Shown: piece after piece, positions 1 through 64,000 of the stretch
How positions within the stretch are numbered: the first letter of the stretch is position 1
How the letters are laid out: every line of letters begins with the position of its first letter
Origin: Aquiflexum gelatinilyticum
GTDB lineage: Bacteria > Bacteroidota > Bacteroidia > Cytophagales > Cyclobacteriaceae
Direction: 5' to 3'
DNA length: 64,000 nt
Assembly (NCBI RefSeq): GCF_024741135.1
Contig: NZ_JANSUY010000001.1
Location: forward strand, 620,001-684,000
The notes under the pieces: generated by a model
Databases searched by the model: none
Told to the model about the DNA's origin: nothing
What the model saw: only the letters and a program-made list of their open reading frames with translations
Made by a program: the position numbers and the translations under genes

Positions 1-1506
1 TATGATGAAAATTCCAAAATAACCAAGGAAAGTGAAAGGAAAAATAATTTAATTATTGATTTCCGGAATCGGTTAAACGAGTTTAACATTTCTTTTTTGG
101 CTCTATTGTATTATAAGAAAAAATATAAGTTGATTGATAAACTTTTGTTCCAAACAGATAGCCAGCCTCCAAAATTATTTTTAAGCAAATTTAGTTTTGA
201 TCAAATTTTAAAATGGAATTTAGATTTTAGAAAAGATAGTTTTGAAAGGAACTGGAATGTTTCTTATTATTTCGATGATCTTGAGTTTGATTCAATAGGG
301 TTTCAAAAAGATTCGAAGTATTATATTTCTGAATTTTGTTTGATTCTTCTCCTTTTTAAATGGATTGATGATTATGGCCTTCATTTAAGAGTCGATAATC
401 CAACGTTATCAATACCTGATAATCTGAATCTAAAAAAATCACTGATTTACAAGTTACCATTCCTGATCAGACAGTTAAAAAAAATTCTTGATAACAAAAA
501 TTTAATAACAAAAACTAATTTACAGAAGATAACTAGAAGAAATTGTTTTCTATCTGGTATAAAATATCCGATCGATTTTTTGGAAGAATATAGAATGAAT
601 TTAGAAAACCAATTTGAAATCCAACTTGGTACAGGACCATTAGATAATTCTAAAATCAAAGAATTAAAGGAATACACAGTCAACCAAATTAAATCGGTTT
701 ACGATAACCTTAGCAGAATTAAAGGAAATGATGTCACAAAAGAAAAAAGGGATAGCATTAGTGATTTTATGGAGGTAATTAGAGGTACGAGAATTCCTCT
801 TAATAGAGAAGCCTTTCTTGAAAATTCTACTGTTCATTATATCGATTATGACAAGACCCTAGGCAGATATATAAAAAATGAATATAATGACCACTTCTTG
901 TCAAAAATATCTCTTTTGTCTAGTAAAACTTATATGGTTGAATATAAAGAATTATTTAATGCGGTTGATTTGTTGCAAATCAATAAGGAATCCCACTTAA
1001 TAATTGCAGTCAACTTAAATTTGGATTATTTAAATTCATTTTTAAAGTTAGAGCTTTCGGAATGCCAAGAAGGTTTAGAAGATTATAGGTACAAAGATAT
1101 TCCAATTTTTTCTTATAGCGGTGGGCGATCAAGAACTGGTCAACTTTATGTTTTTAATAAAGAAAATAAACCAATGATTAAACATAAAGATTGGAAAGAG
1201 ATTAATGGACCAACCCAAGAATTTATTTCAAGATGGAAAAAAATGGAATTAATTGATGAAGATCTAAAAATCTACTATCAGCACACAGAAATTAAAGATG
1301 ATAAAGAACTTTTGAAGGAATATTTGGAAAGCTCTCAATTTAATAAGGAGGAATTATTAAAAATGGTACAATTTGATGTTGACTTTATGGGATATTGTTG
1401 GTTTCCTAAAGACATAAAAATTGTAAATATCTCTCAAGGAGATATGTTCAAGCAAGGGGGAAATTTGAACAAATTGGAGGAAATAGAGCCTTTTGACAAA
1501 AATTAA
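1..1506 (+). CDS. unrecognised protein, 5' end cut by window edge
   Basis: The reading frame is open from base 1, so the true start lies outside the window. The TTG at 97 is only an internal codon. At least 501 codons are visible, ending at TAA 1504-1506. I do not recognise the family. The protein is rich in Lys, Asn, Ile and Leu, mostly soluble, with probable long helices in the first half and a mixed alpha/beta C-terminal half containing a YSGGRSRTGQ stretch. No signal peptide or membrane segment is visible. The DNA is clearly more AT-rich than the genes from 4.5 kb onward. The next gene, a T5orf172-type protein, starts 44 bases downstream on the same strand, so the two may be one transcript. 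A mobile or defence-related cassette is possible, but this is only an inference from base composition and neighbour. Confidence 0.72.
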   Translation, partial: YDENSKITKESERKNNLIIDFRNRLNEFNISFLALLYYKKKYKLIDKLLFQTDSQPPKLFLSKFSFDQILKWNLDFRKDSFERNWNVSYYFDDLEFDSIGFQKDSKYYISEFCLILLLFKWIDDYGLHLRVDNPTLSIPDNLNLKKSLIYKLPFLIRQLKKILDNKNLITKTNLQKITRRNCFLSGIKYPIDFLEEYRMNLENQFEIQLGTGPLDNSKIKELKEYTVNQIKSVYDNLSRIKGNDVTKEKRDSISDFMEVIRGTRIPLNREAFLENSTVHYIDYDKTLGRYIKNEYNDHFLSKISLLSSKTYMVEYKELFNAVDLLQINKESHLIIAVNLNLDYLNSFLKLELSECQEGLEDYRYKDIPIFSYSGGRSRTGQLYVFNKENKPMIKHKDWKEINGPTQEFISRWKKMELIDEDLKIYYQHTEIKDDKELLKEYLESSQFNKEELLKMVQFDVDFMGYCWFPKDIKIVNISQGDMFKQGGNLNKLEEIEPFDKN

Positions 1507-1550
1507 CTTCTAAATCACATCTCAGAATTGAAGTCTAATTCTCTTATTTT

Positions 1551-2285
1551 ATGAAAAAAAAAGTTCTTTCAAATTTGTCACCAAAGCAACTGAGACAACA
1601 TTTGGATTCGAAAAAGAGGAATGCTAATGTAAAAACCATATCTGAGTCAATCTCGAAAGAAAATCCTACACTTGGAGAATTTATCATGCGACATAAATTA
1701 GATAAGTCATTGTTTTTTGATGCCAACAAAAACCAAATATCTTCTGTTTATGGGCAAATGATAAAGCAGGGTAAACAATTTGCTTACAATACAATCCCAT
1801 GTTATCAGGGTCATACATATAGAGATCGTAAAAATCATTGTTTGATTTGCAACACTTCAAGGATTACTTTTCAATTAAGGAATTCATCTGAAGGTTTTGT
1901 TTATATCGCAGGAAGTGTGAGGAAACGGATGATGAAAATTGGTGTAACTGATAAGATTTTTAGTCGTGAAAGCAGTTTAAATAAAAGCGGATATGCTGAC
2001 ACAGATGATTGGAAGATACTTTATTGGTTTTATTCTGAAAAAATTGGTGAGATCGAAAATGAAGTAAAAAGTAAGTTGAAAGTTCATAATACTTTAGTTC
2101 CTTTTCTCAAATATTCAAAAGAACATAAAATTGCAGAGGAGGTGTTTTTTTGTGGTTTTGATAGAATTTTTACAGCGCTAAAGGGAGTGATACACGATAA
2201 TGGTATTGCAATTTCTCAAGAACTATTGAAGTCAGATCATATATCTTCTTATCAGTTTAGAAATTGGGTGAAATTAAAAAAGTAA
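1551..2285 (+). CDS. zinc-finger plus T5orf172 (GIY-YIG-like) domain protein
   Basis: A protein of 244 residues. Residues 84-100 hold a CYQGH...CLIC pattern (C84, H88, C97, C100) that looks like a small zinc-binding site. Residues about 116-180 match the T5orf172/Mug113 branch of the GIY-YIG nuclease fold: VYIAG at 117-121, MKIGVT at 128-133, R139, and an acidic pair E169/E171 before a basic helix. In this family such residues are catalytic; that this protein cuts DNA is inferred. The N-terminal 80 residues are basic and helical. The start ATG at 1551 follows the preceding gene by 44 bases. AT-rich codon use is shared with the upstream gene, suggesting joint acquisition. The fold call is fairly good, but the biological role (homing, restriction or phage defence) is open. 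Confidence 0.7.
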   Translation: MKKKVLSNLSPKQLRQHLDSKKRNANVKTISESISKENPTLGEFIMRHKLDKSLFFDANKNQISSVYGQMIKQGKQFAYNTIPCYQGHTYRDRKNHCLICNTSRITFQLRNSSEGFVYIAGSVRKRMMKIGVTDKIFSRESSLNKSGYADTDDWKILYWFYSEKIGEIENEVKSKLKVHNTLVPFLKYSKEHKIAEEVFFCGFDRIFTALKGVIHDNGIAISQELLKSDHISSYQFRNWVKLKK

Positions 2286-2369
2286 AAATTTTTGAGTTTT
2301 TTAAATTAACCTTTTCTAATTTTTTTAACATCTGTAGATATAATTGTATTGATTATTTATTTTGAATTC

Positions 2370-2759
2370 ATGAAATGGGATAAAATCATCACTACCGAAA
2401 AGGAATATGAGGCTGCCTTGAATAGGTTGGCCAAGGTTTTTGAAGCTCATCAAGATAGCCCTGAGGGAATGGAAGCGGAATTGTTGGTTACACTGATTGA
2501 AAAGTTTGAAAAAGAACACTACCCAATCAATTTACCAGACCCAATTATAGCAATCAGAGAAGCTATTGAAATGAAGGGTTTAAAAGAAAAAGACCTAATT
2601 CCTGCAATAGGCAGTAAAACTACTGTTAGTCTTGTACTCAATCGCAAGAGGGCAATGACTGTAGATATGATCAGAAATCTCAAAGAATTACTCGGACTGC
2701 CTTTGGAAGTCCTCATCCAACCCTATGAACTGAATGGTGAGCGGGAATTGGTGAAATGA
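2370..2759 (+). CDS. orphan HigA-type antitoxin / XRE regulator
   Basis: A protein of 129 residues from ATG 2370; an in-frame TTG at 2349 would add seven residues but leaves no room for a leader. The N-terminal third (MKWDKIITTEKEYEAAL...) is the typical start of COG5499 HigA-like proteins. The C-terminal half is a helix-turn-helix (GLKEKDLIPAIGSKTTVSLVL). Such proteins normally neutralise and repress a RelE/HigB-type mRNA interferase encoded just upstream. Here the upstream gene is the T5orf172 protein and only 84 bases separate them, so no toxin gene is present. It is either a solitary regulator, or it regulates or counteracts the unusual upstream genes. The family call is strong; the partner is unknown. 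Confidence 0.8.
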   Translation: MKWDKIITTEKEYEAALNRLAKVFEAHQDSPEGMEAELLVTLIEKFEKEHYPINLPDPIIAIREAIEMKGLKEKDLIPAIGSKTTVSLVLNRKRAMTVDMIRNLKELLGLPLEVLIQPYELNGERELVK

Positions 2760-2798
2760 GGATAAGAAAACTTGATTTATTTTGAAATCAGAATTGTG

Positions 2799-2866
2799 TC
2801 CTTAAATCCTTAAATCCTTAAATCCTTCCAATCTTCGAATCTTCCAATTTTTCAATTTTCCAATTC
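2799..2866. repeat. short tandem repeat in convergent gap
   Basis: About 3.6 copies of the 8-mer TCCTTAAA occupy 2799-2827. They are followed by degenerate TTCCAAT/TTTTCAAT units to 2866, running into the end of the ABM gene. Similar TTTTTCAATTTTCCAAT-type tracts occur after Tex (44838-44870, other strand) and at 46551-46576, so this is a small dispersed family placed just behind gene ends. Confidence 0.6.
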
Positions 2867-3238
2867 AAACCCATAATCCCTTTCGACCAAACAAATCCTT
2901 GTTTTGTAGGAGGAATACCATTTTTCCCTACCCATTCGCTGTGCAAAGAGGTGTTCACTGACCATTTTCCAGTTGCGGATGGCATCGAGGCTTTCCCAAT
3001 AGCTGACCGTGATGCCAAGTCCAACTCTCGCGGATTCGTGCCCGAGATAGCCTGATTGCTTTTTTGCAAGTTCGACCATTTGATCCGCCATTTCACCATA
3101 ACCATCATCCACTTCTGTACGGAGGCTGGTGAAAATAACTGCATAGTAAGGCGGGGAAGGTGTATAGGCAATAGCGTTTACTTCTTTATTCATTTCAGAA
3201 TCTGGGATGTTTTTTCCCAAATTTGGATATTTAATCAT
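2852..3238 (-). CDS. antibiotic biosynthesis monooxygenase (ABM) domain protein
   Basis: A protein of 128 residues. The segment YYAVIFTSLRTEVDDGYGEMADQMVELAKKQSGYLGHESAR followed by a SYWESLDAIRNWK stretch is the dimeric alpha/beta-barrel signature of ABM-type proteins. This family includes haem-degrading and quinone-forming monooxygenases and many small uncharacterised enzymes. No haem-ligand residue can be assigned by eye, so no substrate is claimed. It is transcribed leftward, convergent with the HigA-type gene. The start at 3238 shares a CATG with the start of a broken plus-strand stub. A shorter start at about 3193 (MNKEV) is possible, because the first 15 residues lie outside the fold. 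Confidence 0.78.
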   Translation of the reverse strand: MIKYPNLGKNIPDSEMNKEVNAIAYTPSPPYYAVIFTSLRTEVDDGYGEMADQMVELAKKQSGYLGHESARVGLGITVSYWESLDAIRNWKMVSEHLFAQRMGREKWYSSYKTRICLVERDYGFELEN

Positions 3239-3314
3239 GAAATTTAATCTCTTAATCGCTTTGTTTTTTTCATTAGGCTTTTATTTCAAAGCCCAAAATG
3301 TCCATTCGATGTGA
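3237..3314 (+). pseudogene. signal-peptide stub of a lost secreted protein
   Basis: ATG 3237 opens a 25-codon frame whose product is a textbook Bacteroidota signal peptide: MKFNLL, then a hydrophobic core, then FKAQN. It hits TGA at 3312-3314. No plausible mature protein follows in any frame before 3765. This looks like the 5' remnant of a deleted or decayed exported protein gene. A chance hydrophobic frame cannot be excluded. Confidence 0.35.
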
Positions 3315-3764
3315 ATGGAAGTAAGTTATGGGTTTATCATCCCTCATTCCCCAGAACTCAGTCAAATTTCCCAATCCAAGTCTTTTGGATTCCCGGTTCA
3401 TTACTAAAATCTGAATTAAAAGGAATTGAATTTATTCTAGTTCAGTTAATATTTATCACCTTAAAAGTAAGTCTTTTCTGGTATGATTAGATTTGAATTT
3501 TTTTCTAACAAAACCGAGTATTACAATGGTCTTTACAAAAAAAATCATTTCGTCTATTAGATTAATGAAAATAACTAATTGTTGGGTTATTCAATTTTCA
3601 TGGTAGTATAAATATCACATACCTGATACCATGAAATTCATTTCACATTCAGAATGCTGTAAGATTATTTTATTTTGGCACATAGTTTTCATATATTTAA
3701 AGAAATCGATTTATCTTTTTGATTATAAAAATTTTTATTGGAGTAAACTAAAGCCTTTACAGAT
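3315..3764. other. intergenic region without recognisable gene
   Basis: AT-rich spacer of 450 bases between the signal-peptide stub and the secreted-protein gene. I see no RNA gene, no long open frame and no clear terminator. The last 100 bases must hold the promoter of the gene at 3765, but no clean TAnnTTTG element was found. Confidence 0.5.
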
Positions 3765-4460
3765 ATGAGACCATCCCTCACTTTATTCTTTACTTTCCTA
3801 TATTTCTTTGCCAATGGGCAGGAAATTAAAGGAAATATCGCAAATCATGAAAAATCCGAAATGGATATGGTTTTGATGCTTTTTGGGATGGATTATCCGA
3901 TTTCAATAGGGTCTGTTGATAAAAAAGGTCAGTTTACAGCAAATCTTGAAAATATCAGCTTGGATCAAATTCCTGAAGAAAACAGGTCAATGTCAATAGG
4001 GCCTCTCTATTTTAATTTTCATTTTAATTGTAATAGTCCTGAGGATTTTGGTGGAAATGCTGAAAAACTGGCAGCAAGACAGGATTATGTCAGGTTGACA
4101 GAAAAGGGAGATTGGTCAGGTACAGTTTTTTTAGTTTCTGATGAAGGGATTAAATCCTGGCTTGAAGACCCCGGATATATTAATGCTGTTAAAGGGTCTT
4201 TTTATGAAGTGATGTATGTAGATGAGGATATAAGTTTAAATGTAACTTGTAAAAGCAGTGTTTATGCTGCCGATGATGAGGAAGTTGAAACTGAATACAG
4301 TTTTGATATCGAATTGAAAAAGGGCTTTAATTGGGTTGAATATACCATTCTTGAAGTGCATGAAACCGACCCTAACATCAGGGCTTCATTTCCTTCCAAA
4401 GTAACTATCACCAACATGAGAGATCCTTCCAAGATGATGTGGATAGGCAAGTATTACTGA
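3765..4460 (+). CDS. secreted protein of unknown function
   Basis: A protein of 231 residues with an N-terminal signal peptide (MRPSLTLFFTFLYFFANGQ, probable cleavage after GQ). The mature part is acidic and beta-rich, with a DDEEVETE patch near residue 170. I do not recognise the family. It ends 131 bases before the tricorn-like protease, on the same strand, and may be independently transcribed. Export to the periplasm or beyond is inferred from the signal peptide alone. Confidence 0.75.
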   Translation: MRPSLTLFFTFLYFFANGQEIKGNIANHEKSEMDMVLMLFGMDYPISIGSVDKKGQFTANLENISLDQIPEENRSMSIGPLYFNFHFNCNSPEDFGGNAEKLAARQDYVRLTEKGDWSGTVFLVSDEGIKSWLEDPGYINAVKGSFYEVMYVDEDISLNVTCKSSVYAADDEEVETEYSFDIELKKGFNWVEYTILEVHETDPNIRASFPSKVTITNMRDPSKMMWIGKYY

Positions 4461-4591
4461 AATCCAACCCTATCATTTTTAAATTACCAGGAATGGTCTT
4501 TAATCAAATAATCTGCATCCAAAGTAATTTTTGCTTTTAGGTAGTAGCCTTTTTTCTATTTTTAGCGCTAGTTTAATAATTTGTCCAAATC

Positions 4592-7500
4592 ATGCAAGGA
4601 AAATTCACTTGGATGAGCATTTTCTTGCTCTCCCTTTCATTTCAAATAATAGCCCAAGAATCTCCAAAATGGCTGCGTTATCCTTCCATTTCTCCGGACG
4701 GTTCACAGATTGTTTTTACTTACAAAGGCGACTTATACATCATTCCTTCCTCGGGAGGTAAAGCAATCCAGTTGACTTTCCATGAAGCGCATGATTTTAT
4801 GCCTGTGTGGAGCAAAGACGGCAGCAAGATCGCTTTTGCGTCGGATCGGTATGGTAATTTTGATGTCTATGTTATGAGTTCTACAGGAGGAGATGCGAAG
4901 CGTCTGACCTACCATTCCAATGATGAGATGCCCTATTCATTTTCGGCGGATGACCAGACTGTCATGTTTGGTGGCGTAAGGCAGGATCTTGCCGAGCACC
5001 GCCAATATCCCACGGGATCGCAACCGGAATTGTACGAGGTTCCTGTCAAAGGAGGCAGGGTAGACCAGGTTTGGACAATTCCTTCAGAATATGTGCAGGT
5101 AAGTGCTGATGGTAAAAAGATGATCTACCATGACAAAAAAGGCGGTGAAAATGAATGGCGCAAAAGACACCAATCTGCCATCACCAGGGATATTTGGGTG
5201 TATGACGCTGCGAGTAATACCCATAAAATGATCTCGGAATTTGGGGGTGAAGACAGAAATCCTGTTTTCGCACCGGGAGAAAAAGCAGTCTATTACCTCA
5301 CAGAAGAGAAGGGAAGCTTCAATGTCCAAAAAATGAGTTTGGACAATCCCAACCAAAAAACTGTTTTGACCAGCCTAAAGGATTTTCCTGTCAGGTTCCT
5401 GAGTATTTCCAAAACTGGTCTGATGAGTTTTTCTTATGACGGAGAACTCTACACTTTGAAAGAAGGAGAGCAACCTAAAAAAGTGGCTGTTTCCATTACC
5501 ACCCAACGTATTTCGAATGCTGACAGCTACATCAGTATCAATGGCGGCGTAAGGGAAATGTCTATTTCACCTGACGGAAAAGAAATCGCCTTTATCGCTC
5601 GAGGAGAGGTTTTTGTGACTTCTGTAGATGGTTCTCTGACCAAAAGAATTACTAATACACCACAACAGGAGCGTTTTGTACAGTTTGCACCGGATGGCAA
5701 ATCAATCCTCTATGCAAGTGAAAGGGATGGAAGATGGCAGATTTACCAAACCAAAAAGATAAGAGAGATGGAGGAGATGTTCTTTTTCGCAAGTACCTTA
5801 TTGAAAGAGGAAGTTTTGGTGAGTTCAGAAGTTGACAATTACCAGCCTGTCCTTTCACCTGACGGCAAAAAATTGGCTTTTGTAGAAGGAAGAAGAACGT
5901 TGAAAGTCATGGACATGGCTACGAAAACCTCCGTGACCTTGATGACTCCGGAGCAACTTTACCATATGGGAGACGGTGACCAATATTTTACCTGGAGTCC
6001 TGACAGCAAGTGGCTTTTAGCAGAATTCAATCCTACCATGGCCAATGGAGAAGTGGTGCTATTGGATGCTTCAGGCAAAAAAGCCATGGAAAACCTTACA
6101 CAAAGTGGATATGGAGACAGCAGACCCAAGTGGGTCAATGGCGGAAAGCAGTTGATCTGGTTCAGTAACAGGGACGGTTTGAAGAGCTTTTCAACGAGTG
6201 GTGCTGCTCAAAACGACGTCTATACCCTTTTCCTGACTAAGGAAGCTTACGACAGATTCCGTTTGAACAAAGAAGAATTTGACCTGTTAAAAGAAATTGA
6301 GAAAGCAGGGAAAGAGGAAAAGAAGGACGAAAAAAAGGAAACTCCCAAAGTGGAAGACATCAAAATTGATTGGGAAGATCTGAGGGAAAGGAAAGCCAAA
6401 TTGACAATCCATTCGTCTTCTTTGGGCGATGCAGTCATTGACAAAGATGGCGAGAAACTTTTTTACCTTGCCCGGTTTGAAAAAGGGATGAACCTTTGGA
6501 GTACCGATCTTCGCACCAAGGATACCAAGATGGAATTGAAACTCGATGCGGGATTTGGTAGGTTAGAGTGGGACAAAGAGATGAAAAACCTGTACCTCCT
6601 TGCGGATGGTAGCATCTCCAAAATTACCGACAAAGGCACCAAAAGAGAGCAGATCAAAATCGCCGGGGAAATGACTTTGGATACCGATGCGGAGCGTGCA
6701 GAGATGTTTGAGCATATTAAAATCCGCACAAAAGGAGCTTTCTACACACCTGATTTTCATGGAGTGGATTGGGATGCCTTGACCGCCCAATATGAAAAAT
6801 ACCTTCCATATATCGGAAACAGCTATGAGTTTGCCGAGATGGTTTCTGAGTTGATCGGCGAACTGAATGTCTCGCATGCCGGAGCGCGGTTTAGCCGAAG
6901 CATACCACAGGCTGATGCCACAGCATCTTTGGGGATTTTTATGGACTATTCTTTCAAAAATCCCGGAATCAAAATCGTTGAAGTGCTCAAGGGCGGACCT
7001 TTGGACAAATCTGGCATGAACATCCAAAGCGGCATGGTCATCGAGAAAATTGACGGAGAAAGTATTGCCTTGGACAAAGACATTGCCCAATACCTCAACA
7101 GAAAATCCGGCAAATTCACTTTGATCGAAGTATTGGACCCAAAGACAAATACCCGTCGACAGGTCACTGTGAAGCCGATCAGTTTGGGTGAGGAGAACCA
7201 ATTGCTATACAAGCGATGGGTAAAGAAAAACCAGGAAGAAGTGGACAGGTTGAGCAACGGGACTTTGGGCTATGTCCATATTCCCGGAATGTCAGATGGG
7301 CCATACAGAACCACCTACGAAGAAATGATGGGCAAATACCATGACCGAAAAGGAGTCATCGTGGATACAAGATTCAATGGTGGAGGAGATTTGGTGGCGG
7401 ATTTGGCCATGTTCTTTACCGGAGAAAAATTCATCACCTATGCCACTGAAGACAGGGAAGTAGGTTATGAACCGACATTTCGTTGGACCAAGCCGACTTT

Positions 7501-7810
7501 GGCGATGTTCAACGAAAGCAACTATTCCGATGGACATTGTTTTGCCTGTGGCTATACTGACCTGAAAATCGGCAAAACCGTCGGCATGCCTACTCCGGGA
7601 ACCTGCTCATTTGCAGGTTGGGAAATGTTGCCGGATGGCGGCAGATGGGGAATGGTTCCGATTTCTGCCAAAGACAAATCAGGCAATTGGATGGAAAACA
7701 ACGAAACCAAGCCGCAGTTCCAAGTCAAAAACATGCCGGGACAAATCGACAAAGGCAAAGACCAACAGTTGGAAAAAGCCGTGGAGGAATTGATGAAGGA
7801 TGTGAAGTAA
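4592..7810 (+). CDS. tricorn-like S41 peptidase
   Basis: A protein of 1072 residues, the usual size for tricorn homologues. Order of parts: signal peptide (1-21, ending IIAQ); a WD40-like/PD40 beta-propeller half with repeated ISPDGSQIVF / FAPDGKSILY / LSPDGKKLAF blades; a Lys/Glu-rich linker at about 565-590; a PDZ domain around 790-860; and a C-terminal TSPc peptidase domain. Candidate active-site residues by comparison with archaeal tricorn are S761-H762 (VSHAG), nucleophile S979 (NYSDG) and E1035. Tricorn cleaves peptides released by larger proteases. The signal peptide suggests this one acts in the periplasm on imported or misfolded peptides. It appears to be a single-gene unit, with a terminator-like hairpin downstream at 7991. 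Confidence 0.93.
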   Translation: MQGKFTWMSIFLLSLSFQIIAQESPKWLRYPSISPDGSQIVFTYKGDLYIIPSSGGKAIQLTFHEAHDFMPVWSKDGSKIAFASDRYGNFDVYVMSSTGGDAKRLTYHSNDEMPYSFSADDQTVMFGGVRQDLAEHRQYPTGSQPELYEVPVKGGRVDQVWTIPSEYVQVSADGKKMIYHDKKGGENEWRKRHQSAITRDIWVYDAASNTHKMISEFGGEDRNPVFAPGEKAVYYLTEEKGSFNVQKMSLDNPNQKTVLTSLKDFPVRFLSISKTGLMSFSYDGELYTLKEGEQPKKVAVSITTQRISNADSYISINGGVREMSISPDGKEIAFIARGEVFVTSVDGSLTKRITNTPQQERFVQFAPDGKSILYASERDGRWQIYQTKKIREMEEMFFFASTLLKEEVLVSSEVDNYQPVLSPDGKKLAFVEGRRTLKVMDMATKTSVTLMTPEQLYHMGDGDQYFTWSPDSKWLLAEFNPTMANGEVVLLDASGKKAMENLTQSGYGDSRPKWVNGGKQLIWFSNRDGLKSFSTSGAAQNDVYTLFLTKEAYDRFRLNKEEFDLLKEIEKAGKEEKKDEKKETPKVEDIKIDWEDLRERKAKLTIHSSSLGDAVIDKDGEKLFYLARFEKGMNLWSTDLRTKDTKMELKLDAGFGRLEWDKEMKNLYLLADGSISKITDKGTKREQIKIAGEMTLDTDAERAEMFEHIKIRTKGAFYTPDFHGVDWDALTAQYEKYLPYIGNSYEFAEMVSELIGELNVSHAGARFSRSIPQADATASLGIFMDYSFKNPGIKIVEVLKGGPLDKSGMNIQSGMVIEKIDGESIALDKDIAQYLNRKSGKFTLIEVLDPKTNTRRQVTVKPISLGEENQLLYKRWVKKNQEEVDRLSNGTLGYVHIPGMSDGPYRTTYEEMMGKYHDRKGVIVDTRFNGGGDLVADLAMFFTGEKFITYATEDREVGYEPTFRWTKPTLAMFNESNYSDGHCFACGYTDLKIGKTVGMPTPGTCSFAGWEMLPDGGRWGMVPISAKDKSGNWMENNETKPQFQVKNMPGQIDKGKDQQLEKAVEELMKDVK

Positions 7811-7845
7811 ACTTTGAGAAGCGAGAGACGAGAAGAGAGACTGAT

Positions 7846-7880
7846 CCGTTATTCTGAGGGAGGCACGACCTAAGAATCTC
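7846..7880. repeat. REP-like dispersed element, copy 1
   Basis: The sequence reads CCGTTATTCTGAGGGAGG...TAAGAATCTC. Its complement begins GAGATTCTTAG and ends CTCAGAATAACGG. This matches the intergenic repeat family common in Bacteroidota (GAGATTCTTcgc...CTCAGAATGACG). A second copy in opposite orientation lies at 13555-13582. The neighbouring purine-rich GAGAAGCGAGAGACGAGAAGAGAG tract is probably part of the same insertion. Confidence 0.6.
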
Positions 7881-7990
7881 TGACTAAAACCGAGTGGAAA
7901 GACATGAAAAATTAAGTAAACAAACATTATCTATCAATTCCTCTTTTAGGGTTTTAGAGCCCTTCCTAATCATTCGTGCTTACATAGATC

Positions 7991-8036
7991 CCCTTTCAAA
8001 ACCTTGGTTAAACAGTGGTTTTGGAAGGGTTTTTTA
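7991..8036 (+). terminator. rho-independent terminator-like hairpin
   Basis: Arms CCCTTTCAAAACC (7991-8003) and GGTTTTGGAAGGG (8017-8029) pair at 12 of 13 positions around a 13-base loop, followed by a T run (8030-8035). It lies 180 bases after the tricorn-like gene and could end its transcript. The reverse-strand gene beyond it converges. Confidence 0.65.
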
Positions 8037-8145
8037 TCAAAAAATAAAGAAGCACCATCAATACCTGAGTATTAAGTATACCTGATTAGAATTGTTTTTT
8101 TGGTGAAAAGATGTTGATTTTAAGTTGGTAAATTTATCCCCTGCA

Positions 8146-9366
8146 TTAGGATAAATCTCCCTGATCTATTTCCTCCTCTACCGATTTCAAAAGTTTATAC
8201 AATGGAGCACTTGAAAGAATGGTTGACAATTGCCCAAGAAGGAGTTGGAATTCCTGTTGGAGCATCCGGTCTTCTTTGCCATAATCCCAAATCGGGAAGA
8301 TCACCCTTGCAAAGAGCTCATCAAAGCTCAGTTCCTTGCGATAAACCATATGGGGAATATCATTCCGACTCAAGGCAGAAGGAGGGAAATGTTTGGCACG
8401 GTAACCCAGCAAATTAAACAAAGCCCTAAGACTGATGATGGCAGTTCCCGGGTCATTGATTCCTGGACTGAGGGCTTTGATTGCGATTTCTGAAAGCTGT
8501 CTCAATCCATATTCGTAATTGCGGCTTACGGATTCCTGTTGGCTCAGAATGACCCCTTCCTGTGCATCTTCCGTTTTGGATTCTGCCAAAACGCGGCTAC
8601 AGAGGAGGATTGGCTGCCCCCGGAGGACAAAAGTACCCATAGGATAGATAGCCGATAGACTGCACGCATTTTCTTTACAAAAATCCATGATTTCTTTGGT
8701 GTCAAAACCTTCAAATATTCCTGATTTGGAAGTTTTGATTACCGATAAAGCTGAAAATCCAATTTTTTTATCTTCCTCAACCATTTCTATGCAGAATTCC
8801 TTTAGCCCGTCAAAAGTTGCAGATTCAATGCGCGAAATCACTACATCATATTTGACCGATTGGGTAATAAAATGTAAGAAATAAATGAACAGGAAAATGT
8901 CAAAAACGGTGATTGCAGTAAGAGTAATAATGCTTATTGATGGAATCTGGAATGACCCTCCTGTGTCCCTGATAGTACTGAAAAGGAAGAAGGAATAGAC
9001 TATCGTACCTATATAGACCCCGAGAACAGTTTGCTGAAATCGGTTGCCGATGAGCTTGTCCAATACCCGGTTGCTCATTTGTGAGGCCGCTTGATTGAGT
9101 ACGATCATCACCATAGAAAAACTGAAAACCGTAAGCGAAATCACCCCTCCGGCTATGGTACCCAATATGCTTCTCGCCGTAGAAGGATCTTTTAATGTCA
9201 ACCAAGGAAGATCGGTTTTTAGCTGACGACCTGCTTCCGAAAATTCAACTATTAAGAGTAAGATTGCAAAAACCAAAAATAATATACTGATGATTCCCGG
9301 TATAAAAGCGATGCTTGAAACAATGAGCCTGTACCTAGCTATCAACCATAACCTGATTTTATCCAT
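8146..9366 (-). CDS. DUF2254 integral membrane protein
   Basis: A protein of 406 residues from the ATG at 9366 (MDKIRLWL); the open frame reaches 9459 but the extra 31 residues look non-coding. An N-terminal membrane helix is followed by a soluble stretch, then helices around SILGTIAGGVISLTVFSFSMVMIVLNQA, a third and a fourth pair, and a soluble C-terminal half of about 200 residues. The ASQMSNRVL and ALSPGINDPGTA motifs are typical of DUF2254. The family is found in many bacteria; its function is unknown, with occasional suggestions of a channel or sensor. It converges with the tricorn gene and is divergent from the patatin operon. Confidence 0.88.
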   Translation of the reverse strand: MDKIRLWLIARYRLIVSSIAFIPGIISILFLVFAILLLIVEFSEAGRQLKTDLPWLTLKDPSTARSILGTIAGGVISLTVFSFSMVMIVLNQAASQMSNRVLDKLIGNRFQQTVLGVYIGTIVYSFFLFSTIRDTGGSFQIPSISIITLTAITVFDIFLFIYFLHFITQSVKYDVVISRIESATFDGLKEFCIEMVEEDKKIGFSALSVIKTSKSGIFEGFDTKEIMDFCKENACSLSAIYPMGTFVLRGQPILLCSRVLAESKTEDAQEGVILSQQESVSRNYEYGLRQLSEIAIKALSPGINDPGTAIISLRALFNLLGYRAKHFPPSALSRNDIPHMVYRKELSFDELFARVIFPIWDYGKEDRMLQQEFQLLLGQLSTILSSAPLYKLLKSVEEEIDQGDLS

Positions 9367-9747
9367 AAGTTTAAGGTAATAAATGAACAGCATATTATCT
9401 TCAAAATCTCTTGAATTTATTATCTTAGATAAGTTGCAGGAGAACAGGATATATGGCAATTTTCTTGATCGGAGACCGAGGGTGTCAAGAGGACAGGTTT
9501 TTGGAGTTCCAATCGGAGGCTTACAATATTGAAATCTTCACCGCTTAAACAGAGGGATAATTCTATTGTTTTTCATTTTCAGCAACTTGAATTATTTTTT
9601 CTTTTTGGAATTTTAAAAAGAATTTTTTGAAAAATCCCCAAACAATTTATCAGATCTCACCCGAAAACCTGATTATTCAAATTTTTATTCTATATTCAAA
9701 GTACATTTTTATAAGTAAAAGATAAAGATTTTAAGATGTTTTAGCCT
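9367..9747. other. divergent intergenic region
   Basis: Spacer of 381 bases between the DUF2254 gene and the patatin operon. The half near 9748 is very AT-rich and should hold the operon promoter, but no clean TAnnTTTG box was found. I see no gene or RNA. Confidence 0.5.
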
Positions 9748-10653
9748 ATGAAAATCAAAAATCTTGCCCTCAAAGGTGGTGGAGTCAAAGGAATCGCTTA
9801 TGTAGGAGCCCTAAGGGAAATGGATCGTGCCGGCCTGCTTTCGGGAATCGAGAGGGTAGCAGGGACATCGGTTGGGTCTTTGTTGGCAGGGATGATTTGT
9901 GCAGGCTATTCAGTTGATCAGGTTGAAAATTTGCTCAAGCACCATTTTGACCTTAAGAAATTTAAAATAGGTTGGAACCCGCTTCGGATTTTCAAATTTT
10001 ATGGGCTTTACTCAGGAAAATATATTTTGGATTTTATCCATTCTTATCTTGTTGGATCTCCAAAAAACCTTCCTCCCAATGTTACCTTCCGTCAGATGAA
10101 GGAGGCAGGCTGCAAAGAACTTTATGTTTTTGCCTGCGACCTCAACCTCCATACGATTCAGGAATTTTCTTTCCTTAAAACCCCTGAGGTGGTTGTCGCA
10201 GAAGCAATCCGTGCTTCGATGTCCATTCCTATGTTTTTCAGGGCATGGAAGTTTAGGGATTCCAATCCTAATGACCATATTTTCGTTGACGGCGGCATTG
10301 CTTTCAATTATCCTTTGGGATTTTTTGACAATGAACGATTTGCTCCTTCCCCGGATTTCATATGTGAGGAAGCTATCGGGCTGTACCTGCATGACAAATC
10401 AAGCGACAAAGAAGTTGACCTACGTTTTTCCCACCCCTTGAATTTTCTAAAGCAGTTGTTTGAAACACTACTGAATGTCCAAAACATCGATATCGGGTTT
10501 GAAACGGCCGAAGGAAACCGGTCTGTCAGGATTGACGGATTGGGGATTCCTTCCACAGATTTCAATCTTTCCCTTCATGATATGGATAGGCTGATCCGCT
10601 CAGGTGCAGACCATACGAGGGATTTTTTGAGAAAAAATACAATCATAAATTAA
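9748..10653 (+). CDS. patatin-like phospholipase
   Basis: A protein of 301 residues with all patatin marks: the oxyanion GGGVKG at 10-15, nucleophile S41 in GTSVGS, and catalytic D181 in VDGGIAFNYP. Patatins are Ser-Asp dyad acyl hydrolases that release fatty acids from phospholipids. There is no signal peptide, so it probably acts in the cytoplasm or at the inner leaflet. Its stop lies 10 bases before the next gene, which is followed after 7 bases by a DyP-type peroxidase. A three-gene operon is therefore likely. Coupling fatty-acid release to a haem peroxidase suggests lipid peroxide or oxylipin chemistry, which is an inference. Confidence 0.92.
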   Translation: MKIKNLALKGGGVKGIAYVGALREMDRAGLLSGIERVAGTSVGSLLAGMICAGYSVDQVENLLKHHFDLKKFKIGWNPLRIFKFYGLYSGKYILDFIHSYLVGSPKNLPPNVTFRQMKEAGCKELYVFACDLNLHTIQEFSFLKTPEVVVAEAIRASMSIPMFFRAWKFRDSNPNDHIFVDGGIAFNYPLGFFDNERFAPSPDFICEEAIGLYLHDKSSDKEVDLRFSHPLNFLKQLFETLLNVQNIDIGFETAEGNRSVRIDGLGIPSTDFNLSLHDMDRLIRSGADHTRDFLRKNTIIN

Positions 10654-10663
10654 AACATACTTT

Positions 10664-11923
10664 ATGAGGCAAAACTCCATCACCACCATTGTCCCTGTTA
10701 AAAAAGATAAGATAGAACTCTTATTGAAATTGCTTGACGGGATAAAAACCGATCTTGATCTTGGAAATCCACCCGAATTTGAAAAACTGAATGTTATCCA
10801 TTATGCACGATGGGTAGTCATCGACTATGGCAAATCATGGATCGATGATCTCACTCCACGGATTCCCAAACTAGTTTTTGTGGTGGATTTTGATGGAGAT
10901 GTGGATGTTTTTTTAAAGAGCTTTTGCTCAGATACCTCGGATATCTTGGACAAGGTTTATGGATTTTGTGAAGGATTTCCTGAGGGAGAAAAAAGGACTC
11001 CGGAAAGTAGGTTTTCATTCCTTAAAAATAATGTGGTAAAAGACGCAGCCGTTTATATCGGAGCCCCCGGAAGGACAGTGCAACAGATTAAGGACGAAAA
11101 TAACCTAAGGAATTTTATCAGGAATTACCTTGATTCCAGGGATTGGAAGGATGTTTCAGCGCATACCATCCACAAAAAAATCAAAGAGGAAGTGCTCAAA
11201 AAAGAGGAGTTTTTATTTCTCCGAAAAAAAACCAAAATGCCCGGGATCAATTGGCTTGGACTTGTTTTTCTCGGTTTGGTTCTGATTGTATTACTTCCTT
11301 TGATTATCGTTTGGCTGCTTATTGTCCATTTTTTCTATGAAAGGAAAGATGTGAACTTCACCAAAAAGAGGAGTGGACTGGACAGTGCCTATTTGGACGA
11401 ACTTGAAAAATATGAGGACTGGAAAAACCAAAATCAGTTTACCCAACTCGTGGACATGAAGGAAGGAAAAGTAAGGCTGATTACCATCAAGGCTATGTTT
11501 GCCCTGTCAAAAGAGTTGATCAAATTTGTCTTTGTCCAAGGAAAACTGATGGGGATCCCTACCATCCATTTTGCCAAATGGGTGATGTTTGAAGACAACT
11601 CAAGGGTTTTGTTTTTCAGCAATTTTGACGGAAGCTGGCAGCAATATCTTGGGGACTTTATCGACAATAGCGGGTGGGGTCTGACCGGGATTTTTTCCAA
11701 CACCAAGGTATTTCCGAAAACCAATTTTTTATTGACTGGAGGGGCTTATGATGAGGAACATTTCCTGGCTTGGAGCAGGAATTCAGAACTGATTACCAAT
11801 GTCTGGTATTCTGCCTATCCGGATCTTTCGATCAAAAATGTCAATAACAATACTAAAATCAGGGTACAGCTCATGAAATCCCTTTCAGAACGAAAGGCTG
11901 CCAAATTCCTCAAACTCATTTGA
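10664..11923 (+). CDS. duplicated-domain membrane protein between patatin and DyP
   Basis: A protein of 419 residues that I cannot name. Two related halves flank one strong membrane helix (about 195-226). The N-terminal copy has VIHYARWVVIDYG...LVFVVDFDGDVDVFLKSF (about 45-88). The C-terminal copy has TIHFAKWVMFEDNSRVLFFSNFDGSWQQYLGDF (about 298-330). Each begins IH[YF]A[RK]WV and reaches a [DN]FDG turn, so the protein arose by internal duplication. The pattern recalls the ferredoxin-like barrels of DyP and chlorite-dismutase folds, but this is only a visual impression. Its position inside a tight operon (10 and 7 base gaps) suggests it works with the patatin and the peroxidase, perhaps as a membrane anchor or lipid-binding partner. 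Confidence 0.85.
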   Translation: MRQNSITTIVPVKKDKIELLLKLLDGIKTDLDLGNPPEFEKLNVIHYARWVVIDYGKSWIDDLTPRIPKLVFVVDFDGDVDVFLKSFCSDTSDILDKVYGFCEGFPEGEKRTPESRFSFLKNNVVKDAAVYIGAPGRTVQQIKDENNLRNFIRNYLDSRDWKDVSAHTIHKKIKEEVLKKEEFLFLRKKTKMPGINWLGLVFLGLVLIVLLPLIIVWLLIVHFFYERKDVNFTKKRSGLDSAYLDELEKYEDWKNQNQFTQLVDMKEGKVRLITIKAMFALSKELIKFVFVQGKLMGIPTIHFAKWVMFEDNSRVLFFSNFDGSWQQYLGDFIDNSGWGLTGIFSNTKVFPKTNFLLTGGAYDEEHFLAWSRNSELITNVWYSAYPDLSIKNVNNNTKIRVQLMKSLSERKAAKFLKLI

Positions 11924-11930
11924 TATCCTT

Positions 11931-13421
11931 ATGACAAAATTAGAACTAGAAGATATTCAAGGCTATATCATCCGCGGTTATGCACATATGATGTATTCGC
12001 GATTTGTGTACATCAAAATTACAAACCGCAAGGCTGCCAAAAAATGGCTTGCCAAATCTTGGGCATCCATGACTACTGCAGTCCATGTCCATGACAAATC
12101 CAAGATTTCAAGCACCCATTTGAACATAGCTTTTACACACAATGGTCTTGGAGCTCTTGGGATGTATGAGGAAAACCTTAATGCCTTTTCAAGGGAATTC
12201 CGTCAGGGAATGATCACCCCCCACAGGACAAGGCTTTTGGGTGATTCAGGTAACAGTGATCCTATCATGTGGAATTGGGGAAATGAAAATATAAAAACCC
12301 AAAACCCAGAAATAACCGACCAAGAAGATAAAACCATTCACCTTTGTTTGATGATTTTTGGTAATGACAAAGGAAGTGTTGATGACATTGAAAAAGATAA
12401 AATTGTCTGCCTTGATTATTACAAGGAGTTAGAATCACAATTTGAAGAAAATGGTTTGAAGGAACTGTTTTTTATAGATGGGGTTACACAGCCGGAAAAC
12501 AAGGAGCATTTTGGGTTTAGGGATGGGATTTCGCAACCGATCATAGAAGGTTCGGGAAGGGTAGGTTCCAAAGATGATGTGGTAAAGGCAGGTGAGTTTC
12601 TCTTTGGCTATCAAAATGAATTTGGTGTGTATCCCGACACCCCGCTAGTCGTCAAAGATCAGGGAAACCTCAACTTCCTTGCATCCGATGCAGGAGGAAG
12701 TGGATTGAAGGATATTGGAAGAAACGGATCTTTTCTAGTTATGCGACAGCTTGAACAGGATGTGAATGGTTTTTGGACCTTTATGAATGAAAAGACAAAG
12801 CATCCTGATGGCACTATCAATGTGGAAGAAAGTCTAAAGTTGGGTGCAAAAATTGTAGGAAGATGGCAAAGTGGGGCGCCAATAACGCTTTTTCCTGATA
12901 AAGACCCCGGAGTCATCAGTGATATCAATGATTTTGGCTATTCCAAATTTGATCCTGACGGATTGAAATGTCCCTTCGGTTCCCATCTTCGGCGTTCCAA
13001 CCCCCGAGACAGCGTGGATGACCATGGTGTAAAGGAATCGCTCAAGCTAAGCAAACAGCATAGGATTATTAGAAGGGCAAGGCTTTATGGACAGGTTTTT
13101 GAAGGCTCTCCTACCAATAAAAACCCGAAAGGAGAAGTGGGATTGCTGTTTGCCTGCTTTAATGCAGACATCAGTCGGCAGTTTGAGTTTCTCCAATATA
13201 CTTGGGGCAAGCTCCCCAAAGTCAAAGAACTCTATAATGATCCTGATCCGATAATTGGAGTTAAAGAAAATCCCGAACCAGGAGAAAAACAGAACTTTAC
13301 AATCCAAGATTGTCCTGTCAACCGGACCATCTCCGACCTGCCAAGATTCATTACTGTCAAAGGCGGTGGATATTTCTTTTTTCCATCTATTAGCACACTT
13401 AGGTATTTGGCTACGATTTAA
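11931..13421 (+). CDS. DyP-type haem peroxidase
   Basis: A protein of 496 residues. The DyP signature GFRDG sits at 195-199 with catalytic D198. The proximal haem His is H352 in CPFGSHLRRSNPRD, a candidate distal Arg is R381/R382 in HRIIRRARLYG, and the C-terminus has the usual GGGYFFFPSIS stretch. DyP enzymes use hydrogen or organic peroxides to oxidise dyes, phenols or lipids, with Asp/Arg as the acid-base pair. There is no Tat or Sec signal, so it is cytosolic or recruited by the membrane protein encoded just upstream. The length places it with the long (C/D or V-type) DyPs. It ends the three-gene operon and faces the catalase-like gene. Confidence 0.93.
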   Translation: MTKLELEDIQGYIIRGYAHMMYSRFVYIKITNRKAAKKWLAKSWASMTTAVHVHDKSKISSTHLNIAFTHNGLGALGMYEENLNAFSREFRQGMITPHRTRLLGDSGNSDPIMWNWGNENIKTQNPEITDQEDKTIHLCLMIFGNDKGSVDDIEKDKIVCLDYYKELESQFEENGLKELFFIDGVTQPENKEHFGFRDGISQPIIEGSGRVGSKDDVVKAGEFLFGYQNEFGVYPDTPLVVKDQGNLNFLASDAGGSGLKDIGRNGSFLVMRQLEQDVNGFWTFMNEKTKHPDGTINVEESLKLGAKIVGRWQSGAPITLFPDKDPGVISDINDFGYSKFDPDGLKCPFGSHLRRSNPRDSVDDHGVKESLKLSKQHRIIRRARLYGQVFEGSPTNKNPKGEVGLLFACFNADISRQFEFLQYTWGKLPKVKELYNDPDPIIGVKENPEPGEKQNFTIQDCPVNRTISDLPRFITVKGGGYFFFPSISTLRYLATI

Positions 13422-13554
13422 AAGAAAGGCAGGAGACAGAAGATGTGAGACTATTGGAATTAATAATTATGAAAATGTTTTAGTTAGGCTAATGACAGTA
13501 GGTGTTGGGTCATCTTGAATCCGAGGTAAATGGATGAAAGGTCTCAGAGTAAAA

Positions 13555-13582
13555 GAGACTCTTAGCTACACTCAGAGTGACG
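13555..13582. repeat. REP-like dispersed element, copy 2
   Basis: GAGACTCTTAGCTACACTCAGAGTGACG-type element lying in the convergent gap between the DyP and catalase-like genes. It is in the opposite orientation to the copy at 7846-7880; the shared ends are GAGA[TC]TCTTAG and CTCAGA[AG]T[AG]ACG. Confidence 0.55.
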
Positions 13583-13613
13583 ACTTGGATTTTCACTAGA
13601 ATCTTTCATTAAA

Positions 13614-15173
13614 TCAATCTTCCAAATAAGCTTTTGCGTTGTTCAAGCCGTTTTGGAGGTACTTTTTCAGAAATAGTGGAATGAATAACATGAGGAATAA
13701 TTTGGCAAAAATGTTTTTGTAAGTGAAAGTATAGACCCACCTCAGTCTTGTCTGGTCATCTACAGTGTCAAACCACATCTGCCCGTAGGTTTTATTGGTC
13801 AACCGTTTGAAAATATCACTGAAGTCTGTGGTCTGGTACGCATAGTGGGAATATTTGCACACAGTGATTAATTCCTCCACCAGCTTGGCAGAATCCCCTC
13901 TTTCGATTCTCCTGTTGTCTCCTACGTATTCCCAATTTCCTCTTAGTGTGGTCACATTGATGACACCATAGATAGGTCCTGTTTTCAAGAGCCAATTGGG
14001 AAGTTCCTTGACACTTGATACATACTTATAGGCTTTTTCTTTATTGCAGTTGACGGTCACTTCTGCGGATGTCTGAAGTATTTTTTTGCTTGGAACTTTC
14101 TGGTCAATGGTTACTTTATCGTTTAACTTATTAAGGTCTGAATAAAAATCATGAGCATGTTTAGGTTCAAGAACAGGCAATTTGTTTTTGTCGTGACGGA
14201 ATTTGGACATGACCTCATACACCCTTTTTCTTACCCTGTTGAAACTTCCCAAAGGCCGGTGCTCGGGCAATGAATGCCATGGATTGAAAGACAGGTTATC
14301 TCCAAACTCCATCCGTGCATTGGAATCAAAAGTTTGCGGGTGGATAGTAAGGGAAGCTACCTTGATGTATTGGGATGTCCAGGCAACGGTTGGGTCCTCT
14401 ATCGGCATTGCATCTGCATCGGTTTGGAATTGGACAAAAAAGTCAAATTTGGCTTCATTGCCGTATAGAGTTTGTGCTAGATTGTAACGCAGGTAATCAT
14501 AATCCTTTGTGTTTTCTACTATAGTAATATTGCTTGGAGAAGGTCTGAGATGGTATTTTACAGCTCTATCCACTGTCCCGAACTGGTAAGGCTGTGTACT
14601 CCAATAAGGGATACTGAGTGGATTGTCGCAGGCTACCATACTTTTCTTGATCCGCATAAGGGTCGGTAAGTGAAAAGGATTTAGAAAGTAAAGCAACGAT
14701 TTGAGTTTACTCGCAGACGTGATGGCAGCTAGAAGGGTGTTAAGTTCTTTGATGGTTTTTGCAAAAAAAGTTTCGCTGCTCATCAGCAGAAAATCCTGAG
14801 TTTCCTGAAAATGGGCATCGTTTAGAATCTTTTCCCCTGGCACTCCCATCAGTTTGATGGCGGCACCTCGGATATCTTTTTTCTTGTCTTTCTGAGTTTG
14901 GGTGTTGCCGTTTGAAAACCTAACCCATGCCTGGTATTCTTTTTCATGCTTAAATACCCCGACTTTCAATTCTTCAGGCAGGTCTTTCTCTACGGTAAAT
15001 GTAGCTTTGACACAGCCATGCATTTTGGTATGGACTTGTCGCAGCATTTTTTTGTCCTTATACATCCTGGTGACCTGGGCTTCAAATTCGTTGACCATCT
15101 GAGCGGCAATGCTGTCTTCGTCAGCAGTCACATATTCATGCCCTAATTTTTTACCTGAAAGTATATCTGACAT
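13614..15173 (-). CDS. catalase-like haem protein fused to SRPBCC lipid-binding domain
   Basis: A protein of 519 residues. Residues about 10-345 are a minimal catalase-fold protein: H48 in RQVHTKMHG is the likely distal His, QDFLLMSSE (126-134) replaces the usual distal Asn region, and the LSFNPWHSLPEHRPLGSFNRVRKRVYE block (294-320) carries Y319 as probable proximal haem ligand. True catalases are longer at the C-terminus and keep the Asn, so dismutase activity is doubtful. Related small haem proteins include allene-oxide-synthase-like and SrpA-like enzymes. Residues about 362-519 form a START/SRPBCC-like domain (EVTVNCNKEKAYKYVSSVKELPNWL...), a fold that binds hydrophobic ligands, ending in a hydrophobic helix. 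It converges on the patatin-DyP operon. A lipid hydroperoxide substrate is inferred. Confidence 0.85.
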   Translation of the reverse strand: MSDILSGKKLGHEYVTADEDSIAAQMVNEFEAQVTRMYKDKKMLRQVHTKMHGCVKATFTVEKDLPEELKVGVFKHEKEYQAWVRFSNGNTQTQKDKKKDIRGAAIKLMGVPGEKILNDAHFQETQDFLLMSSETFFAKTIKELNTLLAAITSASKLKSLLYFLNPFHLPTLMRIKKSMVACDNPLSIPYWSTQPYQFGTVDRAVKYHLRPSPSNITIVENTKDYDYLRYNLAQTLYGNEAKFDFFVQFQTDADAMPIEDPTVAWTSQYIKVASLTIHPQTFDSNARMEFGDNLSFNPWHSLPEHRPLGSFNRVRKRVYEVMSKFRHDKNKLPVLEPKHAHDFYSDLNKLNDKVTIDQKVPSKKILQTSAEVTVNCNKEKAYKYVSSVKELPNWLLKTGPIYGVINVTTLRGNWEYVGDNRRIERGDSAKLVEELITVCKYSHYAYQTTDFSDIFKRLTNKTYGQMWFDTVDDQTRLRWVYTFTYKNIFAKLFLMLFIPLFLKKYLQNGLNNAKAYLED

Positions 15174-15402
15174 AAAATTTAAGAGTTTTAGAATTGAAAT
15201 TTCAATAAAACTGTGAAATGAAACAATCTGAAAGTAATTAAAAATAAGGTAAAGTTTCTTGAAAACAAAATATTATTAGGTAGTTTGGATATTAAAAAAT
15301 GTATTATATTTAAGACAAAACCTATTGATGCCTTTTGAAGATAATTACCCGATTTCTTTGAAAATAATTTCTTTTCAAATTACCATCAAAAATTTATCCT
15401 AA

Positions 15403-18400
15403 ATGGAGTGGCATGTTTTGTATGCAGGAAAAATTCATTCTATTCTGAGGTCAGAATCGTTTTTTGAGCAAAATTTTGTCATCAAAAAAGCTTCCCTTAC
15501 TTCCTTATCCCAAATAGATTTTCTAAAATCAGGAAACGAAGCCTCTTTTGTAGACGAGTCAATTGAAGGATTCAGAAAAGTTCTGGCTATTGAAAACAGC
15601 AATTCAGAATCTCATCTAAAATTACAGTTTATAAAAGGACAAAATCTTAGGGAGCATAATTCAAATTCGCTAAGCGTTATCGATAAATTAAAAATCTGTA
15701 TTGCCATCACCAAAAGACTTGCGGAAGTTCACCGTCAGGAAATTGTTCATTTGAACCTTAATCCCGAGCATATCCTGATTGAATCGGGGACAAACAAGAT
15801 TTTCTTTATCAGTTTAGGATTGGCTACCCGGATTCAGAGAAAAATAGGGGTACAGAGCAGGTTAATTTTTTCGGAGGCTGACTATGATTTTATAGCGCCC
15901 GAACAGACAGGTAGAATCAGTACCGACATCGGTTATTATACAGATATATATTCATTGGGGGTTGTTTTTTATTGGTTGTTTACCTCAAAGCTTCCATTTG
16001 GATCGAAGGAAGGTTCCTCCAAAATCCACGCCCATATCGCCCTGACTCCAAGAAGTCCCGCAGATATGGTAGATATCCCAAAAATCATTTCAGACCTGAT
16101 CCTGAAAATGCTTGAAAAAGATATTCAGACAAGGTATCAGTCTGCAACTGGTGTTTTGTATGATCTGGAATTGGTCCTGAATGGTCTTCAGAGAAAGGGA
16201 ATTGCACCCAGCTTTGAACTTGGGACCAATGATTCTTCGGGTGTACTCAGATTCTCAGATGAGCTATATGGTAGAGAAAAGCAAATTGTTCAGCTGAAGG
16301 ATGCATTCCAACGGGTTTTGGAAGATGAAAAAATCCTCATGCTTGTCTTCGGGAATTCCGGAGTAGGGAAGTCAGTCTTGGTAGACCAACTTTACAGGCC
16401 TGTAATCAAAGATGGAGGATTTTTCATTTCCGGTAAATTTGACCAATTGAGAACTGATGTTCCTTATTCAGCTTTTTCCCAGGCTTTGGGAAGGCTCGTA
16501 AGTCAGATATTGCTGTTGAATGAAAAAGACCTTGGACATTGGAAGCATGAGCTTCACAGATTGCTCCATCCTATCGGAAGGGTTTTGTTTGATATCATTC
16601 CCGGATTGGAAAGGCTTCTGGAAAATGAACCTGAATTACCGGTCCTCAACGGTGTGGAAGCACAATTGAGATTTAACTATGCCCTTAACAATTTCTTTCA
16701 GGCGTTTTCAGATTCAAGCAAACCCCTCGTTATTTTCATTGATGACCTGCAGTGGTGTGATCTTTCATCTCTTAATCTCATCCGGAATATTCTCACCAAC
16801 AAAGACCTGAAAAACATCTTGATCATTGGGGCTTACCGGGATAATGAAATCACAACGGGTCATTTATTTCTTCAATTCAAAATGGAAATCGAAGAGCTTG
16901 GAATCCAACCTGAAGAAATCTACCTGGAAAATCTTCAGTATGAGGACATACAACGGCTGATTTCCAATACTTTGGGAAAATCCAAAAGCCCTTTGGATGA
17001 ATTGGTGAAGATTGTAGACAAAAAATCTGCTGGAAACGCATTGTTTGTAAACCAGTTTTTGAGAGCCATTTACAAAAATGAAATGCTTCATTTTGACAGT
17101 GCAGAGGGAAGTTGGAAATGGGATGTGGATGAATTGATGGGTTATAATGTCGAAGGGGATATTGTCAATCTCTTTTTGGAAACCATCAATAAATTACCCT
17201 CAGCATGTATAGATGTCTTAAAATTAGCTTCCTGTATCGGGAACAAATTTGGCTTGGGCGAATTGGCGATCATCACCCGAGAAGGCAAATACAATGTCTA
17301 CCAAGCACTAAAGCCCGCACTTGACCTTGACTTGATCATAGAAAGCCGTGATGGTAACCTGTATTTTGTTCATGATAGGGTTCAGCAAGCTTTTTATTCA
17401 TTAAACGATGACCTTGGCAGGCAGGAATACCACCTCAAGATTGGCAGACTTCTTTTAGAAAATACGCACGAGGAAGACCTCAGGGAAAGCATATTTGATA
17501 TTGTAAACCAGTTCAACTTTGCAAAGGATCTGGTTTCGGATCCTTTGGAATCAAAGAAACTTTGCGAGCTCAATATCATTGCCGGTCAGCGTTCTCAAAG
17601 CGCCACCGCCTACTTGCTGGCAATCCAGTACTTTGAAAATGCGATCCAGTTTCTTCCCGCAGATGCATGGGAAAAAGATAAGAAATTCACTTACAACCTG
17701 TATTTGAATGCCGCTATCGCTGCCAACCAATCCAACAAGCGTGACCGGTTTAAGGAATTTACACTCCTGCTTGATGCCAATGCCACGGATATTTTGGACA
17801 AGCTACGCCTTGCTGAGCTCAAGATCCAAAATGCAAATGTTGAAAATGACCAAAAGCGGGTGATTGAAATCGGACTTGAGGCCCTTCATTTTGCCAATAT
17901 CCATTTAAAACTTCACCCGACTCAGCTTGATGTGCTCTTTGGGTACCTGATGACCAATGCGCGCTTGGCTTTTTTTAAAGAAGACGACATCGAAAAACTG
18001 GCCAAAATTGAAGATGAGAAACTGATCATCAGCATGTCCATCATGCACCATATGTCTTTGGCAGCCTACTTTTTAGAGCCCAATATGGTACCCCTTATTA
18101 TGTTTGAGCTAATCCGGCTTACACTCAAATTTGGTTTGGGTCCAAAGACCCCCTTTGCTTTTGTGGTTTTTGGCTATATCAATATTGCCTTTATGGGGAA
18201 AATGGAGAAGGGACTCAAAATGGGTCAGCTTGGTAACAGGCTTGGTGAAATTCTCAATAACGAAGATCAGTTTGTATCCCTCAAGCAGGTCTATGTGATG
18301 TTTATTTCCCAATGGCTGACGCATTTGGCAGGGACGATTCCTGATTTGGAGGAGGCATTGAAAAAAGGCCTTGAAACCGGAGATTTTGAATTTACCTCTA

Positions 18401-20526
18401 TCATTGGGCAGCTGATCATTTATTGGAATTTTTACGGAGGTGAGCCAGTCGACAAAGTCCTCAAAAGAGGAGAACTCCTCAGCATGCAAGTAGCCCCTCT
18501 CAATCAAATCATGCAGATCAAGCGAATTGACCTGTTCAGGCAATCCACTTTGGGTCTGGTGGATGGAGTCAGAGACTTTGAGGTCTTGGCAGGCGAAATT
18601 TTTGATGAGCAAAAAATAGATTTTCCAAATGAACCGGCTTTTGGACTTTATTTCCATAACCTATATGCCCAGAAAAAATTTCTTGCAATGGTCTATAACC
18701 AAAATGAGGCCGCTTGGAAATTCTGTTGCAAGGAAAAAGAATATTTGATTCCGGTCAAAGGTTCAGTGACAGAGATGTTGTTTTATTTCTATGAAAATCT
18801 CTGCATTACTCCCATTTATTCTTCCAAAGAATCTGAAGAACGTAAAAAATTACTCAAAATCTGCAGGAAAAACATCAAATTGATCAAAGGGTTGTTGAAA
18901 TATTCAGAGGTCAATTACCGGCACAGGTATGAATTGATGAATGCAGAGTACGAAAACCTGAAAAATAACTTTGACACAGCAGTCAAAGCCTATACCTATG
19001 CTATCAGGTATGCTCGCCTCAACAAGTATATCCATGAAGAGGCCTTGATATGGGAGAGGGCAGGATTGTTTTTCAAATCACAAAACCAACCCGAGGCAGC
19101 CCAATTCTATTTTTCCAATGCCTACAAGGCCTATGCAAAATGGGGTGCAAAAGGAAAGCTGGAGCAGATGAAAGAGGAGTATGTAGGTTTTATTTCGCTT
19201 GAAGAAATCGGACTCAAATCCAATAACCTCGACTTGGATACCATTCTAAAGACTATCAACCTGATTTCGGGAGAAATGGTATTGGAAAACATCCTTACCG
19301 GACTGATGAAACTTGTTACCGAAAATGCAGGAGCTGAAAGGGCATTTTTGGTCACCCGCGAAAAAGACAAAAAAGTCATCAAAGCCTCTTTGGATATTTC
19401 AAACAATGAAATACAGGTTTTGCAGGATATTTCTTTTGATACGTTTGATGAAATCAGCCATTCGGTAGTCAATTACGTCATGAGGACAGGAGAAACCCTC
19501 GTCTTGGATGATGCTAGTACAAGACTGCCTTATTCCAATGACGAATATATTTTGAGGAATAAAATCAAATCAGTGGTCTGCCTGCCTTTGAAGCATGCAG
19601 GAGAAGGATTTGCATTCCTATATCTGGAAAACAGGCTGCTGTCCGGTGCATTTACCAAAGAAAGAATCGAAATTCTCCAAGTGATGGCAACCCAAACAGC
19701 CATTTCATTACAAAATGCCATGCTTTTGGACCAGACTACCCGACTCAACAGGGAATTGAAACAGGAAGTAGAGGTAAGGAAAGCTGTTGAAGAAAATCTA
19801 AGGATCAATGAAAAAAGGCTGGAAGAATATAATGCCAACCTTGAATACAAAGTCAATGAAAGGACCATAGACCTCCAGTCTGAAAAAGAGAAAACAGATG
19901 AATTGTTGTTGAACATCCTGCCAATGGACATAGCCCGTGAACTCAAGGAAAAAGGGACTGCACAAGCCAAAAAGTTTGAAAGTGTCAGCGTACTCTTCAC
20001 CGATTTTGTCGGGTTTTCGATCATAGCCGAAAACATGAGTGCAGATGAGCTTGTTTCAGAGATCGATTATTGTTTCAAAGAATTTGACAGGATTATTCAG
20101 AAGTACCCCATTGAGAAAATCAAAACTATCGGGGATGCTTACATGGCAGTGGGTGGTCTTCCTGTAACCAATAATTCCCATGCGGTCGATGTCATCAATG
20201 CAGCCTTGGAAATAAAGGATTTTATTGAAGCCTACAAACAGAAAAAGATAGCTCAAAACAAACCGGTTTTTGAAGTCCGAATCGGGGTCCACACAGGAAA
20301 TGTGGTCGCAGGAATAGTGGGACTCAAAAAATTCGCCTATGACATTTGGGGAGATACAGTAAACCTTGCTTCACGGATGGAAAGCAGCAGTAAACCAGGA
20401 AAAATCAACATTTCGGGAACAACATATGAACTTGTCAAAGACAGGTTTGATTGCACCTACCGGGGTAAAATCATGGCCAAAAACAAAGGGGAGGTCGATA
20501 TGTATTTTGTGGAGGGAGTTAAATAA
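15403..20526 (+). CDS. pseudokinase-AAA-GAF-adenylate cyclase signalling giant
   Basis: A protein of 1707 residues. Order of parts: protein-kinase fold (about 1-270); AAA_16-type ATPase with Walker A GNSGVGKS at 317-324 and Walker B D447-D448; a long helical-repeat middle section (about 600-1270); GAF domain (about 1290-1435); coiled coil (about 1445-1505); and class III nucleotide cyclase (about 1525-1705). In the kinase the HRDLK motif reads H116-L-N-L-N and no DFG is visible, so it is probably catalytically dead. The cyclase keeps both metal Asp (D1534, D1578), the adenine-type pair K1574 and D1647, and transition-state N1654 and R1658, so it should make cAMP. The architecture resembles HstK-like kinase-AAA-GAF sensors with a cyclase in place of the histidine kinase. 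It is divergent from the catalase-like gene with 229 bases between. Confidence 0.92.
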   Translation: MEWHVLYAGKIHSILRSESFFEQNFVIKKASLTSLSQIDFLKSGNEASFVDESIEGFRKVLAIENSNSESHLKLQFIKGQNLREHNSNSLSVIDKLKICIAITKRLAEVHRQEIVHLNLNPEHILIESGTNKIFFISLGLATRIQRKIGVQSRLIFSEADYDFIAPEQTGRISTDIGYYTDIYSLGVVFYWLFTSKLPFGSKEGSSKIHAHIALTPRSPADMVDIPKIISDLILKMLEKDIQTRYQSATGVLYDLELVLNGLQRKGIAPSFELGTNDSSGVLRFSDELYGREKQIVQLKDAFQRVLEDEKILMLVFGNSGVGKSVLVDQLYRPVIKDGGFFISGKFDQLRTDVPYSAFSQALGRLVSQILLLNEKDLGHWKHELHRLLHPIGRVLFDIIPGLERLLENEPELPVLNGVEAQLRFNYALNNFFQAFSDSSKPLVIFIDDLQWCDLSSLNLIRNILTNKDLKNILIIGAYRDNEITTGHLFLQFKMEIEELGIQPEEIYLENLQYEDIQRLISNTLGKSKSPLDELVKIVDKKSAGNALFVNQFLRAIYKNEMLHFDSAEGSWKWDVDELMGYNVEGDIVNLFLETINKLPSACIDVLKLASCIGNKFGLGELAIITREGKYNVYQALKPALDLDLIIESRDGNLYFVHDRVQQAFYSLNDDLGRQEYHLKIGRLLLENTHEEDLRESIFDIVNQFNFAKDLVSDPLESKKLCELNIIAGQRSQSATAYLLAIQYFENAIQFLPADAWEKDKKFTYNLYLNAAIAANQSNKRDRFKEFTLLLDANATDILDKLRLAELKIQNANVENDQKRVIEIGLEALHFANIHLKLHPTQLDVLFGYLMTNARLAFFKEDDIEKLAKIEDEKLIISMSIMHHMSLAAYFLEPNMVPLIMFELIRLTLKFGLGPKTPFAFVVFGYINIAFMGKMEKGLKMGQLGNRLGEILNNEDQFVSLKQVYVMFISQWLTHLAGTIPDLEEALKKGLETGDFEFTSIIGQLIIYWNFYGGEPVDKVLKRGELLSMQVAPLNQIMQIKRIDLFRQSTLGLVDGVRDFEVLAGEIFDEQKIDFPNEPAFGLYFHNLYAQKKFLAMVYNQNEAAWKFCCKEKEYLIPVKGSVTEMLFYFYENLCITPIYSSKESEERKKLLKICRKNIKLIKGLLKYSEVNYRHRYELMNAEYENLKNNFDTAVKAYTYAIRYARLNKYIHEEALIWERAGLFFKSQNQPEAAQFYFSNAYKAYAKWGAKGKLEQMKEEYVGFISLEEIGLKSNNLDLDTILKTINLISGEMVLENILTGLMKLVTENAGAERAFLVTREKDKKVIKASLDISNNEIQVLQDISFDTFDEISHSVVNYVMRTGETLVLDDASTRLPYSNDEYILRNKIKSVVCLPLKHAGEGFAFLYLENRLLSGAFTKERIEILQVMATQTAISLQNAMLLDQTTRLNRELKQEVEVRKAVEENLRINEKRLEEYNANLEYKVNERTIDLQSEKEKTDELLLNILPMDIARELKEKGTAQAKKFESVSVLFTDFVGFSIIAENMSADELVSEIDYCFKEFDRIIQKYPIEKIKTIGDAYMAVGGLPVTNNSHAVDVINAALEIKDFIEAYKQKKIAQNKPVFEVRIGVHTGNVVAGIVGLKKFAYDIWGDTVNLASRMESSSKPGKINISGTTYELVKDRFDCTYRGKIMAKNKGEVDMYFVEGVK

Positions 20527-20676
20527 GCCACTTTCCTTCTTATTCAAAGAAGTCTTCGATAAATAAAGATTCCTTAGAAATCCACAATTTTCATTAACTA
20601 TTTCCAAGAACTTTATAATTGCTTCCAAAAGGGGTAAATTGTTTCCGGTTTTTATTCAAAATCAAATCAAAAAAAT

Positions 20677-21567
20677 ATGAAATGGCAAGGAAGACGTAAG
20701 AGCAGCAATGTCGAAGACAGAAGGGGACAATCATCCGGAGGTGGGGGAGGAATCAATCCGATGTTACTGGCCCCACTTTTAAGGTTGCTTTTTTCCAAAG
20801 CCGGTCTGGTCATTGTAGGAGGATTTTTTTTGGTCATGTGGATAATGGGTACCAATCCGATACAGTTAATTTCACAATTTACAGGTGGGGGGCAAATGTC
20901 ACAAGTTGCCTCTGACTATGCTCCGAGCGCAGAAGAAGAGCAGCTTGCAGAGTTTACCGCTGTGGTACTAGCCGAAACAGAGGATGTGTGGCAAAGGTTG
21001 ATGGAGAATTACAGGGAACCCGGCTTGGTATTATTTACAGGCCAGGTCAGTTCTGCCTGTGGCAATGCTTCAGCTGCTACCGGGCCTTTTTATTGTCCTG
21101 GAGATGAGAAAGTATATATTGACCTCAGCTTTTTTCAGGATATGGGAAAGAAATTGGGCGCTCATGGAGATTTTGCCCAAGCATACGTTATTGCCCATGA
21201 AGTAGGCCATCATGTCCAAAGATTGGATGGGACTTTGGAGCGAGTACAGTCTCAGCGTGGTAAGCTCCCCGAAGCTGAATTTAACAGACTGATGGTTATG
21301 TTGGAATTGCAGGCTGATTTTTATGCAGGAATATGGGCACATCATACCCAAAAAGTAGCAAAAATACTGGAGCCGGGAGACCTGGAAGAAGCGCTGAATG
21401 CCGCAAGTTCGGTAGGTGACGATAGACTTCAGAAGCAGGCAACAGGTAGGATTGTCCCTGATTCATTTACCCATGGAACTTCCGAACAAAGGGCAAGATG
21501 GTTTAAACTTGGCTTTGATACAGGCGACGTAAGCTTGGGGGATACATTCAACGCAAGAAGACTGTGA
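20677..21567 (+). CDS. ypfJ: neutral zinc metallopeptidase, YpfJ family
   Basis: A protein of 296 residues. A polar N-terminus with a Gly-rich SSGGGGG run leads to a membrane helix (about 40-62). The peptidase domain has the zinc motif HEVGH (H174, E175, H178), followed by a QADFYAGIWAH stretch that supplies the third ligand region. This matches the YpfJ/Zn_peptidase family of membrane-anchored proteases of unknown substrate. The sulfatase gene begins in its last four bases (GTGA overlap) if the GTG start is used, suggesting translational coupling. Confidence 0.9.
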   Translation: MKWQGRRKSSNVEDRRGQSSGGGGGINPMLLAPLLRLLFSKAGLVIVGGFFLVMWIMGTNPIQLISQFTGGGQMSQVASDYAPSAEEEQLAEFTAVVLAETEDVWQRLMENYREPGLVLFTGQVSSACGNASAATGPFYCPGDEKVYIDLSFFQDMGKKLGAHGDFAQAYVIAHEVGHHVQRLDGTLERVQSQRGKLPEAEFNRLMVMLELQADFYAGIWAHHTQKVAKILEPGDLEEALNAASSVGDDRLQKQATGRIVPDSFTHGTSEQRARWFKLGFDTGDVSLGDTFNARRL

Positions 21568-23027
21568 CTTCCTTGAGTTTATTTTTTCATCAGCCTTTGA
21601 AATTAATGGGATTTCAAATGGTTCTTGTGGTTGTGTTTTCCATGGGGAATTTCAGCTTTGCCCAAGATGCGGACGAAAATTTCAATATCCTTTTGATCCA
21701 TGTAGATGATTTGGGTTGGACCGATATTGGTGTATTAGGGAGTGATTTTTATGAAACGCCAAATATTGACAGGTTGGCTGCGGAGGGGGTATTGTTTTCG
21801 AATTCTTACGCCGCTGCTGCAATCTGTTCACCAACTAGGGCAGCTTTGTTGACAGGAAAATATCCGGCAAGGACAGGTATCACGGATTGGATTCGGGCCA
21901 AGTTCCAAGGGGGAAGCGGGATGGCCCTCCCCTCTGACTATGAAGAAAACGAGGGAAAAGAATGGAAGATACCAAAAAATCAGGGCTTTCTCGTCCATGA
22001 GGAAATCACCTTGGCTGAGAGGCTGCTGCCATATGGCTATACCAATCTTCATGTGGGCAAATGGCATTTGGGGGAAGAAGGATATTATCCGGAAGATCAG
22101 GGTTTTCATTTAAATGTCGGAGGAAATGATTTGGGACAGCCACCGAGTTACTTTGATCCCTACCTTCCCGAAAGACCGATTCAATATTATGAATTCAAAA
22201 ATCTTCCACCCAGAAAAACAGGAGAGTTCCTGATGGATAGAGAAGGCGATGAGGTGGTGGCTTTTATTCAAAAACAAATGGATAAAAAGTTTTTTATCCA
22301 TTGGGCGCCCTATGCTGTCCATACTCCCATCATGGGCAAAGCTGACCTGATTGAAAAATACAAGCGGAAGCAAAAAGGGAATCAGGGCAATTCTGTATAC
22401 GCTGCTCTTGTAGAAAGTCTTGACCAAAACATAGGGAAGGTAATTGAAGAGCTGGAAAGATTGGGTTTGACAAGAAAGACAATGGTCATATTCACTTCTG
22501 ATAACGGTGGATTGATCGGGAATACATCTGAACCCATTACAAATAATTTTCCCCTCCGTTCACAAAAAGGATATCCTTATGAAGGTGGAATCCGAGTTCC
22601 GACGATTGTAAGGTGGCCTGGAAAAATTGCACCCGGTCAGGTAAGAAATACTCCCATCATCTCAATCGACTGGATTCCGACAATCATGGAGTATGTGGGA
22701 GAAAAAACCACCGAAGGAACTTTGGACGGAAAGAGCTTGGTTGATGTTTTTCAAAACCCCGAACATACCATTCCAAGGGATTTATTTTGGCATTTTCCAC
22801 ATTACAGGGGTTCAGATGTGGTTCCTTATGCCATTGTCAGGTCGGGCGATTTTAAATTGATCCATTATTTTGATGGAAGTGAAGCTGAGCTTTTTGACCT
22901 AAAAAAAGATCCGAAGGAAAGCCAAAACCTGATCAATTCCGATCCTAAAATTGCGGAGGAACTTATTGGGAAATTGAATACCTGGTTTGCCGAAACAAAT
23001 GCGAGGCTTCCTGTAAGGCTTGATTGA
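21564..23027 (+). CDS. exported sulfatase (arylsulfatase type)
   Basis: A protein of 487 residues from GTG 21564; an ATG at 21606 (MGFQMVL...) is a good alternative and gives a signal peptide ending FSFAQ. The active-site signature CSPTR (C88 from the GTG) inside ICSPTRAALLTGKYPARTG marks a type I sulfatase whose Cys must be turned into formylglycine. Metal ligands are supplied by the VDDLGW region and by TSDNGG. Such enzymes remove sulfate from polysaccharides or aryl esters, in the periplasm given the signal peptide. No sulfatase-maturing enzyme is in this window. It overlaps the YpfJ gene. Confidence 0.92.
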   Translation: MTSLSLFFHQPLKLMGFQMVLVVVFSMGNFSFAQDADENFNILLIHVDDLGWTDIGVLGSDFYETPNIDRLAAEGVLFSNSYAAAAICSPTRAALLTGKYPARTGITDWIRAKFQGGSGMALPSDYEENEGKEWKIPKNQGFLVHEEITLAERLLPYGYTNLHVGKWHLGEEGYYPEDQGFHLNVGGNDLGQPPSYFDPYLPERPIQYYEFKNLPPRKTGEFLMDREGDEVVAFIQKQMDKKFFIHWAPYAVHTPIMGKADLIEKYKRKQKGNQGNSVYAALVESLDQNIGKVIEELERLGLTRKTMVIFTSDNGGLIGNTSEPITNNFPLRSQKGYPYEGGIRVPTIVRWPGKIAPGQVRNTPIISIDWIPTIMEYVGEKTTEGTLDGKSLVDVFQNPEHTIPRDLFWHFPHYRGSDVVPYAIVRSGDFKLIHYFDGSEAELFDLKKDPKESQNLINSDPKIAEELIGKLNTWFAETNARLPVRLD

Positions 23028-23148
23028 ATTATAGAAATCTTTTTATGCCAGGTCTCTTGATAAAATTCAGACCTGATTCAACTTTTGCATTTGGATCTCC
23101 GATGATTACTTTCATAAATTTCTTTAATCAAATATTCCCAACTCTGTA

Positions 23149-23156
23149 TAACTTCG
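23149..23156 (+). promoter_or_regulatory. candidate -7 element upstream of terC
   Basis: TAACTTCG fits a relaxed TAnnTTYG Bacteroidota -7 box 35 bases before the TerC start. No clear -33 TTTG is visible, so support is modest. Confidence 0.35.
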
Positions 23157-23191
23157 CACGTCTTATTGGCTCATTCTAAACTAAACCACAC

Positions 23192-23941
23192 ATGGAAATC
23201 TTTCTTCAAACCGAAACCTGGATTGCATTATTGACTTTGACCTTTTTGGAAATAGTCCTCGGGGTTGACAATATTATTTTTATCTCCATTGTATCCAACA
23301 AACTTCCGGAATCCCAACAGGGAAAAGCTAGGACCTTGGGTTTGGCATTTGCATTGGTTTTTAGGATTTTACTCCTTTTGGGGATTTCCTATATCATTCA
23401 ATTTACCCAACCACTTATTTCGGTTTGGGGTTTTGACATGAGCGGCAGGGATTTGATTCTTGCAGGTGGAGGATTGTTTTTATTGTTCAAATCTACCCTC
23501 GAAATCCATCATAAGATGGAAGGCAAAGCAGAGGAAGTCAAACCGAATTCAGCCAATAATTTTGCAAAAGTGGTTTTTCAAATCATCCTATTGGACTTGG
23601 TGTTTTCCTTCGACAGTATTTTGACAGCTATTGGATTGGTCAAAGAAGTGCTGATTATGATCATAGCAGTGACCATTTCTATTGGAATCATGATGGCATT
23701 TGCAGGGAAAATCAGCCGATTTATCAACAAACACCCGACGTTACAGATCTTGGCTCTTTCCTTTCTGATTTTGATTGGATTTATGTTGCTCGTAGAAGGT
23801 TTCCATGTAGAAGTGCCTAAGGGCTATATCTATTTTGCTGTTTTCTTCTCCTTGGCGGTGGAAATAGTCAATATGAGAATGAGGAAAAAAGGAACCGAAA
23901 AACCGGTCAAATTGAATCCACGACTCAAAGAAGGGAAATAG
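23192..23941 (+). CDS. TerC family integral membrane protein
   Basis: A protein of 249 residues with about seven hydrophobic segments. The N-terminal FLEIVLGVDNIIFISIV and the mid-protein ILLDLVFSFDSILTAIG carry the paired conserved acidic residues of TerC proteins. The family is linked to tellurite resistance in some bacteria and, more recently, to Mn2+ export or metalation of exported proteins; which applies here is not visible. It stands alone: the sulfatase ends 164 bases upstream and the dehydrogenase starts 82 bases downstream. Confidence 0.93.
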   Translation: MEIFLQTETWIALLTLTFLEIVLGVDNIIFISIVSNKLPESQQGKARTLGLAFALVFRILLLLGISYIIQFTQPLISVWGFDMSGRDLILAGGGLFLLFKSTLEIHHKMEGKAEEVKPNSANNFAKVVFQIILLDLVFSFDSILTAIGLVKEVLIMIIAVTISIGIMMAFAGKISRFINKHPTLQILALSFLILIGFMLLVEGFHVEVPKGYIYFAVFFSLAVEIVNMRMRKKGTEKPVKLNPRLKEGK

Positions 23942-23977
23942 CAGTAGGCGGTCTCAGTGGGAAGCTCTCAAGCACTA

Positions 23978-24006
23978 CAACAATTATAACAATTATAACC
24001 ATTATC
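23978..24006. repeat. short AATTATAAC direct repeat
   Basis: Two perfect and one partial copy of AATTATAAC in the gap between terC and the dehydrogenase. It ends about 18 bases before the dehydrogenase start and may only be slippage-prone DNA. Confidence 0.4.
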
Positions 24007-24023
24007 GCATCCTTAACCTCCAA

Positions 24024-24953
24024 ATGAAAGTCCTAATTATCGATGAAATGCACCTGAGCATTATTCCATTGTTGGAAAAAGAAGGGTATTTGGTGGACTA
24101 TAAGCCTGTGATCAAAAGAGAGGAGATCATGGAAATTGTCCATGAATATGAGGGATTGATCATTCGGTCCAAAACCCCGATGGATCGACCATTGTTGGAA
24201 AAGGCTGTCAAACTCCAATTTATCGGCAGGGCAGGTGCTGGACTGGATAAAATAGATTTGGAATACCTCAAAGAAAGAGAAATCCACCTGTTTCATGCTG
24301 CCGAAGGCAATAAGGATGCCGTAGGAGAACAGGCCATTGGGATGCTCTTGGCTTTATTTAACCATATTGGTAAAGCAGATCAGGAAGTAAGAAAAGGAAT
24401 CTGGAAAAGGGAGGAAAACCGTGGGGAGGAACTTCAGGGTAAAACAGTTGGCATCATTGGCTATGGCAATATGGGTTCGGCAATGGCTAAAAAATTGACC
24501 GGATTCGATGTCAGGATTTTGGCCTATGACAGATACAAAACCGGTTTTGGAAATGAATTCGTGGAAGAGGCTGATTTTCAGTTACTCCTTCAGGAATCAG
24601 ATATAGTCAGTTTACATGTGCCATTGACACCCGAAACAAGGAATTTTTTGACTTTGGAAGTCCTCAAGAAGTTCAGAAAACCAATTTATCTGATAAATAC
24701 AGCGAGGGGAGAAATCATTTCCTTTGAGACATTGAATCAAGCTTTGGACCTCGGGATTTTTAAAGGTGCAGTTCTCGATGTGTTGGAAAACGAGAAATTC
24801 AACACCTTTACTGTTGACCAAAAATCGGAATTTTCAAAACTGGCTGCCCGGGACAATGTGATTTTCAGTCCCCATATCGCAGGATGGACACATCAGTCCT
24901 ATGTCAAAATCAATAAGGTACTGGTGGATAAGATAAGACAATCATTGAAATAG
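24024..24953 (+). CDS. D-2-hydroxyacid dehydrogenase, phosphoglycerate dehydrogenase type
   Basis: A protein of 309 residues. An N-terminal catalytic half precedes a Rossmann domain with TVGIIGYGNMGSAMA. The NTARGEIIS stretch (catalytic Arg region) and the SPHIAGWT motif with the catalytic His follow. It resembles short SerA-like enzymes without an ACT domain, which would oxidise 3-phosphoglycerate with NAD+ in serine synthesis. Other D-2-hydroxyacids are equally possible. No serine-pathway partner gene is adjacent. Confidence 0.85.
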   Translation: MKVLIIDEMHLSIIPLLEKEGYLVDYKPVIKREEIMEIVHEYEGLIIRSKTPMDRPLLEKAVKLQFIGRAGAGLDKIDLEYLKEREIHLFHAAEGNKDAVGEQAIGMLLALFNHIGKADQEVRKGIWKREENRGEELQGKTVGIIGYGNMGSAMAKKLTGFDVRILAYDRYKTGFGNEFVEEADFQLLLQESDIVSLHVPLTPETRNFLTLEVLKKFRKPIYLINTARGEIISFETLNQALDLGIFKGAVLDVLENEKFNTFTVDQKSEFSKLAARDNVIFSPHIAGWTHQSYVKINKVLVDKIRQSLK

Positions 24954-25060
24954 AAGTTTTCATTTATAAAATCCAAAAAGTTTTCTTTTTGCTTATGGAT
25001 TGCTTTCTCTGCCTGATTTAATTACATTTGTACCATCACATAAGAAATTAGATTAGAAGC

Positions 25061-25096
25061 AACGGTTTCAGCAATGAGACCGTTCTTTTATTTTTC
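25061..25096 (+). terminator. terminator-like hairpin between dehydrogenase and greA
   Basis: AACGGTTTCA and TGAGACCGTT (25061-25084) pair around a GCAA loop with one G-T pair, followed by a T-rich tail. It probably ends the dehydrogenase transcript 108 bases after its stop and precedes greA. Confidence 0.65.
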
Positions 25097-25122
25097 ATAG
25101 GCATAGTAAAATTTAGAATACC

Positions 25123-25596
25123 ATGGGACAGATACAGTATTACACTGAAGAAGGCTTGAAAAGGCTAAAAGATGAGCTTCAGGAATTGAAAACAAAAGGC
25201 AGGACAGATATTGCCAAGCAGATCGCTGAAGCAAGGGACAAAGGGGATTTGAGCGAAAATGCAGAATATGATGCCGCCAAAGATGCGCAGGGATTGCTTG
25301 AGCTGAAGATTGCTAAATTGGAGGCTGTTGTCGGCAATGCCCGTGTCATGGATAATTCCAAAATGGATGCTTCCAAAGTTGGGATTCTCAGTACTGTAAA
25401 AATCAAGAATATCAAAAACGGCATGACCGTTTCTTATACATTGGTATCAGAAGAAGAGGCAGACCTCAAAGCGGGTAAGATTTCTTTGGCTTCGCCTTTC
25501 GGAAAAGGATTGAATGGAAAAGCTGTCGGAGAAATAGCCGAAATCAAGGCGCCGGCGGGTGTATTGCAATTTGAAATCCTGGATATTTCCTATTAA
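25123..25596 (+). CDS. greA: transcription elongation factor GreA
   Basis: A protein of 157 residues, the normal GreA length. The N-terminal coiled coil carries YYTEEGLKRLKDELQELK and the acidic loop ARDKGDLSENAEYDAAKD, whose tip reaches the RNA polymerase active site to stimulate cleavage of backtracked RNA. The C-terminal domain ends with SPFGKGLNGKAVGE. A terminator follows directly and separates it from the HIT gene. Confidence 0.97.
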   Translation: MGQIQYYTEEGLKRLKDELQELKTKGRTDIAKQIAEARDKGDLSENAEYDAAKDAQGLLELKIAKLEAVVGNARVMDNSKMDASKVGILSTVKIKNIKNGMTVSYTLVSEEEADLKAGKISLASPFGKGLNGKAVGEIAEIKAPAGVLQFEILDISY

Positions 25597-25606
25597 AAAA
25601 ACCAAC

Positions 25607-25640
25607 TCCCGATGGATTCTCCTTCGGGATTTTTTATTTT
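25607..25640 (+). terminator. rho-independent terminator after greA
   Basis: TCCCGA (25607-25612) pairs with TCGGGA (25624-25629), followed by TTTTTTATTTTT. It lies 11 bases after the greA stop and only a few bases before the HIT start, so the HIT gene may depend on partial read-through or on a promoter inside greA. Confidence 0.8.
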
Positions 25641-25646
25641 TATCCC

Positions 25647-26039
25647 ATGGCAACCATCTTTACCAAAATCATCAACAGGGAAATCCCTGCAGAAATCATC
25701 GCTGAAGACGATAATTATATTGCATTTTTGGATATTATGCCCTTAGTCAAAGGACATGTACTAGTCGTCCCAAAACAGGAAATAGATTATATTTTTGATC
25801 TGGATGATACTACACTTTCAGGATTGAATGTTTTTGCAAAGAAAGTAGCCCAAGCCATAGACAAAACCATCAAATGTACCAGGGTGGGCGTCGCAGTGAT
25901 CGGGTTGGAAGTGCCACATGTTCATATCCATCTTGTCCCGCTACGAACGATGGATGATATCAATTTCACAAGGCCTAAACTTAAGCTAAGCAAAGAGGAA
26001 TTGGCAGAAATTGGGGAGACAATCAGGAAGGGGTTTTGA
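25647..26039 (+). CDS. HIT family (histidine triad) hydrolase
   Basis: A protein of 130 residues. The triad H91-V-H93-I-H95 lies in VPHVHIHLVPL. The N-terminal FTKIINREIPAEIIAEDDNYIAFLDI is typical of HINT/HIT proteins, which hydrolyse nucleoside phosphoramidates or related nucleotide conjugates. The substrate is unknown. It is separated from greA by a terminator and converges with the fructokinase gene 8 bases away. Confidence 0.93.
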   Translation: MATIFTKIINREIPAEIIAEDDNYIAFLDIMPLVKGHVLVVPKQEIDYIFDLDDTTLSGLNVFAKKVAQAIDKTIKCTRVGVAVIGLEVPHVHIHLVPLRTMDDINFTRPKLKLSKEELAEIGETIRKGF

Positions 26040-26040
26040 T

Positions 26041-26054
26041 TCAGTGATCACTGA
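26041..26054. terminator. perfect palindrome between convergent genes
   Basis: TCAGTGATCACTGA is a 14-base perfect palindrome that spans the 8-base gap between the HIT stop and the kinase stop. It may act as a compact bidirectional end signal, but the T tail is short. Confidence 0.4.
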
Positions 26055-26932
26055 TTTCTTACCACCCTCCAAACCTCACTCTCCTCATACCTCGGAGTTC
26101 CACCTTTTTTGGTAGCCACAAAAGCCCCCATGGCACAGGCAAAATCCAATATTTCATTGGGTGATTTACCCTGCAGATAGGTTTTGACAAATCCCGCAAG
26201 GAAAGCATCTCCCGAACCGACAGTATCTTCTACTTTTACCTTGTAGCCTGGATGTTTGATGATTTCTCCGTTTTGGTAGATCATTGCCCCTTTAGAACCT
26301 AGGGTCACGCATACCATCTTGATCGGGAAGTGGGTTGTCAAAAGCTTACAGCAACTTTCGACATCAGAAGGTACGCTAAAATAGTCAGAGACAATCTCCA
26401 ATTCATCCTCATTGATCTTTAAGATATCTGTAAATCCGAGCATGAGCTCAATTTTTTCAAAGTCAAAAAACGGTGCCCTGAGGTTAATATCAAAAATTTT
26501 CAGAGTTGGCAGGTGCAGCAATTGGTACAAAGTTTCCCAGCTCACGGTATTTCGGACAGCCAAAGATCCAAATATAAATGCATCGGCATCTTTTACGGCG
26601 TTTTTGTTATCGTCAGTCAAACTTATAAAATCCCAAGCAGCCGGGGAAACGATGGTGTATTTGATATTTTCCGGGTCTTCATTATGGACCGTCACTGTCC
26701 CTGTCTTGTGCTCCAAATCTTCTTGGACCAATGTTGTGGGGAAATCATACGAATTGATGAAATCAAGGTACTTTGTTCCATAATCATCTTTTCCCAATCG
26801 GGAGATCATCTGTACATCAAGTCCAAGCTGATTGAGATGAAGGGCGACATTCATAGGTGCGCCACCTGGGATTTCGTGGTCAGGAAAGCAATCCCAAAGC
26901 ATTTCCCCAAAACATATGACTTTTTTAGACAT
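26048..26932 (-). CDS. PfkB-family sugar kinase, probable fructokinase
   Basis: A protein of 294 residues. The N-terminal GEMLWDCFPD...GGAPMNVALHL and the C-terminal VEDTVGSGDAFLAGF with catalytic Asp are the two PfkB signatures. With the sugar porter just upstream (its stop overlaps this start by 8 bases), a fructokinase or related hexokinase role is likely: import of a sugar followed by phosphorylation in the cytoplasm. The exact sugar is not visible. Confidence 0.9.
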   Translation of the reverse strand: MSKKVICFGEMLWDCFPDHEIPGGAPMNVALHLNQLGLDVQMISRLGKDDYGTKYLDFINSYDFPTTLVQEDLEHKTGTVTVHNEDPENIKYTIVSPAAWDFISLTDDNKNAVKDADAFIFGSLAVRNTVSWETLYQLLHLPTLKIFDINLRAPFFDFEKIELMLGFTDILKINEDELEIVSDYFSVPSDVESCCKLLTTHFPIKMVCVTLGSKGAMIYQNGEIIKHPGYKVKVEDTVGSGDAFLAGFVKTYLQGKSPNEILDFACAMGAFVATKKGGTPRYEESEVWRVVRNQ

Positions 26933-28268
26933 GGCTTTTTTGTAGTTCTTTTTGAATTTCTTCCAATGATTTTCCTTTGGTTTCAGGCATTCTAAAGAAA
27001 ACCCACAGCAATTGTAATACCATCATCAAGGCAAAAAAGGCGAAGATATTTCCTGCTCCGTAGGTGTTGGCAAAATACGGGAAAACATTAGCAACGACAG
27101 CAGCCAAGATCCAATGGGTAAATGACCCCAATGACTGACCAAATGCCCTGAGTTCGTTGGGGAAAATCTCCGCAATAAACACCCAAATCACTGATCCTTG
27201 GCCTATGGCATGAGAGGCAATAAAGCCAAAAACGAAGTAGGGGAGGAGCTGTGGGGGAATGAACCCACCGAAATAGCTGTATGCCATCAATGAAAGTGAG
27301 ATGATATAGCCCACTGAACCGATGTACATCAACATTTTTCTTCCTATCCGGTCAATAAGATAAAGCCCAAGCATTGTTGCCACAAGATTGATAACGCCAA
27401 TCCCGATTGTGGAAAATAATGCATCTTCAGTAGAAATCCCTGCTGATTCAAATACCCGTGGGGCAAAATATATGATCGCATTGATTCCTGACATCTGATT
27501 GAAAAAAGCCATCAGGAAAGCGAAAAATGAGATTTTCCTAAACTTTGAATTGAAAAGGGCAGAGACGGAGATTTTTCCTCTGATTTCTTTACTTTCGGCG
27601 ATAGCGAGTTCCATGGCTTCATCTACACCTTCAGGGTCCGTCCTCGTGAGAATTTCTCTAGCAGCTTCATAATCCTGCTTTTTGGCGATCAGCCACCTTG
27701 GGCTTTTGGGTACTTTCAAAATCAGCACGCTATAAATCAAAGCAGGTATGGCTTCCACTCCAAGCATCCATCTCCACGCTTCATTGAGATTGGCGGTACC
27801 GATCAGGTAATTGGAAAAATAAGCCATCAGGATTCCGAAGACAATATTGAATTGGTACAAAGCAACCAATTGTCCTCTTCTCTTAGCAGGGGCGATTTCT
27901 GATATGTACATAGGGGCAACAACAGAAGATGCACCTACTCCCAAACCACCAAGAAAACGGTAAAACATAAATGTGTTGACATCGTTTGCCAATGCCGAAC
28001 CTACCGCTGAAACAAAATAAAAGACACCGATCCAAATCAGGGAATTTTTACGGCCAAACTTATCAGCCGGGATTCCACCAAACAAAGCTCCGAAAACTGT
28101 CCCATACAGCGCGACAGCAACAGCCATTCCATGGCTCCAATCGTCAAGGTTCCAAAGTTTTTGGATATCGCGCTCAGCTCCTGAAATCACCGCAGTATCA
28201 AATCCGAATAAAAATCCACCCAATGCTGCAGTGATGGATAAGAACAATACGTAGTTTTTACTTTGCAT
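26925..28268 (-). CDS. MFS sugar porter (XylE/GalP-like)
   Basis: A protein of 447 residues with 12 predicted helices. Sugar-porter marks are GFDTAVISGAE in TM1, the D-x-x-GRK loops (KFGRK, DRIGRK), PMYISEIAPAKRRGQ, and the C-terminal PETKGKSLEEI. These proteins take up hexoses or pentoses with protons. It is the first gene of a two-gene operon with a PfkB kinase; the two coding regions overlap by 8 bases, so they are probably co-translated. Confidence 0.93.
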   Translation of the reverse strand: MQSKNYVLFLSITAALGGFLFGFDTAVISGAERDIQKLWNLDDWSHGMAVAVALYGTVFGALFGGIPADKFGRKNSLIWIGVFYFVSAVGSALANDVNTFMFYRFLGGLGVGASSVVAPMYISEIAPAKRRGQLVALYQFNIVFGILMAYFSNYLIGTANLNEAWRWMLGVEAIPALIYSVLILKVPKSPRWLIAKKQDYEAAREILTRTDPEGVDEAMELAIAESKEIRGKISVSALFNSKFRKISFFAFLMAFFNQMSGINAIIYFAPRVFESAGISTEDALFSTIGIGVINLVATMLGLYLIDRIGRKMLMYIGSVGYIISLSLMAYSYFGGFIPPQLLPYFVFGFIASHAIGQGSVIWVFIAEIFPNELRAFGQSLGSFTHWILAAVVANVFPYFANTYGAGNIFAFFALMMVLQLLWVFFRMPETKGKSLEEIQKELQKSHV

Positions 28269-28325
28269 AAATAGGTTGTTGGGTTTGCTGTTTAAAACTA
28301 AACAGAAGTATGGGATTTCAAAAGG

Positions 28326-28790
28326 TTAATCAAATCCTGTCTTCTGGATTTTTTGGTGGATTTCAGGAATTATAACCAAAGCCGCCGATCCATACCATTC
28401 TTTCAATTCCATTTTCAATACTCCGGCCTTGATGGCAGGGTCGGTATTGGTGAGCGATTCTGCTTCCTCGATGGAAGTGACATCAAATATAAAAATACCC
28501 CGCATGGCGTCGGTCCCGAAAAATGGACCAGCCAAAATAAGTTTGCCCATATCTGCCAATTTGGTAATATTTGCCATATGTCCTTTTTGGATTTCAGCCC
28601 TTTCTTCTTTGGAATATTCGGATACTCGATCTCCGGAATAAAGGAATGCCATGACATATTTTTTCATTCCGAGATCATCTGCCTTGAGTTTTTCGGCTAG
28701 TTGGGCATCATAATTTCCAGTTTGGGCCTTCAGTTCTGTATAAAGCACAGAAAAAAAGAGAATGAATAGAAAGAAGCAGTATTTTTTCAT
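28326..28790 (-). CDS. exported YciI-like protein
   Basis: A protein of 154 residues. A signal peptide (MKKYCFFLFILFFSVLYTELKAQ) is followed by a YciI fold (KKYVMAFLYSGDR...HMANITKLADMGKLILAGPF...AGVLKMELKEWYG). YciI domains are ferredoxin-like and usually cytoplasmic, sometimes with dehydrochlorinase-like activity. An exported version suggests a periplasmic role of unknown type. It sits 12 bases downstream of the DUF389 gene on the same strand, so co-transcription is likely. Confidence 0.85.
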   Translation of the reverse strand: MKKYCFFLFILFFSVLYTELKAQTGNYDAQLAEKLKADDLGMKKYVMAFLYSGDRVSEYSKEERAEIQKGHMANITKLADMGKLILAGPFFGTDAMRGIFIFDVTSIEEAESLTNTDPAIKAGVLKMELKEWYGSAALVIIPEIHQKIQKTGFD

Positions 28791-28802
28791 AGCTGTATTT
28801 TT

Positions 28803-30179
28803 TTATTGGATAATGAGTGAAATGGTATCTGCTTTAGTTCTTAATTTAAGCCAAATCAGAAACAGGTTTTTTTCTTGAGTCGAAGGGGCTTTATTGAATT
28901 TGGCAACTGCCAAAAGCAAGGTGTCCTGCCTATTGTCTTTGAGGTTGGCTATGATTGACCTGTTGATGGTAAAATGGTCAAGGTTTGTATAATGTACTTT
29001 TGCTTCTTTAGCGATGTCCGTCACCTGCCTGTTGCTAAAGCTATATTCATTCAATTCTCTTTCCAACAAAGCGATTCGCATATCCTTATCTTTAATCAAG
29101 GCTTCGTTTCTTTCGTACAAATCCTTGAGGATGTTAGAACGAAGGATATTGATGTCCATTCCTTTATCTCCACTTTGTCTTACTTTGAGGAAAGTTCTGT
29201 CAAGTTTGAAGTTATGTAGCTTTTTTTCGATCTCGGCGATTTTTTCCTCTTCGATTCTTTCACCGATCAATGAAACCTCAATCAAGCTGCTGTCTGAATT
29301 GTAGAAATAATCGCTGGCAATCACCTGTGTCCCAGATAGGTCAAATTCAGTTTTAACAAATTGAGTGGCGGATTTTTGCCAAATGGTCCTTGTGACAATA
29401 TTGTAGGCAAGGTAGATGCTTGGAATAATTGTCAGCAATGTGAAGATTGAAATATAGGTTCGAACTGTTTTTTCTCTTTTGGCATCAATGAATTCCTTTT
29501 TGGGGAATTTCATAAACCTTACAATCAAATAAGTAGAAAGACTGATAAAAACAGAATTGATAAAAAAGAGGTAAAATGCCCCAAAGAAGTAATAGACATT
29601 ACCGGTTGCCAAGCCATAACCGGCAGTGCAGAGTGGGGGCATAAGGGCCGTCGCTATGGCCACTCCGGGAATGGCATTACTTTTTTCTTTTCTTGAACCT
29701 GCGACGATGCCGGCCAAGCCACCAAACAAAGCAATCAATACATCCCAAATCGAAGGTTCAGTCCTGGCAAGAAGTTCAGATTGAGCATCATTCAAAGGGG
29801 TAAATGAAAAGTAAATGGTGGAGGTGATGATACTTATGGCAATAGCTATTCCAAGATTTTTCAGTGATTTTTTGAGCAGTTCAAAGTCGTTGATTCCTGC
29901 CGCAAGACCAACACCCATGATCGGTCCCATCAATGGGGAGATGAGCATGGCGCCGATGATGACAGCAGTGGAGTTGACATTCAAACCTACAGAAGCTACA
30001 AGAATTGCAAAGATCAAAATCCAGAGATTGGCACCTTTGAACTCTACATTTTTACCAATATAGTCGATGGTTTCCAGTTCATCCTCCTTGCCTTCATGGA
30101 GGTCAAACCTGTCTTTAAAAAAAATCAGAAGCGAAAAAATCCTGTTCCTTCGACTGGTAGGTTTTGGGCTTTCTTCCAT
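28803..30179 (-). CDS. DUF389 (TIGR00341-like) membrane protein
   Basis: A protein of 458 residues. A short cytosolic N-terminus is followed by about six membrane helices holding the DUF389 core (VNSTAVIIGAMLISPLMGPIMGVG and SNAIPGVAIATALMPPLCTAGYGLA). A long charged C-terminal soluble region of about 200 residues has coiled-coil character. The function of DUF389 is unknown. The Pro/Gly-rich re-entrant motifs suggest a transporter or channel. Its promoter region is shared, divergently, with the lone receiver-domain gene. Confidence 0.88.
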   Translation of the reverse strand: MEESPKPTSRRNRIFSLLIFFKDRFDLHEGKEDELETIDYIGKNVEFKGANLWILIFAILVASVGLNVNSTAVIIGAMLISPLMGPIMGVGLAAGINDFELLKKSLKNLGIAIAISIITSTIYFSFTPLNDAQSELLARTEPSIWDVLIALFGGLAGIVAGSRKEKSNAIPGVAIATALMPPLCTAGYGLATGNVYYFFGAFYLFFINSVFISLSTYLIVRFMKFPKKEFIDAKREKTVRTYISIFTLLTIIPSIYLAYNIVTRTIWQKSATQFVKTEFDLSGTQVIASDYFYNSDSSLIEVSLIGERIEEEKIAEIEKKLHNFKLDRTFLKVRQSGDKGMDINILRSNILKDLYERNEALIKDKDMRIALLERELNEYSFSNRQVTDIAKEAKVHYTNLDHFTINRSIIANLKDNRQDTLLLAVAKFNKAPSTQEKNLFLIWLKLRTKADTISLIIQ

Positions 30180-30386
30180 AATAATGGGGTTGATTTAAAG
30201 AGCAATCTAAGAAAAATAAATCAAGGAAAATGGATTTATTTCTTTTCATCTGAGTGAATTCAGAATTTCGCTTCATATAAAAAATAATTCGAAAGCACTA
30301 AAATATGGGCGTTAGTGGGGATAGCAAAATTGAAATAATAAGATTACATAAAATAATGTAAGTATCTCATTTTAAATGCAATAAAA

Positions 30387-30410
30387 CAAATTTAGATTTA
30401 TCTAAATTTG
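30387..30410. promoter_or_regulatory. operator-like palindrome, site 1
   Basis: CAAATTTAGAT and ATCTAAATTTG form perfect 11-base arms separated by TT. The core TTAGAT..ATCTAA is shared with sites at 30427-30440 and, partly, 30581-30592. It is a likely binding site for a dimeric regulator. Confidence 0.6.
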
Positions 30411-30426
30411 TATACCCTAAAAAAAT

Positions 30427-30440
30427 TAGATTAATCTAAA
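30427..30440. promoter_or_regulatory. operator-like palindrome, site 2
   Basis: TTAGATTAATCTAA is a perfect 14-base palindrome 16 bases after site 1 and sharing its half-site TTAGAT. Confidence 0.6.
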
Positions 30441-30485
30441 AATTCAATTTATCAAAATCTTTCCATGACGAGTAGATTATGTTGT

Positions 30486-30493
30486 TATATTTG
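30486..30493 (+). promoter_or_regulatory. candidate -7 promoter element
   Basis: TATATTTG matches TAnnTTTG. It would start a transcript near 30500 with a leader of about 100 bases before the receiver gene. The palindromes at 30387 and 30427 would lie upstream, as for activation. The -33 element is weak. Confidence 0.4.
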
Positions 30494-30580
30494 TGCATAA
30501 CCCAATCCGTTTCCTGACACTGTCAAAATTTCAAAGACTCGCGTAGTTTGGAAATCGGATTTGTAATGGTTAATTCTTGT

Positions 30581-30592
30581 TTAGATTAATCT
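30581..30592. promoter_or_regulatory. operator-like motif, site 3
   Basis: TTAGATTAATCT, palindromic in its 10-base centre, lies 10 bases before the receiver start. A fourth, weaker TTTAGATTAGTC copy lies at 30993-31004 between the receiver and mlaE genes. Confidence 0.45.
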
Positions 30593-30601
30593 TTTTACCA
30601 A

Positions 30602-30970
30602 ATGACGAAGCCAATTAGCAAATTGATTTTTGTGGATGATGACAAGATCCAGCATATGATCAACCGAAAAAATATTTTAAGAATCAACCCTGAAATCGAC
30701 CTCCTATTTTTTGAAAATCCTTATGAAGCTTTGGGCTGGCTCAAGGACAATGACACAGACCTTTTGATTTTGGATGTAAATATGCCCGAAATGCAAGGTT
30801 GGGATTTTCTCGACGAGCTCAACAAGATGAACAAGACCACCAAGGTAAAAATGCTAACCTCCTCGATGGATCCAATGGATGTGGTGAAAAGCCAAGTTTA
30901 TCCACAGGTTTCAGGTTTCTTGGTCAAGCCCTTGAGCAATGAGGTATTAACCGAAATATTGGGAATTTAA
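30602..30970 (+). CDS. single-domain response regulator receiver
   Basis: A protein of 122 residues that is only a receiver domain. Acidic pocket VDDD at 11-14, phospho-acceptor D58 in LLILDVNMPEM, the switch Thr/Ser in MLTSS, and the Lys in FLVKPLS are all present, so it should be phosphorylatable. There is no output domain, as in CheY-like or Spo0F-like relay proteins. No histidine kinase is in the window. The gene is closely followed by the MlaE permease gene (53 bases) and surrounded by repeated TTAGATTAATCT motifs. Confidence 0.9.
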   Translation: MTKPISKLIFVDDDKIQHMINRKNILRINPEIDLLFFENPYEALGWLKDNDTDLLILDVNMPEMQGWDFLDELNKMNKTTKVKMLTSSMDPMDVVKSQVYPQVSGFLVKPLSNEVLTEILGI

Positions 30971-31023
30971 TCTTAAGATCCGATTGGATTTGTTTAGATT
31001 AGTCAAATGAATTTTAACTGTTT

Positions 31024-31821
31024 ATGTCAAAAATCAAAAAGGTAGACAAACCTGTAATTACCAAAAATCTGGATGAGTTTTTTAATGGCTTGTCAAAGGC
31101 TTTTGCATTCGTCAAAAGGTTTTTTAAGGAGGTATGGTTTCCACCGTATGAGTTTAAGGAAGTGTTGAGACAGTGCTATGAAATCGGCTACAGGTCCCTA
31201 CCTCTGATTTCTCTTACCGGATTTATCATTGGCATTGTATTTACCAACCAATCAAGGCCATCGCTTGCGGAATTCGGGGCTACATCTTGGTTGCCTTCTT
31301 TGATTTCCATTGCTGTGGTCAGGGCATTGGGTCCATTGGTGACAGCTTTGATTGCCTCAGGTAAAGTAGGTTCAAGTATCGGGGCCGAAATCGGTTCCAT
31401 GAACGTGACCGAACAGATCGATGCCATGGAAGTCTCCGCTATCAATCCCTTTAAATTCCTGGTGATTACAAGAACTTTGGCAGCGACATTCATGATACCT
31501 GTATTGGTCATGTACACGGATTTTGTGGCATTGATGGGATCTTTTGCAAGTGTCAATGCCAATGAGTTGGTCAGCTTGTCAACTTTCTTTGTACAGGTAT
31601 TCGAGGCCGTTTCCTTTTTGGATATTTTCTCTTCGGTGATTAAGTCCGTGGTTTTCGGGTTTACAATTGGTATTGTTGGTTGCTACAAAGGATATAATTC
31701 ATCCAGGGGTACTGAGGGGGTAGGACAGGCGGCTAATGCGGCAGTTGTCATGTCGATGTTTTTGATTTTTGTGGAAGAACTTTTGATCATGCAAATTGTA
31801 AATGCGATCCGATATGCTTAG
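31024..31821 (+). CDS. mlaE: MlaE-family lipid ABC permease
   Basis: A protein of 265 residues. It has the MlaE/YrbE core: LISLTGFIIGIVFTNQSRPSL, the GPLVTALIASGKVGSSIGAEIGSM loop and the EQIDAMEVSAINPFKFL coupling segment, with about five membrane helices. MlaE with MlaF and MlaD moves phospholipids between inner and outer membrane in Gram-negative cells. It is the first gene of an MlaE-MlaF-MlaD operon with overlapping ends. Confidence 0.93.
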   Translation: MSKIKKVDKPVITKNLDEFFNGLSKAFAFVKRFFKEVWFPPYEFKEVLRQCYEIGYRSLPLISLTGFIIGIVFTNQSRPSLAEFGATSWLPSLISIAVVRALGPLVTALIASGKVGSSIGAEIGSMNVTEQIDAMEVSAINPFKFLVITRTLAATFMIPVLVMYTDFVALMGSFASVNANELVSLSTFFVQVFEAVSFLDIFSSVIKSVVFGFTIGIVGCYKGYNSSRGTEGVGQAANAAVVMSMFLIFVEELLIMQIVNAIRYA

Positions 31822-32572
31822 TGAAAGAGAAAAAGTTGTTGAGATCAGGGGCTTGGTCAAATCTTTTGGAGAAAACCATGTGCTCAGAAATGTGGATCTG
31901 GATTTATATAAAGGAGAAAACCTTGTCGTTTTGGGCAAATCAGGAAGTGGTAAATCAGTTCTGATCAAATTGATGGTGGGTTTGCTCAGGCAAGATGAAG
32001 GAAGTATCAAAATATTCGGCATTGATACCCTTAAGCTCAATTTGAAAGAACTCAACAAACTCAGGTTGAGAATAGGGTTTTCTTTTCAGGCGTCTGCTTT
32101 GTACGACAGTATGACAGTAAGGGAAAATCTTGAGTTTCCATTGGTGCGTAATGTCAAAAACCTGACCAGGAAGGAAATAGATTTCAAGGTGGAAGAATTG
32201 CTTGATGCCGTGGCCTTGCCGAATACAATCAATCAGATGCCGTCGGAACTTTCCGGAGGTCAGAAAAAAAGAATAGGCATCGCAAGGACACTGATACTGA
32301 ATCCTGAAATCATGCTTTACGATGAGCCTACGGCAGGTTTGGATCCTGTGACATGTATAGAAATCAACAACCTCATCAATGAAGTGAGGGAAAGATATAA
32401 GACTTCCTCTATTGTAATCACACACGACCTTACCTGTGCCAAACAAACCGGAGACAGGATGGCTGTATTGATCAAAGGGCATTTTAAAGCAGTCGGAACT
32501 TTTGAGGAAGTTTTTGAAGAAGCTACCGACAAACAAGTGAAATCATTTTACGACTATAATTTTATCAGATAA
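31802..32572 (+). CDS. mlaF: MlaF-like ABC ATPase
   Basis: A protein of 256 residues. Walker A GKSGSGKS, signature LSGGQKKR, Walker B IMLYDEPTAGLD and the switch His in VITHDL are present. The start is at 31802, or at 31814 (ATGCTTAG), which overlaps the MlaE stop by only 8 bases. Either way translation is coupled. It powers the lipid transporter formed with the neighbouring MlaE and MlaD proteins. Confidence 0.93.
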   Translation: MRSDMLSEREKVVEIRGLVKSFGENHVLRNVDLDLYKGENLVVLGKSGSGKSVLIKLMVGLLRQDEGSIKIFGIDTLKLNLKELNKLRLRIGFSFQASALYDSMTVRENLEFPLVRNVKNLTRKEIDFKVEELLDAVALPNTINQMPSELSGGQKKRIGIARTLILNPEIMLYDEPTAGLDPVTCIEINNLINEVRERYKTSSIVITHDLTCAKQTGDRMAVLIKGHFKAVGTFEEVFEEATDKQVKSFYDYNFIR

Positions 32573-33552
32573 TGAGAAATGACAATAAAAAATCCGTGAT
32601 CGTTGGTGTGTTTGTCCTGATCGGGATCATCATCTTTATAGCAGGGGTCCTTACTATGGGAGGGCAACAGAAGAAATTTGTGAGAAGTATCAAATTGAAT
32701 GCGGTTTTTGATGACATCGGCGGATTGCAGACTGGAAACAATGTCTGGTTTTCGGGTGTCAAAATCGGAACAGTCAGGAAGATCAATTTTTATGGGGAAT
32801 CCCAGGTAGAAATTGTGATGAGTGTGGAGGAAAAGGTAAAAGACTACATCCGTAAAGATTCCAAAGCTACCATCGGTTCTGATGGTCTTATAGGGAATAA
32901 AATCATCGTCATCTATGGAGGGACTACCAATGCACCCGCTGTAGAGGATGGGGACAGACTCACAGCAGAAATGCCTCTGGATACAGACAAAATGATGGAA
33001 ACTTTGCAGGAAAACAATAAAAATCTAGTTACTATCACAGAAAATCTAAAAGTTTTGACAACCAAAATCGCTGAGGGGAAAGGTATCGTAGGGGCTGTCA
33101 TGACGGACAGTGTCATTGCTGAGAATTTCAAAAATACACTTTCCAACCTTGAGGCCGCTTCAGCCAAAAGCAATAAAATGATGGGAGATATTGGGAAATT
33201 TACTTCCGGATTAAATCAAAAAGGAACTTTGCTTTATGATATTACCAATGACAGGGAAACTTTTGCCAACCTTAAAGCTACAGTCGGTGAGTTGCAGGCG
33301 ACTGCAGAAAACACTAAAACCCTGACTGATAACCTGAACAAGGTTTCTGAAAAACTTGATGATCAGAATAACGCAGTCGGAATGCTATTGAACGACCCTG
33401 AGTTTGCCCGAAATCTAAAAAGCACCATGGTCAATGTTGACAGTTCAGCATTGAACCTTAATAGAGGCTTAGAAGCTTTGGAATATACTTGGCCATTTAG
33501 AAAAGGCTTTAAGAAGAAGGCCAAGGCAGATGCCAAAGCCGCAGGAAATTAA
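32572..33552 (+). CDS. mlaD: MlaD-like MCE substrate-binding protein
   Basis: A protein of 326 residues. One N-terminal membrane helix (SVIVGVFVLIGIIIFIAGVLTMG) is followed by a single MCE domain (VFDDIGGLQTGNNVWFSGVKIGTVRKI ... IGSDGLIGNKIIVIYGG) and a long helical C-terminal tail rich in Asn, Thr and Lys that could form a periplasmic tube or bridge. Its ATG shares the last base of the MlaF stop (TAATG). A terminator 25 bases after its stop closes the operon. No MlaB- or MlaC-like gene follows. Confidence 0.92.
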   Translation: MRNDNKKSVIVGVFVLIGIIIFIAGVLTMGGQQKKFVRSIKLNAVFDDIGGLQTGNNVWFSGVKIGTVRKINFYGESQVEIVMSVEEKVKDYIRKDSKATIGSDGLIGNKIIVIYGGTTNAPAVEDGDRLTAEMPLDTDKMMETLQENNKNLVTITENLKVLTTKIAEGKGIVGAVMTDSVIAENFKNTLSNLEAASAKSNKMMGDIGKFTSGLNQKGTLLYDITNDRETFANLKATVGELQATAENTKTLTDNLNKVSEKLDDQNNAVGMLLNDPEFARNLKSTMVNVDSSALNLNRGLEALEYTWPFRKGFKKKAKADAKAAGN

Positions 33553-33574
33553 CCTTTTGATAGCCTTTAAAAAC

Positions 33575-33612
33575 AAAATCCCCTCAGATGATTCATTTGA
33601 GGGGATTTTTTT
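33575..33612 (+). terminator. rho-independent terminator closing the mla operon
   Basis: AATCCCCTCA (33577-33586) pairs perfectly with TGAGGGGATT (33598-33607) across an 11-base loop, with a T run after it and an A run before it. It may work in both directions. Confidence 0.88.
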
Positions 33613-33691
33613 GACTTCATATTTTTTGTAGTGAAGATAATAAGGCCTTTGTTTTTATTGGAAAAGTTCTCTCTGATAGAATATGTCGCAA

Positions 33692-34759
33692 TCATGACTC
33701 TTTGCCATTTTTGATTTTCTCAACTGCCTCATTTTCCGATTCAGCATCAGATTGAAGTTTCTCATTATCATTGTCAGGTTGAAGTGAAAATTTCCCACTG
33801 ATTGGGAAATGATCTGAACCTATGGATTTTTCGACTTTGATCTTGTCCAACGTGAAATGGCGGCTGACGAAAATATGGTCCAAAGGCCATCTCAAGAAGA
33901 AATATTTTGCATGAAAAGTACTGAACATTCCCCTGCCTCTTCTTGGATCTAGCAGGCCACTTGTTTTCAGAAAAAGTTCTGAAGTATAAGACCAACCTAC
34001 GTCATTCAAATCTCCCATGACCAAAGCAGGTCTCCCATATTCCTTGGCTTTCTTTCCTACCAAAAGTATTTCGGCATCCCTTTCTGTACTTTTGGGATTT
34101 TCACCCGGTACAGGAGGAGTAGGGTGAATGGCGTAAATCTTTAAAGGATTGCCATCTGAGAGTTTAACATCAATTTCCATAGAAGGTATTTCTTCATCAA
34201 TCAAATAATGTGTTTCTGAAGATAAGATCTTCAGTTTTGAAAAAAACAGCATGCCATAGGTGTTTTCAAGAGGTTTCTTTATCGAATACCGGTATTCCTT
34301 GTCCAATTCGGCCAAACCATTTTTCCATTTATCGTCAGTTTCTACCAAAAGGACCACATCAGGCCGAACGTTTTTAACCAGGGCAATAACTTTATGATAA
34401 TCCGTATTGTACTGATATACATTCATTATTAAAACCGAGATTTTTGGTCTATTTTCAAACAATTTTTTTGTCTTCATTACCATTTTTTTTCCAAAAAATG
34501 TAAAGGGATAAATGTCATAGACAAGGTGAATTGACATTGCCACCAATAAATAAAACAGGATAGTTTCCTTGTTGAATCCGAATTCACTGATCTGAAATGA
34601 CCAAATAATAATCAAAGTCACACAGATGGCTAATTTTTGAAATCTGGGATAATCAAAAATCCTATAAGCCCAATTGTCTTTTTTGATTAAAGGAATCAGT
34701 CCGGCTAGAAGGATGAAAATGCTGAGGATGTATAAGAAAAGCTTGATCATTGAAAACAT
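33692..34759 (-). CDS. membrane-anchored endonuclease/exonuclease/phosphatase family protein
   Basis: A protein of 355 residues; the start may also be the Met at 34750. Three N-terminal membrane helices (residues about 5-90) precede an EEP domain. Metal/phosphate-site marks are MNVYQYN, ETDDKW, MGDLNDVGWS, PLDHIFVS and SDHFPI. Members cleave phosphoesters in nucleic acids, phospholipids or inositides; membrane anchoring favours a lipid or an extracytoplasmic nucleic acid substrate. It is 34 bases downstream of the HxlR-type regulator on the same strand. Confidence 0.88.
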   Translation of the reverse strand: MFSMIKLFLYILSIFILLAGLIPLIKKDNWAYRIFDYPRFQKLAICVTLIIIWSFQISEFGFNKETILFYLLVAMSIHLVYDIYPFTFFGKKMVMKTKKLFENRPKISVLIMNVYQYNTDYHKVIALVKNVRPDVVLLVETDDKWKNGLAELDKEYRYSIKKPLENTYGMLFFSKLKILSSETHYLIDEEIPSMEIDVKLSDGNPLKIYAIHPTPPVPGENPKSTERDAEILLVGKKAKEYGRPALVMGDLNDVGWSYTSELFLKTSGLLDPRRGRGMFSTFHAKYFFLRWPLDHIFVSRHFTLDKIKVEKSIGSDHFPISGKFSLQPDNDNEKLQSDAESENEAVEKIKNGKES

Positions 34760-34793
34760 GAATTGAATTACAATATCTTTTGAAAAGTACCTG

Positions 34794-35141
34794 TTATTGA
34801 TTTGGAACTGTCATTTCCTCCATCAATTCCAAACCATAGTTTCTAATTACCTCAATAACCGGTATGGCTTTCAGCCCCCTTTCGGTGATGGAATATTCTA
34901 CTTTTGGTGGAACTACGGCGTAGACTTTTCTAAAGATAAAACCTTCTTTCTCTAATTCCCTTAGCTGACTCGTCAGCATTTTGTGGGTAATGTGCGGTAT
35001 GTCTTTTTTGAGTTCTCCATACCGCATTGTTTTTTCTTTCAGTCTCCATAAAATCGGCATTTTCCAAGTTCCTCCGATTCTGTCCATGGCAAACTCCACA
35101 GGATTGTAATATAGTTTTTTATCGAAAATAAAATCTGGCAT
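34794..35141 (-). CDS. HxlR-family winged-helix regulator
   Basis: A protein of 115 residues. The HxlR core is clear: DRIGGTWKMPILWRLKEKTMRYGELKKDIPHITHKMLTSQLRELEKEGFIFRKVY and VEYSITERGLKAIPVI. These proteins are dimeric repressors or activators that respond to reactive electrophiles or quinones. It is divergent from the DJ-1/PfpI gene, and a palindrome in the shared 140-base region is a candidate operator. Control of the DJ-1 operon by this protein is inferred from position. Confidence 0.93.
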   Translation of the reverse strand: MPDFIFDKKLYYNPVEFAMDRIGGTWKMPILWRLKEKTMRYGELKKDIPHITHKMLTSQLRELEKEGFIFRKVYAVVPPKVEYSITERGLKAIPVIEVIRNYGLELMEEMTVPNQ

Positions 35142-35228
35142 AGGCTTCAGAGTTTAGATTTCCCATTACTTTCCAAAAAGTGAGTATAGCTCTTATCGGT
35201 AAGTATATTGATTGGGACAGTATATAAA

Positions 35229-35240
35229 ATCAAATTTGAT
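35229..35240. promoter_or_regulatory. candidate HxlR operator
   Basis: ATCAAATTTGAT is a perfect 12-base palindrome in the divergent region, 42 bases before the DJ-1/PfpI start. Confidence 0.45.
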
Positions 35241-35281
35241 ATATAATCATTAAAATCAAAGCCCATACAAATAATAATCTT

Positions 35282-36052
35282 ATGTCACAGGTAAAAGAAT
35301 TAGAGCATTATGTCCACAGTCATGGAATGCCAACCAAAGGTAAAATCCTTATGGTAGCAAGCAGTCCCTTTGTTTCAAAACAAACTGGATGGCCGATTGG
35401 ATTTTGGGCTGCAGAATTGACCCATCCACTCCACGTTTTTCAGGAAGCAGGATATGAGATAGGATTAGTGTCTACAGAAGGAGGACAGCTTGAAATGGAC
35501 GGATACTCCAATCCAACTGATCCGAGCGGTTATTCAGCACATGATGTGATTTCATTGGGCTACCTGCAAAAAGATTGGTTTAATGAAATGTTGTCTGAAA
35601 CCAAAAAACTAACGGAAGTCAACCCTGAAGACTATGTAGCTATTTTTTTGGTTGGCGGTCAAGGCCCAATGTATACTTTTAGAGCCAATCCTGAACTTGA
35701 GCAACTCTTCCTTGTTTTTTATGAATCTGGGAAACCTTCTGCAGCAGTTTGTCATTCTACAGCTATGCTTTTGGATTTAAAAAAATCCAATGGAAAGCTT
35801 TTGGTCAAAGGCAAAACTTGGACTGGATTTGCTGATGCAGAGGAAGAATATGCAGATCAAGCGGTAGGAATGAAGATCCAACCCTATAGGATTGAAGAAG
35901 AAGCAAGGAAAATTCAGGGAACAACATTTAAAGTAGCTTCTCCATTTTCCTCTTATGCTATAAAAGACGGGAATTTGGTGACAGGTCAGCAACAAAACTC
36001 CGGCGCTGCGGCAGCGGAATTGGTTGTGGGAATGCTTGATGGTAAACCATGA
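35282..36052 (+). CDS. DJ-1/PfpI (Hsp31-like) protein
   Basis: A protein of 256 residues. The nucleophile elbow AVCHSTAML carries the Cys, after a FLVGGQGPMYTF glutamine-amidotransferase-like stretch. The size and the GFADAEEEYADQAVG region place it with Hsp31-like glyoxalase III/chaperone proteins that handle methylglyoxal or damaged proteins. It is the first gene of a likely operon: the DUF481 gene starts in its stop (ATGA) and the bestrophin follows by 3 bases. The HxlR repressor is divergent. Confidence 0.92.
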   Translation: MSQVKELEHYVHSHGMPTKGKILMVASSPFVSKQTGWPIGFWAAELTHPLHVFQEAGYEIGLVSTEGGQLEMDGYSNPTDPSGYSAHDVISLGYLQKDWFNEMLSETKKLTEVNPEDYVAIFLVGGQGPMYTFRANPELEQLFLVFYESGKPSAAVCHSTAMLLDLKKSNGKLLVKGKTWTGFADAEEEYADQAVGMKIQPYRIEEEARKIQGTTFKVASPFSSYAIKDGNLVTGQQQNSGAAAAELVVGMLDGKP

Positions 36053-36828
36053 TTATGAGGACATGGTTTTTGTTTCTGATTCTGTTTTGTTGTTTTGTCA
36101 ATATATCCAAAGCCCAATTGGATGAAAGCGACTCTGCAAAAAACCAGGTAAGGCTTGTTTTGAATGGCAACAGACAAAAAGGAAATGTAAATATTGCAAT
36201 GGTCAGGGGGAGAATGGATTTTCTTTTTCGGATAAATCCTGACTTCATTTTCAAAACCCAAAACAGCCTGCTTTACCAGGAGTTTTTTGAGAAAAAAGCC
36301 GACCGGGATATTTTCAGCAGAAACTATCTTTATTTCAAACCCCAAAACAGATTTTATCCCTATGCCATCGGTTATGTCTCCACCAATTTTCGAAGAAGGA
36401 TCGACCACAGGTATTTTGCCGGAATAGGTGTTACCTGGCAAATGATTCTGACTGGATTGCATTCGGTCAAGTTGTCGACCAATACCATTTATGAATCGAC
36501 TGTTTTTGATAGCCAAGTTTTCAATTTTCCGGAATTTGACGGGAAGGATAATATCCGGCTTTGGCGTCAATCGATTTATTTGAGGGGAATCCACCGGATT
36601 TTTGAAAAAAAGCTGACGGTATTTTATGATGCTTTTTGGCAACCACATTTACTGAGAACAAAGAATTTCAGGTATCAGGCCAATATCGGTCTAGACTTTC
36701 CTGTATGGAAAGGTTTTAATCTGAATGTGAATTATCTTTTGGGATTTGAAAATGTGGTGGCTGAAAAAGTCCTTCAAAGAGATTCAATTTTCAGCTTTGG
36801 ATTAAGCTACCAAATAAAAAAATTATAG
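36049..36828 (+). CDS. DUF481-like outer-membrane barrel
   Basis: A protein of 259 residues with a signal peptide (MIMRTWFLFLILFCCFVNISKAQ). It has alternating aromatic beta strands and a C-terminal SIFSFGLSYQIKKL strand, like DUF481/YdiY salt-induced outer-membrane proteins. It overlaps the DJ-1 gene by 4 bases and is followed after 3 bases by the broken bestrophin gene. Outer-membrane location is inferred from the barrel pattern; the function is unknown. Confidence 0.85.
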   Translation: MIMRTWFLFLILFCCFVNISKAQLDESDSAKNQVRLVLNGNRQKGNVNIAMVRGRMDFLFRINPDFIFKTQNSLLYQEFFEKKADRDIFSRNYLYFKPQNRFYPYAIGYVSTNFRRRIDHRYFAGIGVTWQMILTGLHSVKLSTNTIYESTVFDSQVFNFPEFDGKDNIRLWRQSIYLRGIHRIFEKKLTVFYDAFWQPHLLRTKNFRYQANIGLDFPVWKGFNLNVNYLLGFENVVAEKVLQRDSIFSFGLSYQIKKL

Positions 36829-36831
36829 AAA

Positions 36832-37773
36832 ATGATAGTAAAGAAGAATTTCAGCCCTTTCAAAATATGGCAATACATCAAATCACCGATGTATTTTGTT
36901 TTGGTTTGGTCTTTTGCAGTTTGGATGTTTTTTTACATTTTCAATTGGAAATTTCTCAACCTAAACTTTGCTCCTGTAGGAATATTGGGTTCGGCATTGG
37001 CGATTTTTGTAGCTTTCAGAAATAATTCTTCCTATGCGAGGTGGTGGGAAGCTCGCACGATCTGGGGTGGAATTGTCAACTCAAGCAGGGTTTTGGCGAG
37101 ATTGGTCATCACATTTACAGACAGCCATTCCCATCAGCCCAATTATGAAAAACAAAGGAGCGAGGACTTCAAAAAAGAATTGGTCAAATTATCCATCGCA
37201 TGGGTACATTCTCTGAGGCTTCATCTCCGCAACCAACACGATTGGGAGCAATTGGAAACCTTTATGGATGAGGCTGATTTCCAGCAATTGATTTCTGTCC
37301 AGAACAAGCCTAATTTCCTTCAATTGCAGATTGGGAGAAAAATCTACGGAGGGATGGCAAATGGCATTTTGGGCGGATTTGACAGTTTTCAGATGGAAGG
37401 ACAATTACTCGCATTGGCCAACTATCAGGGAGGCTGTGAAAGAATCAAAAACACCCCTCTTCCGCGGCAATATGATTTTTTCACAAGGATGTTTGTTTTG
37501 GTATTTTCAGCTTTATTGCCATTTGGAGTAATGGGTTTTTTCACAAATACTCCAAATCTTTCCTAGTTAGTGATCCCGCTTTCTGTGATTATTTCAGGGG
37601 TATTTATCATTATGGAAAAAACAGGTGCTGCCAACGAAAACCCATTTGAAAATCAGATTACCGATATTCCCATGAGCGCTTTGTGCAATACCATTGAAAG
37701 GGATTTGTTGGAAATGCTGGAGGAGAAAAAATTGCCTGAAAAGCTTGTTCCTAAAAATGGATACCTTTTCTAG
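36832..37773 (+). pseudogene. bestrophin-like channel broken by in-frame amber codon
   Basis: Residues 1-244 form an RFP-TM/bestrophin protein: MYFVLVWSFAVWMFF, ALAIFVAFRNNSSYARWWEAR, IYGGMANGILGGF, TPLPRQYDFFTRMFVLVFSALLPFGVMG. TAG at 37564-37566 stops it, but the same frame continues to 37773 with LVIPLSVIISGVFIIMEKTGAANENPFENQITDIPMSALCNTIERDLLEML, the normal bestrophin C-terminus. In homologues the residue before LVIP is usually Trp, so a single TGG to TAG change explains the break. Without it the protein would have 313 residues. Bestrophins are anion channels in the inner membrane. A sequencing error or read-through cannot be excluded. Confidence 0.85.
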
Positions 37774-37822
37774 AAATTGAGGATTTATGTTTAAATTAAT
37801 TGAAGTAAAATAACATAACATC

Positions 37823-38440
37823 ATGAATATAGCCATCATAGGAACAGGAAACGTAGGCGGCACTTTAGCTACCAAATGGGCGAAATCAGGCCACAGGATT
37901 TATTTGGGAGTCAAGGATACATCAAATTTTAAAGGGAAAGAACTGCTTTCCAATCCAAATACTTCCTTGCATAGCATCAAAGAAGCTGTCTCAGCAGCTA
38001 AGGTCATTTTGGTTGCCGTACCGGCAACAGCAGCGGTGGAAGTCGCACAATCACTCGGAGATACAGAAGGAAAGGTGATCATTGATACAATGAATGTGGT
38101 GATGGGAAGAGGCCCACAGGGGTTTTCCAATACTGCGGATGCCATCCTTGCACATACGGCGACTAAAGATGTGGTAAAAAGTTTCAATACGACAGGATTC
38201 AACAACATGACCGATCCCCGTTATGGTGACATGACTTTGGATTTGTTTACAGCAGGTGACAGCATAAAAGGAAAAACCATGGCTATTCAATTGGCAAAAG
38301 ACGCCGGATTTGCAGCTTGCTACGATATCGGAGGCAATGATAAATTTGGACTGATGGAGCAGTTTGCATTTTTTTGGATCAACCTCGCCATGATGCAGGG
38401 ACAGGGAAGAGATATAGGGTTCAAACTTTTGAAAAGGTGA
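37823..38440 (+). CDS. NADPH-dependent F420 reductase-like oxidoreductase
   Basis: A protein of 205 residues. The Rossmann motif MNIAIIGTGNVGGTLATKW and the KSFNTTGFNNM region are those of NADP oxidoreductase/F420 reductase-like proteins. Bacteroidota do not normally make F420, so the real electron partner is probably another dinucleotide- or quinone-linked compound. It lies 49 bases after the bestrophin frame and could be the last gene of that operon. Confidence 0.88.
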   Translation: MNIAIIGTGNVGGTLATKWAKSGHRIYLGVKDTSNFKGKELLSNPNTSLHSIKEAVSAAKVILVAVPATAAVEVAQSLGDTEGKVIIDTMNVVMGRGPQGFSNTADAILAHTATKDVVKSFNTTGFNNMTDPRYGDMTLDLFTAGDSIKGKTMAIQLAKDAGFAACYDIGGNDKFGLMEQFAFFWINLAMMQGQGRDIGFKLLKR

Positions 38441-38482
38441 GGTATTGGCCTATCTCGAATTAGTTAAGGGCAAAAAAGTCAA

Positions 38483-38540
38483 AGACCTCCTGTTATTTGG
38501 GTATTGGATTCTGAATTCAAACCTGATCCACAGGAGGTCT
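38483..38540. terminator. long inverted repeat between convergent genes
   Basis: AGACCTCCTGT (38483-38493) and ACAGGAGGTCT (38530-38540) are perfect 11-base arms with a 36-base loop, midway between the oxidoreductase and the outer-membrane gene. There is no T tail, so it may be a structured bidirectional end rather than a classical terminator. Confidence 0.5.
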
Positions 38541-38578
38541 CTTGATAATTAAGAAAACGAGATTGATAAGCATTAATA

Positions 38579-39226
38579 TCAAAAGTGGAAAGCAAATCGG
38601 ATAGCCCTTAGTGGGGACATAGACAAGCCTACACTATTGAAGTTTTCGTTGATGGTAGGAAAGTTGGGCCTTTCGATTCTGTTTGTTCCAGTATTAAAAT
38701 TCAAAGCAACCGAGGTCTCAGCTGATAATGAGAAGTGTTTTGAAAAATGATATCGCATACCAAGAAAACCTGTCGAGTTCAAATTGAAGGAAGTGCTATT
38801 GATCGTATTGTTGCCTTGGTATGTATTCCTGATTTCATTCCGTCCAAATCCAGCCCCAAAATCCATTCCGTAATAGCCTATAATTCTTGGATGAAATGTT
38901 TTTTGCCATTCTTTTCCAACATAGAGATTGATCCCTTGATTGTTTCTGTTCAAATCATTTAGGCTTCCAGTTCCAGTTGTTGAACTGAAATCAGCATTAA
39001 TGATAGCACCCAACCTTAAAGCCACATTTTTGCCATTCTCACTTACATAATGATTTCTATAGAGAAGGCTACTGGGGTAATTCCCTTGGATAATCGGAGC
39101 AATATCTAAGGAAAATTCATGTTTGGTTTCTGAATAGTCAAAAACGGTTTTTTCTTTGGATTCCTGTGCAGAGACTTGGGTGAGGAATGCGCAAAGGAAT
39201 AGGAATAAAATAGACAATTTCTTCAT
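38579..39226 (-). CDS. outer-membrane beta-barrel protein
   Basis: A protein of 215 residues with signal peptide MKKLSILFLFLCAFLTQVSAQ. It has repeated amphipathic beta strands (NVALRLGAI, GINLYVGKEW, IIGYYGMDFGAGFG, SLSAETSVALNFNTG) and a C-terminal PLRAIRFAFHF ending in Phe, the usual barrel insertion signal. No named family was recognised. Confidence 0.82.
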   Translation of the reverse strand: MKKLSILFLFLCAFLTQVSAQESKEKTVFDYSETKHEFSLDIAPIIQGNYPSSLLYRNHYVSENGKNVALRLGAIINADFSSTTGTGSLNDLNRNNQGINLYVGKEWQKTFHPRIIGYYGMDFGAGFGRNEIRNTYQGNNTINSTSFNLNSTGFLGMRYHFSKHFSLSAETSVALNFNTGTNRIERPNFPTINENFNSVGLSMSPLRAIRFAFHF

Positions 39227-39327
39227 AGAAGATAAGTTTTAGTGAACAATACCCCGTTTACGAATAAATTGATTGTTTAGTTTTTTGCTTTTGGTTTTGA
39301 CTTTTTAAGTGTTTACAAGCCAAAGGA

Positions 39328-39903
39328 TTAATTTTGACCGGTAAGGAAATTTCTAAATTCTTCCGTATCGAAATTGCTCATTCCTTCCTGATAAAAAATG
39401 ATTTCTCCTTTTGGGTTGACCACCAAAGTGGTAGGGATTGATTCGCTTTGAAGAGAATTATTGATGCCATAGCTCGCATGGACGACAGGGAAAGTAAAAC
39501 CTTTGTTATCAATGAATGACTTGCTTTTTTCCAATTCTTTGTCAAGAGCAATCATCAGAAACTCTAGGTTTTTGGTGTCTTTGACTTTGGCATACATGTC
39601 TTCAATATGTGGCATTTCTGCCCTACAGGGTGGACACCAAGTGGCCCACAGGTTGATAAAAACGGTTTTTCCCCGGTAATCTTCCAGTATGACGGGATTC
39701 CCTTCCATATCGACAAACCTTCCAGCATAGTCAAAAGTCTGGTTTTCCTTATTGACCAAAGTGATTTTTGGTTTTTTGATTCCTGTGGCCAAAAGAAGCG
39801 ACTGCAGTCCTCCCATTATCGGTGTAATCAACCCTGTAAAATAAAGGAATGCAAACACTGAAAGTATCAATCCCCAACTTTTCAATTCCTTTTTCCAATC
39901 CAT
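39328..39903 (-). CDS. membrane-anchored TlpA-like thioredoxin, copy 1
   Basis: A protein of 191 residues. An N-terminal membrane helix (about 8-38) is followed by a TlpA/ResA domain with the active site WATWCPPCRAEM and the cis-Pro region SIPTTLVVNPKG. Such proteins reduce disulfides in the periplasm, often during cytochrome c maturation. A second, clearly related gene lies 199 bases upstream on the same strand. The pair arose by tandem duplication. Shared landmarks are FDYAGRF/FDYSGTF and NFDTEEFRNFL/NFDTDHFRNFL. Confidence 0.9.
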   Translation of the reverse strand: MDWKKELKSWGLILSVFAFLYFTGLITPIMGGLQSLLLATGIKKPKITLVNKENQTFDYAGRFVDMEGNPVILEDYRGKTVFINLWATWCPPCRAEMPHIEDMYAKVKDTKNLEFLMIALDKELEKSKSFIDNKGFTFPVVHASYGINNSLQSESIPTTLVVNPKGEIIFYQEGMSNFDTEEFRNFLTGQN

Positions 39904-39931
39904 TTTTGGTTTTTCTTTTTATCCGACTCTG

Positions 39932-39939
39932 CAAAAATA
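39932..39939 (-). promoter_or_regulatory. -7 promoter element of TlpA copy 1
   Basis: On the minus strand TATTTTTG followed by C matches TAnnTTTG exactly, 28 bases before the start codon. That gives a leader of about 20 bases. The two copies therefore seem separately transcribed. Confidence 0.5.
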
Positions 39940-40102
39940 AAATCTACAGAAAGGAAAGTTTGTGATTATGAACACAAAGTTTTTAGGGATGATGGGTCTT
40001 TTTTATTTAATGGCCTGTTTAATTTGGGTCTTTTGAATTGTTGATTTCCAGCAAGGTAAATTAATCCGGTTTGAAATCTGGTTGAAGGTATTAATTATTC
40101 AA

Positions 40103-40684
40103 TTATTGGGCCGAAGAAATAAGAAAATTTCTAAAATGGTCGGTATCAAAATTATTGGTTCCGTTGAGGTAATAAATGACTTTTCCCTCAGGGCTTACCA
40201 CCACAGTCGTAGGGATTGCTTTGGTATAAAGTGAGGAATTCAAACCCTCATCGGCGTGGTAAACAGGGAAAGTGTACCCTTTGTCTTGGATGAAAGTTTT
40301 GCTTTTTCCAAAGTCATTGTCAGTAGCTACCATCAAAAAAGCAATTTCTTGGTTGTCTTTCAGTTTATCATAAAGACTATGAATATATGGCATTTCTATG
40401 CGGCATGGACCACACCAAGAAGCCCATATATTGATGAACAAAGTTTTTCCTTTAAACTGATCTAAACTCACTCTGTTACCATTCATGTCCAAAAATGTTC
40501 CTGAGTAGTCAAATTCAGTTTCTTTATCCTTTTGCGGTTCATTTTTTGGACCGATTAAGTTCATTCCCACAAGTTCCAACCTGACTCTCCTTTTGATCGA
40601 TTTTCCTCTTTCGGTAAAGTAGAAAAAACTGATTCCCACCAATAAAAACCCTAAAACGAGCCATAAAATCTTCTTATTGAACAT
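40103..40684 (-). CDS. membrane-anchored TlpA-like thioredoxin, copy 2
   Basis: A protein of 193 residues, the paralogue of the gene at 39328. A membrane helix (about 5-24) precedes a thioredoxin domain with WASWCGPCRIEM and a cis-Pro region AIPTTVVVSPEG. The CGPC active site differs from CPPC in copy 1, which usually shifts redox potential. The two may have opposite or staged roles, which is inferred. Confidence 0.9.
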   Translation of the reverse strand: MFNKKILWLVLGFLLVGISFFYFTERGKSIKRRVRLELVGMNLIGPKNEPQKDKETEFDYSGTFLDMNGNRVSLDQFKGKTLFINIWASWCGPCRIEMPYIHSLYDKLKDNQEIAFLMVATDNDFGKSKTFIQDKGYTFPVYHADEGLNSSLYTKAIPTTVVVSPEGKVIYYLNGTNNFDTDHFRNFLISSAQ

Positions 40685-40783
40685 AACAAAGTGAATTTTT
40701 GAGATACTACTAATTGAGAATTCAATTAAATATTCATTGCAAATTTATGCAATGACAATTGAAATACTTAGTGACTTGCGGTA

Positions 40784-40791
40784 CAAAGGTA
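40784..40791 (-). promoter_or_regulatory. -7 promoter element candidate for TlpA copy 2
   Basis: Minus-strand TACCTTTG matches TAnnTTTG. It would give a leader of about 90-95 bases. The rest of the 392-base gap (40685-41076) is AT-rich without a recognisable gene. Confidence 0.4.
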
Positions 40792-41076
40792 GATGATCTA
40801 TTTTCCGGGTAAGCCAGTAGCAGTATTTTAATATTTATTTGATAGTTGCTAAGTTGAAAATAATATATATTTTTATCTAATTCTTAAATAGCCAATAAGA
40901 GTTGTTCTTGGGATCAATTGGCGTGAAAATCAAAATTTCAAATTTGGAACAATCAAATCATATTGTTTCCCCAAAAATGTTTTTAGATAGATTTTCCAAT
41001 TTTTTCAACCGAACCAATCTTATTTCCTTACCAAAGAATTTTTAAATGTTTATCAATTGATTTAACTATCAAAAAA

Positions 41077-41667
41077 ATGAAAAACAAATTGATGATTGCC
41101 ACAGCTTTAGGAGCAATGACTGTGTTTAGCTCCTGTAACCCTCAGCCGGAAACCAAATTGGAAGTTACAGTTAATGAAGTAGCTGAGCCCACCTTGACAG
41201 TTGCAGAAATAAACGCAGCGCAGCAGGCTTGGTGTGATGCATTGGTAGAAATTGGCAGGTTGCATTCTACAGGTGGAGATTACAAGGCTTTTGCAGAACA
41301 GGTTTTGACAGATGCTTATGATTACGACGAAGGAAGGGTATTTTTCAAACCTACTTTGACTACAGGAGATCAAGTATTCAGAAAAACAAAAAAAGGAGCT
41401 TTGGCTTACTTTGTAGGAGGTGATCCGGAATACCCAAATGACAATGGATTTGCTTTGAAGCCTTGGGTTGAAGTCAGGTATGACAATGATGAAAGAGGTG
41501 CAGAAGAGGTGATGATTTTGGGCAATATCGGTATTGCTATGGGATCTGTTTACTTCAAAGACAAAGACGGAAATGAAATTTTTGTTGACAAGACCTTTGT
41601 TTTCAAAAAGGGAGATGACGGAAAAATAAGATTGATCCTTCATAAATCAGCACTTCCTGTAATGTGA
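41077..41667 (+). CDS. lipoprotein of unknown function, possible NTF2-like fold
   Basis: A protein of 196 residues. The lipobox TVFSSC gives a lipidated C20. The mature region QAWCDALVEIGRLHSTGGDYKAFAEQVL...GSVYFKDKDGNEIFVDKTFVFKK has the helix-then-curved-sheet look of NTF2/SnoaL-like proteins. This is a guess by eye. It would sit on a membrane facing the periplasm. The next gene, a barrel, follows after 107 bases on the same strand. Confidence 0.78.
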   Translation: MKNKLMIATALGAMTVFSSCNPQPETKLEVTVNEVAEPTLTVAEINAAQQAWCDALVEIGRLHSTGGDYKAFAEQVLTDAYDYDEGRVFFKPTLTTGDQVFRKTKKGALAYFVGGDPEYPNDNGFALKPWVEVRYDNDERGAEEVMILGNIGIAMGSVYFKDKDGNEIFVDKTFVFKKGDDGKIRLILHKSALPVM

Positions 41668-41774
41668 TAATTGCCAAAGATTGACAGTATAACTAAATTT
41701 GATATTTTATGCATTTGGGAATGAAAAAAAATTCTAATCTTTGTTTATACAGCAATTAAAATCTGACTTCTGCT

Positions 41775-42395
41775 ATGAAAAAATTATTGATTTTATCCTT
41801 TCTAATAGTAATCTCTATCATGGAGGTCCGGGCACAAGGTGTCGAGATCACGCCAATTACCGGTTATACTTTTCCTGCATCTTACCGCATCAGTTCAGGG
41901 ACTGCTAGGTTAGGTGATGGCCAAAATTGGGGAGGTAATCTTGGATTTTCACTTAATGAATTTATGGAAATCGAAGTTTCCTATAACTACATGGCTACTA
42001 GGGCAACAGCCTCCTCACCTTTGTTAAATGACAGGGTTGATGTAAGGACTCAAGTTCACTATGCAATGATTGGAGCAAACAGGTTGTTTCCGACTTCAGA
42101 TGCCATGACATTTTTTGCGGGCATGAAAATGGGAACAGGTACATTAGCATTCCCTGACGGGGAATACCGAAACATCACCAAGTTTTCAATAGGACTTCAA
42201 GGAGGTATGAAATATTTCGCTTCAGAAAGGGTTGGAATCAGGTTGCAGGCAAACTTAATGATGCCGGTATTGGCTGCAGGGGGTAGTTTGTGGTGGAGCC
42301 CGGGAGGAGGGACAGCAGTAGGTGTTTCTACATTTTCGCCGATAGTTCAGTTTGGATTTACAGGAGGTATTATTTTAAGATTACAGAAAGAATAA
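41775..42395 (+). CDS. outer-membrane beta-barrel protein (OmpX/porin-like)
   Basis: A protein of 206 residues with signal peptide MKKLLILSFLIVISIMEVRAQ. It has many short amphipathic strands (EIEVSYNYMATRA, VRTQVHYAMIGANRLF, VGIRLQANLMMPV) and a terminal GFTGGIILRLQKE. It is about the size of an eight-stranded barrel. A strong terminator follows 20 bases after the stop. Confidence 0.83.
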   Translation: MKKLLILSFLIVISIMEVRAQGVEITPITGYTFPASYRISSGTARLGDGQNWGGNLGFSLNEFMEIEVSYNYMATRATASSPLLNDRVDVRTQVHYAMIGANRLFPTSDAMTFFAGMKMGTGTLAFPDGEYRNITKFSIGLQGGMKYFASERVGIRLQANLMMPVLAAGGSLWWSPGGGTAVGVSTFSPIVQFGFTGGIILRLQKE

Positions 42396-42411
42396 ATGAG
42401 GTACATCTCTG

Positions 42412-42443
42412 AAAAACCTGCTTGGTAACAAGCAGGTTTTTTT
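42412..42443 (+). terminator. rho-independent terminator
   Basis: AACCTGCTTG and CAAGCAGGTT (42415-42438) pair perfectly around GTAA, flanked by an A run and a T run. It ends the barrel gene transcript. Confidence 0.9.
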
Positions 42444-42579
42444 ATTGTCCAAGAAAAAAAAACATTCTCCCAAAGTATCAAAAACTTAGAAGAAGGAAGG
42501 CCGTATTTTATGAATCATTCATAGGAGTATTTTTTAAAGCTTGCTACTTTGCAGGCTTATCTTCATTTTCGAAACAGTA

Positions 42580-44835
42580 ATGCTTTCAAATCATTTTGTT
42601 CAAGTTGCCGAGGAACTCGGAATCAAAGTCAAACAAGTCACCGACACAATAGAATTATTGGATGAAGGAGCCACAATTCCTTTTATTTCCAGGTATAGAA
42701 AAGAAGTTACCGGAAGCCTCGACGAGGTTCAAGTGGCTGCTATCCGCGATAGAATTCAACAATTAAGGGACTTGGAAAAACGCAAGGAGGCAATCCTAAA
42801 ATCAATACAGGAGCAGGGAAAACTCACTCCCGAACTGGAGAAAAAAATTCTTGCAGCAGAAACCATGTCGCTTTTGGAGGATTTGTATCTGCCTTACAAA
42901 CCAAAAAGAAGAACGAAAGCCACAATCGCCAGGGAAAAAGGATTGGAACCATTGGCATCCAAGATTTTTGAGCAAATTCCATTTGACCTTGAGTCAGAAG
43001 CAGCCTTATATATTGATACAGAAAAAGAAGTAAATTCTACAGAAGAAGCACTTCAGGGAGCGAGAGATATCATTGCCGAATGGGTAAATGAAAATGTAGA
43101 GCTGAGGAAAAAGATGCGTGACCTTTTTATCAAGGAAGGACAGTTTGTTTCCAAAGTAATTCCCGGCAAAGAAGAGGAAGCAATCAAATACAAGGATTAT
43201 TTCGATTGGACTGAGCCTGTCAAATCTGCGCCTTCCCATAGGGTTTTGGCAATGAGAAGGGGAGAAAAAGAGCTTTTCCTGATGTTGGATACCTGTCCTG
43301 ATGAAATCTCAGCCATAGCATTGATGGAAAAAGAGATTCTTCAAAATGCCGCAAACTCCTCGGTCGAGCAAGTGAAATTTGCCATCAAGGATTGCTACAA
43401 AAGATTATTGAAGCCGTCGATGGAAACAGAAGTAAGGCTTTTTACCAAAAAGAAAGCCGATGAGGAGGCTATCAAGGTTTTTGCGGACAACTTAAGACAA
43501 TTGCTATTGGCAGCACCTTTGGGAGAAAAATCCGTTTTGGCACTTGATCCCGGATTCAGAACAGGCTGTAAAACCGTCTGTTTGGGTCCGCAGGGACAGT
43601 TGTTGAGTTATGATGCTATATATCCCAATGAACCACAAAAGAGGACTGCTGAAGCCGGCGCAACCATCAGACATTTGGTAGAAAAACACCATGTGGAAGC
43701 CATCGCCATCGGAAATGGTACCGCAAGCCGCGAGACGGAAACTTTTGTCAAATCATTGGGTTTGCCAAAAAACGTCATCGTCACCATGGTCAATGAAAGC
43801 GGCGCTTCTATTTATTCCGCTTCCGATGTGGCAAGGGAAGAATTTCCGGACCACGATCTTACCATCCGCGGAGCAGTTTCTATAGGTCGCAGGTTGATGG
43901 ATCCTTTGGCAGAACTGGTGAAAATCGATCCAAAGTCAATCGGTGTCGGCCAATACCAACATGATGTAGATCAGGGAGCGTTGAAGAATTCTTTGGACGA
44001 TACTGTAATGAGTTGTGTCAATGGCGTAGGAGTGGAGGTCAATACTGCTTCCAAGCAATTGCTGACTTATGTCTCGGGTCTAGGTCCGGTTTTGGCACAG
44101 AACATTGTAAGTTACCGAGAGGAAAACGGTCCTTTTAAAAGCAGAAGTGAAATCCGGAAAGTTCCTAGGTTGGGCGAAAAGGCATTTGAACAGGCAGCAG
44201 GATTCCTAAGAATCCGAAACGCCAAAAATCCATTGGATGCTTCAGCTGTTCACCCTGAGCGCTATGAGATGGTCGAGAAAATGGCAAAAGACATCGGTGC
44301 CAAAGTGGCTGATTTGATGACCTCAGAGGAATTCAGGTCAAAAATCATTTTGAAAAATTACGTTTCTGAGACAGTTGGTTTGCCGACCTTGCAGGATATC
44401 ATGGCTGAACTTTCCAAACCGGGAAGAGATCCAAGGGAAAGTTTTGAGGTATTCAATTTTCAGGATGGTGTTAATGAAATGAAAGACCTCAAAGTAGGTA
44501 TGAAACTTCCGGGTATCATTACCAACATCACCAAGTTTGGCGCTTTTGTAGATATCGGGGTTCATCAGGATGGTTTAGTGCATTTGAGTCATTTGGCGGA
44601 TAAGTTTGTAACTGACCCTGCAACGGTAGTCTCTGTCAATCAAAAAGTACAGGTCACAGTCATGGAGGTAGACATTTCCAGAAAGCGGATTGCCTTGAGT
44701 ATGAAATCGGATCCAATTGCTGCTAAGGGAACTTTCAGCCCAAAAGAAAAACCTGAAGAAAAGAAAAAGAAAGAAGTGGAAGTAGATGGTGATTTGGCTG
44801 CAAAGTTGGCGCTTTTGAAGGGGAGGTTTCGGTAG
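42580..44835 (+). CDS. tex: Tex-family S1 RNA-binding protein
   Basis: A protein of 751 residues from ATG 42580 (MLSNHFVQVAEELGIK); the open frame extends to 42541 but would add residues foreign to the family. Order of parts: helical Tex_N region; YqgF/RNase H-like domain (SVLALDPGFRTGCKT); helix-hairpin-helix pair (LAQNIVSYREENGPFKSRSEIRKVPRLGEKAFEQAAGFLRI); S1 domain (GIITNITKFGAFVDIGVHQDGLVHLS); and a basic tail with KEKPEEKKKKE. Tex is a conserved RNA/transcription-associated protein. A terminator follows at 44872. Confidence 0.96.
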   Translation: MLSNHFVQVAEELGIKVKQVTDTIELLDEGATIPFISRYRKEVTGSLDEVQVAAIRDRIQQLRDLEKRKEAILKSIQEQGKLTPELEKKILAAETMSLLEDLYLPYKPKRRTKATIAREKGLEPLASKIFEQIPFDLESEAALYIDTEKEVNSTEEALQGARDIIAEWVNENVELRKKMRDLFIKEGQFVSKVIPGKEEEAIKYKDYFDWTEPVKSAPSHRVLAMRRGEKELFLMLDTCPDEISAIALMEKEILQNAANSSVEQVKFAIKDCYKRLLKPSMETEVRLFTKKKADEEAIKVFADNLRQLLLAAPLGEKSVLALDPGFRTGCKTVCLGPQGQLLSYDAIYPNEPQKRTAEAGATIRHLVEKHHVEAIAIGNGTASRETETFVKSLGLPKNVIVTMVNESGASIYSASDVAREEFPDHDLTIRGAVSIGRRLMDPLAELVKIDPKSIGVGQYQHDVDQGALKNSLDDTVMSCVNGVGVEVNTASKQLLTYVSGLGPVLAQNIVSYREENGPFKSRSEIRKVPRLGEKAFEQAAGFLRIRNAKNPLDASAVHPERYEMVEKMAKDIGAKVADLMTSEEFRSKIILKNYVSETVGLPTLQDIMAELSKPGRDPRESFEVFNFQDGVNEMKDLKVGMKLPGIITNITKFGAFVDIGVHQDGLVHLSHLADKFVTDPATVVSVNQKVQVTVMEVDISRKRIALSMKSDPIAAKGTFSPKEKPEEKKKKEVEVDGDLAAKLALLKGRFR

Positions 44836-44837
44836 GA

Positions 44838-44870
44838 ATGGAAAATTGAAAGATTGAAAAATTGAAAAAT
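44838..44870. repeat. GAAAATTGAAA-type tract, dispersed repeat copy
   Basis: Tandem ATTGAAA[AG] units directly after the Tex stop. The complement resembles the tracts at 2828-2866 and 46551-46576. Confidence 0.5.
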
Positions 44871-44871
44871 G

Positions 44872-44895
44872 GCCTCTGGAAGCAGAGGCTTTTTT
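44872..44895 (+). terminator. rho-independent terminator after tex
   Basis: GCCTCT (44872-44877) pairs with AGAGGC (44884-44889) followed by TTTTTT. It closes the Tex transcript. Confidence 0.85.
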
Positions 44896-44913
44896 GTTTC
44901 AAAAGATCCGTAA

Positions 44914-45000
44914 TCCATGAAAGTAGCTACTTCTGTGGATCGTAATCCATAAAAGTAGCTACTTTTGTGGACCGTATTCCATAAAAGTAGCTATATTTGG
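44914..45000 (+). repeat. three 32-base palindromic direct repeats upstream of the ATPase
   Basis: Copies start at 44914, 44946 and 44978 (the last is shortened and degenerate). The core of copy 2 is AAAAGTAGCTACTTTT, a perfect 16-base palindrome at 44951-44966. Each copy contains a TAnnTTTG-like element (TACTTCTG, TACTTTTG, TATATTTG), so the array could be stacked promoters and operators for the DUF4143 gene that starts at 45039. The copies are contiguous, with no spacers, so this is not a CRISPR. Confidence 0.75.
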
Positions 45001-45038
45001 AATAGCATGATTGGCCACTATATAAAATCCCGGGAATA

Positions 45039-46163
45039 ATGGATATTGAAAGGTTACAAAGACATTGGATTGGAGAAAAGCTTCATAAAGGGAAAGTCAT
45101 AATTGTCATTGGTCCAAGACAGGTTGGAAAAACCACCTTGGTCAATGAATTATTGAAATCCGAGAGCTTTTTGTTTTTGGATGGGGATGACCCGACCGTT
45201 CGGGAACTTCTTAATTCTCCTAACACTGAACAATTGAAGAGTATTTTGGGAAATTATTCCTTGGTTTTTATAGATGAGGCGCAAAGAATCAAAGACATTG
45301 GAATTACCCTTAAAATAATCCATGACAGGTTTAAGGATGTACAGTTATTGGTCAGCGGGTCCTCTTCTTTTGAGCTTTCAGGATTAACCCAAGAACCTTT
45401 AACCGGAAGAAAATGGACATTTTTTTTATATCCGATCAGTTGGGAAGAATGGGAAAAACAAGTAGGCTATGTGAGGGCTGAGCAGAGTATTGAGGAAAGA
45501 TTGGTATTTGGTATGTATCCAGAGATCCTCACAAACGTGCCTGACCAAAAGGAGTTGCTTTTGGAACTTTCAGAGAGCTATTTATATAAAGACATTTTTT
45601 CCTTGGGGCTTATCAAGAAACCTGATGCCATTCATAGATTGCTACAAGCCTTGGCCTACCAAGTTGGAAATGAAGTTTCATTCAATGAGTTAAGTAATCT
45701 TTTGAAAATTGATGTCAAGACTGTTATCAGTTATATAGAATTATTGGAGCAGGCTTTTGTGATTTTCAGATTAGGAACCTTCAGCAGGAACCTACACAAT
45801 GAAATAAAAACAAATAAAAAGATATATTTCTATGACAACGGAGTTAGAAATGCTTTGATAAATAATTTCCAACCTGTTTCACTGAGAAATGATATCGGTG
45901 CACTATGGGAAAATTTTCTGATAAGTGAACGGGTAAAATTGTTGGAATACCATAAAATGAACAGGGATATATTTTTCTGGAGAACCAAATTTCAACAGGA
46001 AATAGATTTTGTCGAAACATTTGATGGAAAAGTGCTTGGATTCGAATTTAAATGGAATCCCAAACAAAAAGTGAATTTTCCTGCCTCATTTATAGAAACC
46101 TATCAGGCAGAGACTAAAGTCATCCATAGAGACAATTTCAGAGAATTTGTGATGGGAATTTGA
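45039..46163 (+). CDS. AAA ATPase with DUF4143 domain
   Basis: A protein of 374 residues. Walker A GPRQVGKTTL at about 26-35, Walker B LVFIDEAQRI, a sensor-like LVSGSSSFEL stretch, and a C-terminal DUF4143 region (GALWENFLISERVKLL ... FFWRTKFQQEIDFVE) with a nuclease-like ExD/E-x-K look. Such ATPases are abundant, often multi-copy genes of unknown function, sometimes linked to mobile or defence elements. It is preceded by the palindromic 32-base repeats and may be regulated by them. Confidence 0.92.
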   Translation: MDIERLQRHWIGEKLHKGKVIIVIGPRQVGKTTLVNELLKSESFLFLDGDDPTVRELLNSPNTEQLKSILGNYSLVFIDEAQRIKDIGITLKIIHDRFKDVQLLVSGSSSFELSGLTQEPLTGRKWTFFLYPISWEEWEKQVGYVRAEQSIEERLVFGMYPEILTNVPDQKELLLELSESYLYKDIFSLGLIKKPDAIHRLLQALAYQVGNEVSFNELSNLLKIDVKTVISYIELLEQAFVIFRLGTFSRNLHNEIKTNKKIYFYDNGVRNALINNFQPVSLRNDIGALWENFLISERVKLLEYHKMNRDIFFWRTKFQQEIDFVETFDGKVLGFEFKWNPKQKVNFPASFIETYQAETKVIHRDNFREFVMGI

Positions 46164-46215
46164 AATAATAGGAATTTTAATTTATTTAGATTGTTTTAGT
46201 TGATTAAATCATTTT

Positions 46216-46536
46216 ATGTTACAAAACACAGATTATCTCAAATCAACCATTCTTTTAACAATTATTTTTTCGTTAATTTTAATTATTTGTCCTGTCAAAA
46301 TATACTCTTTTGAATCCATTGATTCCATTAAACCAGAACTTCAGGCTCATGATACTACTTTCCAAAAAGAGGATTTGGATACTTTGGAAATAAGCGAAAA
46401 TGGTTTCGATTCAATAGTAAAAGACAAGTTTATTGAAGGGCCTGATTTAGGAATGTATTTTAGGTTAGGGATTCTTATTGTAATCCTTTATTTGGGTTAT
46501 CGAATGGTAAGGAAAGTATTCTCTAATAAAACCTAA
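46216..46536 (+). CDS. small membrane protein of unknown function
   Basis: A protein of 106 residues with two hydrophobic segments, one N-terminal (TILLTIIFSLILIICPVKIYSF) and one C-terminal (MYFRLGILIVILYLGYRMV), joined by an acidic stretch. No family was recognised. The gene starts 52 bases after the ATPase stop, on the same strand, and may be co-transcribed. Confidence 0.65.
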   Translation: MLQNTDYLKSTILLTIIFSLILIICPVKIYSFESIDSIKPELQAHDTTFQKEDLDTLEISENGFDSIVKDKFIEGPDLGMYFRLGILIVILYLGYRMVRKVFSNKT

Positions 46537-46550
46537 CCATCATTTCTACA

Positions 46551-46576
46551 ATTTTTCCAATCCCAATCTTCCAATT
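46551..46576. repeat. TTTTTCCAATC-type tract, dispersed repeat copy
   Basis: Short AATTTTTCCAATCCCAATCTTCCAATT-like tract following the small membrane gene, related to those at 2828-2866 and 44838-44870. Confidence 0.45.
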
Positions 46577-46580
46577 ACTC

Positions 46581-46595
46581 CGACAGTATATGTCG
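46581..46595. promoter_or_regulatory. inverted repeat CGACA-N5-TGTCG
   Basis: Perfect 5-base arms around GTATA, upstream of the two-gene unit ending in the XRE/S24 repressor. A possible binding site for it. Confidence 0.4.
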
Positions 46596-46614
46596 AATAA
46601 AGGTCATTTTTATA

Positions 46615-46642
46615 AACATATATATGTTATTTAAAATAACAT
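46615..46642. promoter_or_regulatory. overlapping operator-like palindromes
   Basis: AACATATATATGTT (46615-46628) overlaps ATGTTATTT-A-AAATAACAT (46624-46642; perfect 9-base arms), ending 27 bases before the first gene. The dense palindromes suggest autoregulation by the LexA-like repressor encoded downstream. Confidence 0.55.
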
Positions 46643-46669
46643 TTTTATATTAGCTCCTGTTAAAACGCT

Positions 46670-46933
46670 ATGGACATGGAAGCTATCGACAAAATCAGTG
46701 TAACTCAAAAAGAACTTCCTTCGGGAAATTGTCAGGTGAAGTTTTTTATCGAAGATGAGAGGAAGCCTCAATACGGTTACCTTTTGGTCAACGAACCCAA
46801 GCCGGTAGGGGAGATCATCGCCGAAATCCAAGAGCGGTTGGAGAGAAGAAGGATGGCAACCTCGGGTTTGAACCCATTCTCGGTAATGCACCAACAAAAA
46901 GAGGATAACAATTTTTATTTGTATTCAGCTTAA
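46670..46933 (+). CDS. small protein upstream of XRE/S24 repressor
   Basis: A protein of 87 residues with no signal or membrane segment. Its central part (YGYLLVNEPKPVGEIIAEIQERLERRRMATSG) holds a basic helix. I do not recognise a family. It is 10 bases before the repressor gene and shares its leader palindromes, so the two are likely co-transcribed and may be damage-inducible together. Confidence 0.65.
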   Translation: MDMEAIDKISVTQKELPSGNCQVKFFIEDERKPQYGYLLVNEPKPVGEIIAEIQERLERRRMATSGLNPFSVMHQQKEDNNFYLYSA

Positions 46934-46943
46934 AAGAATTCAT

Positions 46944-47711
46944 ATGATACTCGCCAAGAATCTTAGATTTCTCAGGACAGAAAAGGGATTGACCCAAACT
47001 GACCTCGCCGAAAAGCTTGGTGTGCAGCGCACCATGATTTCAGCATATGAAGACGGAAGATCCGAACCAAAGCTTTCAGCCTTGGATATCTTTTCGAAAC
47101 TGTTTGCGGTGAGTATAGATGAATTGCTCCACCACGATATCCAACAGTTTGGAAGAAAGGCATCGAAAAACAAAGAAATCAAAATCTTGACAATTGCTGC
47201 CGATGAAAGCGATCGCGAGAACATCACGATGGTGGGACAAAAGGCATCAGCGGGTTATCTGAATGGTTTTGCTGATCCTGAGTACATGGAATCTTTGCCG
47301 CAGTTTCATATTCCGACCCTCTCGAGAAGTGCGACTTACCGGGCCTTTGAACTCAGCGGAGACAGCATGCTTCCCTTGGTGGCCGGCACGGTGATTATCG
47401 GTTCTTATATCGAGCAATTGAGAGATATTAAAAGCGGCAAGACATACGTTCTTGTCACTTCTTCCGAAGGGGTGGTTTACAAAAGGGTGTTCAATTACCT
47501 CGAAGAAAATGGCAAATTATTTTTGGTTTCGGACAATGAACATTACAAGCCTTATGAAGTCAAAGCAGAAGATGTTGTTGAAATATGGGAAGCTAAGGCA
47601 TTTATCAGTACGGACTTCCCCAATCCAAAAGACAAAGCCAAACCGGTAAGCTTGGATGATATTTCTCAGATGATCCTGGATTTGAAGACAGAAATTATCC
47701 GATTGAGATAG
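46944..47711 (+). CDS. XRE/S24 LexA-like repressor
   Basis: A protein of 255 residues. An N-terminal XRE helix-turn-helix (LRTEKGLTQTDLAEKLGVQRTMISAYEDGR) is followed by a linker with the self-cleavage pair A103-G104 and an S24 peptidase domain with nucleophile S141 (LSGDSML) and Lys K180 (VYKRVF). This is the plan of phage CI/LexA-type repressors that destroy themselves when RecA is activated. It could control its own unit through the palindromes at 46581-46642. No error-prone polymerase gene is adjacent. Confidence 0.92.
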   Translation: MILAKNLRFLRTEKGLTQTDLAEKLGVQRTMISAYEDGRSEPKLSALDIFSKLFAVSIDELLHHDIQQFGRKASKNKEIKILTIAADESDRENITMVGQKASAGYLNGFADPEYMESLPQFHIPTLSRSATYRAFELSGDSMLPLVAGTVIIGSYIEQLRDIKSGKTYVLVTSSEGVVYKRVFNYLEENGKLFLVSDNEHYKPYEVKAEDVVEIWEAKAFISTDFPNPKDKAKPVSLDDISQMILDLKTEIIRLR

Positions 47712-47772
47712 GGGTTTTGTTTGAATCAAATATGGTCAATCCTGCCAATACAATTGGTTCAAACACCAAGTA

Positions 47773-48507
47773 CTAGTCTTCATATGTTTTTGAAGAATCC
47801 GCAATTAATCTGTTCACTTCAGCCATTTCTTTTTTGCTCAGGTCGCGCCATTTGCCGATTTGCTGATCGAGGATGATGTTCATGATGCGGATGCGCTTGA
47901 GTTTGGTGACTTTGTATCCAAGGTAATCGCACATTCTCCTGATCTGCCTGTTGAGTCCTTGGGTCAAAACAATATTGAATTTGTAAGTATTGATCTGCCG
48001 AACTTCACATTTATTGGTGATGGTGTCCAAGATGGGAATCCCACTCCCCATTTTATGGATAAAAGTTTTGGTAATGGGTTTGTCCACTGTCACCACATAT
48101 TCCTTTTCATGGTTGTTTTTGGCGCGGAGGATTTTGTTAACAATATCACCGTCGCTGGTAAGCAGGATAAGTCCTTCACTTTCCTTGTCCAATCTGCCTA
48201 TCGGAAAAATCCGCTTTGGATGGTTGATATAATCGATGATGTTGTTTTTTTCGGCTTTGATATCTGTCGTACAGACAATGCCTATTGGTTTGTTGAATGC
48301 AATGTAAACATGTTCTTCCTCCGGCTCGGAAATCAGCTTCCCATCTACCCTGATTTGGTCTCCAGGATTGATCTTTGTTCCCATTTCAGGAACTTTTCCG
48401 TTGATGGTCACCCTTCCCGCATCAATGAGTTTGTCTGCTTCCCTTCTAGAACAAAACCCCACTTCACTAAGGTATTTATTGATGCGCGTGCCGTTGGATT
48501 CGGTCAT
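47773..48507 (-). CDS. rluF: 23S rRNA pseudouridine synthase RluF-type
   Basis: A protein of 244 residues from ATG 48507 (MTESNGTRINKYLSEVG); the frame runs on to 48531 with a weak TTG. An N-terminal S4 domain is followed by the synthase domain with GRLDKESEGLILLT, in which Asp is catalytic, and the GLNRQIRRMCDYLGYKVTKLKRIRI stretch. RluF-type enzymes modify U2604 in 23S rRNA. It converges with the repressor gene and is divergent from PEP synthase. Confidence 0.92.
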   Translation of the reverse strand: MTESNGTRINKYLSEVGFCSRREADKLIDAGRVTINGKVPEMGTKINPGDQIRVDGKLISEPEEEHVYIAFNKPIGIVCTTDIKAEKNNIIDYINHPKRIFPIGRLDKESEGLILLTSDGDIVNKILRAKNNHEKEYVVTVDKPITKTFIHKMGSGIPILDTITNKCEVRQINTYKFNIVLTQGLNRQIRRMCDYLGYKVTKLKRIRIMNIILDQQIGKWRDLSKKEMAEVNRLIADSSKTYED

Positions 48508-48649
48508 TTTAGCTTTGATTTGAGTCTGCAAAGAACAGGCATTTAGAATAAAAATGAAAGTCAGAAGCCTAAGTGATTTCTGTCATATTATTTTTTGGAT
48601 ATACAAAGTAAATTATCCTCATCAATACACCAACTTAAACAACCTGACC

Positions 48650-51034
48650 ATGAGGTACGCCATTCCTTTTAAAGATATCCGAAACAAAGATATTGCAATA
48701 GTAGGAGGTAAAAATGCCTCATTGGGAGAGATGATCCACGAATTGGGTCCGCTTGGTATCAGGATTCCGGATGGCTTCGCGACGACAGCAAAAGCCTTTA
48801 GGCTATTTTTAAAAGACAACAACCTGATCGATTCCTTGAACAAGGAATTGGAAAAACTTGATACCAAATCCTTGGATAATTTACCCGAGATAGGAAAAGC
48901 CTGTAGGAAACTGATGCTTTCAGGAAAGATTCCGGAAGCAGTGAAGCAAGATGTTCTTTCTACTTTTAAAGAATTGAACAATGGTCAAGGGTTCTCTTTT
49001 GCTGTCCGTAGTTCTGCTACGGCAGAGGATTTACCGACGGCGAGTTTTGCCGGGCAACATAGCAGTTTTTTGAATGTGGCTGGTGAAGAAAAAATCCTTG
49101 AGGCCATCCATGGTTGCTATGTATCACTTTTCAATGACCGAGCCATCAAATACAGGATTGATAATGGATTTGACCATATGCAGGTGGCCTTATCGGCCGG
49201 TGTGCAGCGAATGGTCAGATCGGATATCAGCAGCGCCGGCGTCGCTTTCACTATTGACCCCGAGTCAGGATTTGCAAACGTGATTTATATTACCTCAGCT
49301 TGGGGATTAGGTGAAAACATTGTTCAGGGCGCGGTCAATCCCGATGAATTTTATGCTTTTAAACCTTCTATAGAAAAAGGTAAAAAAGCCCTTTTTTCCA
49401 GGAGATTAGGGGCAAAAGAAAACAAGATGGTCTATGCTGTCGGTACAGAAAGGCCTATTGTCAATGTCAAAACCAGCCCGATGGAGAAAAACATTTTTTC
49501 TCTTTCCGATGAGGAAGTAGAGTCATTGGCCGAATGGTGTTTCCAAATTGAAAAACATTACAAGCTTCCAATGGATATCGAATGGGCAAAAGACGGTTTG
49601 ACAGGCGAGATGTTTATTGTGCAGGCCCGGCCCGAAACCATCCATGGTAAGGATCAAAAAATCACCACCAAAGAATACAAGTTGCTCTCCAAAACTGACC
49701 CGATCACGAAGGGAAAAGCAGTAGGAAGGTCCATTGCAAGCGGACCGGTTTGTCTCATCCATTCTGTCAAGGATGTGGGTAAGGTAAAAGATGGCGACGT
49801 CATCGTGGCCGATATTACCAATCCGGATTGGAATGCCATGCTTAGAAAGGCGATATGTATCGTGACCAACAAGGGAGGGCGGACAAGCCATGCATCCATT
49901 GTGGCCCGGGAACTTGGAATCCATGCCGTGGTAGGTACGGGAGATGCAACCCAAAAACTCAAGGATGGACAAATGATTACCGTTTCATGCATTGAAGGAG
50001 ATGAGGGAATGGTATATGATGGGAAGTTGGAATGGTCAGAAAAAATTATTGACCTTCAGAAAGTGCCGCCGACTAAAACCAAGCCGATGTTTATTTTAGC
50101 CGACCCTTCCAAGGCTTTTCGATTCTCGTTTTATCCCAATGAGGGAGTTGGATTGCTCAGAATGGAATTTATCATCAGCAATGAAGTCAGGATTCACCCC
50201 ATGGCCTTGGCCGATTTTGATAAGCTTCATGATTCCAATGACAAAAAATCCATTGCCGCCATCACCCAACAATATCCCGATAAAAAGAAATATTTTATTG
50301 AGAAATTATCCGAATCTGTTGCGATGGTGGCAGCTGCTTTTTACCCCAAAGATGTGATTGTCAGAATGAGTGATTTCAAATCAAATGAATATGCGCAGCT
50401 GATTGGTGGAAAGGTTTTTGAACCGGAAGAAGAGAATCCCATGATCGGATTCCGCGGTGCGTCCAGGTATTATAATGAGCGGTACAAAGCAGGTTTTGGA
50501 TTGGAATGTGAGGCGATGCGTGTCATCAGGGAAGATATGGGTTTCACTAATGTAAAGCTGATGGTTCCGTTTTGCAGGACGATAGAGGAAGGAAAAAAGG
50601 TCCTGGAGACCATGAGAGAATTTGGATTGGAAAGAGGCAAGAATGGCTTGGAAGTCTATGTAATGGCAGAGATTCCAAGTAATGTCATCCTTGCCAAAGA
50701 GTTTGCGAAGATATTTGATGGATTTTCTATAGGTTCAAACGACCTTACCCAACTTACACTTGGCGTTGACCGGGATTCAGAAATAGTCTCTGACATTTTT
50801 GACGAGAACAATGAGGCCGTCAAAAGCATGTTATCTATGGTAATCCAATCAGCAAAAAAAGCCAAAGTCAAAATCGGTCTTTGTGGGCAGGCACCAAGTG
50901 ATTACCCGGAATTTGCCGGTTTTTTGGTGGACGAAGGCATTGACAGCATTTCTTTCAATCCTGATGCGCTTTTGAAAGGAATAGAAAACATTGCACTTGC
51001 AGAATCAAAAAAACATATGAAAATCAAAAATTAA
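48650..51034 (+). CDS. ppsA: phosphoenolpyruvate synthase
   Basis: A protein of 794 residues from ATG 48650 (MRYAIPFKDIRNKDIAIVGGKNASLGEM); the open frame begins at 48554 but the extra 32 residues are not family-like. Order: ATP-binding domain (FAVRSSATAEDLPTASFAGQHSS), phosphohistidine domain with H414 in GGRTSHASIVARELG, and C-terminal PEP-binding TIM barrel (FSIGSNDLTQLTLGVDRDS, and the LCGQAPS region). It makes PEP from pyruvate and ATP for gluconeogenesis. It appears monocistronic. Confidence 0.96.
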   Translation: MRYAIPFKDIRNKDIAIVGGKNASLGEMIHELGPLGIRIPDGFATTAKAFRLFLKDNNLIDSLNKELEKLDTKSLDNLPEIGKACRKLMLSGKIPEAVKQDVLSTFKELNNGQGFSFAVRSSATAEDLPTASFAGQHSSFLNVAGEEKILEAIHGCYVSLFNDRAIKYRIDNGFDHMQVALSAGVQRMVRSDISSAGVAFTIDPESGFANVIYITSAWGLGENIVQGAVNPDEFYAFKPSIEKGKKALFSRRLGAKENKMVYAVGTERPIVNVKTSPMEKNIFSLSDEEVESLAEWCFQIEKHYKLPMDIEWAKDGLTGEMFIVQARPETIHGKDQKITTKEYKLLSKTDPITKGKAVGRSIASGPVCLIHSVKDVGKVKDGDVIVADITNPDWNAMLRKAICIVTNKGGRTSHASIVARELGIHAVVGTGDATQKLKDGQMITVSCIEGDEGMVYDGKLEWSEKIIDLQKVPPTKTKPMFILADPSKAFRFSFYPNEGVGLLRMEFIISNEVRIHPMALADFDKLHDSNDKKSIAAITQQYPDKKKYFIEKLSESVAMVAAAFYPKDVIVRMSDFKSNEYAQLIGGKVFEPEEENPMIGFRGASRYYNERYKAGFGLECEAMRVIREDMGFTNVKLMVPFCRTIEEGKKVLETMREFGLERGKNGLEVYVMAEIPSNVILAKEFAKIFDGFSIGSNDLTQLTLGVDRDSEIVSDIFDENNEAVKSMLSMVIQSAKKAKVKIGLCGQAPSDYPEFAGFLVDEGIDSISFNPDALLKGIENIALAESKKHMKIKN

Positions 51035-51055
51035 GCGCTTCAATTTAAAGGAACA

Positions 51056-51083
51056 TTGACCCGAAAACAGTAACTTAATTTCG
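51056..51083 (+). promoter_or_regulatory. candidate promoter of the baeRF-like gene
   Basis: TTG at 51056-51058 and TAATTTCG at 51076-51083 (17 bases between) resemble the Bacteroidota -33/-7 pair. The start codon is about 60 bases downstream. Confidence 0.4.
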
Positions 51084-51143
51084 GAAATTAAAATAAATTT
51101 AAAACCAAGCAATGAACATTTATATCAATAAAACCCAAATAAT

Positions 51144-51599
51144 ATGAACAGCAATTCATTCAAACAAGTAGGTGTGTGGATAGACCATTCTAAAGCACAT
51201 TTTGTTGGATTCAATGATGGGAACACCGTTTTGATCGAAACGTTAGAATCCCCTTTTGAAAGTATGAAGCGGGAAGTTGGGGAAGGAAGCGACAAAACTC
51301 GGTTTTCTTCCTCCAATGAACATTCCTCCAACAACGAACATAAAAAACACAATATTTCTCAAAAAGAACTTAACGAATATTTCAAAATGATGGAAACCAA
51401 ACTTCATTCTTTTGATGATATTCTTCTGTTTGGTCCTGGTGTAGCCAAAGAACAAATGCGGAATCGCCTGCGCGAAAACAAATCTTTTGATGGGAAATGG
51501 CTATCTGTACAGACGAGTGATAAGCTTACCGATAACCAACTCTTGGCCTTTGTGAGGGATTTTTACATCAATGCCAATCCTGATTTCAAATCAGTCTGA
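51144..51599 (+). CDS. small protein resembling bacterial eRF1-like (baeRF) family
   Basis: A protein of 151 residues. The opening VGVWIDHSKAHFVGF and the C-terminal ILLFGPGVAKEQMRNRLRENKSF are reminiscent of domain 3 of bacterial eRF1-like proteins (also called host-attachment or translational machinery proteins). A Ser/His/Asn-rich loop lies in between. The role would be at the ribosome, but that is only inferred. Its 3' end overlaps the next convergent gene by 14 bases. Confidence 0.7.
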   Translation: MNSNSFKQVGVWIDHSKAHFVGFNDGNTVLIETLESPFESMKREVGEGSDKTRFSSSNEHSSNNEHKKHNISQKELNEYFKMMETKLHSFDDILLFGPGVAKEQMRNRLRENKSFDGKWLSVQTSDKLTDNQLLAFVRDFYINANPDFKSV

Positions 51600-52359
51600 G
51601 AAAGCCTTGTTTAATTTTACTTACTGCATCAAAGGAGTCGTCAATATTGAAGACTCCTTTTTGCATATCATGCCAATACCCATCTCCGCACTCGATAAAA
51701 TGACCTTTTTGGGTTGGCTTTGACTCGGTTGCGATTCCATAATCATAGTCAGGTAAAAAAATAAATGAAAGCAATTCTTTGGTTTGGTCCCAATCGGCTT
51801 CTTTGGTTTTTCCATTCACAGTTGCCTCAATTTTTCTGATCGAAAATTTCACTGTCAAACTGATTTCATATGACAAGTCTTTTTCCCGGATCAGGTAATG
51901 AATGGTAAGTGGGGCTTCTTTTTGGGTGATTTCATAAATAGCCTGAATGTAATCTTGCGAAAGAAATTGCCATTCTTCCTGATTTAGAGGTACGGTCCGA
52001 ACAATTTGTCCCTGCGAATCTTTTACTAGGAGTTTGATGCCACCCTCTTCGTCCAGTTTTTTATTGGACCATTTGGACTTTGCATACAAGTCCCTGAGTG
52101 GTTTTTCCCACACTTTTGGAATTTCTCCCTGAAAATGAAAATCATCATCTATTGAAAAACCCTCATTAAGAATTTCATCCTCAGTGATATCTTCACGGTC
52201 GGTATACACCAAATCCAATTGGGTATCCATAAAATTCTTTCCAAAACCGATTTTTAACTTGAATATATGACTGTATGGCGGGGGCATTACGCCTGAATCA
52301 TATTCAATTTCGATTCTTGTCAAGTCTTCTGTTCTGAGATGCATTGCTTTTGGATTCAA
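51586..52359 (-). CDS. unrecognised cytosolic protein
   Basis: A protein of 257 residues, or 252 from the Met at 52344. Acidic, with no signal or membrane segment. Strands alternate with Lys/Glu-rich loops and the C-terminus holds an ECGDGYWHDMQKGVFNIDDSFD stretch. No family was recognised. It is convergent with, and overlaps, the baeRF-like gene. A 155-base gap to the ATP-grasp gene shows no clear signal. Confidence 0.7.
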   Translation of the reverse strand: MNPKAMHLRTEDLTRIEIEYDSGVMPPPYSHIFKLKIGFGKNFMDTQLDLVYTDREDITEDEILNEGFSIDDDFHFQGEIPKVWEKPLRDLYAKSKWSNKKLDEEGGIKLLVKDSQGQIVRTVPLNQEEWQFLSQDYIQAIYEITQKEAPLTIHYLIREKDLSYEISLTVKFSIRKIEATVNGKTKEADWDQTKELLSFIFLPDYDYGIATESKPTQKGHFIECGDGYWHDMQKGVFNIDDSFDAVSKIKQGFLRLI

Positions 52360-52514
52360 TTTAGGGATTTACTTAACTCCAAAATTAAGGGATTCTTTTG
52401 ATTTTGGGTATGAAGGAAATAACCCTTAATAAAAATGAATTGGTTCAATAGCACATTTATTCCTTGATTTTTAATATTTCTATGATAATTTCTTGTCAAT
52501 ATTTATCAGAAAGA

Positions 52515-53717
52515 TTATGCCAACAGTTCTTTGTTTTTGACCTCCGGTTTGAGTTGGATATATTTTTTGAGATCTGAATGAAGAATTTCTGTCAGCTCGG
52601 ATTCATTTCCCTCAGAAGTTTCGCTAAATAAAAACCCAAAAACGCCGAACTTGTCCAAGTCGATTTTTCTCAGGTGCAGCGGGTTTTCAAAATCTGACAG
52701 TAGCACATCATAATCAAATCCTGCGATTTCTTGAGTCTCAAAGCCGGTTGTATTGTCCAAAAGGATCAAACTGTATTTTTTTCCTTTTCTTGTTTTGAAG
52801 ATGGCTTCCCAATCCGGCTTTTTGGAGTAAAAAAAATGTTCATAGGAATTGATTTCATATGCAAACCATGAAAGGTCTCCGGTAGTGCACCATCCTCCAA
52901 ATCTCATTGGATTGACTTCAATAGGAAAAAGTTTTCCCTCGTCGTCAATCCTGATTTCAATATGCAAAGGGAAATTTCTGAGTTTCACTTTTGACCCTAT
53001 AACTCCGAGAAAGTCCAAAATAGGACTTTGAAGTTTTTGGATGATTTCGGGGGAACTTGAATAAACCCGATCGCTGACGTCATTTTCTGAAGTGAAGACA
53101 TGGTGCAGAATGTTTAAAACCACAGGATTGCCTTCTCCATCAAAATAACAATCAAAAGCATATTCTTCTCCCCTGATGTATTGTTCTATGATAAATTCGG
53201 TATTGTCTATGACCTCCTTGGGATATAGAGATTGAGTCCTGATAATGTCATGTTCAATTTTTGCAATTGTGCCTGTCCACGCTTCGGGGCTATCCACTTT
53301 GTATACCGCAATGCTGAAAAAACCCACTGCAGGCTTGATGATAAACGGAAATTTGAATCCGGAAACATCCATACTTCTCAGATTTTCCGCTGCCACAGCT
53401 TCGAAAAAGTAATCAGGATAAGCCGATTTTATAAGGTTTCTAAACTTATACTTGTTTTTGAAAAGGTCTATGATTTCGGGAAGATCCGTTCCTTGGGTAT
53501 TTTGTTGGATCCAACTGATGCTGTTCTCCGAATTGGTGTAGATAGGAGTGTGGGGATTATCCTTGAGAATGCGGGCCGCATCTTCCTCAGCCACCCAATT
53601 GATGGCTTTGTTGCCTCCAATTTGCTTTGCTTCTTTGGTGGCGATGACCGGGAATTTATTTTCAATAATCGTCTGTAGCAGGAAATCTGATACATAAGGG
53701 TAATCAAGCAGGATCAT
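52515..53717 (-). CDS. ATP-grasp domain protein
   Basis: A protein of 400 residues. FPFIIKPAVGFFSIAVYKV and IEQYIRGEEYAFDCYFDGEG are the ATP-grasp nucleotide-binding segments, and IEVNPMRFGGW carries the Mg2+ ligands. ATP-grasp enzymes join a carboxylate to an amine or thiol through an acylphosphate. The substrate here is unknown and no biosynthetic cluster is adjacent, though DUF2141 and MenE lie just upstream in the same direction. Confidence 0.88.
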   Translation of the reverse strand: MILLDYPYVSDFLLQTIIENKFPVIATKEAKQIGGNKAINWVAEEDAARILKDNPHTPIYTNSENSISWIQQNTQGTDLPEIIDLFKNKYKFRNLIKSAYPDYFFEAVAAENLRSMDVSGFKFPFIIKPAVGFFSIAVYKVDSPEAWTGTIAKIEHDIIRTQSLYPKEVIDNTEFIIEQYIRGEEYAFDCYFDGEGNPVVLNILHHVFTSENDVSDRVYSSSPEIIQKLQSPILDFLGVIGSKVKLRNFPLHIEIRIDDEGKLFPIEVNPMRFGGWCTTGDLSWFAYEINSYEHFFYSKKPDWEAIFKTRKGKKYSLILLDNTTGFETQEIAGFDYDVLLSDFENPLHLRKIDLDKFGVFGFLFSETSEGNESELTEILHSDLKKYIQLKPEVKNKELLA

Positions 53718-53737
53718 TTTGAAAGGGTTTATTGACG

Positions 53738-53745
53738 CAAAAGTA
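53738..53745 (-). promoter_or_regulatory. -7 promoter element of the ATP-grasp gene
   Basis: Minus-strand TACTTTTG followed by C matches TAnnTTTG, giving a leader of about 14-20 bases. It overlaps the gap after the DUF2141 gene and suggests independent transcription. Confidence 0.5.
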
Positions 53746-53748
53746 ATT

Positions 53749-54171
53749 TCATCTCAGCTTGATGCTGACATTATTTTTACCGGCGGTTACTTTAAAGGCA
53801 GCTTTTTCAAAATGAGGTGGTCCAAACATGCCCATCGCGTCATTTGAAAAACCATATCCATCCCTTGGGATTCCAAATGCATTGGTTCTCAATTTGCCTG
53901 TATTCTGACTGTCATGAAATACCGAAAGTGCATAAGTCCCTTCCGGAACAGGTCCAAAATCAACCACCGCCTTCCCGTCTTTGATCTTGACAGAGGCACT
54001 TTTGAAGGCTTTAGCTTCATCATCAGGAAATCCTGACTCACCTTTGAAAAGCAAGACCCTGACTAATCCTTGGTCGCTTTTGACGTGGGTGACCTGAAGG
54101 GAAAGTGTTGTTGGATTTTGATTTACGAGCAAAAATGGGAACATGATCAAAAAAAGAATTAGCAGTTTCAT
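53749..54171 (-). CDS. exported DUF2141 protein
   Basis: A protein of 140 residues with signal peptide MKLLILFLIMFPFLLVNQ. The mature part (LSLQVTHVKSDQGLVRVLLFKGESGFPDDEAKAF ... VPEGTYALSVFHDSQNTGKLRTNAFGIPRDGYGFSN) is typical DUF2141, a small beta-sandwich of unknown function. Its start overlaps the MenE stop by 4 bases. Confidence 0.9.
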   Translation of the reverse strand: MKLLILFLIMFPFLLVNQNPTTLSLQVTHVKSDQGLVRVLLFKGESGFPDDEAKAFKSASVKIKDGKAVVDFGPVPEGTYALSVFHDSQNTGKLRTNAFGIPRDGYGFSNDAMGMFGPPHFEKAAFKVTAGKNNVSIKLR

Positions 54172-55244
54172 TTTGCGGATTTAATGGTTTCTGATTTATT
54201 GATTTTGCCGGAAGGGGTCTTAACAAATTCCTTAACGAAGATGACTTCTTTTGGGATTTGGTATTTGTGGACCAAGTCGGAAATGGAATACAGCAATTTT
54301 CCTGCCTTTTCATTATCTGTCCGGTTAGATTCGATGACCAAGACCAATTTTTGACCCAACTTCTCGTCATCCAGTCCGAAAAGAAAAAACTCTACCTTTC
54401 CATAATAGGCTTCAATAGTAGGAGCAATTTGGGACTCCAAGTTTTCCGGTTGGATTTTGAATCCTCCGGAATTGATGGTGAAATCTGATCTCCCGATCCA
54501 CATGAAATGCTTCTCATCCACGATATCTACCAAGTCATTTGTTTGCAACCTTTTTTCTTTTGACATGGGCGCTTCTATCCAAAGCCTTTTGTCCAGATCT
54601 ATACCAATGGTTACCCCGGGAAGTGTTTCATAAACCAACTCAGTTCCTGCTATTTTGGCCAAAGCAATATGGGAAACAGTCTCGGTCATTCCGTAAGTCT
54701 GGAAAGCAGAGATATTTTCCTTCGAAACAAGTTCAAGAAGTGATTTAGGAGAAGGTGCTCCGCCGATCAGAAGAGTTTTGATTTTTCTCAGTTTTTGGAG
54801 GGAGGGGTTTTGGGAAAGGCATGAAGCTACCTGCATCGGGACCATTGCCACTAAGTCAAATTCGCCATCCACCAATTCTTCTTCGAGAGGATTTTCTTTT
54901 GGCTTGGTCAATATCAAGTCCGCATCCCACATCATTGCCCTCACCAACATCATTTTGCCGGCTATCATTTGGGTATTGAGGCAGCAAAGCAGGCGGGGAT
55001 TTTTTGCCATTCTGAAGAATTTTCTTGTAGCTGTTGCTGAATTCTCCATCTGTATCCGGTCTACAGTAATGGTCTTTGGGATTCCTGTCGAACCTGAGGT
55101 TTGGAGCAAAAAGGAATCCTGCCCCTGCAACCAACTTTGGCAAAAGTGAAGTGCTTCATTAAAATAAGTATCCCCTTCCTCCCAATTTCCTTTTAGGATT
55201 TGGTCAAAACTGTATGCATTTTTTTCAAGAATGATTTTTCCCAT
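54168..55244 (-). CDS. menE: O-succinylbenzoate--CoA ligase-like (MenE)
   Basis: A protein of 358 residues from ATG 55244 (MGKIILEKN); ATG 55253 is also possible. Adenylating-enzyme motifs: LLQTSGSTGIPKTI (P-loop-like), TYGMTETVSHIAL and the C-terminal GRSDFTINSGGFKIQPENLE plus the TPSGKINKSE catalytic Lys region. It is short for the family, as MenE proteins of Bacteroidota are. It is divergent from MenB (81 bases apart), strongly supporting a role in menaquinone synthesis. Confidence 0.88.
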   Translation of the reverse strand: MGKIILEKNAYSFDQILKGNWEEGDTYFNEALHFCQSWLQGQDSFLLQTSGSTGIPKTITVDRIQMENSATATRKFFRMAKNPRLLCCLNTQMIAGKMMLVRAMMWDADLILTKPKENPLEEELVDGEFDLVAMVPMQVASCLSQNPSLQKLRKIKTLLIGGAPSPKSLLELVSKENISAFQTYGMTETVSHIALAKIAGTELVYETLPGVTIGIDLDKRLWIEAPMSKEKRLQTNDLVDIVDEKHFMWIGRSDFTINSGGFKIQPENLESQIAPTIEAYYGKVEFFLFGLDDEKLGQKLVLVIESNRTDNEKAGKLLYSISDLVHKYQIPKEVIFVKEFVKTPSGKINKSETIKSAK

Positions 55245-55325
55245 TGTAAGCATTGCCTTTTCAAAAATCAACAAAATTCCTTTAAGGCTGTTATCTTGCG
55301 TAAAATAATTAAACCAAAAAACAGC

Positions 55326-56165
55326 ATGGAGATCAATTGGAAAACCGCTAAGGTATACGAAGACATAACCTATAAAAAATGTGATGGCGTGGCAAGAATT
55401 GCTTTTAACCGGCCTGAGGTAAGGAACGCTTTTCGCCCAAAAACCACCAAAGAACTTTATGATGCTTTTTATGATGCTCAGGAGGATACCTCGATAGGTG
55501 TGATTTTACTTTCAGCGGAGGGTCCTTCTCCAAAAGACGGGATCTACTCTTTTTGCTCTGGTGGTGACCAAAGGGCCCGTGGTCAGCAGGGCTATGTCGG
55601 GGAGGATGGCTACCACAGACTGAATATCCTGGAAGTTCAGCGTTTGATCCGGTTTATGCCAAAAGTCGTCATTGCCGTAGTCCCCGGTTGGGCGGTAGGA
55701 GGAGGACATAGCCTACATGTGGTCTGTGACCTGACTTTGGCGAGTAAAGAACATGCTATTTTTAAGCAGACCGATGCGGATGTGACGAGTTTTGATGGTG
55801 GATATGGTTCGGCGTATCTTGCCAAAATGGTGGGACAGAAGAAAGCCCGCGAGATATTTTTCCTCGGCAGAAACTATTCTGCACAGGATGCCTATGATAT
55901 GGGAATGGTCAATGCCGTGATTCCACATGCCGAATTGGAGGATACCGCCTTTGAATGGGCGCAGGAAATATTAGCCAAATCTCCCACTTCCATCAAAATG
56001 TTGAAGTTTGCGATGAACCTGACAGATGACGGTATGGTCGGACAACAGGTTTTTGCAGGGGAAGCGACGAGGTTGGCCTACGGCACAGAGGAAGCAAAAG
56101 AGGGAAGAAATGCCTTTTTGGAAAAGAGAAAACCGAATTTCAAAGACATCAAATGGATCCCTTAA
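55326..56165 (+). CDS. menB: 1,4-dihydroxy-2-naphthoyl-CoA synthase
   Basis: A protein of 279 residues from ATG 55326 (MEINWKTAKVYEDI); the open frame reaches 55200 but the added 42 residues are foreign. Crotonase fold with FCSGGDQRARG (oxyanion hole), VPGWAVGGGHSLHVVCDLTLAS and KQTDADVTSFDGGYGSAYLAKMVGQKKAREIFFLGR. The latter is close to the mycobacterial-type MenB, which uses an Asp rather than bicarbonate. It cyclises succinylbenzoyl-CoA in menaquinone synthesis. The lipase gene overlaps its stop (TAATG). Confidence 0.95.
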   Translation: MEINWKTAKVYEDITYKKCDGVARIAFNRPEVRNAFRPKTTKELYDAFYDAQEDTSIGVILLSAEGPSPKDGIYSFCSGGDQRARGQQGYVGEDGYHRLNILEVQRLIRFMPKVVIAVVPGWAVGGGHSLHVVCDLTLASKEHAIFKQTDADVTSFDGGYGSAYLAKMVGQKKAREIFFLGRNYSAQDAYDMGMVNAVIPHAELEDTAFEWAQEILAKSPTSIKMLKFAMNLTDDGMVGQQVFAGEATRLAYGTEEAKEGRNAFLEKRKPNFKDIKWIP

Positions 56166-57007
56166 TGAAACATCTGGAGACAAGTTATTCGACACATGAT
56201 GGCTTGAAGCTTTACCTACAGGCTTGGATGCCGGAATTACCCAAAGCAGCAGTCCTGATTGTTCATGGTTTGGGGGAACATTCTTCCAGGTATGCCCATT
56301 TAGCCAAAAAGTTTGCAGATAAAGATATTGCCGTTTTTACTTTCGATGGGAGGGGACATGGCAAATCCTGTCTTCCAAAGCCGGATGCCTACTTTTCCGA
56401 TCATGAGGATTACCTCAAAGACATCGATGCTTTGTTTGGTAAAGTAAAAACTTACGTTCCCAATGTCCCTGCATTTATTTTTGGACACAGTATGGGTGGC
56501 GGATTGGTTGCCGCCTTTGTGTTGAAATACCAGCCCAATGCAAAAGGGATTGTCCTAAGTGCTGCTGCTTTGAAGCCTGCTGATGATGTCTCCAAATTAC
56601 TTATAGCAGCTTCCTCGGTGGTCAGTAAATTAGCTCCAAGGTTGAAGGTTTTGAAATTGGATAGCAGCAAAGTTTCACACGATCCTGCAGAAGTTAGAAA
56701 ATATGATGAAGATCCGTTGAATTACCATGAGGCAATTCCAGCAAGGACAGGCTATGAACTGCTCAGGATGATGAAAGAAATTGATCAAAAATCGAAAGAA
56801 TTCAAACTTCCGGTTTTGTTGCTCCACGGAACAGGAGACATGCTGACCAATCCAAAAGGATCGGAGGAGTTTTTTGGGAAAATCTCATCTCATGATAAAT
56901 CCTTCAATAAATATCCAGGCCTTTTCCATGAATTGGTCAATGAATATGAAAAGGAGGAAATCATGGGAGATATTGTCAAGTGGATTGAGGAGAGGGTGGA
57001 TGCTTAA
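56165..57007 (+). CDS. monoacylglycerol-lipase-like alpha/beta hydrolase
   Basis: A protein of 280 residues from ATG 56165; the frame is open from 56153. HGLGEHSSRY, the nucleophile elbow GHSMGGG with S109, and an HGTGDMLTNPKGSEEF Asp region match the Hydrolase_4/MGL group. These cleave monoacylglycerols or lysolipids. TAATG coupling with menB raises the question of a MenH- or thioesterase-like role, but the sequence is MGL-like, not MenH-like. Confidence 0.88.
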   Translation: MKHLETSYSTHDGLKLYLQAWMPELPKAAVLIVHGLGEHSSRYAHLAKKFADKDIAVFTFDGRGHGKSCLPKPDAYFSDHEDYLKDIDALFGKVKTYVPNVPAFIFGHSMGGGLVAAFVLKYQPNAKGIVLSAAALKPADDVSKLLIAASSVVSKLAPRLKVLKLDSSKVSHDPAEVRKYDEDPLNYHEAIPARTGYELLRMMKEIDQKSKEFKLPVLLLHGTGDMLTNPKGSEEFFGKISSHDKSFNKYPGLFHELVNEYEKEEIMGDIVKWIEERVDA

Positions 57008-57046
57008 TTCTTGGATAAAGATTATTGGTTAAAATGGTAAGAAGTA

Positions 57047-57076
57047 AAAGGTAAGAGGTAGAAACCGATTACCTTT
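57047..57076. repeat. inverted GGTAAG-type repeat between convergent genes
   Basis: AAAGGTAA (57047-57054) and TTACCTTT (57069-57076) are perfect arms; a run of GGTAAG[AA]-type direct repeats lies just before. It fills the gap between the lipase and the universal stress protein and may be an end signal. Confidence 0.45.
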
Positions 57077-57091
57077 AACCATTCACCTTTT

Positions 57092-57895
57092 TCACTTGAT
57101 CACCAAAAGCGGCACATGGGTATGGTAAGCCATCTCCAGACTCGTGCTTCTGTTGAATAGGTATTCAAAAAAAGATTTGTTTTTGTAAAACATCACCAAA
57201 ATAGCGCCTTTGTTTTTGTTAAGGTAAGATTCCATTCCTGTATTGACATCGGCAGCAGATTCCACCACAAAGTTGATTTCTTTACCCCCAAATTTTTCTT
57301 TTAACAACTCCTCAAGTCCAATCAATCCAAGGTCTTTTTCAAAACTATTTTCAGTCTTGACATGAAAAAATTCGTAAGGCAAGTTCATGTGACCTGTAAG
57401 GTTGAACAATAAATTGAAGAATTTTTCATCTTCTTTATCCAACTCAAGACCTATAGAGAATTTTGACCAGTTTTCCCATTTCGCATTCTGGGGGACTGCC
57501 AACACAGGAACCTTGCTTTCCTTGATAACATGACCTGTATTTGAACCTATAAGAGCCTTTTTTATTCCGCTTGCTCCTTGGGTTCCCATTACAATAAGGT
57601 CGAAATCATCCCTATACGCCAAGGCAGTTACAGTAGATGCCACAGTTCCCTGGACAATTCTATAATCAAATTCAATTCCTTCTTTTCGACCTAATTCGGA
57701 GGATTTTTTTAGGGCTTTTCTTGCATCAGCTTCTATCTGCCCTACTATTTCGGTCGCCTGAGCAGCAAAATCATAAACAGCATAAAAGGCAAACATCAGC
57801 ATGATCGAAGCCTTCTCTTTCAAAGCAATTTTCTTCGCAAATTCGAGCGCATTGTTTGCATTATCTGAAAAGTCGGTGGGAACAAGGATTTTCAT
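57092..57895 (-). CDS. universal stress protein with two UspA domains
   Basis: A protein of 267 residues. The first UspA domain (MKILVPTDFSDNANNALEFAKKIA ... IVMGTQGASGIKKALIGSNTGHVIKESKVPVLAVP) has the GxG-9-GS/TN nucleotide-binding motif. The second is more diverged. Tandem UspA proteins respond to stress or starvation. It stands alone, convergent with the lipase gene. Confidence 0.93.
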   Translation of the reverse strand: MKILVPTDFSDNANNALEFAKKIALKEKASIMLMFAFYAVYDFAAQATEIVGQIEADARKALKKSSELGRKEGIEFDYRIVQGTVASTVTALAYRDDFDLIVMGTQGASGIKKALIGSNTGHVIKESKVPVLAVPQNAKWENWSKFSIGLELDKEDEKFFNLLFNLTGHMNLPYEFFHVKTENSFEKDLGLIGLEELLKEKFGGKEINFVVESAADVNTGMESYLNKNKGAILVMFYKNKSFFEYLFNRSTSLEMAYHTHVPLLVIK

Positions 57896-57994
57896 GGCTA
57901 TTCCTGGTCTAGGTAAAACATTTTGTACTTTCAGGTTTTTTATTTGGTCTCAATTTAAGAGAATTTAAAAAACAAAAAGCTGATATTCATCAGT

Positions 57995-58600
57995 TTATAA
58001 TTTGATTTTTTTCCCTACCAATCTGATAACATGTGCCTCACCGACGTGGCCGATACCTTCATTCAGTTGGATTATCCCGTCAAATTCGATTTCCCATTTT
58101 AGGTTTTTAAAAATTGATTTTAAACTTGAAAGTTCATAAAGCATGTCAAGATTTTTTGGACCACCTGATTGGTATTGGAGCTGGTTTTTCCCAAAACCTT
58201 CAATGATCAATGTACCGGCAACTTTCAGGGCTTTTTCAAATTTGGAATAAACTTCAGCCAAAATCTCTTCTGGAAGGTGAAAATACACCAAGGCCACAAC
58301 ATCAAAAGATTCCGGTTCGAGCATATAGACCAAGGCATCACATACATAGTAATCGATCTTAAGTCCGAGTTTATCAGCTTTTTGCAGACAGTGTTTTTTT
58401 CCGATCTCACTTTGGTCAATTGCCGTTACCCTCCAACCCAATGAAGACGCATACAGGGCATTCCTGCCTTCTCCTTCACCCGGAAAAAGGATTTTGCCAG
58501 GTACGATAGAAGCGATATTTGATTTTACAAACTCATTGGGATGTTCTCCGTATAAATTAGGAGATTGTAAAAATTTATCATTCCAGAAAATATTGTTCAT
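57995..58600 (-). CDS. SAM-dependent methyltransferase
   Basis: A protein of 201 residues from ATG 58600 (MNNIFWNDKFLQSPNLYGEHPNEF); the frame is open to 58627 from a TTG. FPGEGEGRNALYASSLGWRVTAIDQSE is the class I SAM-binding motif, close to tellurite-resistance TehB-like and small-molecule methyltransferases. The substrate is unknown. Confidence 0.88.
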   Translation of the reverse strand: MNNIFWNDKFLQSPNLYGEHPNEFVKSNIASIVPGKILFPGEGEGRNALYASSLGWRVTAIDQSEIGKKHCLQKADKLGLKIDYYVCDALVYMLEPESFDVVALVYFHLPEEILAEVYSKFEKALKVAGTLIIEGFGKNQLQYQSGGPKNLDMLYELSSLKSIFKNLKWEIEFDGIIQLNEGIGHVGEAHVIRLVGKKIKL

Positions 58601-58971
58601 TTTTAGTTTTTGCCCAAATAACTCCAAAAATTTTCATGAGTTCAGTAATAAAAGGTACTTTTTCGGATTAAAATCATGAATAAATGTAACATTCGTCACA
58701 TTTTTTTGTGGTGCTTGTGATTACTTTTGAATTGTAATAATAAAACAGTTAATATTTCAGACTCTGAGTTTTGGGTAATTGGAAATTGGCTTTTATTATT
58801 TCCGAATAAGTTAATTGGAATTCTAAGTTGGTCAAAAAAAAGTAAGCTTGGGAAAAAGGTGAAAATCCCCCCAAGCTGAAAACAAAGATAATTAGTTGTG
58901 GTTTATGGGAGTATCGAAAGAGGGCAATCATGTGGATTGTCCTTTTTCTTTTAAATGAAAAAAGCTGGAAT
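58601..58971. other. divergent spacer with CRP-like site
   Basis: About 370 bases between the methyltransferase and the oxidase genes. It holds the CRP-like palindrome at 58685 and no gene I can support. Confidence 0.5.
58685..58700. promoter_or_regulatory. CRP/FNR-like palindrome
   Basis: TGTAA-N6-TCACA fits the TGTGA-N6-TCACA pattern bound by CRP-family regulators (9 of 10 positions). It lies 85 bases upstream of the methyltransferase start and about 270 before the oxidase start. Whether a cAMP-responsive protein binds it is not known. Confidence 0.4.
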
Positions 58972-59874
58972 ATGGAATTGGAGAAATACATCAAAATCAT
59001 CGGGGATTCTTACTATGGTTATTGGAATTACCTCATCAGCGAAATGTTTTACCCTTCTTGGCACAATTACTTTTGGTGGCTGCTAGGACTATCTGTTGGG
59101 GTTTGGTTATTGGAGATTTTTCGTCCCTGGAGGGAAAATCAATCAGTATTCAGAAAGGATTTTTGGCTGGACGGTTTTTATATGTTTTTCAACTATTTCC
59201 TATTCTCCCTGATCGCCTACAATGCCATTTCCAATGTTGCGGTAGAAGCATTCAATGACTTCTTGGGATTATTCGGGATTGAAAATATGGTGGCCTTACA
59301 TATTGAAACCTGGCCAAGATGGTCCCAATTTTTGCTGTTATTCTTGGTTGCGGATTTTATTCAATGGAATGTCCACAGGGTGTTGCATAGGGTTCCGATC
59401 CTTTGGGAGTTCCATAAAGTCCATCACTCTGTAGAAGAAATGGGTTTTGCGGCACATTTGAGATTCCATTGGATGGAAACCATCCTTTACAAATCTGCCC
59501 AGTATATCCCTCTGGCCATGATTGGGTTTGGATTAGAGGATTTTTTTATCGTGCATATTTTCACCACAGCCATTGGCCATTTGAACCATGCCAACCTAAG
59601 AATCACGTATGGTCCTCTGAAATATATTCTGAATAATCCCATCATGCATTTATGGCATCATGTGAAAGTTTTGCCAAAAGACAGGCCTTACGGAGTCAAT
59701 TACGGCATCACCCTCAGTGTATGGGATTACCTTTTTGGTACCAATTATATTCCCCATGAAGGCAAAGATGAACCACTGGGTTTTGAAGGAATGGAAGAAT
59801 TTCCCAAGACTTTCTTCCAACAGATCACTTACCCATTTATAAAGAAAAAGCAACATGAAAGCAACCCTCAATAA
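58972..59874 (+). CDS. sterol desaturase / fatty acid hydroxylase superfamily protein
   Basis: A protein of 300 residues from ATG 58972 (MELEKYIKII); an ATG at 58930 would add 14 residues. Three or four membrane helices and the histidine clusters HRVLHR, EFHKVHHS, HLNHANLR and NPIMHLWHH form the di-iron site of this superfamily, which inserts oxygen or double bonds into lipids. It overlaps the next small gene by 20 bases. A lipid tail modification in the inner membrane is the likely job. Confidence 0.9.
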   Translation: MELEKYIKIIGDSYYGYWNYLISEMFYPSWHNYFWWLLGLSVGVWLLEIFRPWRENQSVFRKDFWLDGFYMFFNYFLFSLIAYNAISNVAVEAFNDFLGLFGIENMVALHIETWPRWSQFLLLFLVADFIQWNVHRVLHRVPILWEFHKVHHSVEEMGFAAHLRFHWMETILYKSAQYIPLAMIGFGLEDFFIVHIFTTAIGHLNHANLRITYGPLKYILNNPIMHLWHHVKVLPKDRPYGVNYGITLSVWDYLFGTNYIPHEGKDEPLGFEGMEEFPKTFFQQITYPFIKKKQHESNPQ

Positions 59875-60118
59875 TTGGCGATTTGTCATTATCCTCAGCC
59901 TGACTTTGGGTTTGGCCCCTTTTGTCCCTGAGCCACATATATGGGGACAGATCAAATGGATAGCAGGTGGTGCCAAAGGGATGGCTGCTTTAGATTGGTT
60001 TGATTTTGTATACCATGCCATTCCTTGGGCATTGTTGATCAGACTTTCCATCCTCCAACTGACCGGTAAGCTCCCAAAACCGGTAGAGAATCGAACAGAA
60101 GCAAAGAATCCTATGTGA
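59855..60118 (+). CDS. small membrane protein coupled to the oxidase
   Basis: A protein of 87 residues with two hydrophobic segments (WRFVIILSLTLGLAPFV and WFDFVYHAIPWALLIRLSIL). No family was recognised. Its start lies inside the end of the oxidase gene, so the two are translationally coupled and the product may be a partner of the oxidase. Confidence 0.75.
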   Translation: MKATLNNWRFVIILSLTLGLAPFVPEPHIWGQIKWIAGGAKGMAALDWFDFVYHAIPWALLIRLSILQLTGKLPKPVENRTEAKNPM

Positions 60119-60130
60119 TTTTGGTTACGG

Positions 60131-60158
60131 TTTGGCAATATTTCTGACCATAACTTTG
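60131..60158 (+). promoter_or_regulatory. promoter of the rhodanese gene
   Basis: TTTG at 60131-60134 and a perfect TAACTTTG at 60151-60158 (16 bases between) match the Bacteroidota pattern, although the spacing is slightly short. The leader to ATG 60183 would be about 18 bases. Confidence 0.55.
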
Positions 60159-60182
60159 TAATCATAATAAAACGAAAAAAAC

Positions 60183-60518
60183 ATGTTTGATTTCTTTAGA
60201 ACTAAACCAAAAAAATATACAGACCTATTTTGTGAAGATTTCCAAAAAGGTATGACTGCCAAAGATGCTGTTATCCTTGATGTAAGGACAGCAGGAGAGT
60301 TTCACTCCGGAAAATTGAAAAGCGCAAGGAACATTGACATGATGAGTCCAAACTTTATGTCCCAAATCCAAAATCTTCCCAAGGATAAAAAGTATTATAT
60401 CTACTGCCGAAGTGGAAACAGGAGCGGACAGGCTTGTGAAATCATGAGTGAAATGGGATTTGAACACACTTATAATATGGCCGGAGGAATTATCAGATGG
60501 CCTTACGAAATCGTTTAA
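60183..60518 (+). CDS. rhodanese-like protein
   Basis: A protein of 111 residues. A single rhodanese domain with active-site C75 in YIYCRSGNRSGQA and the N-terminal VILDVRTAGEFHSGKL. It could carry persulfide sulfur between enzymes. It has its own promoter and terminator, so it is a single-gene unit. Confidence 0.92.
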   Translation: MFDFFRTKPKKYTDLFCEDFQKGMTAKDAVILDVRTAGEFHSGKLKSARNIDMMSPNFMSQIQNLPKDKKYYIYCRSGNRSGQACEIMSEMGFEHTYNMAGGIIRWPYEIV

Positions 60519-60547
60519 AATATTGATTGGGTTGAATGGTGTTAAAG

Positions 60548-60583
60548 TCCATCGGCAGGCAACTGACCGATGGATTTTTTTTT
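60548..60583 (+). terminator. rho-independent terminator after the rhodanese gene
   Basis: TCCATCGG (60548-60555) pairs perfectly with CCGATGGA (60567-60574), followed by nine T residues. It may also serve the convergent glucanase gene. Confidence 0.9.
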
Positions 60584-60594
60584 CCTTCAATCTG

Positions 60595-62187
60595 TCATTG
60601 CTCTTCCCATCCATTTTTGTTGACTGAGAATCCGAGTTTTTCCAAGCCTGAGGAGATTTCGGGAGCCTGCATGAAGAGCTTCCAACCCAAGCCTGTGCGG
60701 TAATTTTCGATCATGCCCACTATTGGTCCTTGGTCAATTGCAAGATATCTTTTTGGGAAAAATTCATGTTCCAGACTCATGGCATCATAGAAACCATATC
60801 TTCCAAAAACCTTGTCACCGTAGTTGAAATATAGGTTTTTCAAGACTTTCATAGATTCTTCATAGGAATAAGGAATGGAAGAAAGTGCCGCAGTCGGAGA
60901 AATAACCCCTGTATCATTTCCCGGATGGTGGGCATTATAGCCATTGATGGAGTAGGAGGCAGTCAATCCCCAAAGGTCTTCTCCATATCCCTTAAAGTTT
61001 CCCGGATTTGCAATACACCATGCCCGATTGATCAGGGTTTGGTTTTGGTTTTCCTCCCAATAATCGGCATACTCATCATTCAATCCCCTTGGATCCAAGC
61101 CCATGTAAGAGTAATGGGCCCAAAACAAAGGACCTCCCATTTTTTCGGCATAATTGTGTCTAAGCTGTAAAGGCAATCCAAAAGCTTCTACCGGGTTTTT
61201 GATACTTCCGGACCGTGCCCATCCTTCATGGTATGCGGTAGGGTCGATAGTAAAAGTTGGTGAAGCGGCCGCCAGGACATAGGTAATCAGACATTCATTG
61301 TATCCTTCCAAGGGGAAATTCATTTCCCATCCAAAGTTGGGGGACCAATGCCAATACAATTTGTTTTCCCCGTTTTTGGTATGAAAATTCCATTGCATCT
61401 CTTCCCAAAGTTTGTTGATTCTTTGTGATAATGCTTTCTCGTCGTCACTCCCGTTTCGGTAATATTCCCTTACCGCTAGGAGTCCCTGCATCAGGAATGC
61501 GGATTCCACCAAGTCTGCGCCATCGTCTTTTGGGGAAAAAGGTTTGGTTTTGCCTGTTTGGCCATCGATCCAATGTGCCCATATACCGTGGTATCGGTCA
61601 GCTTTTTCCAAAAAAGTAGCCATTTTTTCAAAGTGTGCAAGTCCCTGTTCTTTGCTTATCCAACCTCTTTCAATTCCTGCTATCAATCCAAAAATCCCAA
61701 ATCCTGTTCCACCTGTGGTGACAATATGGGCATCATTTTCAGGGTATTCGCCATCGATATGAATCCTTTCAGGCGCCATACCGGAAGTGGGTTCTGCACC
61801 ATAGTAAAAATACCTAAAGGTGTAAAATTGAACCATGTCCAATAATTCTTCCTCATTCATTTCACGGGTTTGGGTGGTAATCTGTGCGATTTCCTTCTTC
61901 CCTTTGTTGGTGACTGCTTCAATTTTATAGTCTATTGGCTTTCTTCCATCTTCCTTATTCATCCAAAAATCCATCAGCAATGTGTCTGAAGTTTCTGCCC
62001 TTTGTGCAAATTCGCTTCCTTCGGTTCTGGCAAAAATCAAATAAGAATTTGCTCCCTCAATTTTTGGCCATTGGAGTTCAATGTGGCTGTCATATGGAAA
62101 AACAAGGATTTCAACCTCTTTTTGATTGCATGAAAAGACACCTGATAAGGCAAGCAGGCAGCTAATAAAAATATGTCGGATTTTCAT
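60595..62187 (-). CDS. GH144-type glucanase lipoprotein
   Basis: A protein of 530 residues. Lipobox LSGVFSC lipidates C20; a short Fn3-like region follows, and then the large alpha/alpha-barrel of the glycoamylase/GH144 family (MVQFYTFRYFYYGAEPTSGMAPER, GGTGFGIFGLIAGIERGW, DDGADLVESAFLMQGLL, YWHWSPNFGWEMNFPLEGYNECLITYVLAA). Family members hydrolyse cyclic or linear beta-1,2-glucans. It overlaps the penicillin-acylase-like gene by 4 bases and is expected in the periplasm or on the outer membrane. Confidence 0.9.
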   Translation of the reverse strand: MKIRHIFISCLLALSGVFSCNQKEVEILVFPYDSHIELQWPKIEGANSYLIFARTEGSEFAQRAETSDTLLMDFWMNKEDGRKPIDYKIEAVTNKGKKEIAQITTQTREMNEEELLDMVQFYTFRYFYYGAEPTSGMAPERIHIDGEYPENDAHIVTTGGTGFGIFGLIAGIERGWISKEQGLAHFEKMATFLEKADRYHGIWAHWIDGQTGKTKPFSPKDDGADLVESAFLMQGLLAVREYYRNGSDDEKALSQRINKLWEEMQWNFHTKNGENKLYWHWSPNFGWEMNFPLEGYNECLITYVLAAASPTFTIDPTAYHEGWARSGSIKNPVEAFGLPLQLRHNYAEKMGGPLFWAHYSYMGLDPRGLNDEYADYWEENQNQTLINRAWCIANPGNFKGYGEDLWGLTASYSINGYNAHHPGNDTGVISPTAALSSIPYSYEESMKVLKNLYFNYGDKVFGRYGFYDAMSLEHEFFPKRYLAIDQGPIVGMIENYRTGLGWKLFMQAPEISSGLEKLGFSVNKNGWEEQ

Positions 62188-64000
62188 GGGTTTATTGGTT
62201 TTAAGTAGATTCGCTCCATTGCGTTTTTTTTGACTCTTTCATAGTCGAATGGTATGTTGACAAATTCGTCTGCCGCCCAAATAGGAAATAGATTTCTATA
62301 AAATGGACTATTTGGATTCCCAGATTGTCCGGGAGTATTGATGCCAATGGTTTTTTCCCAATCGCCGGTATCGACTACAATCCTGAATGAAGCACCTGAA
62401 GTATTTTTGTCTCCATAGGCATTTGCACCGGGGGTAAAACTGTAGCCTCCTCTCGCCACCGGACCTGCATCCAATTTTTCCTTCCATTCATCCGACAAGG
62501 CCGGGCTCAAAGGATGAGTGATGTAGGCGTGTTTGTAGGAAGTCTGACCGTATTGCCAGTTGTTACTGTTTTTTCCAAGTTTTGACTCGAGTTCCTGAAT
62601 TGCCAACTCAAAGCAATTTACGAGAAACTTATCCCTTTCAATAGCAGCATTCCTTGAAAATAAGTGGTCAGGATGCTCTATCCAACTTATCACACGGGTC
62701 ATCTGTATACTGCCCACCAAATCCATCACCTCTTTGGGAACTGATATTTCCTTTATTTTTTCTCTGATTTTTCTTTCCCACATGACATAAATTCCTGCGG
62801 GAATAGAGTTCTTTTCCAACTTATAATCCCAATCTAATAGCATACCCCTCAATTTCCCAGCTTCATTTTTCTCGAAAACAAGATCCTTTAAGTAGGGGAC
62901 CAAGGTTCTTGCAGGAAGCGACAGGTAGTCATTTTGAAGCTTTCCCATTTCTTCAACAGAAAAATTGGTTCCTTTTCCGAGAACTTCTCTGACCCGGTCA
63001 CCGCGAAACGAGTCAGACCATTCATAACCTAGGGCATTTTTGTGTGGATAGTCCGCCGGAGTTACGTTTTCATTGGCGGTGGCTATAAAACCATTTTCAG
63101 GGTTATAATCATGTGGTCTCTCCGAAATGGGTAAGTAGCCGTCCCATTCCTTACTGCCATCTCCCAACGTCACAACCAGACCTGAAAAACCATTTCTGAT
63201 AGGTGAGATTCCTGTTGCCTGCCAACCGATATTCCCTTCCCTGTCTGCCCAAATCATATTTTCGGCGGGAATGTGGTTGTAAGTACAAGCATCCCGAAAC
63301 TCCTCCCAAGTAGTCGATTGGTCCATTCTCAGGCTTGCCAAATAGGGTGCGCCGCCCTTTTCAAGCCATGCACACTGTACTGCAACTGCTTTTTTCAGAT
63401 ACTGATCTACGAATGTCACCGGACCATGGATAGTATAGAAATGTTTCACAACAGCATCGGATTTCCCTTTTACTTTGATAGTGTCGGTAATTACTTCCAT
63501 CTCATGCCATTTTCCTTTATGGAAATATAGTTGCGGGTTTTCGGGATGAATGTCATAGATGCGCATGTCCTCGTTATCTGTTTCGAAAATCGTCAGACCC
63601 CAAGCTCCAAATTGGTTATGACCTATCGATACTCCGGGAATCACAGGTTCTCCGGCGCCCACCACATCCCAACCGGGCGCATGAAGGTGAACCATATACC
63701 TAAGAGAAGGAACTGCGATCAGTCTATGGGGGTCATTTGCCATGATGGGATAACCACTTTCAGTTAATTTGCCACTGACTACCCAATTGTTGCTTCCTAT
63801 GGAGAATTTCTCAGTCTCGAGGGTTTCCTGAATATCTGTTTCATATTCCAGTAATTGGGTCATGAATTTTTCGGGATTGTTTCGGGCTTCCGGGATGATG
63901 TATTCAGGATAATAGGTCAGGCTTTTGCGAAAAGCATTGTAGGGAGCAAGAATATCCTTGAACAGTAATTCCTTCGGGATAGACTTGTCAAGATCCAAAA
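62184..64000 (-). CDS. penicillin-acylase family protein, 5' end cut by window edge
   Basis: At least 604 residues are visible and the frame is still open at the edge, so the N-terminus is missing. SNNWVVSG carries the N-terminal nucleophile Ser exposed by self-cleavage in the Ntn-hydrolase beta chain. SLRYMVHLHAPGWDVVGAGEPVIPGVSIGHNQFGAWGLT and ENMIWADREGNIGWQATG are family blocks. These enzymes cleave amides such as beta-lactams or acyl-homoserine lactones; the substrate here is unknown. Its stop overlaps the glucanase start (ATGA), so the two are one operon. Confidence 0.9.
   Translation of the reverse strand, partial: LDLDKSIPKELLFKDILAPYNAFRKSLTYYPEYIIPEARNNPEKFMTQLLEYETDIQETLETEKFSIGSNNWVVSGKLTESGYPIMANDPHRLIAVPSLRYMVHLHAPGWDVVGAGEPVIPGVSIGHNQFGAWGLTIFETDNEDMRIYDIHPENPQLYFHKGKWHEMEVITDTIKVKGKSDAVVKHFYTIHGPVTFVDQYLKKAVAVQCAWLEKGGAPYLASLRMDQSTTWEEFRDACTYNHIPAENMIWADREGNIGWQATGISPIRNGFSGLVVTLGDGSKEWDGYLPISERPHDYNPENGFIATANENVTPADYPHKNALGYEWSDSFRGDRVREVLGKGTNFSVEEMGKLQNDYLSLPARTLVPYLKDLVFEKNEAGKLRGMLLDWDYKLEKNSIPAGIYVMWERKIREKIKEISVPKEVMDLVGSIQMTRVISWIEHPDHLFSRNAAIERDKFLVNCFELAIQELESKLGKNSNNWQYGQTSYKHAYITHPLSPALSDEWKEKLDAGPVARGGYSFTPGANAYGDKNTSGASFRIVVDTGDWEKTIGINTPGQSGNPNSPFYRNLFPIWAADEFVNIPFDYERVKKNAMERIYLKPINP

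Follow-up and report, generated by a model that had tools for sequence, protein, structure and literature searches.

A DyP-type peroxidase and an unnamed partner family in a bacterial gene module with possible lipid hydroperoxide chemistry

Genes of the locus and their regulator

The window considered here, a 64,000-nucleotide stretch of the Aquiflexum gelatinilyticum genome, carries on its plus strand genes for a patatin-like phospholipase (positions 9748-10653; 301 aa), a 419-residue protein whose family is here named DUP (10664-11923), and a DyP-type haem peroxidase (11931-13421; 496 aa), neighbouring genes being 10 and 7 bases apart. A fourth gene, on the minus strand (13614-15173; 519 aa), encodes a catalase-fold haem domain joined to an SRPBCC, or Bet v 1-like, domain. 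An earlier note on this DNA had described these four genes and their spacing correctly, but its span was incomplete, as the next gene on the plus strand (15403-20526; 1707 aa), encoding a protein with pseudokinase, AAA_16 (STAND), GAF and class III cyclase domains by Pfam, also belongs with the module. The source genome contains one DUP, one DyP and one such catalase-like gene, all inside 4.5 kb of 5.0 Mb; these single copies, together with the recurrence of the association across phyla, place the gene set far beyond chance. Promoter and terminator scans yielded no more sites than shuffled sequence.

The patatin matches the Pfam Patatin profile with 89 bits (cut-off 27.7) and carries the catalytic dyad Ser41 (GTSVG) and Asp181 (DGG), conserved in 13 of 13 family members; as judged by profile and dyad, it is a patatin-like phospholipase. 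In the large downstream protein, the cyclase domain (19963-20517, plus strand; Guanylate_cyc, 185.5 bits) presents, in the numbering of the domain slice, the metal-binding D57 and D101, the ATP-selecting pair K97 and D170, and the transition-state residue R181. The metal Asps are kept in 18/18 members of the family, and on these residues the domain is classed as a class III cyclase of the adenylate type. Conversely, the catalytic Asp of the kinase domain is lost in 22 of 23 such proteins, the window copy having HLN for HxD and SLG for DFG, and this loss of both Asp residues rules out an active Ser/Thr kinase and identifies the N-terminus as a pseudokinase. Members of this family lie near 19 of 33 well-sampled loci, a figure that rises to 25 when other class III cyclases are counted as well; the protein is the probable regulator of the module.

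The STAND type of this regulator evokes the idea of a conflict or anti-phage system, in which the sensor would trigger toxic lipid or oxygen chemistry through the patatin and the haem enzymes. The same direction is suggested by TIR-SIR2 and nSTAND pairs next to four copies of the module, by a CHAT protein next to one Rhizobium copy, and by the patatin itself, which weakly resembles CBASS phospholipases. Such a role is nevertheless highly improbable: the patatin scores 30.6 bits against NCBIfam CBASS_lipase, far under the equivalog cut-off of 200, and thus is not a CBASS phospholipase effector; DUP, DyP and the fusion have no PADLOC match, and the TIR/nSTAND pairs occur in those four loci only.

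DUP and the haem proteins

DUP cannot be assigned to a known family, since it matches nothing above the Pfam cut-offs and a profile search of the PDB was also without a match. The two related halves claimed for it by the earlier note are borne out by profile-profile comparison (probability 98.4, E 4.6e-15), by the motifs IHxARW..D and FxxNFDG common to both, and by an AF2 model (pLDDT 85.9), the structure prediction that the note had called for, in which the same fold appears twice. Conserved positions of DUP include His302 and the residues of FDGxW..Y..DF. The model describes a putative tandem ferredoxin-like barrel of the ABM/SchA-like type, its closest folds being WhiE-ORFI (9lmn; Z 14.9 over 222 residues) and AbxO (9ltx; Z 11.4), in which, as in DUP, two ferredoxin-like halves form one barrel. 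DUP differs from both, however, in its hydrophobic insert and its tie to haem enzymes, and is only about 10-12% identical to them; the likeness to the ABM family says nothing of function. The possibility that DUP is a degenerate DyP was discarded, as neither half matched the DyP family by profile comparison. The description of DUP as a membrane protein holds in part: there is a single hydrophobic stretch (residues about 191-227; 11234-11344, plus strand), with a hydropathy maximum of 3.28, which is a probable membrane anchor. This insert is present in all long DUPs and in no single-domain DUP, the latter being the form found in phyla other than Bacteroidota.

The peroxidase is recognized by DyP_N (39.2 bits, cut-off 27.5), Dyp_perox_C (25.5, cut-off 20) and TIGR01413 (103.9, cut-off 100.5). 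Its predicted haem pocket contains the distal Asp198 of the GxxDG motif, the proximal His352 and the distal Arg381, positions that are conserved in 61/63 (the other two having Glu), 62/62 and 62/62 family members, respectively; profiles and residues together class it as a DyP-type haem peroxidase. The nearest solved relative is the Deinococcus radiodurans DyP (DR_A0145; PDB 8RE2/8RE3; E 8e-47), which in its native form carries Met after the distal Asp, a position occupied by Gly in the window protein.

The catalase-fold half of the fusion (residues 1-345; 14139-15173, minus strand), also anticipated by the earlier note, is confirmed by a sequence match to 3e4w (E 5e-9) and by fold matches. Coral allene oxide synthase and its lipoxygenase fusion (1u5u, 3dy5) rank first with Z 23.6-23.7, followed by MAP-2744c of M. 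avium (3e4y) with Z 23.2 and by true catalases at Z 22.6 and below, a ranking in which mini-catalases and true catalases are tied within about 1 Z. The domain has the catalase core fold at less than full catalase length, and so is a mini-catalase. It retains a distal His48 and a proximal Tyr319 (RxxxY), present in 38/39 and 39/39 family members, while the distal Asn of catalases is replaced by Ser132 and is mostly lost across the family; this substitution, together with the lack of any match of the fusion to Pfam Catalase PF00199 at E up to 1, sets the domain apart from true (hydrogen peroxide) catalases. The coral enzyme, the best fold match and a haem protein adapted to lipid hydroperoxides as substrates, is 16% identical, retains the distal Asn, and is fused to a lipoxygenase, whereas the window domain is fused to SRPBCC. 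MAP-2744c (3e4w, 3e4y), a small catalase-related haem protein, is 22-24% identical but has no SRPBCC domain. The lipid-binding fold proposed for the second half (residues 356-519; 13614-14108, minus strand) was recovered as Pfam Polyketide_cyc2 (37 bits, cut-off 27.4) and through Foldseek matches to Bet v 1-like structures.

Conservation of the module

DUP and DyP are adjacent and on the same strand in all 44 Bacteroidota loci in which both could be read. In a plasmid collection, DyP lies within 1.1 kb of DUP in 46 of 51 DUP records, and in three more the two form a single polypeptide; alpha-proteobacterial and actinobacterial copies were sampled from plasmid and chromid records, and the sample is biased accordingly. 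The module genes occur together or fused in at least six phyla, D. radiodurans included, with a patchy distribution (the DUP profile is positive in 17 of 146 relatives and in one of 392 genomes of a phylum-wide sample, the home genome itself). Among the 33 well-sampled loci, the third partner is a catalase-fold protein in 27, a P450 in three, and never both (Fisher p 0.004, relatedness not being corrected for); in alpha-proteobacteria, P450, DUP and DyP even occur as single chains. The acid-alcohol pair found in O2-activating P450s is missing from the alpha-proteobacterial enzymes but present in the Bacteroidota GST-P450s. In the Nostoc and Streptomyces copies, the third gene (about 340 aa) had no match in Pfam or among the module profiles.

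The pairwise identities of the partners are correlated (DUP-DyP, r 0.945; DUP-catalase, r 0.91), in part as a product of common descent. The earlier note had held that homologues scattered elsewhere would overturn the idea of a system; the search revealed a conserved neighbourhood, and chance is excluded because the genes recur in several different orders and also in fused form. The existence of the module is thus well supported, although its members are unequal: DUP and DyP form a nearly inseparable core, the catalase-like protein can be replaced by a P450, and the patatin, which adjoins DUP in 11 of 33 loci, is optional and not a core member. No publication describing DUP-DyP or DyP-P450 as a system was found among open-licence papers, and within that literature the module appears undescribed and the DUP family unnamed. 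For the question of what DyP peroxidases act on in nature and what they are for, a DyP subfamily with defined partners, namely a nearly inseparable unnamed family together with a haem enzyme of the hydroperoxide type, present in six or more phyla, offers a testable form.

Possible chemistry and comparison with known systems

The haem-enzyme set probably produces or removes an oxidised molecule of a fat-like kind, and the reading we favour, to which we assign a probability of about 0.45, is that of a signal-controlled module which forms and converts a hydrophobic, oxylipin-like hydroperoxide. In the chemistry that we infer, the GAF/STAND regulator would respond to a signal by changing cAMP levels; the patatin, where present, would free an acyl chain from a membrane lipid; DyP, kept together with DUP and its membrane-anchored barrel, would oxidise this hydrophobic substrate, giving a hydroperoxide or a radical product; its partner, catalase-fold or P450, would rearrange, cleave or reduce the hydroperoxide; and the SRPBCC domain would bind the product. 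An oxylipin-like molecule would in this way be formed or removed as needed. The earlier note had proposed an oxylipin-like or lipid-peroxide clearing system as a hypothesis, and the proposal fits the partners. It is favoured by DUP-DyP adjacency combined with the exchange of catalase-fold protein and P450 and the P450-DUP-DyP chains, by the agreement of the partner trees seen in the identity correlations, by the intact DyP triad, distal His and proximal Tyr, by the lean of the catalase half towards coral allene oxide synthase, and by the alpha-proteobacterial P450s without the acid-alcohol pair. Lipid genes adjoin distant copies (a thioesterase and a patatin; a 3-hydroxyacyl-CoA dehydrogenase), and two precedents exist: class V DyPs oxidise beta-carotene, in some cases in the absence of H2O2 (PMC8197335), and in Nostoc, according to PMC13049297 (citing Brash 2014), a linoleate 10S-dioxygenase pairs with a catalase-related hydroperoxide lyase. 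The reading is weakened by the absence of patatin from most loci, by the acid-alcohol pair of the Bacteroidota GST-P450s, by the inactivity of the D. radiodurans DyP at physiological pH in vitro (PMC10820274), and by the lack of any lipoxygenase or COX-like dioxygenase linked to the module loci.

In a bolder version, DyP and its dedicated ABM-barrel partner would constitute a novel type of lipid dioxygenase, a hydroperoxide isomerase (the catalase-fold protein or P450) would act after it, and a pseudokinase-STAND-adenylate-cyclase receptor would control the whole. The module would then be a widespread, undescribed bacterial lipid-mediator pathway that parallels the oxylipin cascades of animals, plants and fungi but evolved independently; we consider this unlikely. 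Were the product indeed an oxylipin, bacteria would have their own parallel to the lipid-mediator cascades of eukaryotes, with a cyclic-nucleotide switch built in.

The folds of DUP (ABM/SchA-like), of the Polyketide_cyc2 tail and of SnoaL_2 neighbours are common in polyketide tailoring, which suggests that DyP and the P450 or catalase could oxidise, and DUP, SRPBCC or SnoaL proteins act in cyclase- or oxygenase-like tailoring of, a polyketide, carotenoid or other isoprenoid. The activity of class V DyPs on beta-carotene is consistent with this, as are the export genes that come next in the Sphingomonas and Terrarubrum copies. However, no polyketide, terpene or carotenoid synthase is annotated beside those copies that carry annotation, and the same module resides in very different genomes, so that natural-product tailoring appears quite unlikely.

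D. radiodurans possesses a copy of the module (locus L066, with DUP, DyP and a member of the catalase family), which motif and gene order suggest to be DR_A0145/DR_A0146, although its DUP is single-domain and without a membrane segment, and neither a patatin nor a STAND-cyclase adjoins it. The papers considered (PMC10820274, PMC5731708, PMC4868304) treat DR_A0145 and the catalase-like DR_A0146 separately. Both are up after UVC/vacuum exposure (PMC5731708), and mutation of CRP lowers the dra0146 transcript 2-fold (PMC4868304). These data, and the fact that MAP-2744c, the closest catalase-like relative with a solved structure, is itself a catalase-related protein, speak for stress-response scavenging, with DyP and the catalase-fold protein destroying H2O2 and organic hydroperoxides, DUP providing a scaffold at the membrane or a barrel that handles haem, and the cyclase switching the set on under oxidative stress. 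We regard this as rather unlikely: a P450 in place of the catalase-fold protein, the SRPBCC and SnoaL companions and the P450-DUP-DyP fusion are hard to explain in such terms, and the catalase distal Asn is mostly lost. Even if the module served detoxification, the 'hypothetical protein' next to many annotated DyPs would gain a place and a fold.

With regard to the favoured oxylipin-like reading, the Nostoc pair resembles the module in joining a bacterial haem oxygenase to a catalase-fold, hydroperoxide-converting enzyme. Its oxygenase is a COX relative rather than a DyP, and the pair, as PMC13049297 presents it, comes without DUP, cyclase or SRPBCC; among the profiled module genes there is none of COX-like type, the oxygenase-like partner being DyP, so the module is not a Nostoc-type dioxygenase/hydroperoxide lyase pair. 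Fungal dioxygenase-P450 fusions (PpoA-like), likened to the module from PMC13049297 and not by sequence, are similar in their working, as a haem oxygenase/peroxidase and a P450 share one chain, as in P450-DUP-DyP, but the fungal oxygenase is COX-like and comes without the DUP barrel.

The gene set and its linkage in Bacteroidota

The four-gene set proposed in the earlier note is present at the coordinates it implied: a patatin (9748-10653, +), a 419-residue protein with two homologous halves, here called DUP (10664-11923, +), a DyP-type haem peroxidase (11931-13421, +) and, on the opposite strand, a fusion of a catalase-like domain to a second fold (13614-15173, -). The spacing also holds, with 10 bases between patatin and DUP and 7 between DUP and DyP. 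By profile, the patatin and the DyP are unremarkable members of their families, and both parts of the fusion are as the note had read them: the catalase-like part matches MAP-2744c (3e4w, E 5e-9), and the last 160 residues are Polyketide_cyc2. The home genome (5.0 Mb, the window occupying 620001-684000), whose nearest named relatives in a scan of named genomes are Cognataquiflexum species, carries a single copy each of DUP, DyP and such a catalase-like gene, along with three class III cyclases and seven patatins. Separately, G+C at window positions 1-4000 is 0.29-0.34, against about 0.40 elsewhere, and the ORFs there include a putative GIY-YIG-like gene (244 aa) and a putative HigA-like gene (136 aa), both tentative assignments; composition and gene content together suggest that this stretch is probably a foreign insert.

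Thirty-three Bacteroidota loci came from the scan of named genomes, and more distant ones from whole-genome searches. DUP and DyP adjoin on the same strand in 44/44 loci where both are readable, with gaps of -18 to 219 bases, mostly 2-25. Among the 33 loci for which 12 kb or more of sequence was available, the third partner is a catalase-fold gene in 27 and a P450 of the GST-P450 type in three, the two never occurring together (0/33); patatin adjoins DUP in 11, and 25 carry either another class III cyclase or the family of the window's regulator, a pseudokinase-STAND-cyclase protein (15403-20526, +). The regulator may lie divergently upstream, upstream on the same strand, or downstream past the fusion, and in seven loci its family is replaced by a different cyclase, a cyclase-TPR protein of about 650 aa. 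In distant Bacteroidota, DUP, DyP and catalase form tight operons, with overlapping ends in some. DUP was found in 17 of 146 relatives of the home genome and in 1 of 392 genomes of a phylum sample, indicating a patchy distribution. Beside the module in four loci (L042, L048, L049 and L050; e.g. L048:13793-17257), a TIR_2-SIR2_2 gene precedes one for an nSTAND1 membrane protein; the two may form a defence or signalling pair.

The module in other phyla

DUP occurs in Bacteroidota, Pseudomonadota, Actinomycetota, Deinococcota, Cyanobacteriota and Acidobacteriota. A plasmid and chromid collection yielded 51 records with a DUP domain, many of them near-identical and thus not 51 independent events. 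DyP lies within 1.1 kb of DUP in 46 of these and 6.8 kb away in one; three encode both in a single chain (Pararhizobium, Novosphingobium, Sulfitobacter), and the remaining one closely matches the DUP-DyP fused Rhizobium type, its DyP not being among the matches listed. A catalase-family gene belongs to the set in Microvirga, Rhodococcus, Deinococcus, Acinetobacter, Terrarubrum, Paracoccus, Sphingomonas, Rhizobium rosettiformans and Ketogulonicigenium; the P450 partner is a separate gene in Skermanella and elsewhere part of P450-DUP-DyP chains. Signalling genes recur beside the module: in Pararhizobium these are a class III cyclase and a Crp/Fnr regulator, in Bradyrhizobium a kinase-AAA_16-GAF-PAS protein. 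Lipid-related genes recur as well, with a thioesterase and a patatin, then TolC/RND/ABC genes, in Sphingomonas, and a 3-hydroxyacyl-CoA dehydrogenase in Deinococcus and Acinetobacter.

Individual copies differ in their surroundings. The Nostoc and Streptomyces copies share a gene of about 340 aa (L067:8819-9859; L068:6487-7500) for which no Pfam family was found, and have no catalase-like or P450 gene adjoining DUP-DyP. In Bradyrhizobium a DUF4331-Polyketide_cyc2 fusion comes next (L076:8310-9557), so that the SRPBCC domain has another fusion partner there. A Rhizobium DUP-DyP fusion (L060:4079-7017) has genes for a CHAT-domain protein and a DNA/RNA non-specific endonuclease upstream, and no third haem partner was seen at that locus. 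The full DUP-DyP-catalase set is carried by pALWED3.4, a 12.4-kb plasmid of Acinetobacter lwoffii from permafrost (L071), and its presence on so small a plasmid is evidence for horizontal movement of the module.

The DUP family

DUP matches no Pfam family, and a PDB profile search found no solved relative by sequence. The relatedness of its halves, noticed earlier, is upheld by profile-profile comparison (probability 98.4, E 4.6e-15); IHxARW..D and FxxNFDG are common to both. The AlphaFold2 model (pLDDT 85.9, pTM 0.86) predicts two ferredoxin-like halves with a single hydrophobic helix between them, and its nearest folds are the ABM/SchA-like WhiE-ORFI (Z 14.9) and AbxO (Z 11.4), followed by two putative monooxygenases (Z about 10). 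Conservation is higher in the second half, where T55, H57, F72, G78, W80, Y83, D86, F87, F105, P106 and G115 are invariant in 13/13 sequences across phyla. Since Granulicella encodes the halves in two genes and Bradyrhizobium has two single-domain copies, long DUPs probably arose by duplication and fusion. Every long DUP has a hydrophobic insert; single-domain DUPs have none.

Active sites and a proposed chemistry

In the DyP family the distal Asp is kept in 61/63 sequences (Glu in the other two), and the proximal His and distal Arg in 62/62 each. Catalase-fold proteins keep the distal His in 38/39 and the proximal Tyr in 39/39; a Saprospiraceae MAG protein (L036:10707-11738) has Glu in place of this His. 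The distal Asn is retained in 13/39, the window protein having Ser. Module P450s retain ExxR and the haem Cys. O2-activating P450s carry an acid-alcohol pair, a position at which the alpha-proteobacterial P450s have GFxPTT or similar; those of Bacteroidota retain ETT. The patatin Ser and Asp are present in 13/13, and the cyclases keep the metal Asps in 18/18 and ATP-type residues in 16/18. The regulator's kinase domain has lost the catalytic Asp in 22/23; that of the window, with HLN and SLG, is by sequence a pseudokinase, and its protein has an intact Walker A. As for the distal Asn, a title cited in PMC5617202 indicates that mutating it in coral allene oxide synthase and human catalase alters rate and not essential chemistry, and on this basis its loss appears compatible with activity. 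For the modelled catalase half, the best fold matches are coral allene oxide synthase (Z 23.7) and MAP-2744c (Z 23.2), with true catalases at 22.6 or below; differences near 1 count as ties, making this a lean towards the synthase and not proof.

Gene linkage, third-partner exchange, intact haem sites and adjoining cyclase regulators are established for the module. In the mechanism that we infer, the regulator would detect a ligand or stress and signal through cAMP, patatin, where present, would provide acyl chains, and DyP together with membrane-held DUP would oxidise a hydrophobic substrate to a hydroperoxide, which the catalase-fold or P450 partner would convert and the SRPBCC domain bind as product. 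In corals, plants and fungi, the two enzyme types that convert hydroperoxides of fatty acids are catalase-fold proteins and P450s (PMC5617202, PMC13049297); that these two replace each other here is the strongest argument for such a mechanism. Its main weakness is that the activity assigned to the DUP-linked enzymes is hypothetical and that the module proteins of D. radiodurans are reported as stress-related (PMC5731708, PMC4868304).

The individual enzymes are of known kinds, and the module resembles a known pattern in which a haem oxygenase or peroxidase is joined by a hydroperoxide-converting partner. In the open-licence papers searched, no description was found of the DUP family, of the almost obligate association between DUP and this DyP subfamily, of the catalase/P450 exchange and P450-DUP-DyP chains, or of the link to the pseudokinase-STAND-cyclase. 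In four distant Bacteroidota loci (L086-L089), the catalase-like gene is followed by a convergent gene of 640-690 aa (e.g. L086:11292-13262, -); the two examined encode ALO-type FAD oxidases, a possible source of peroxide.
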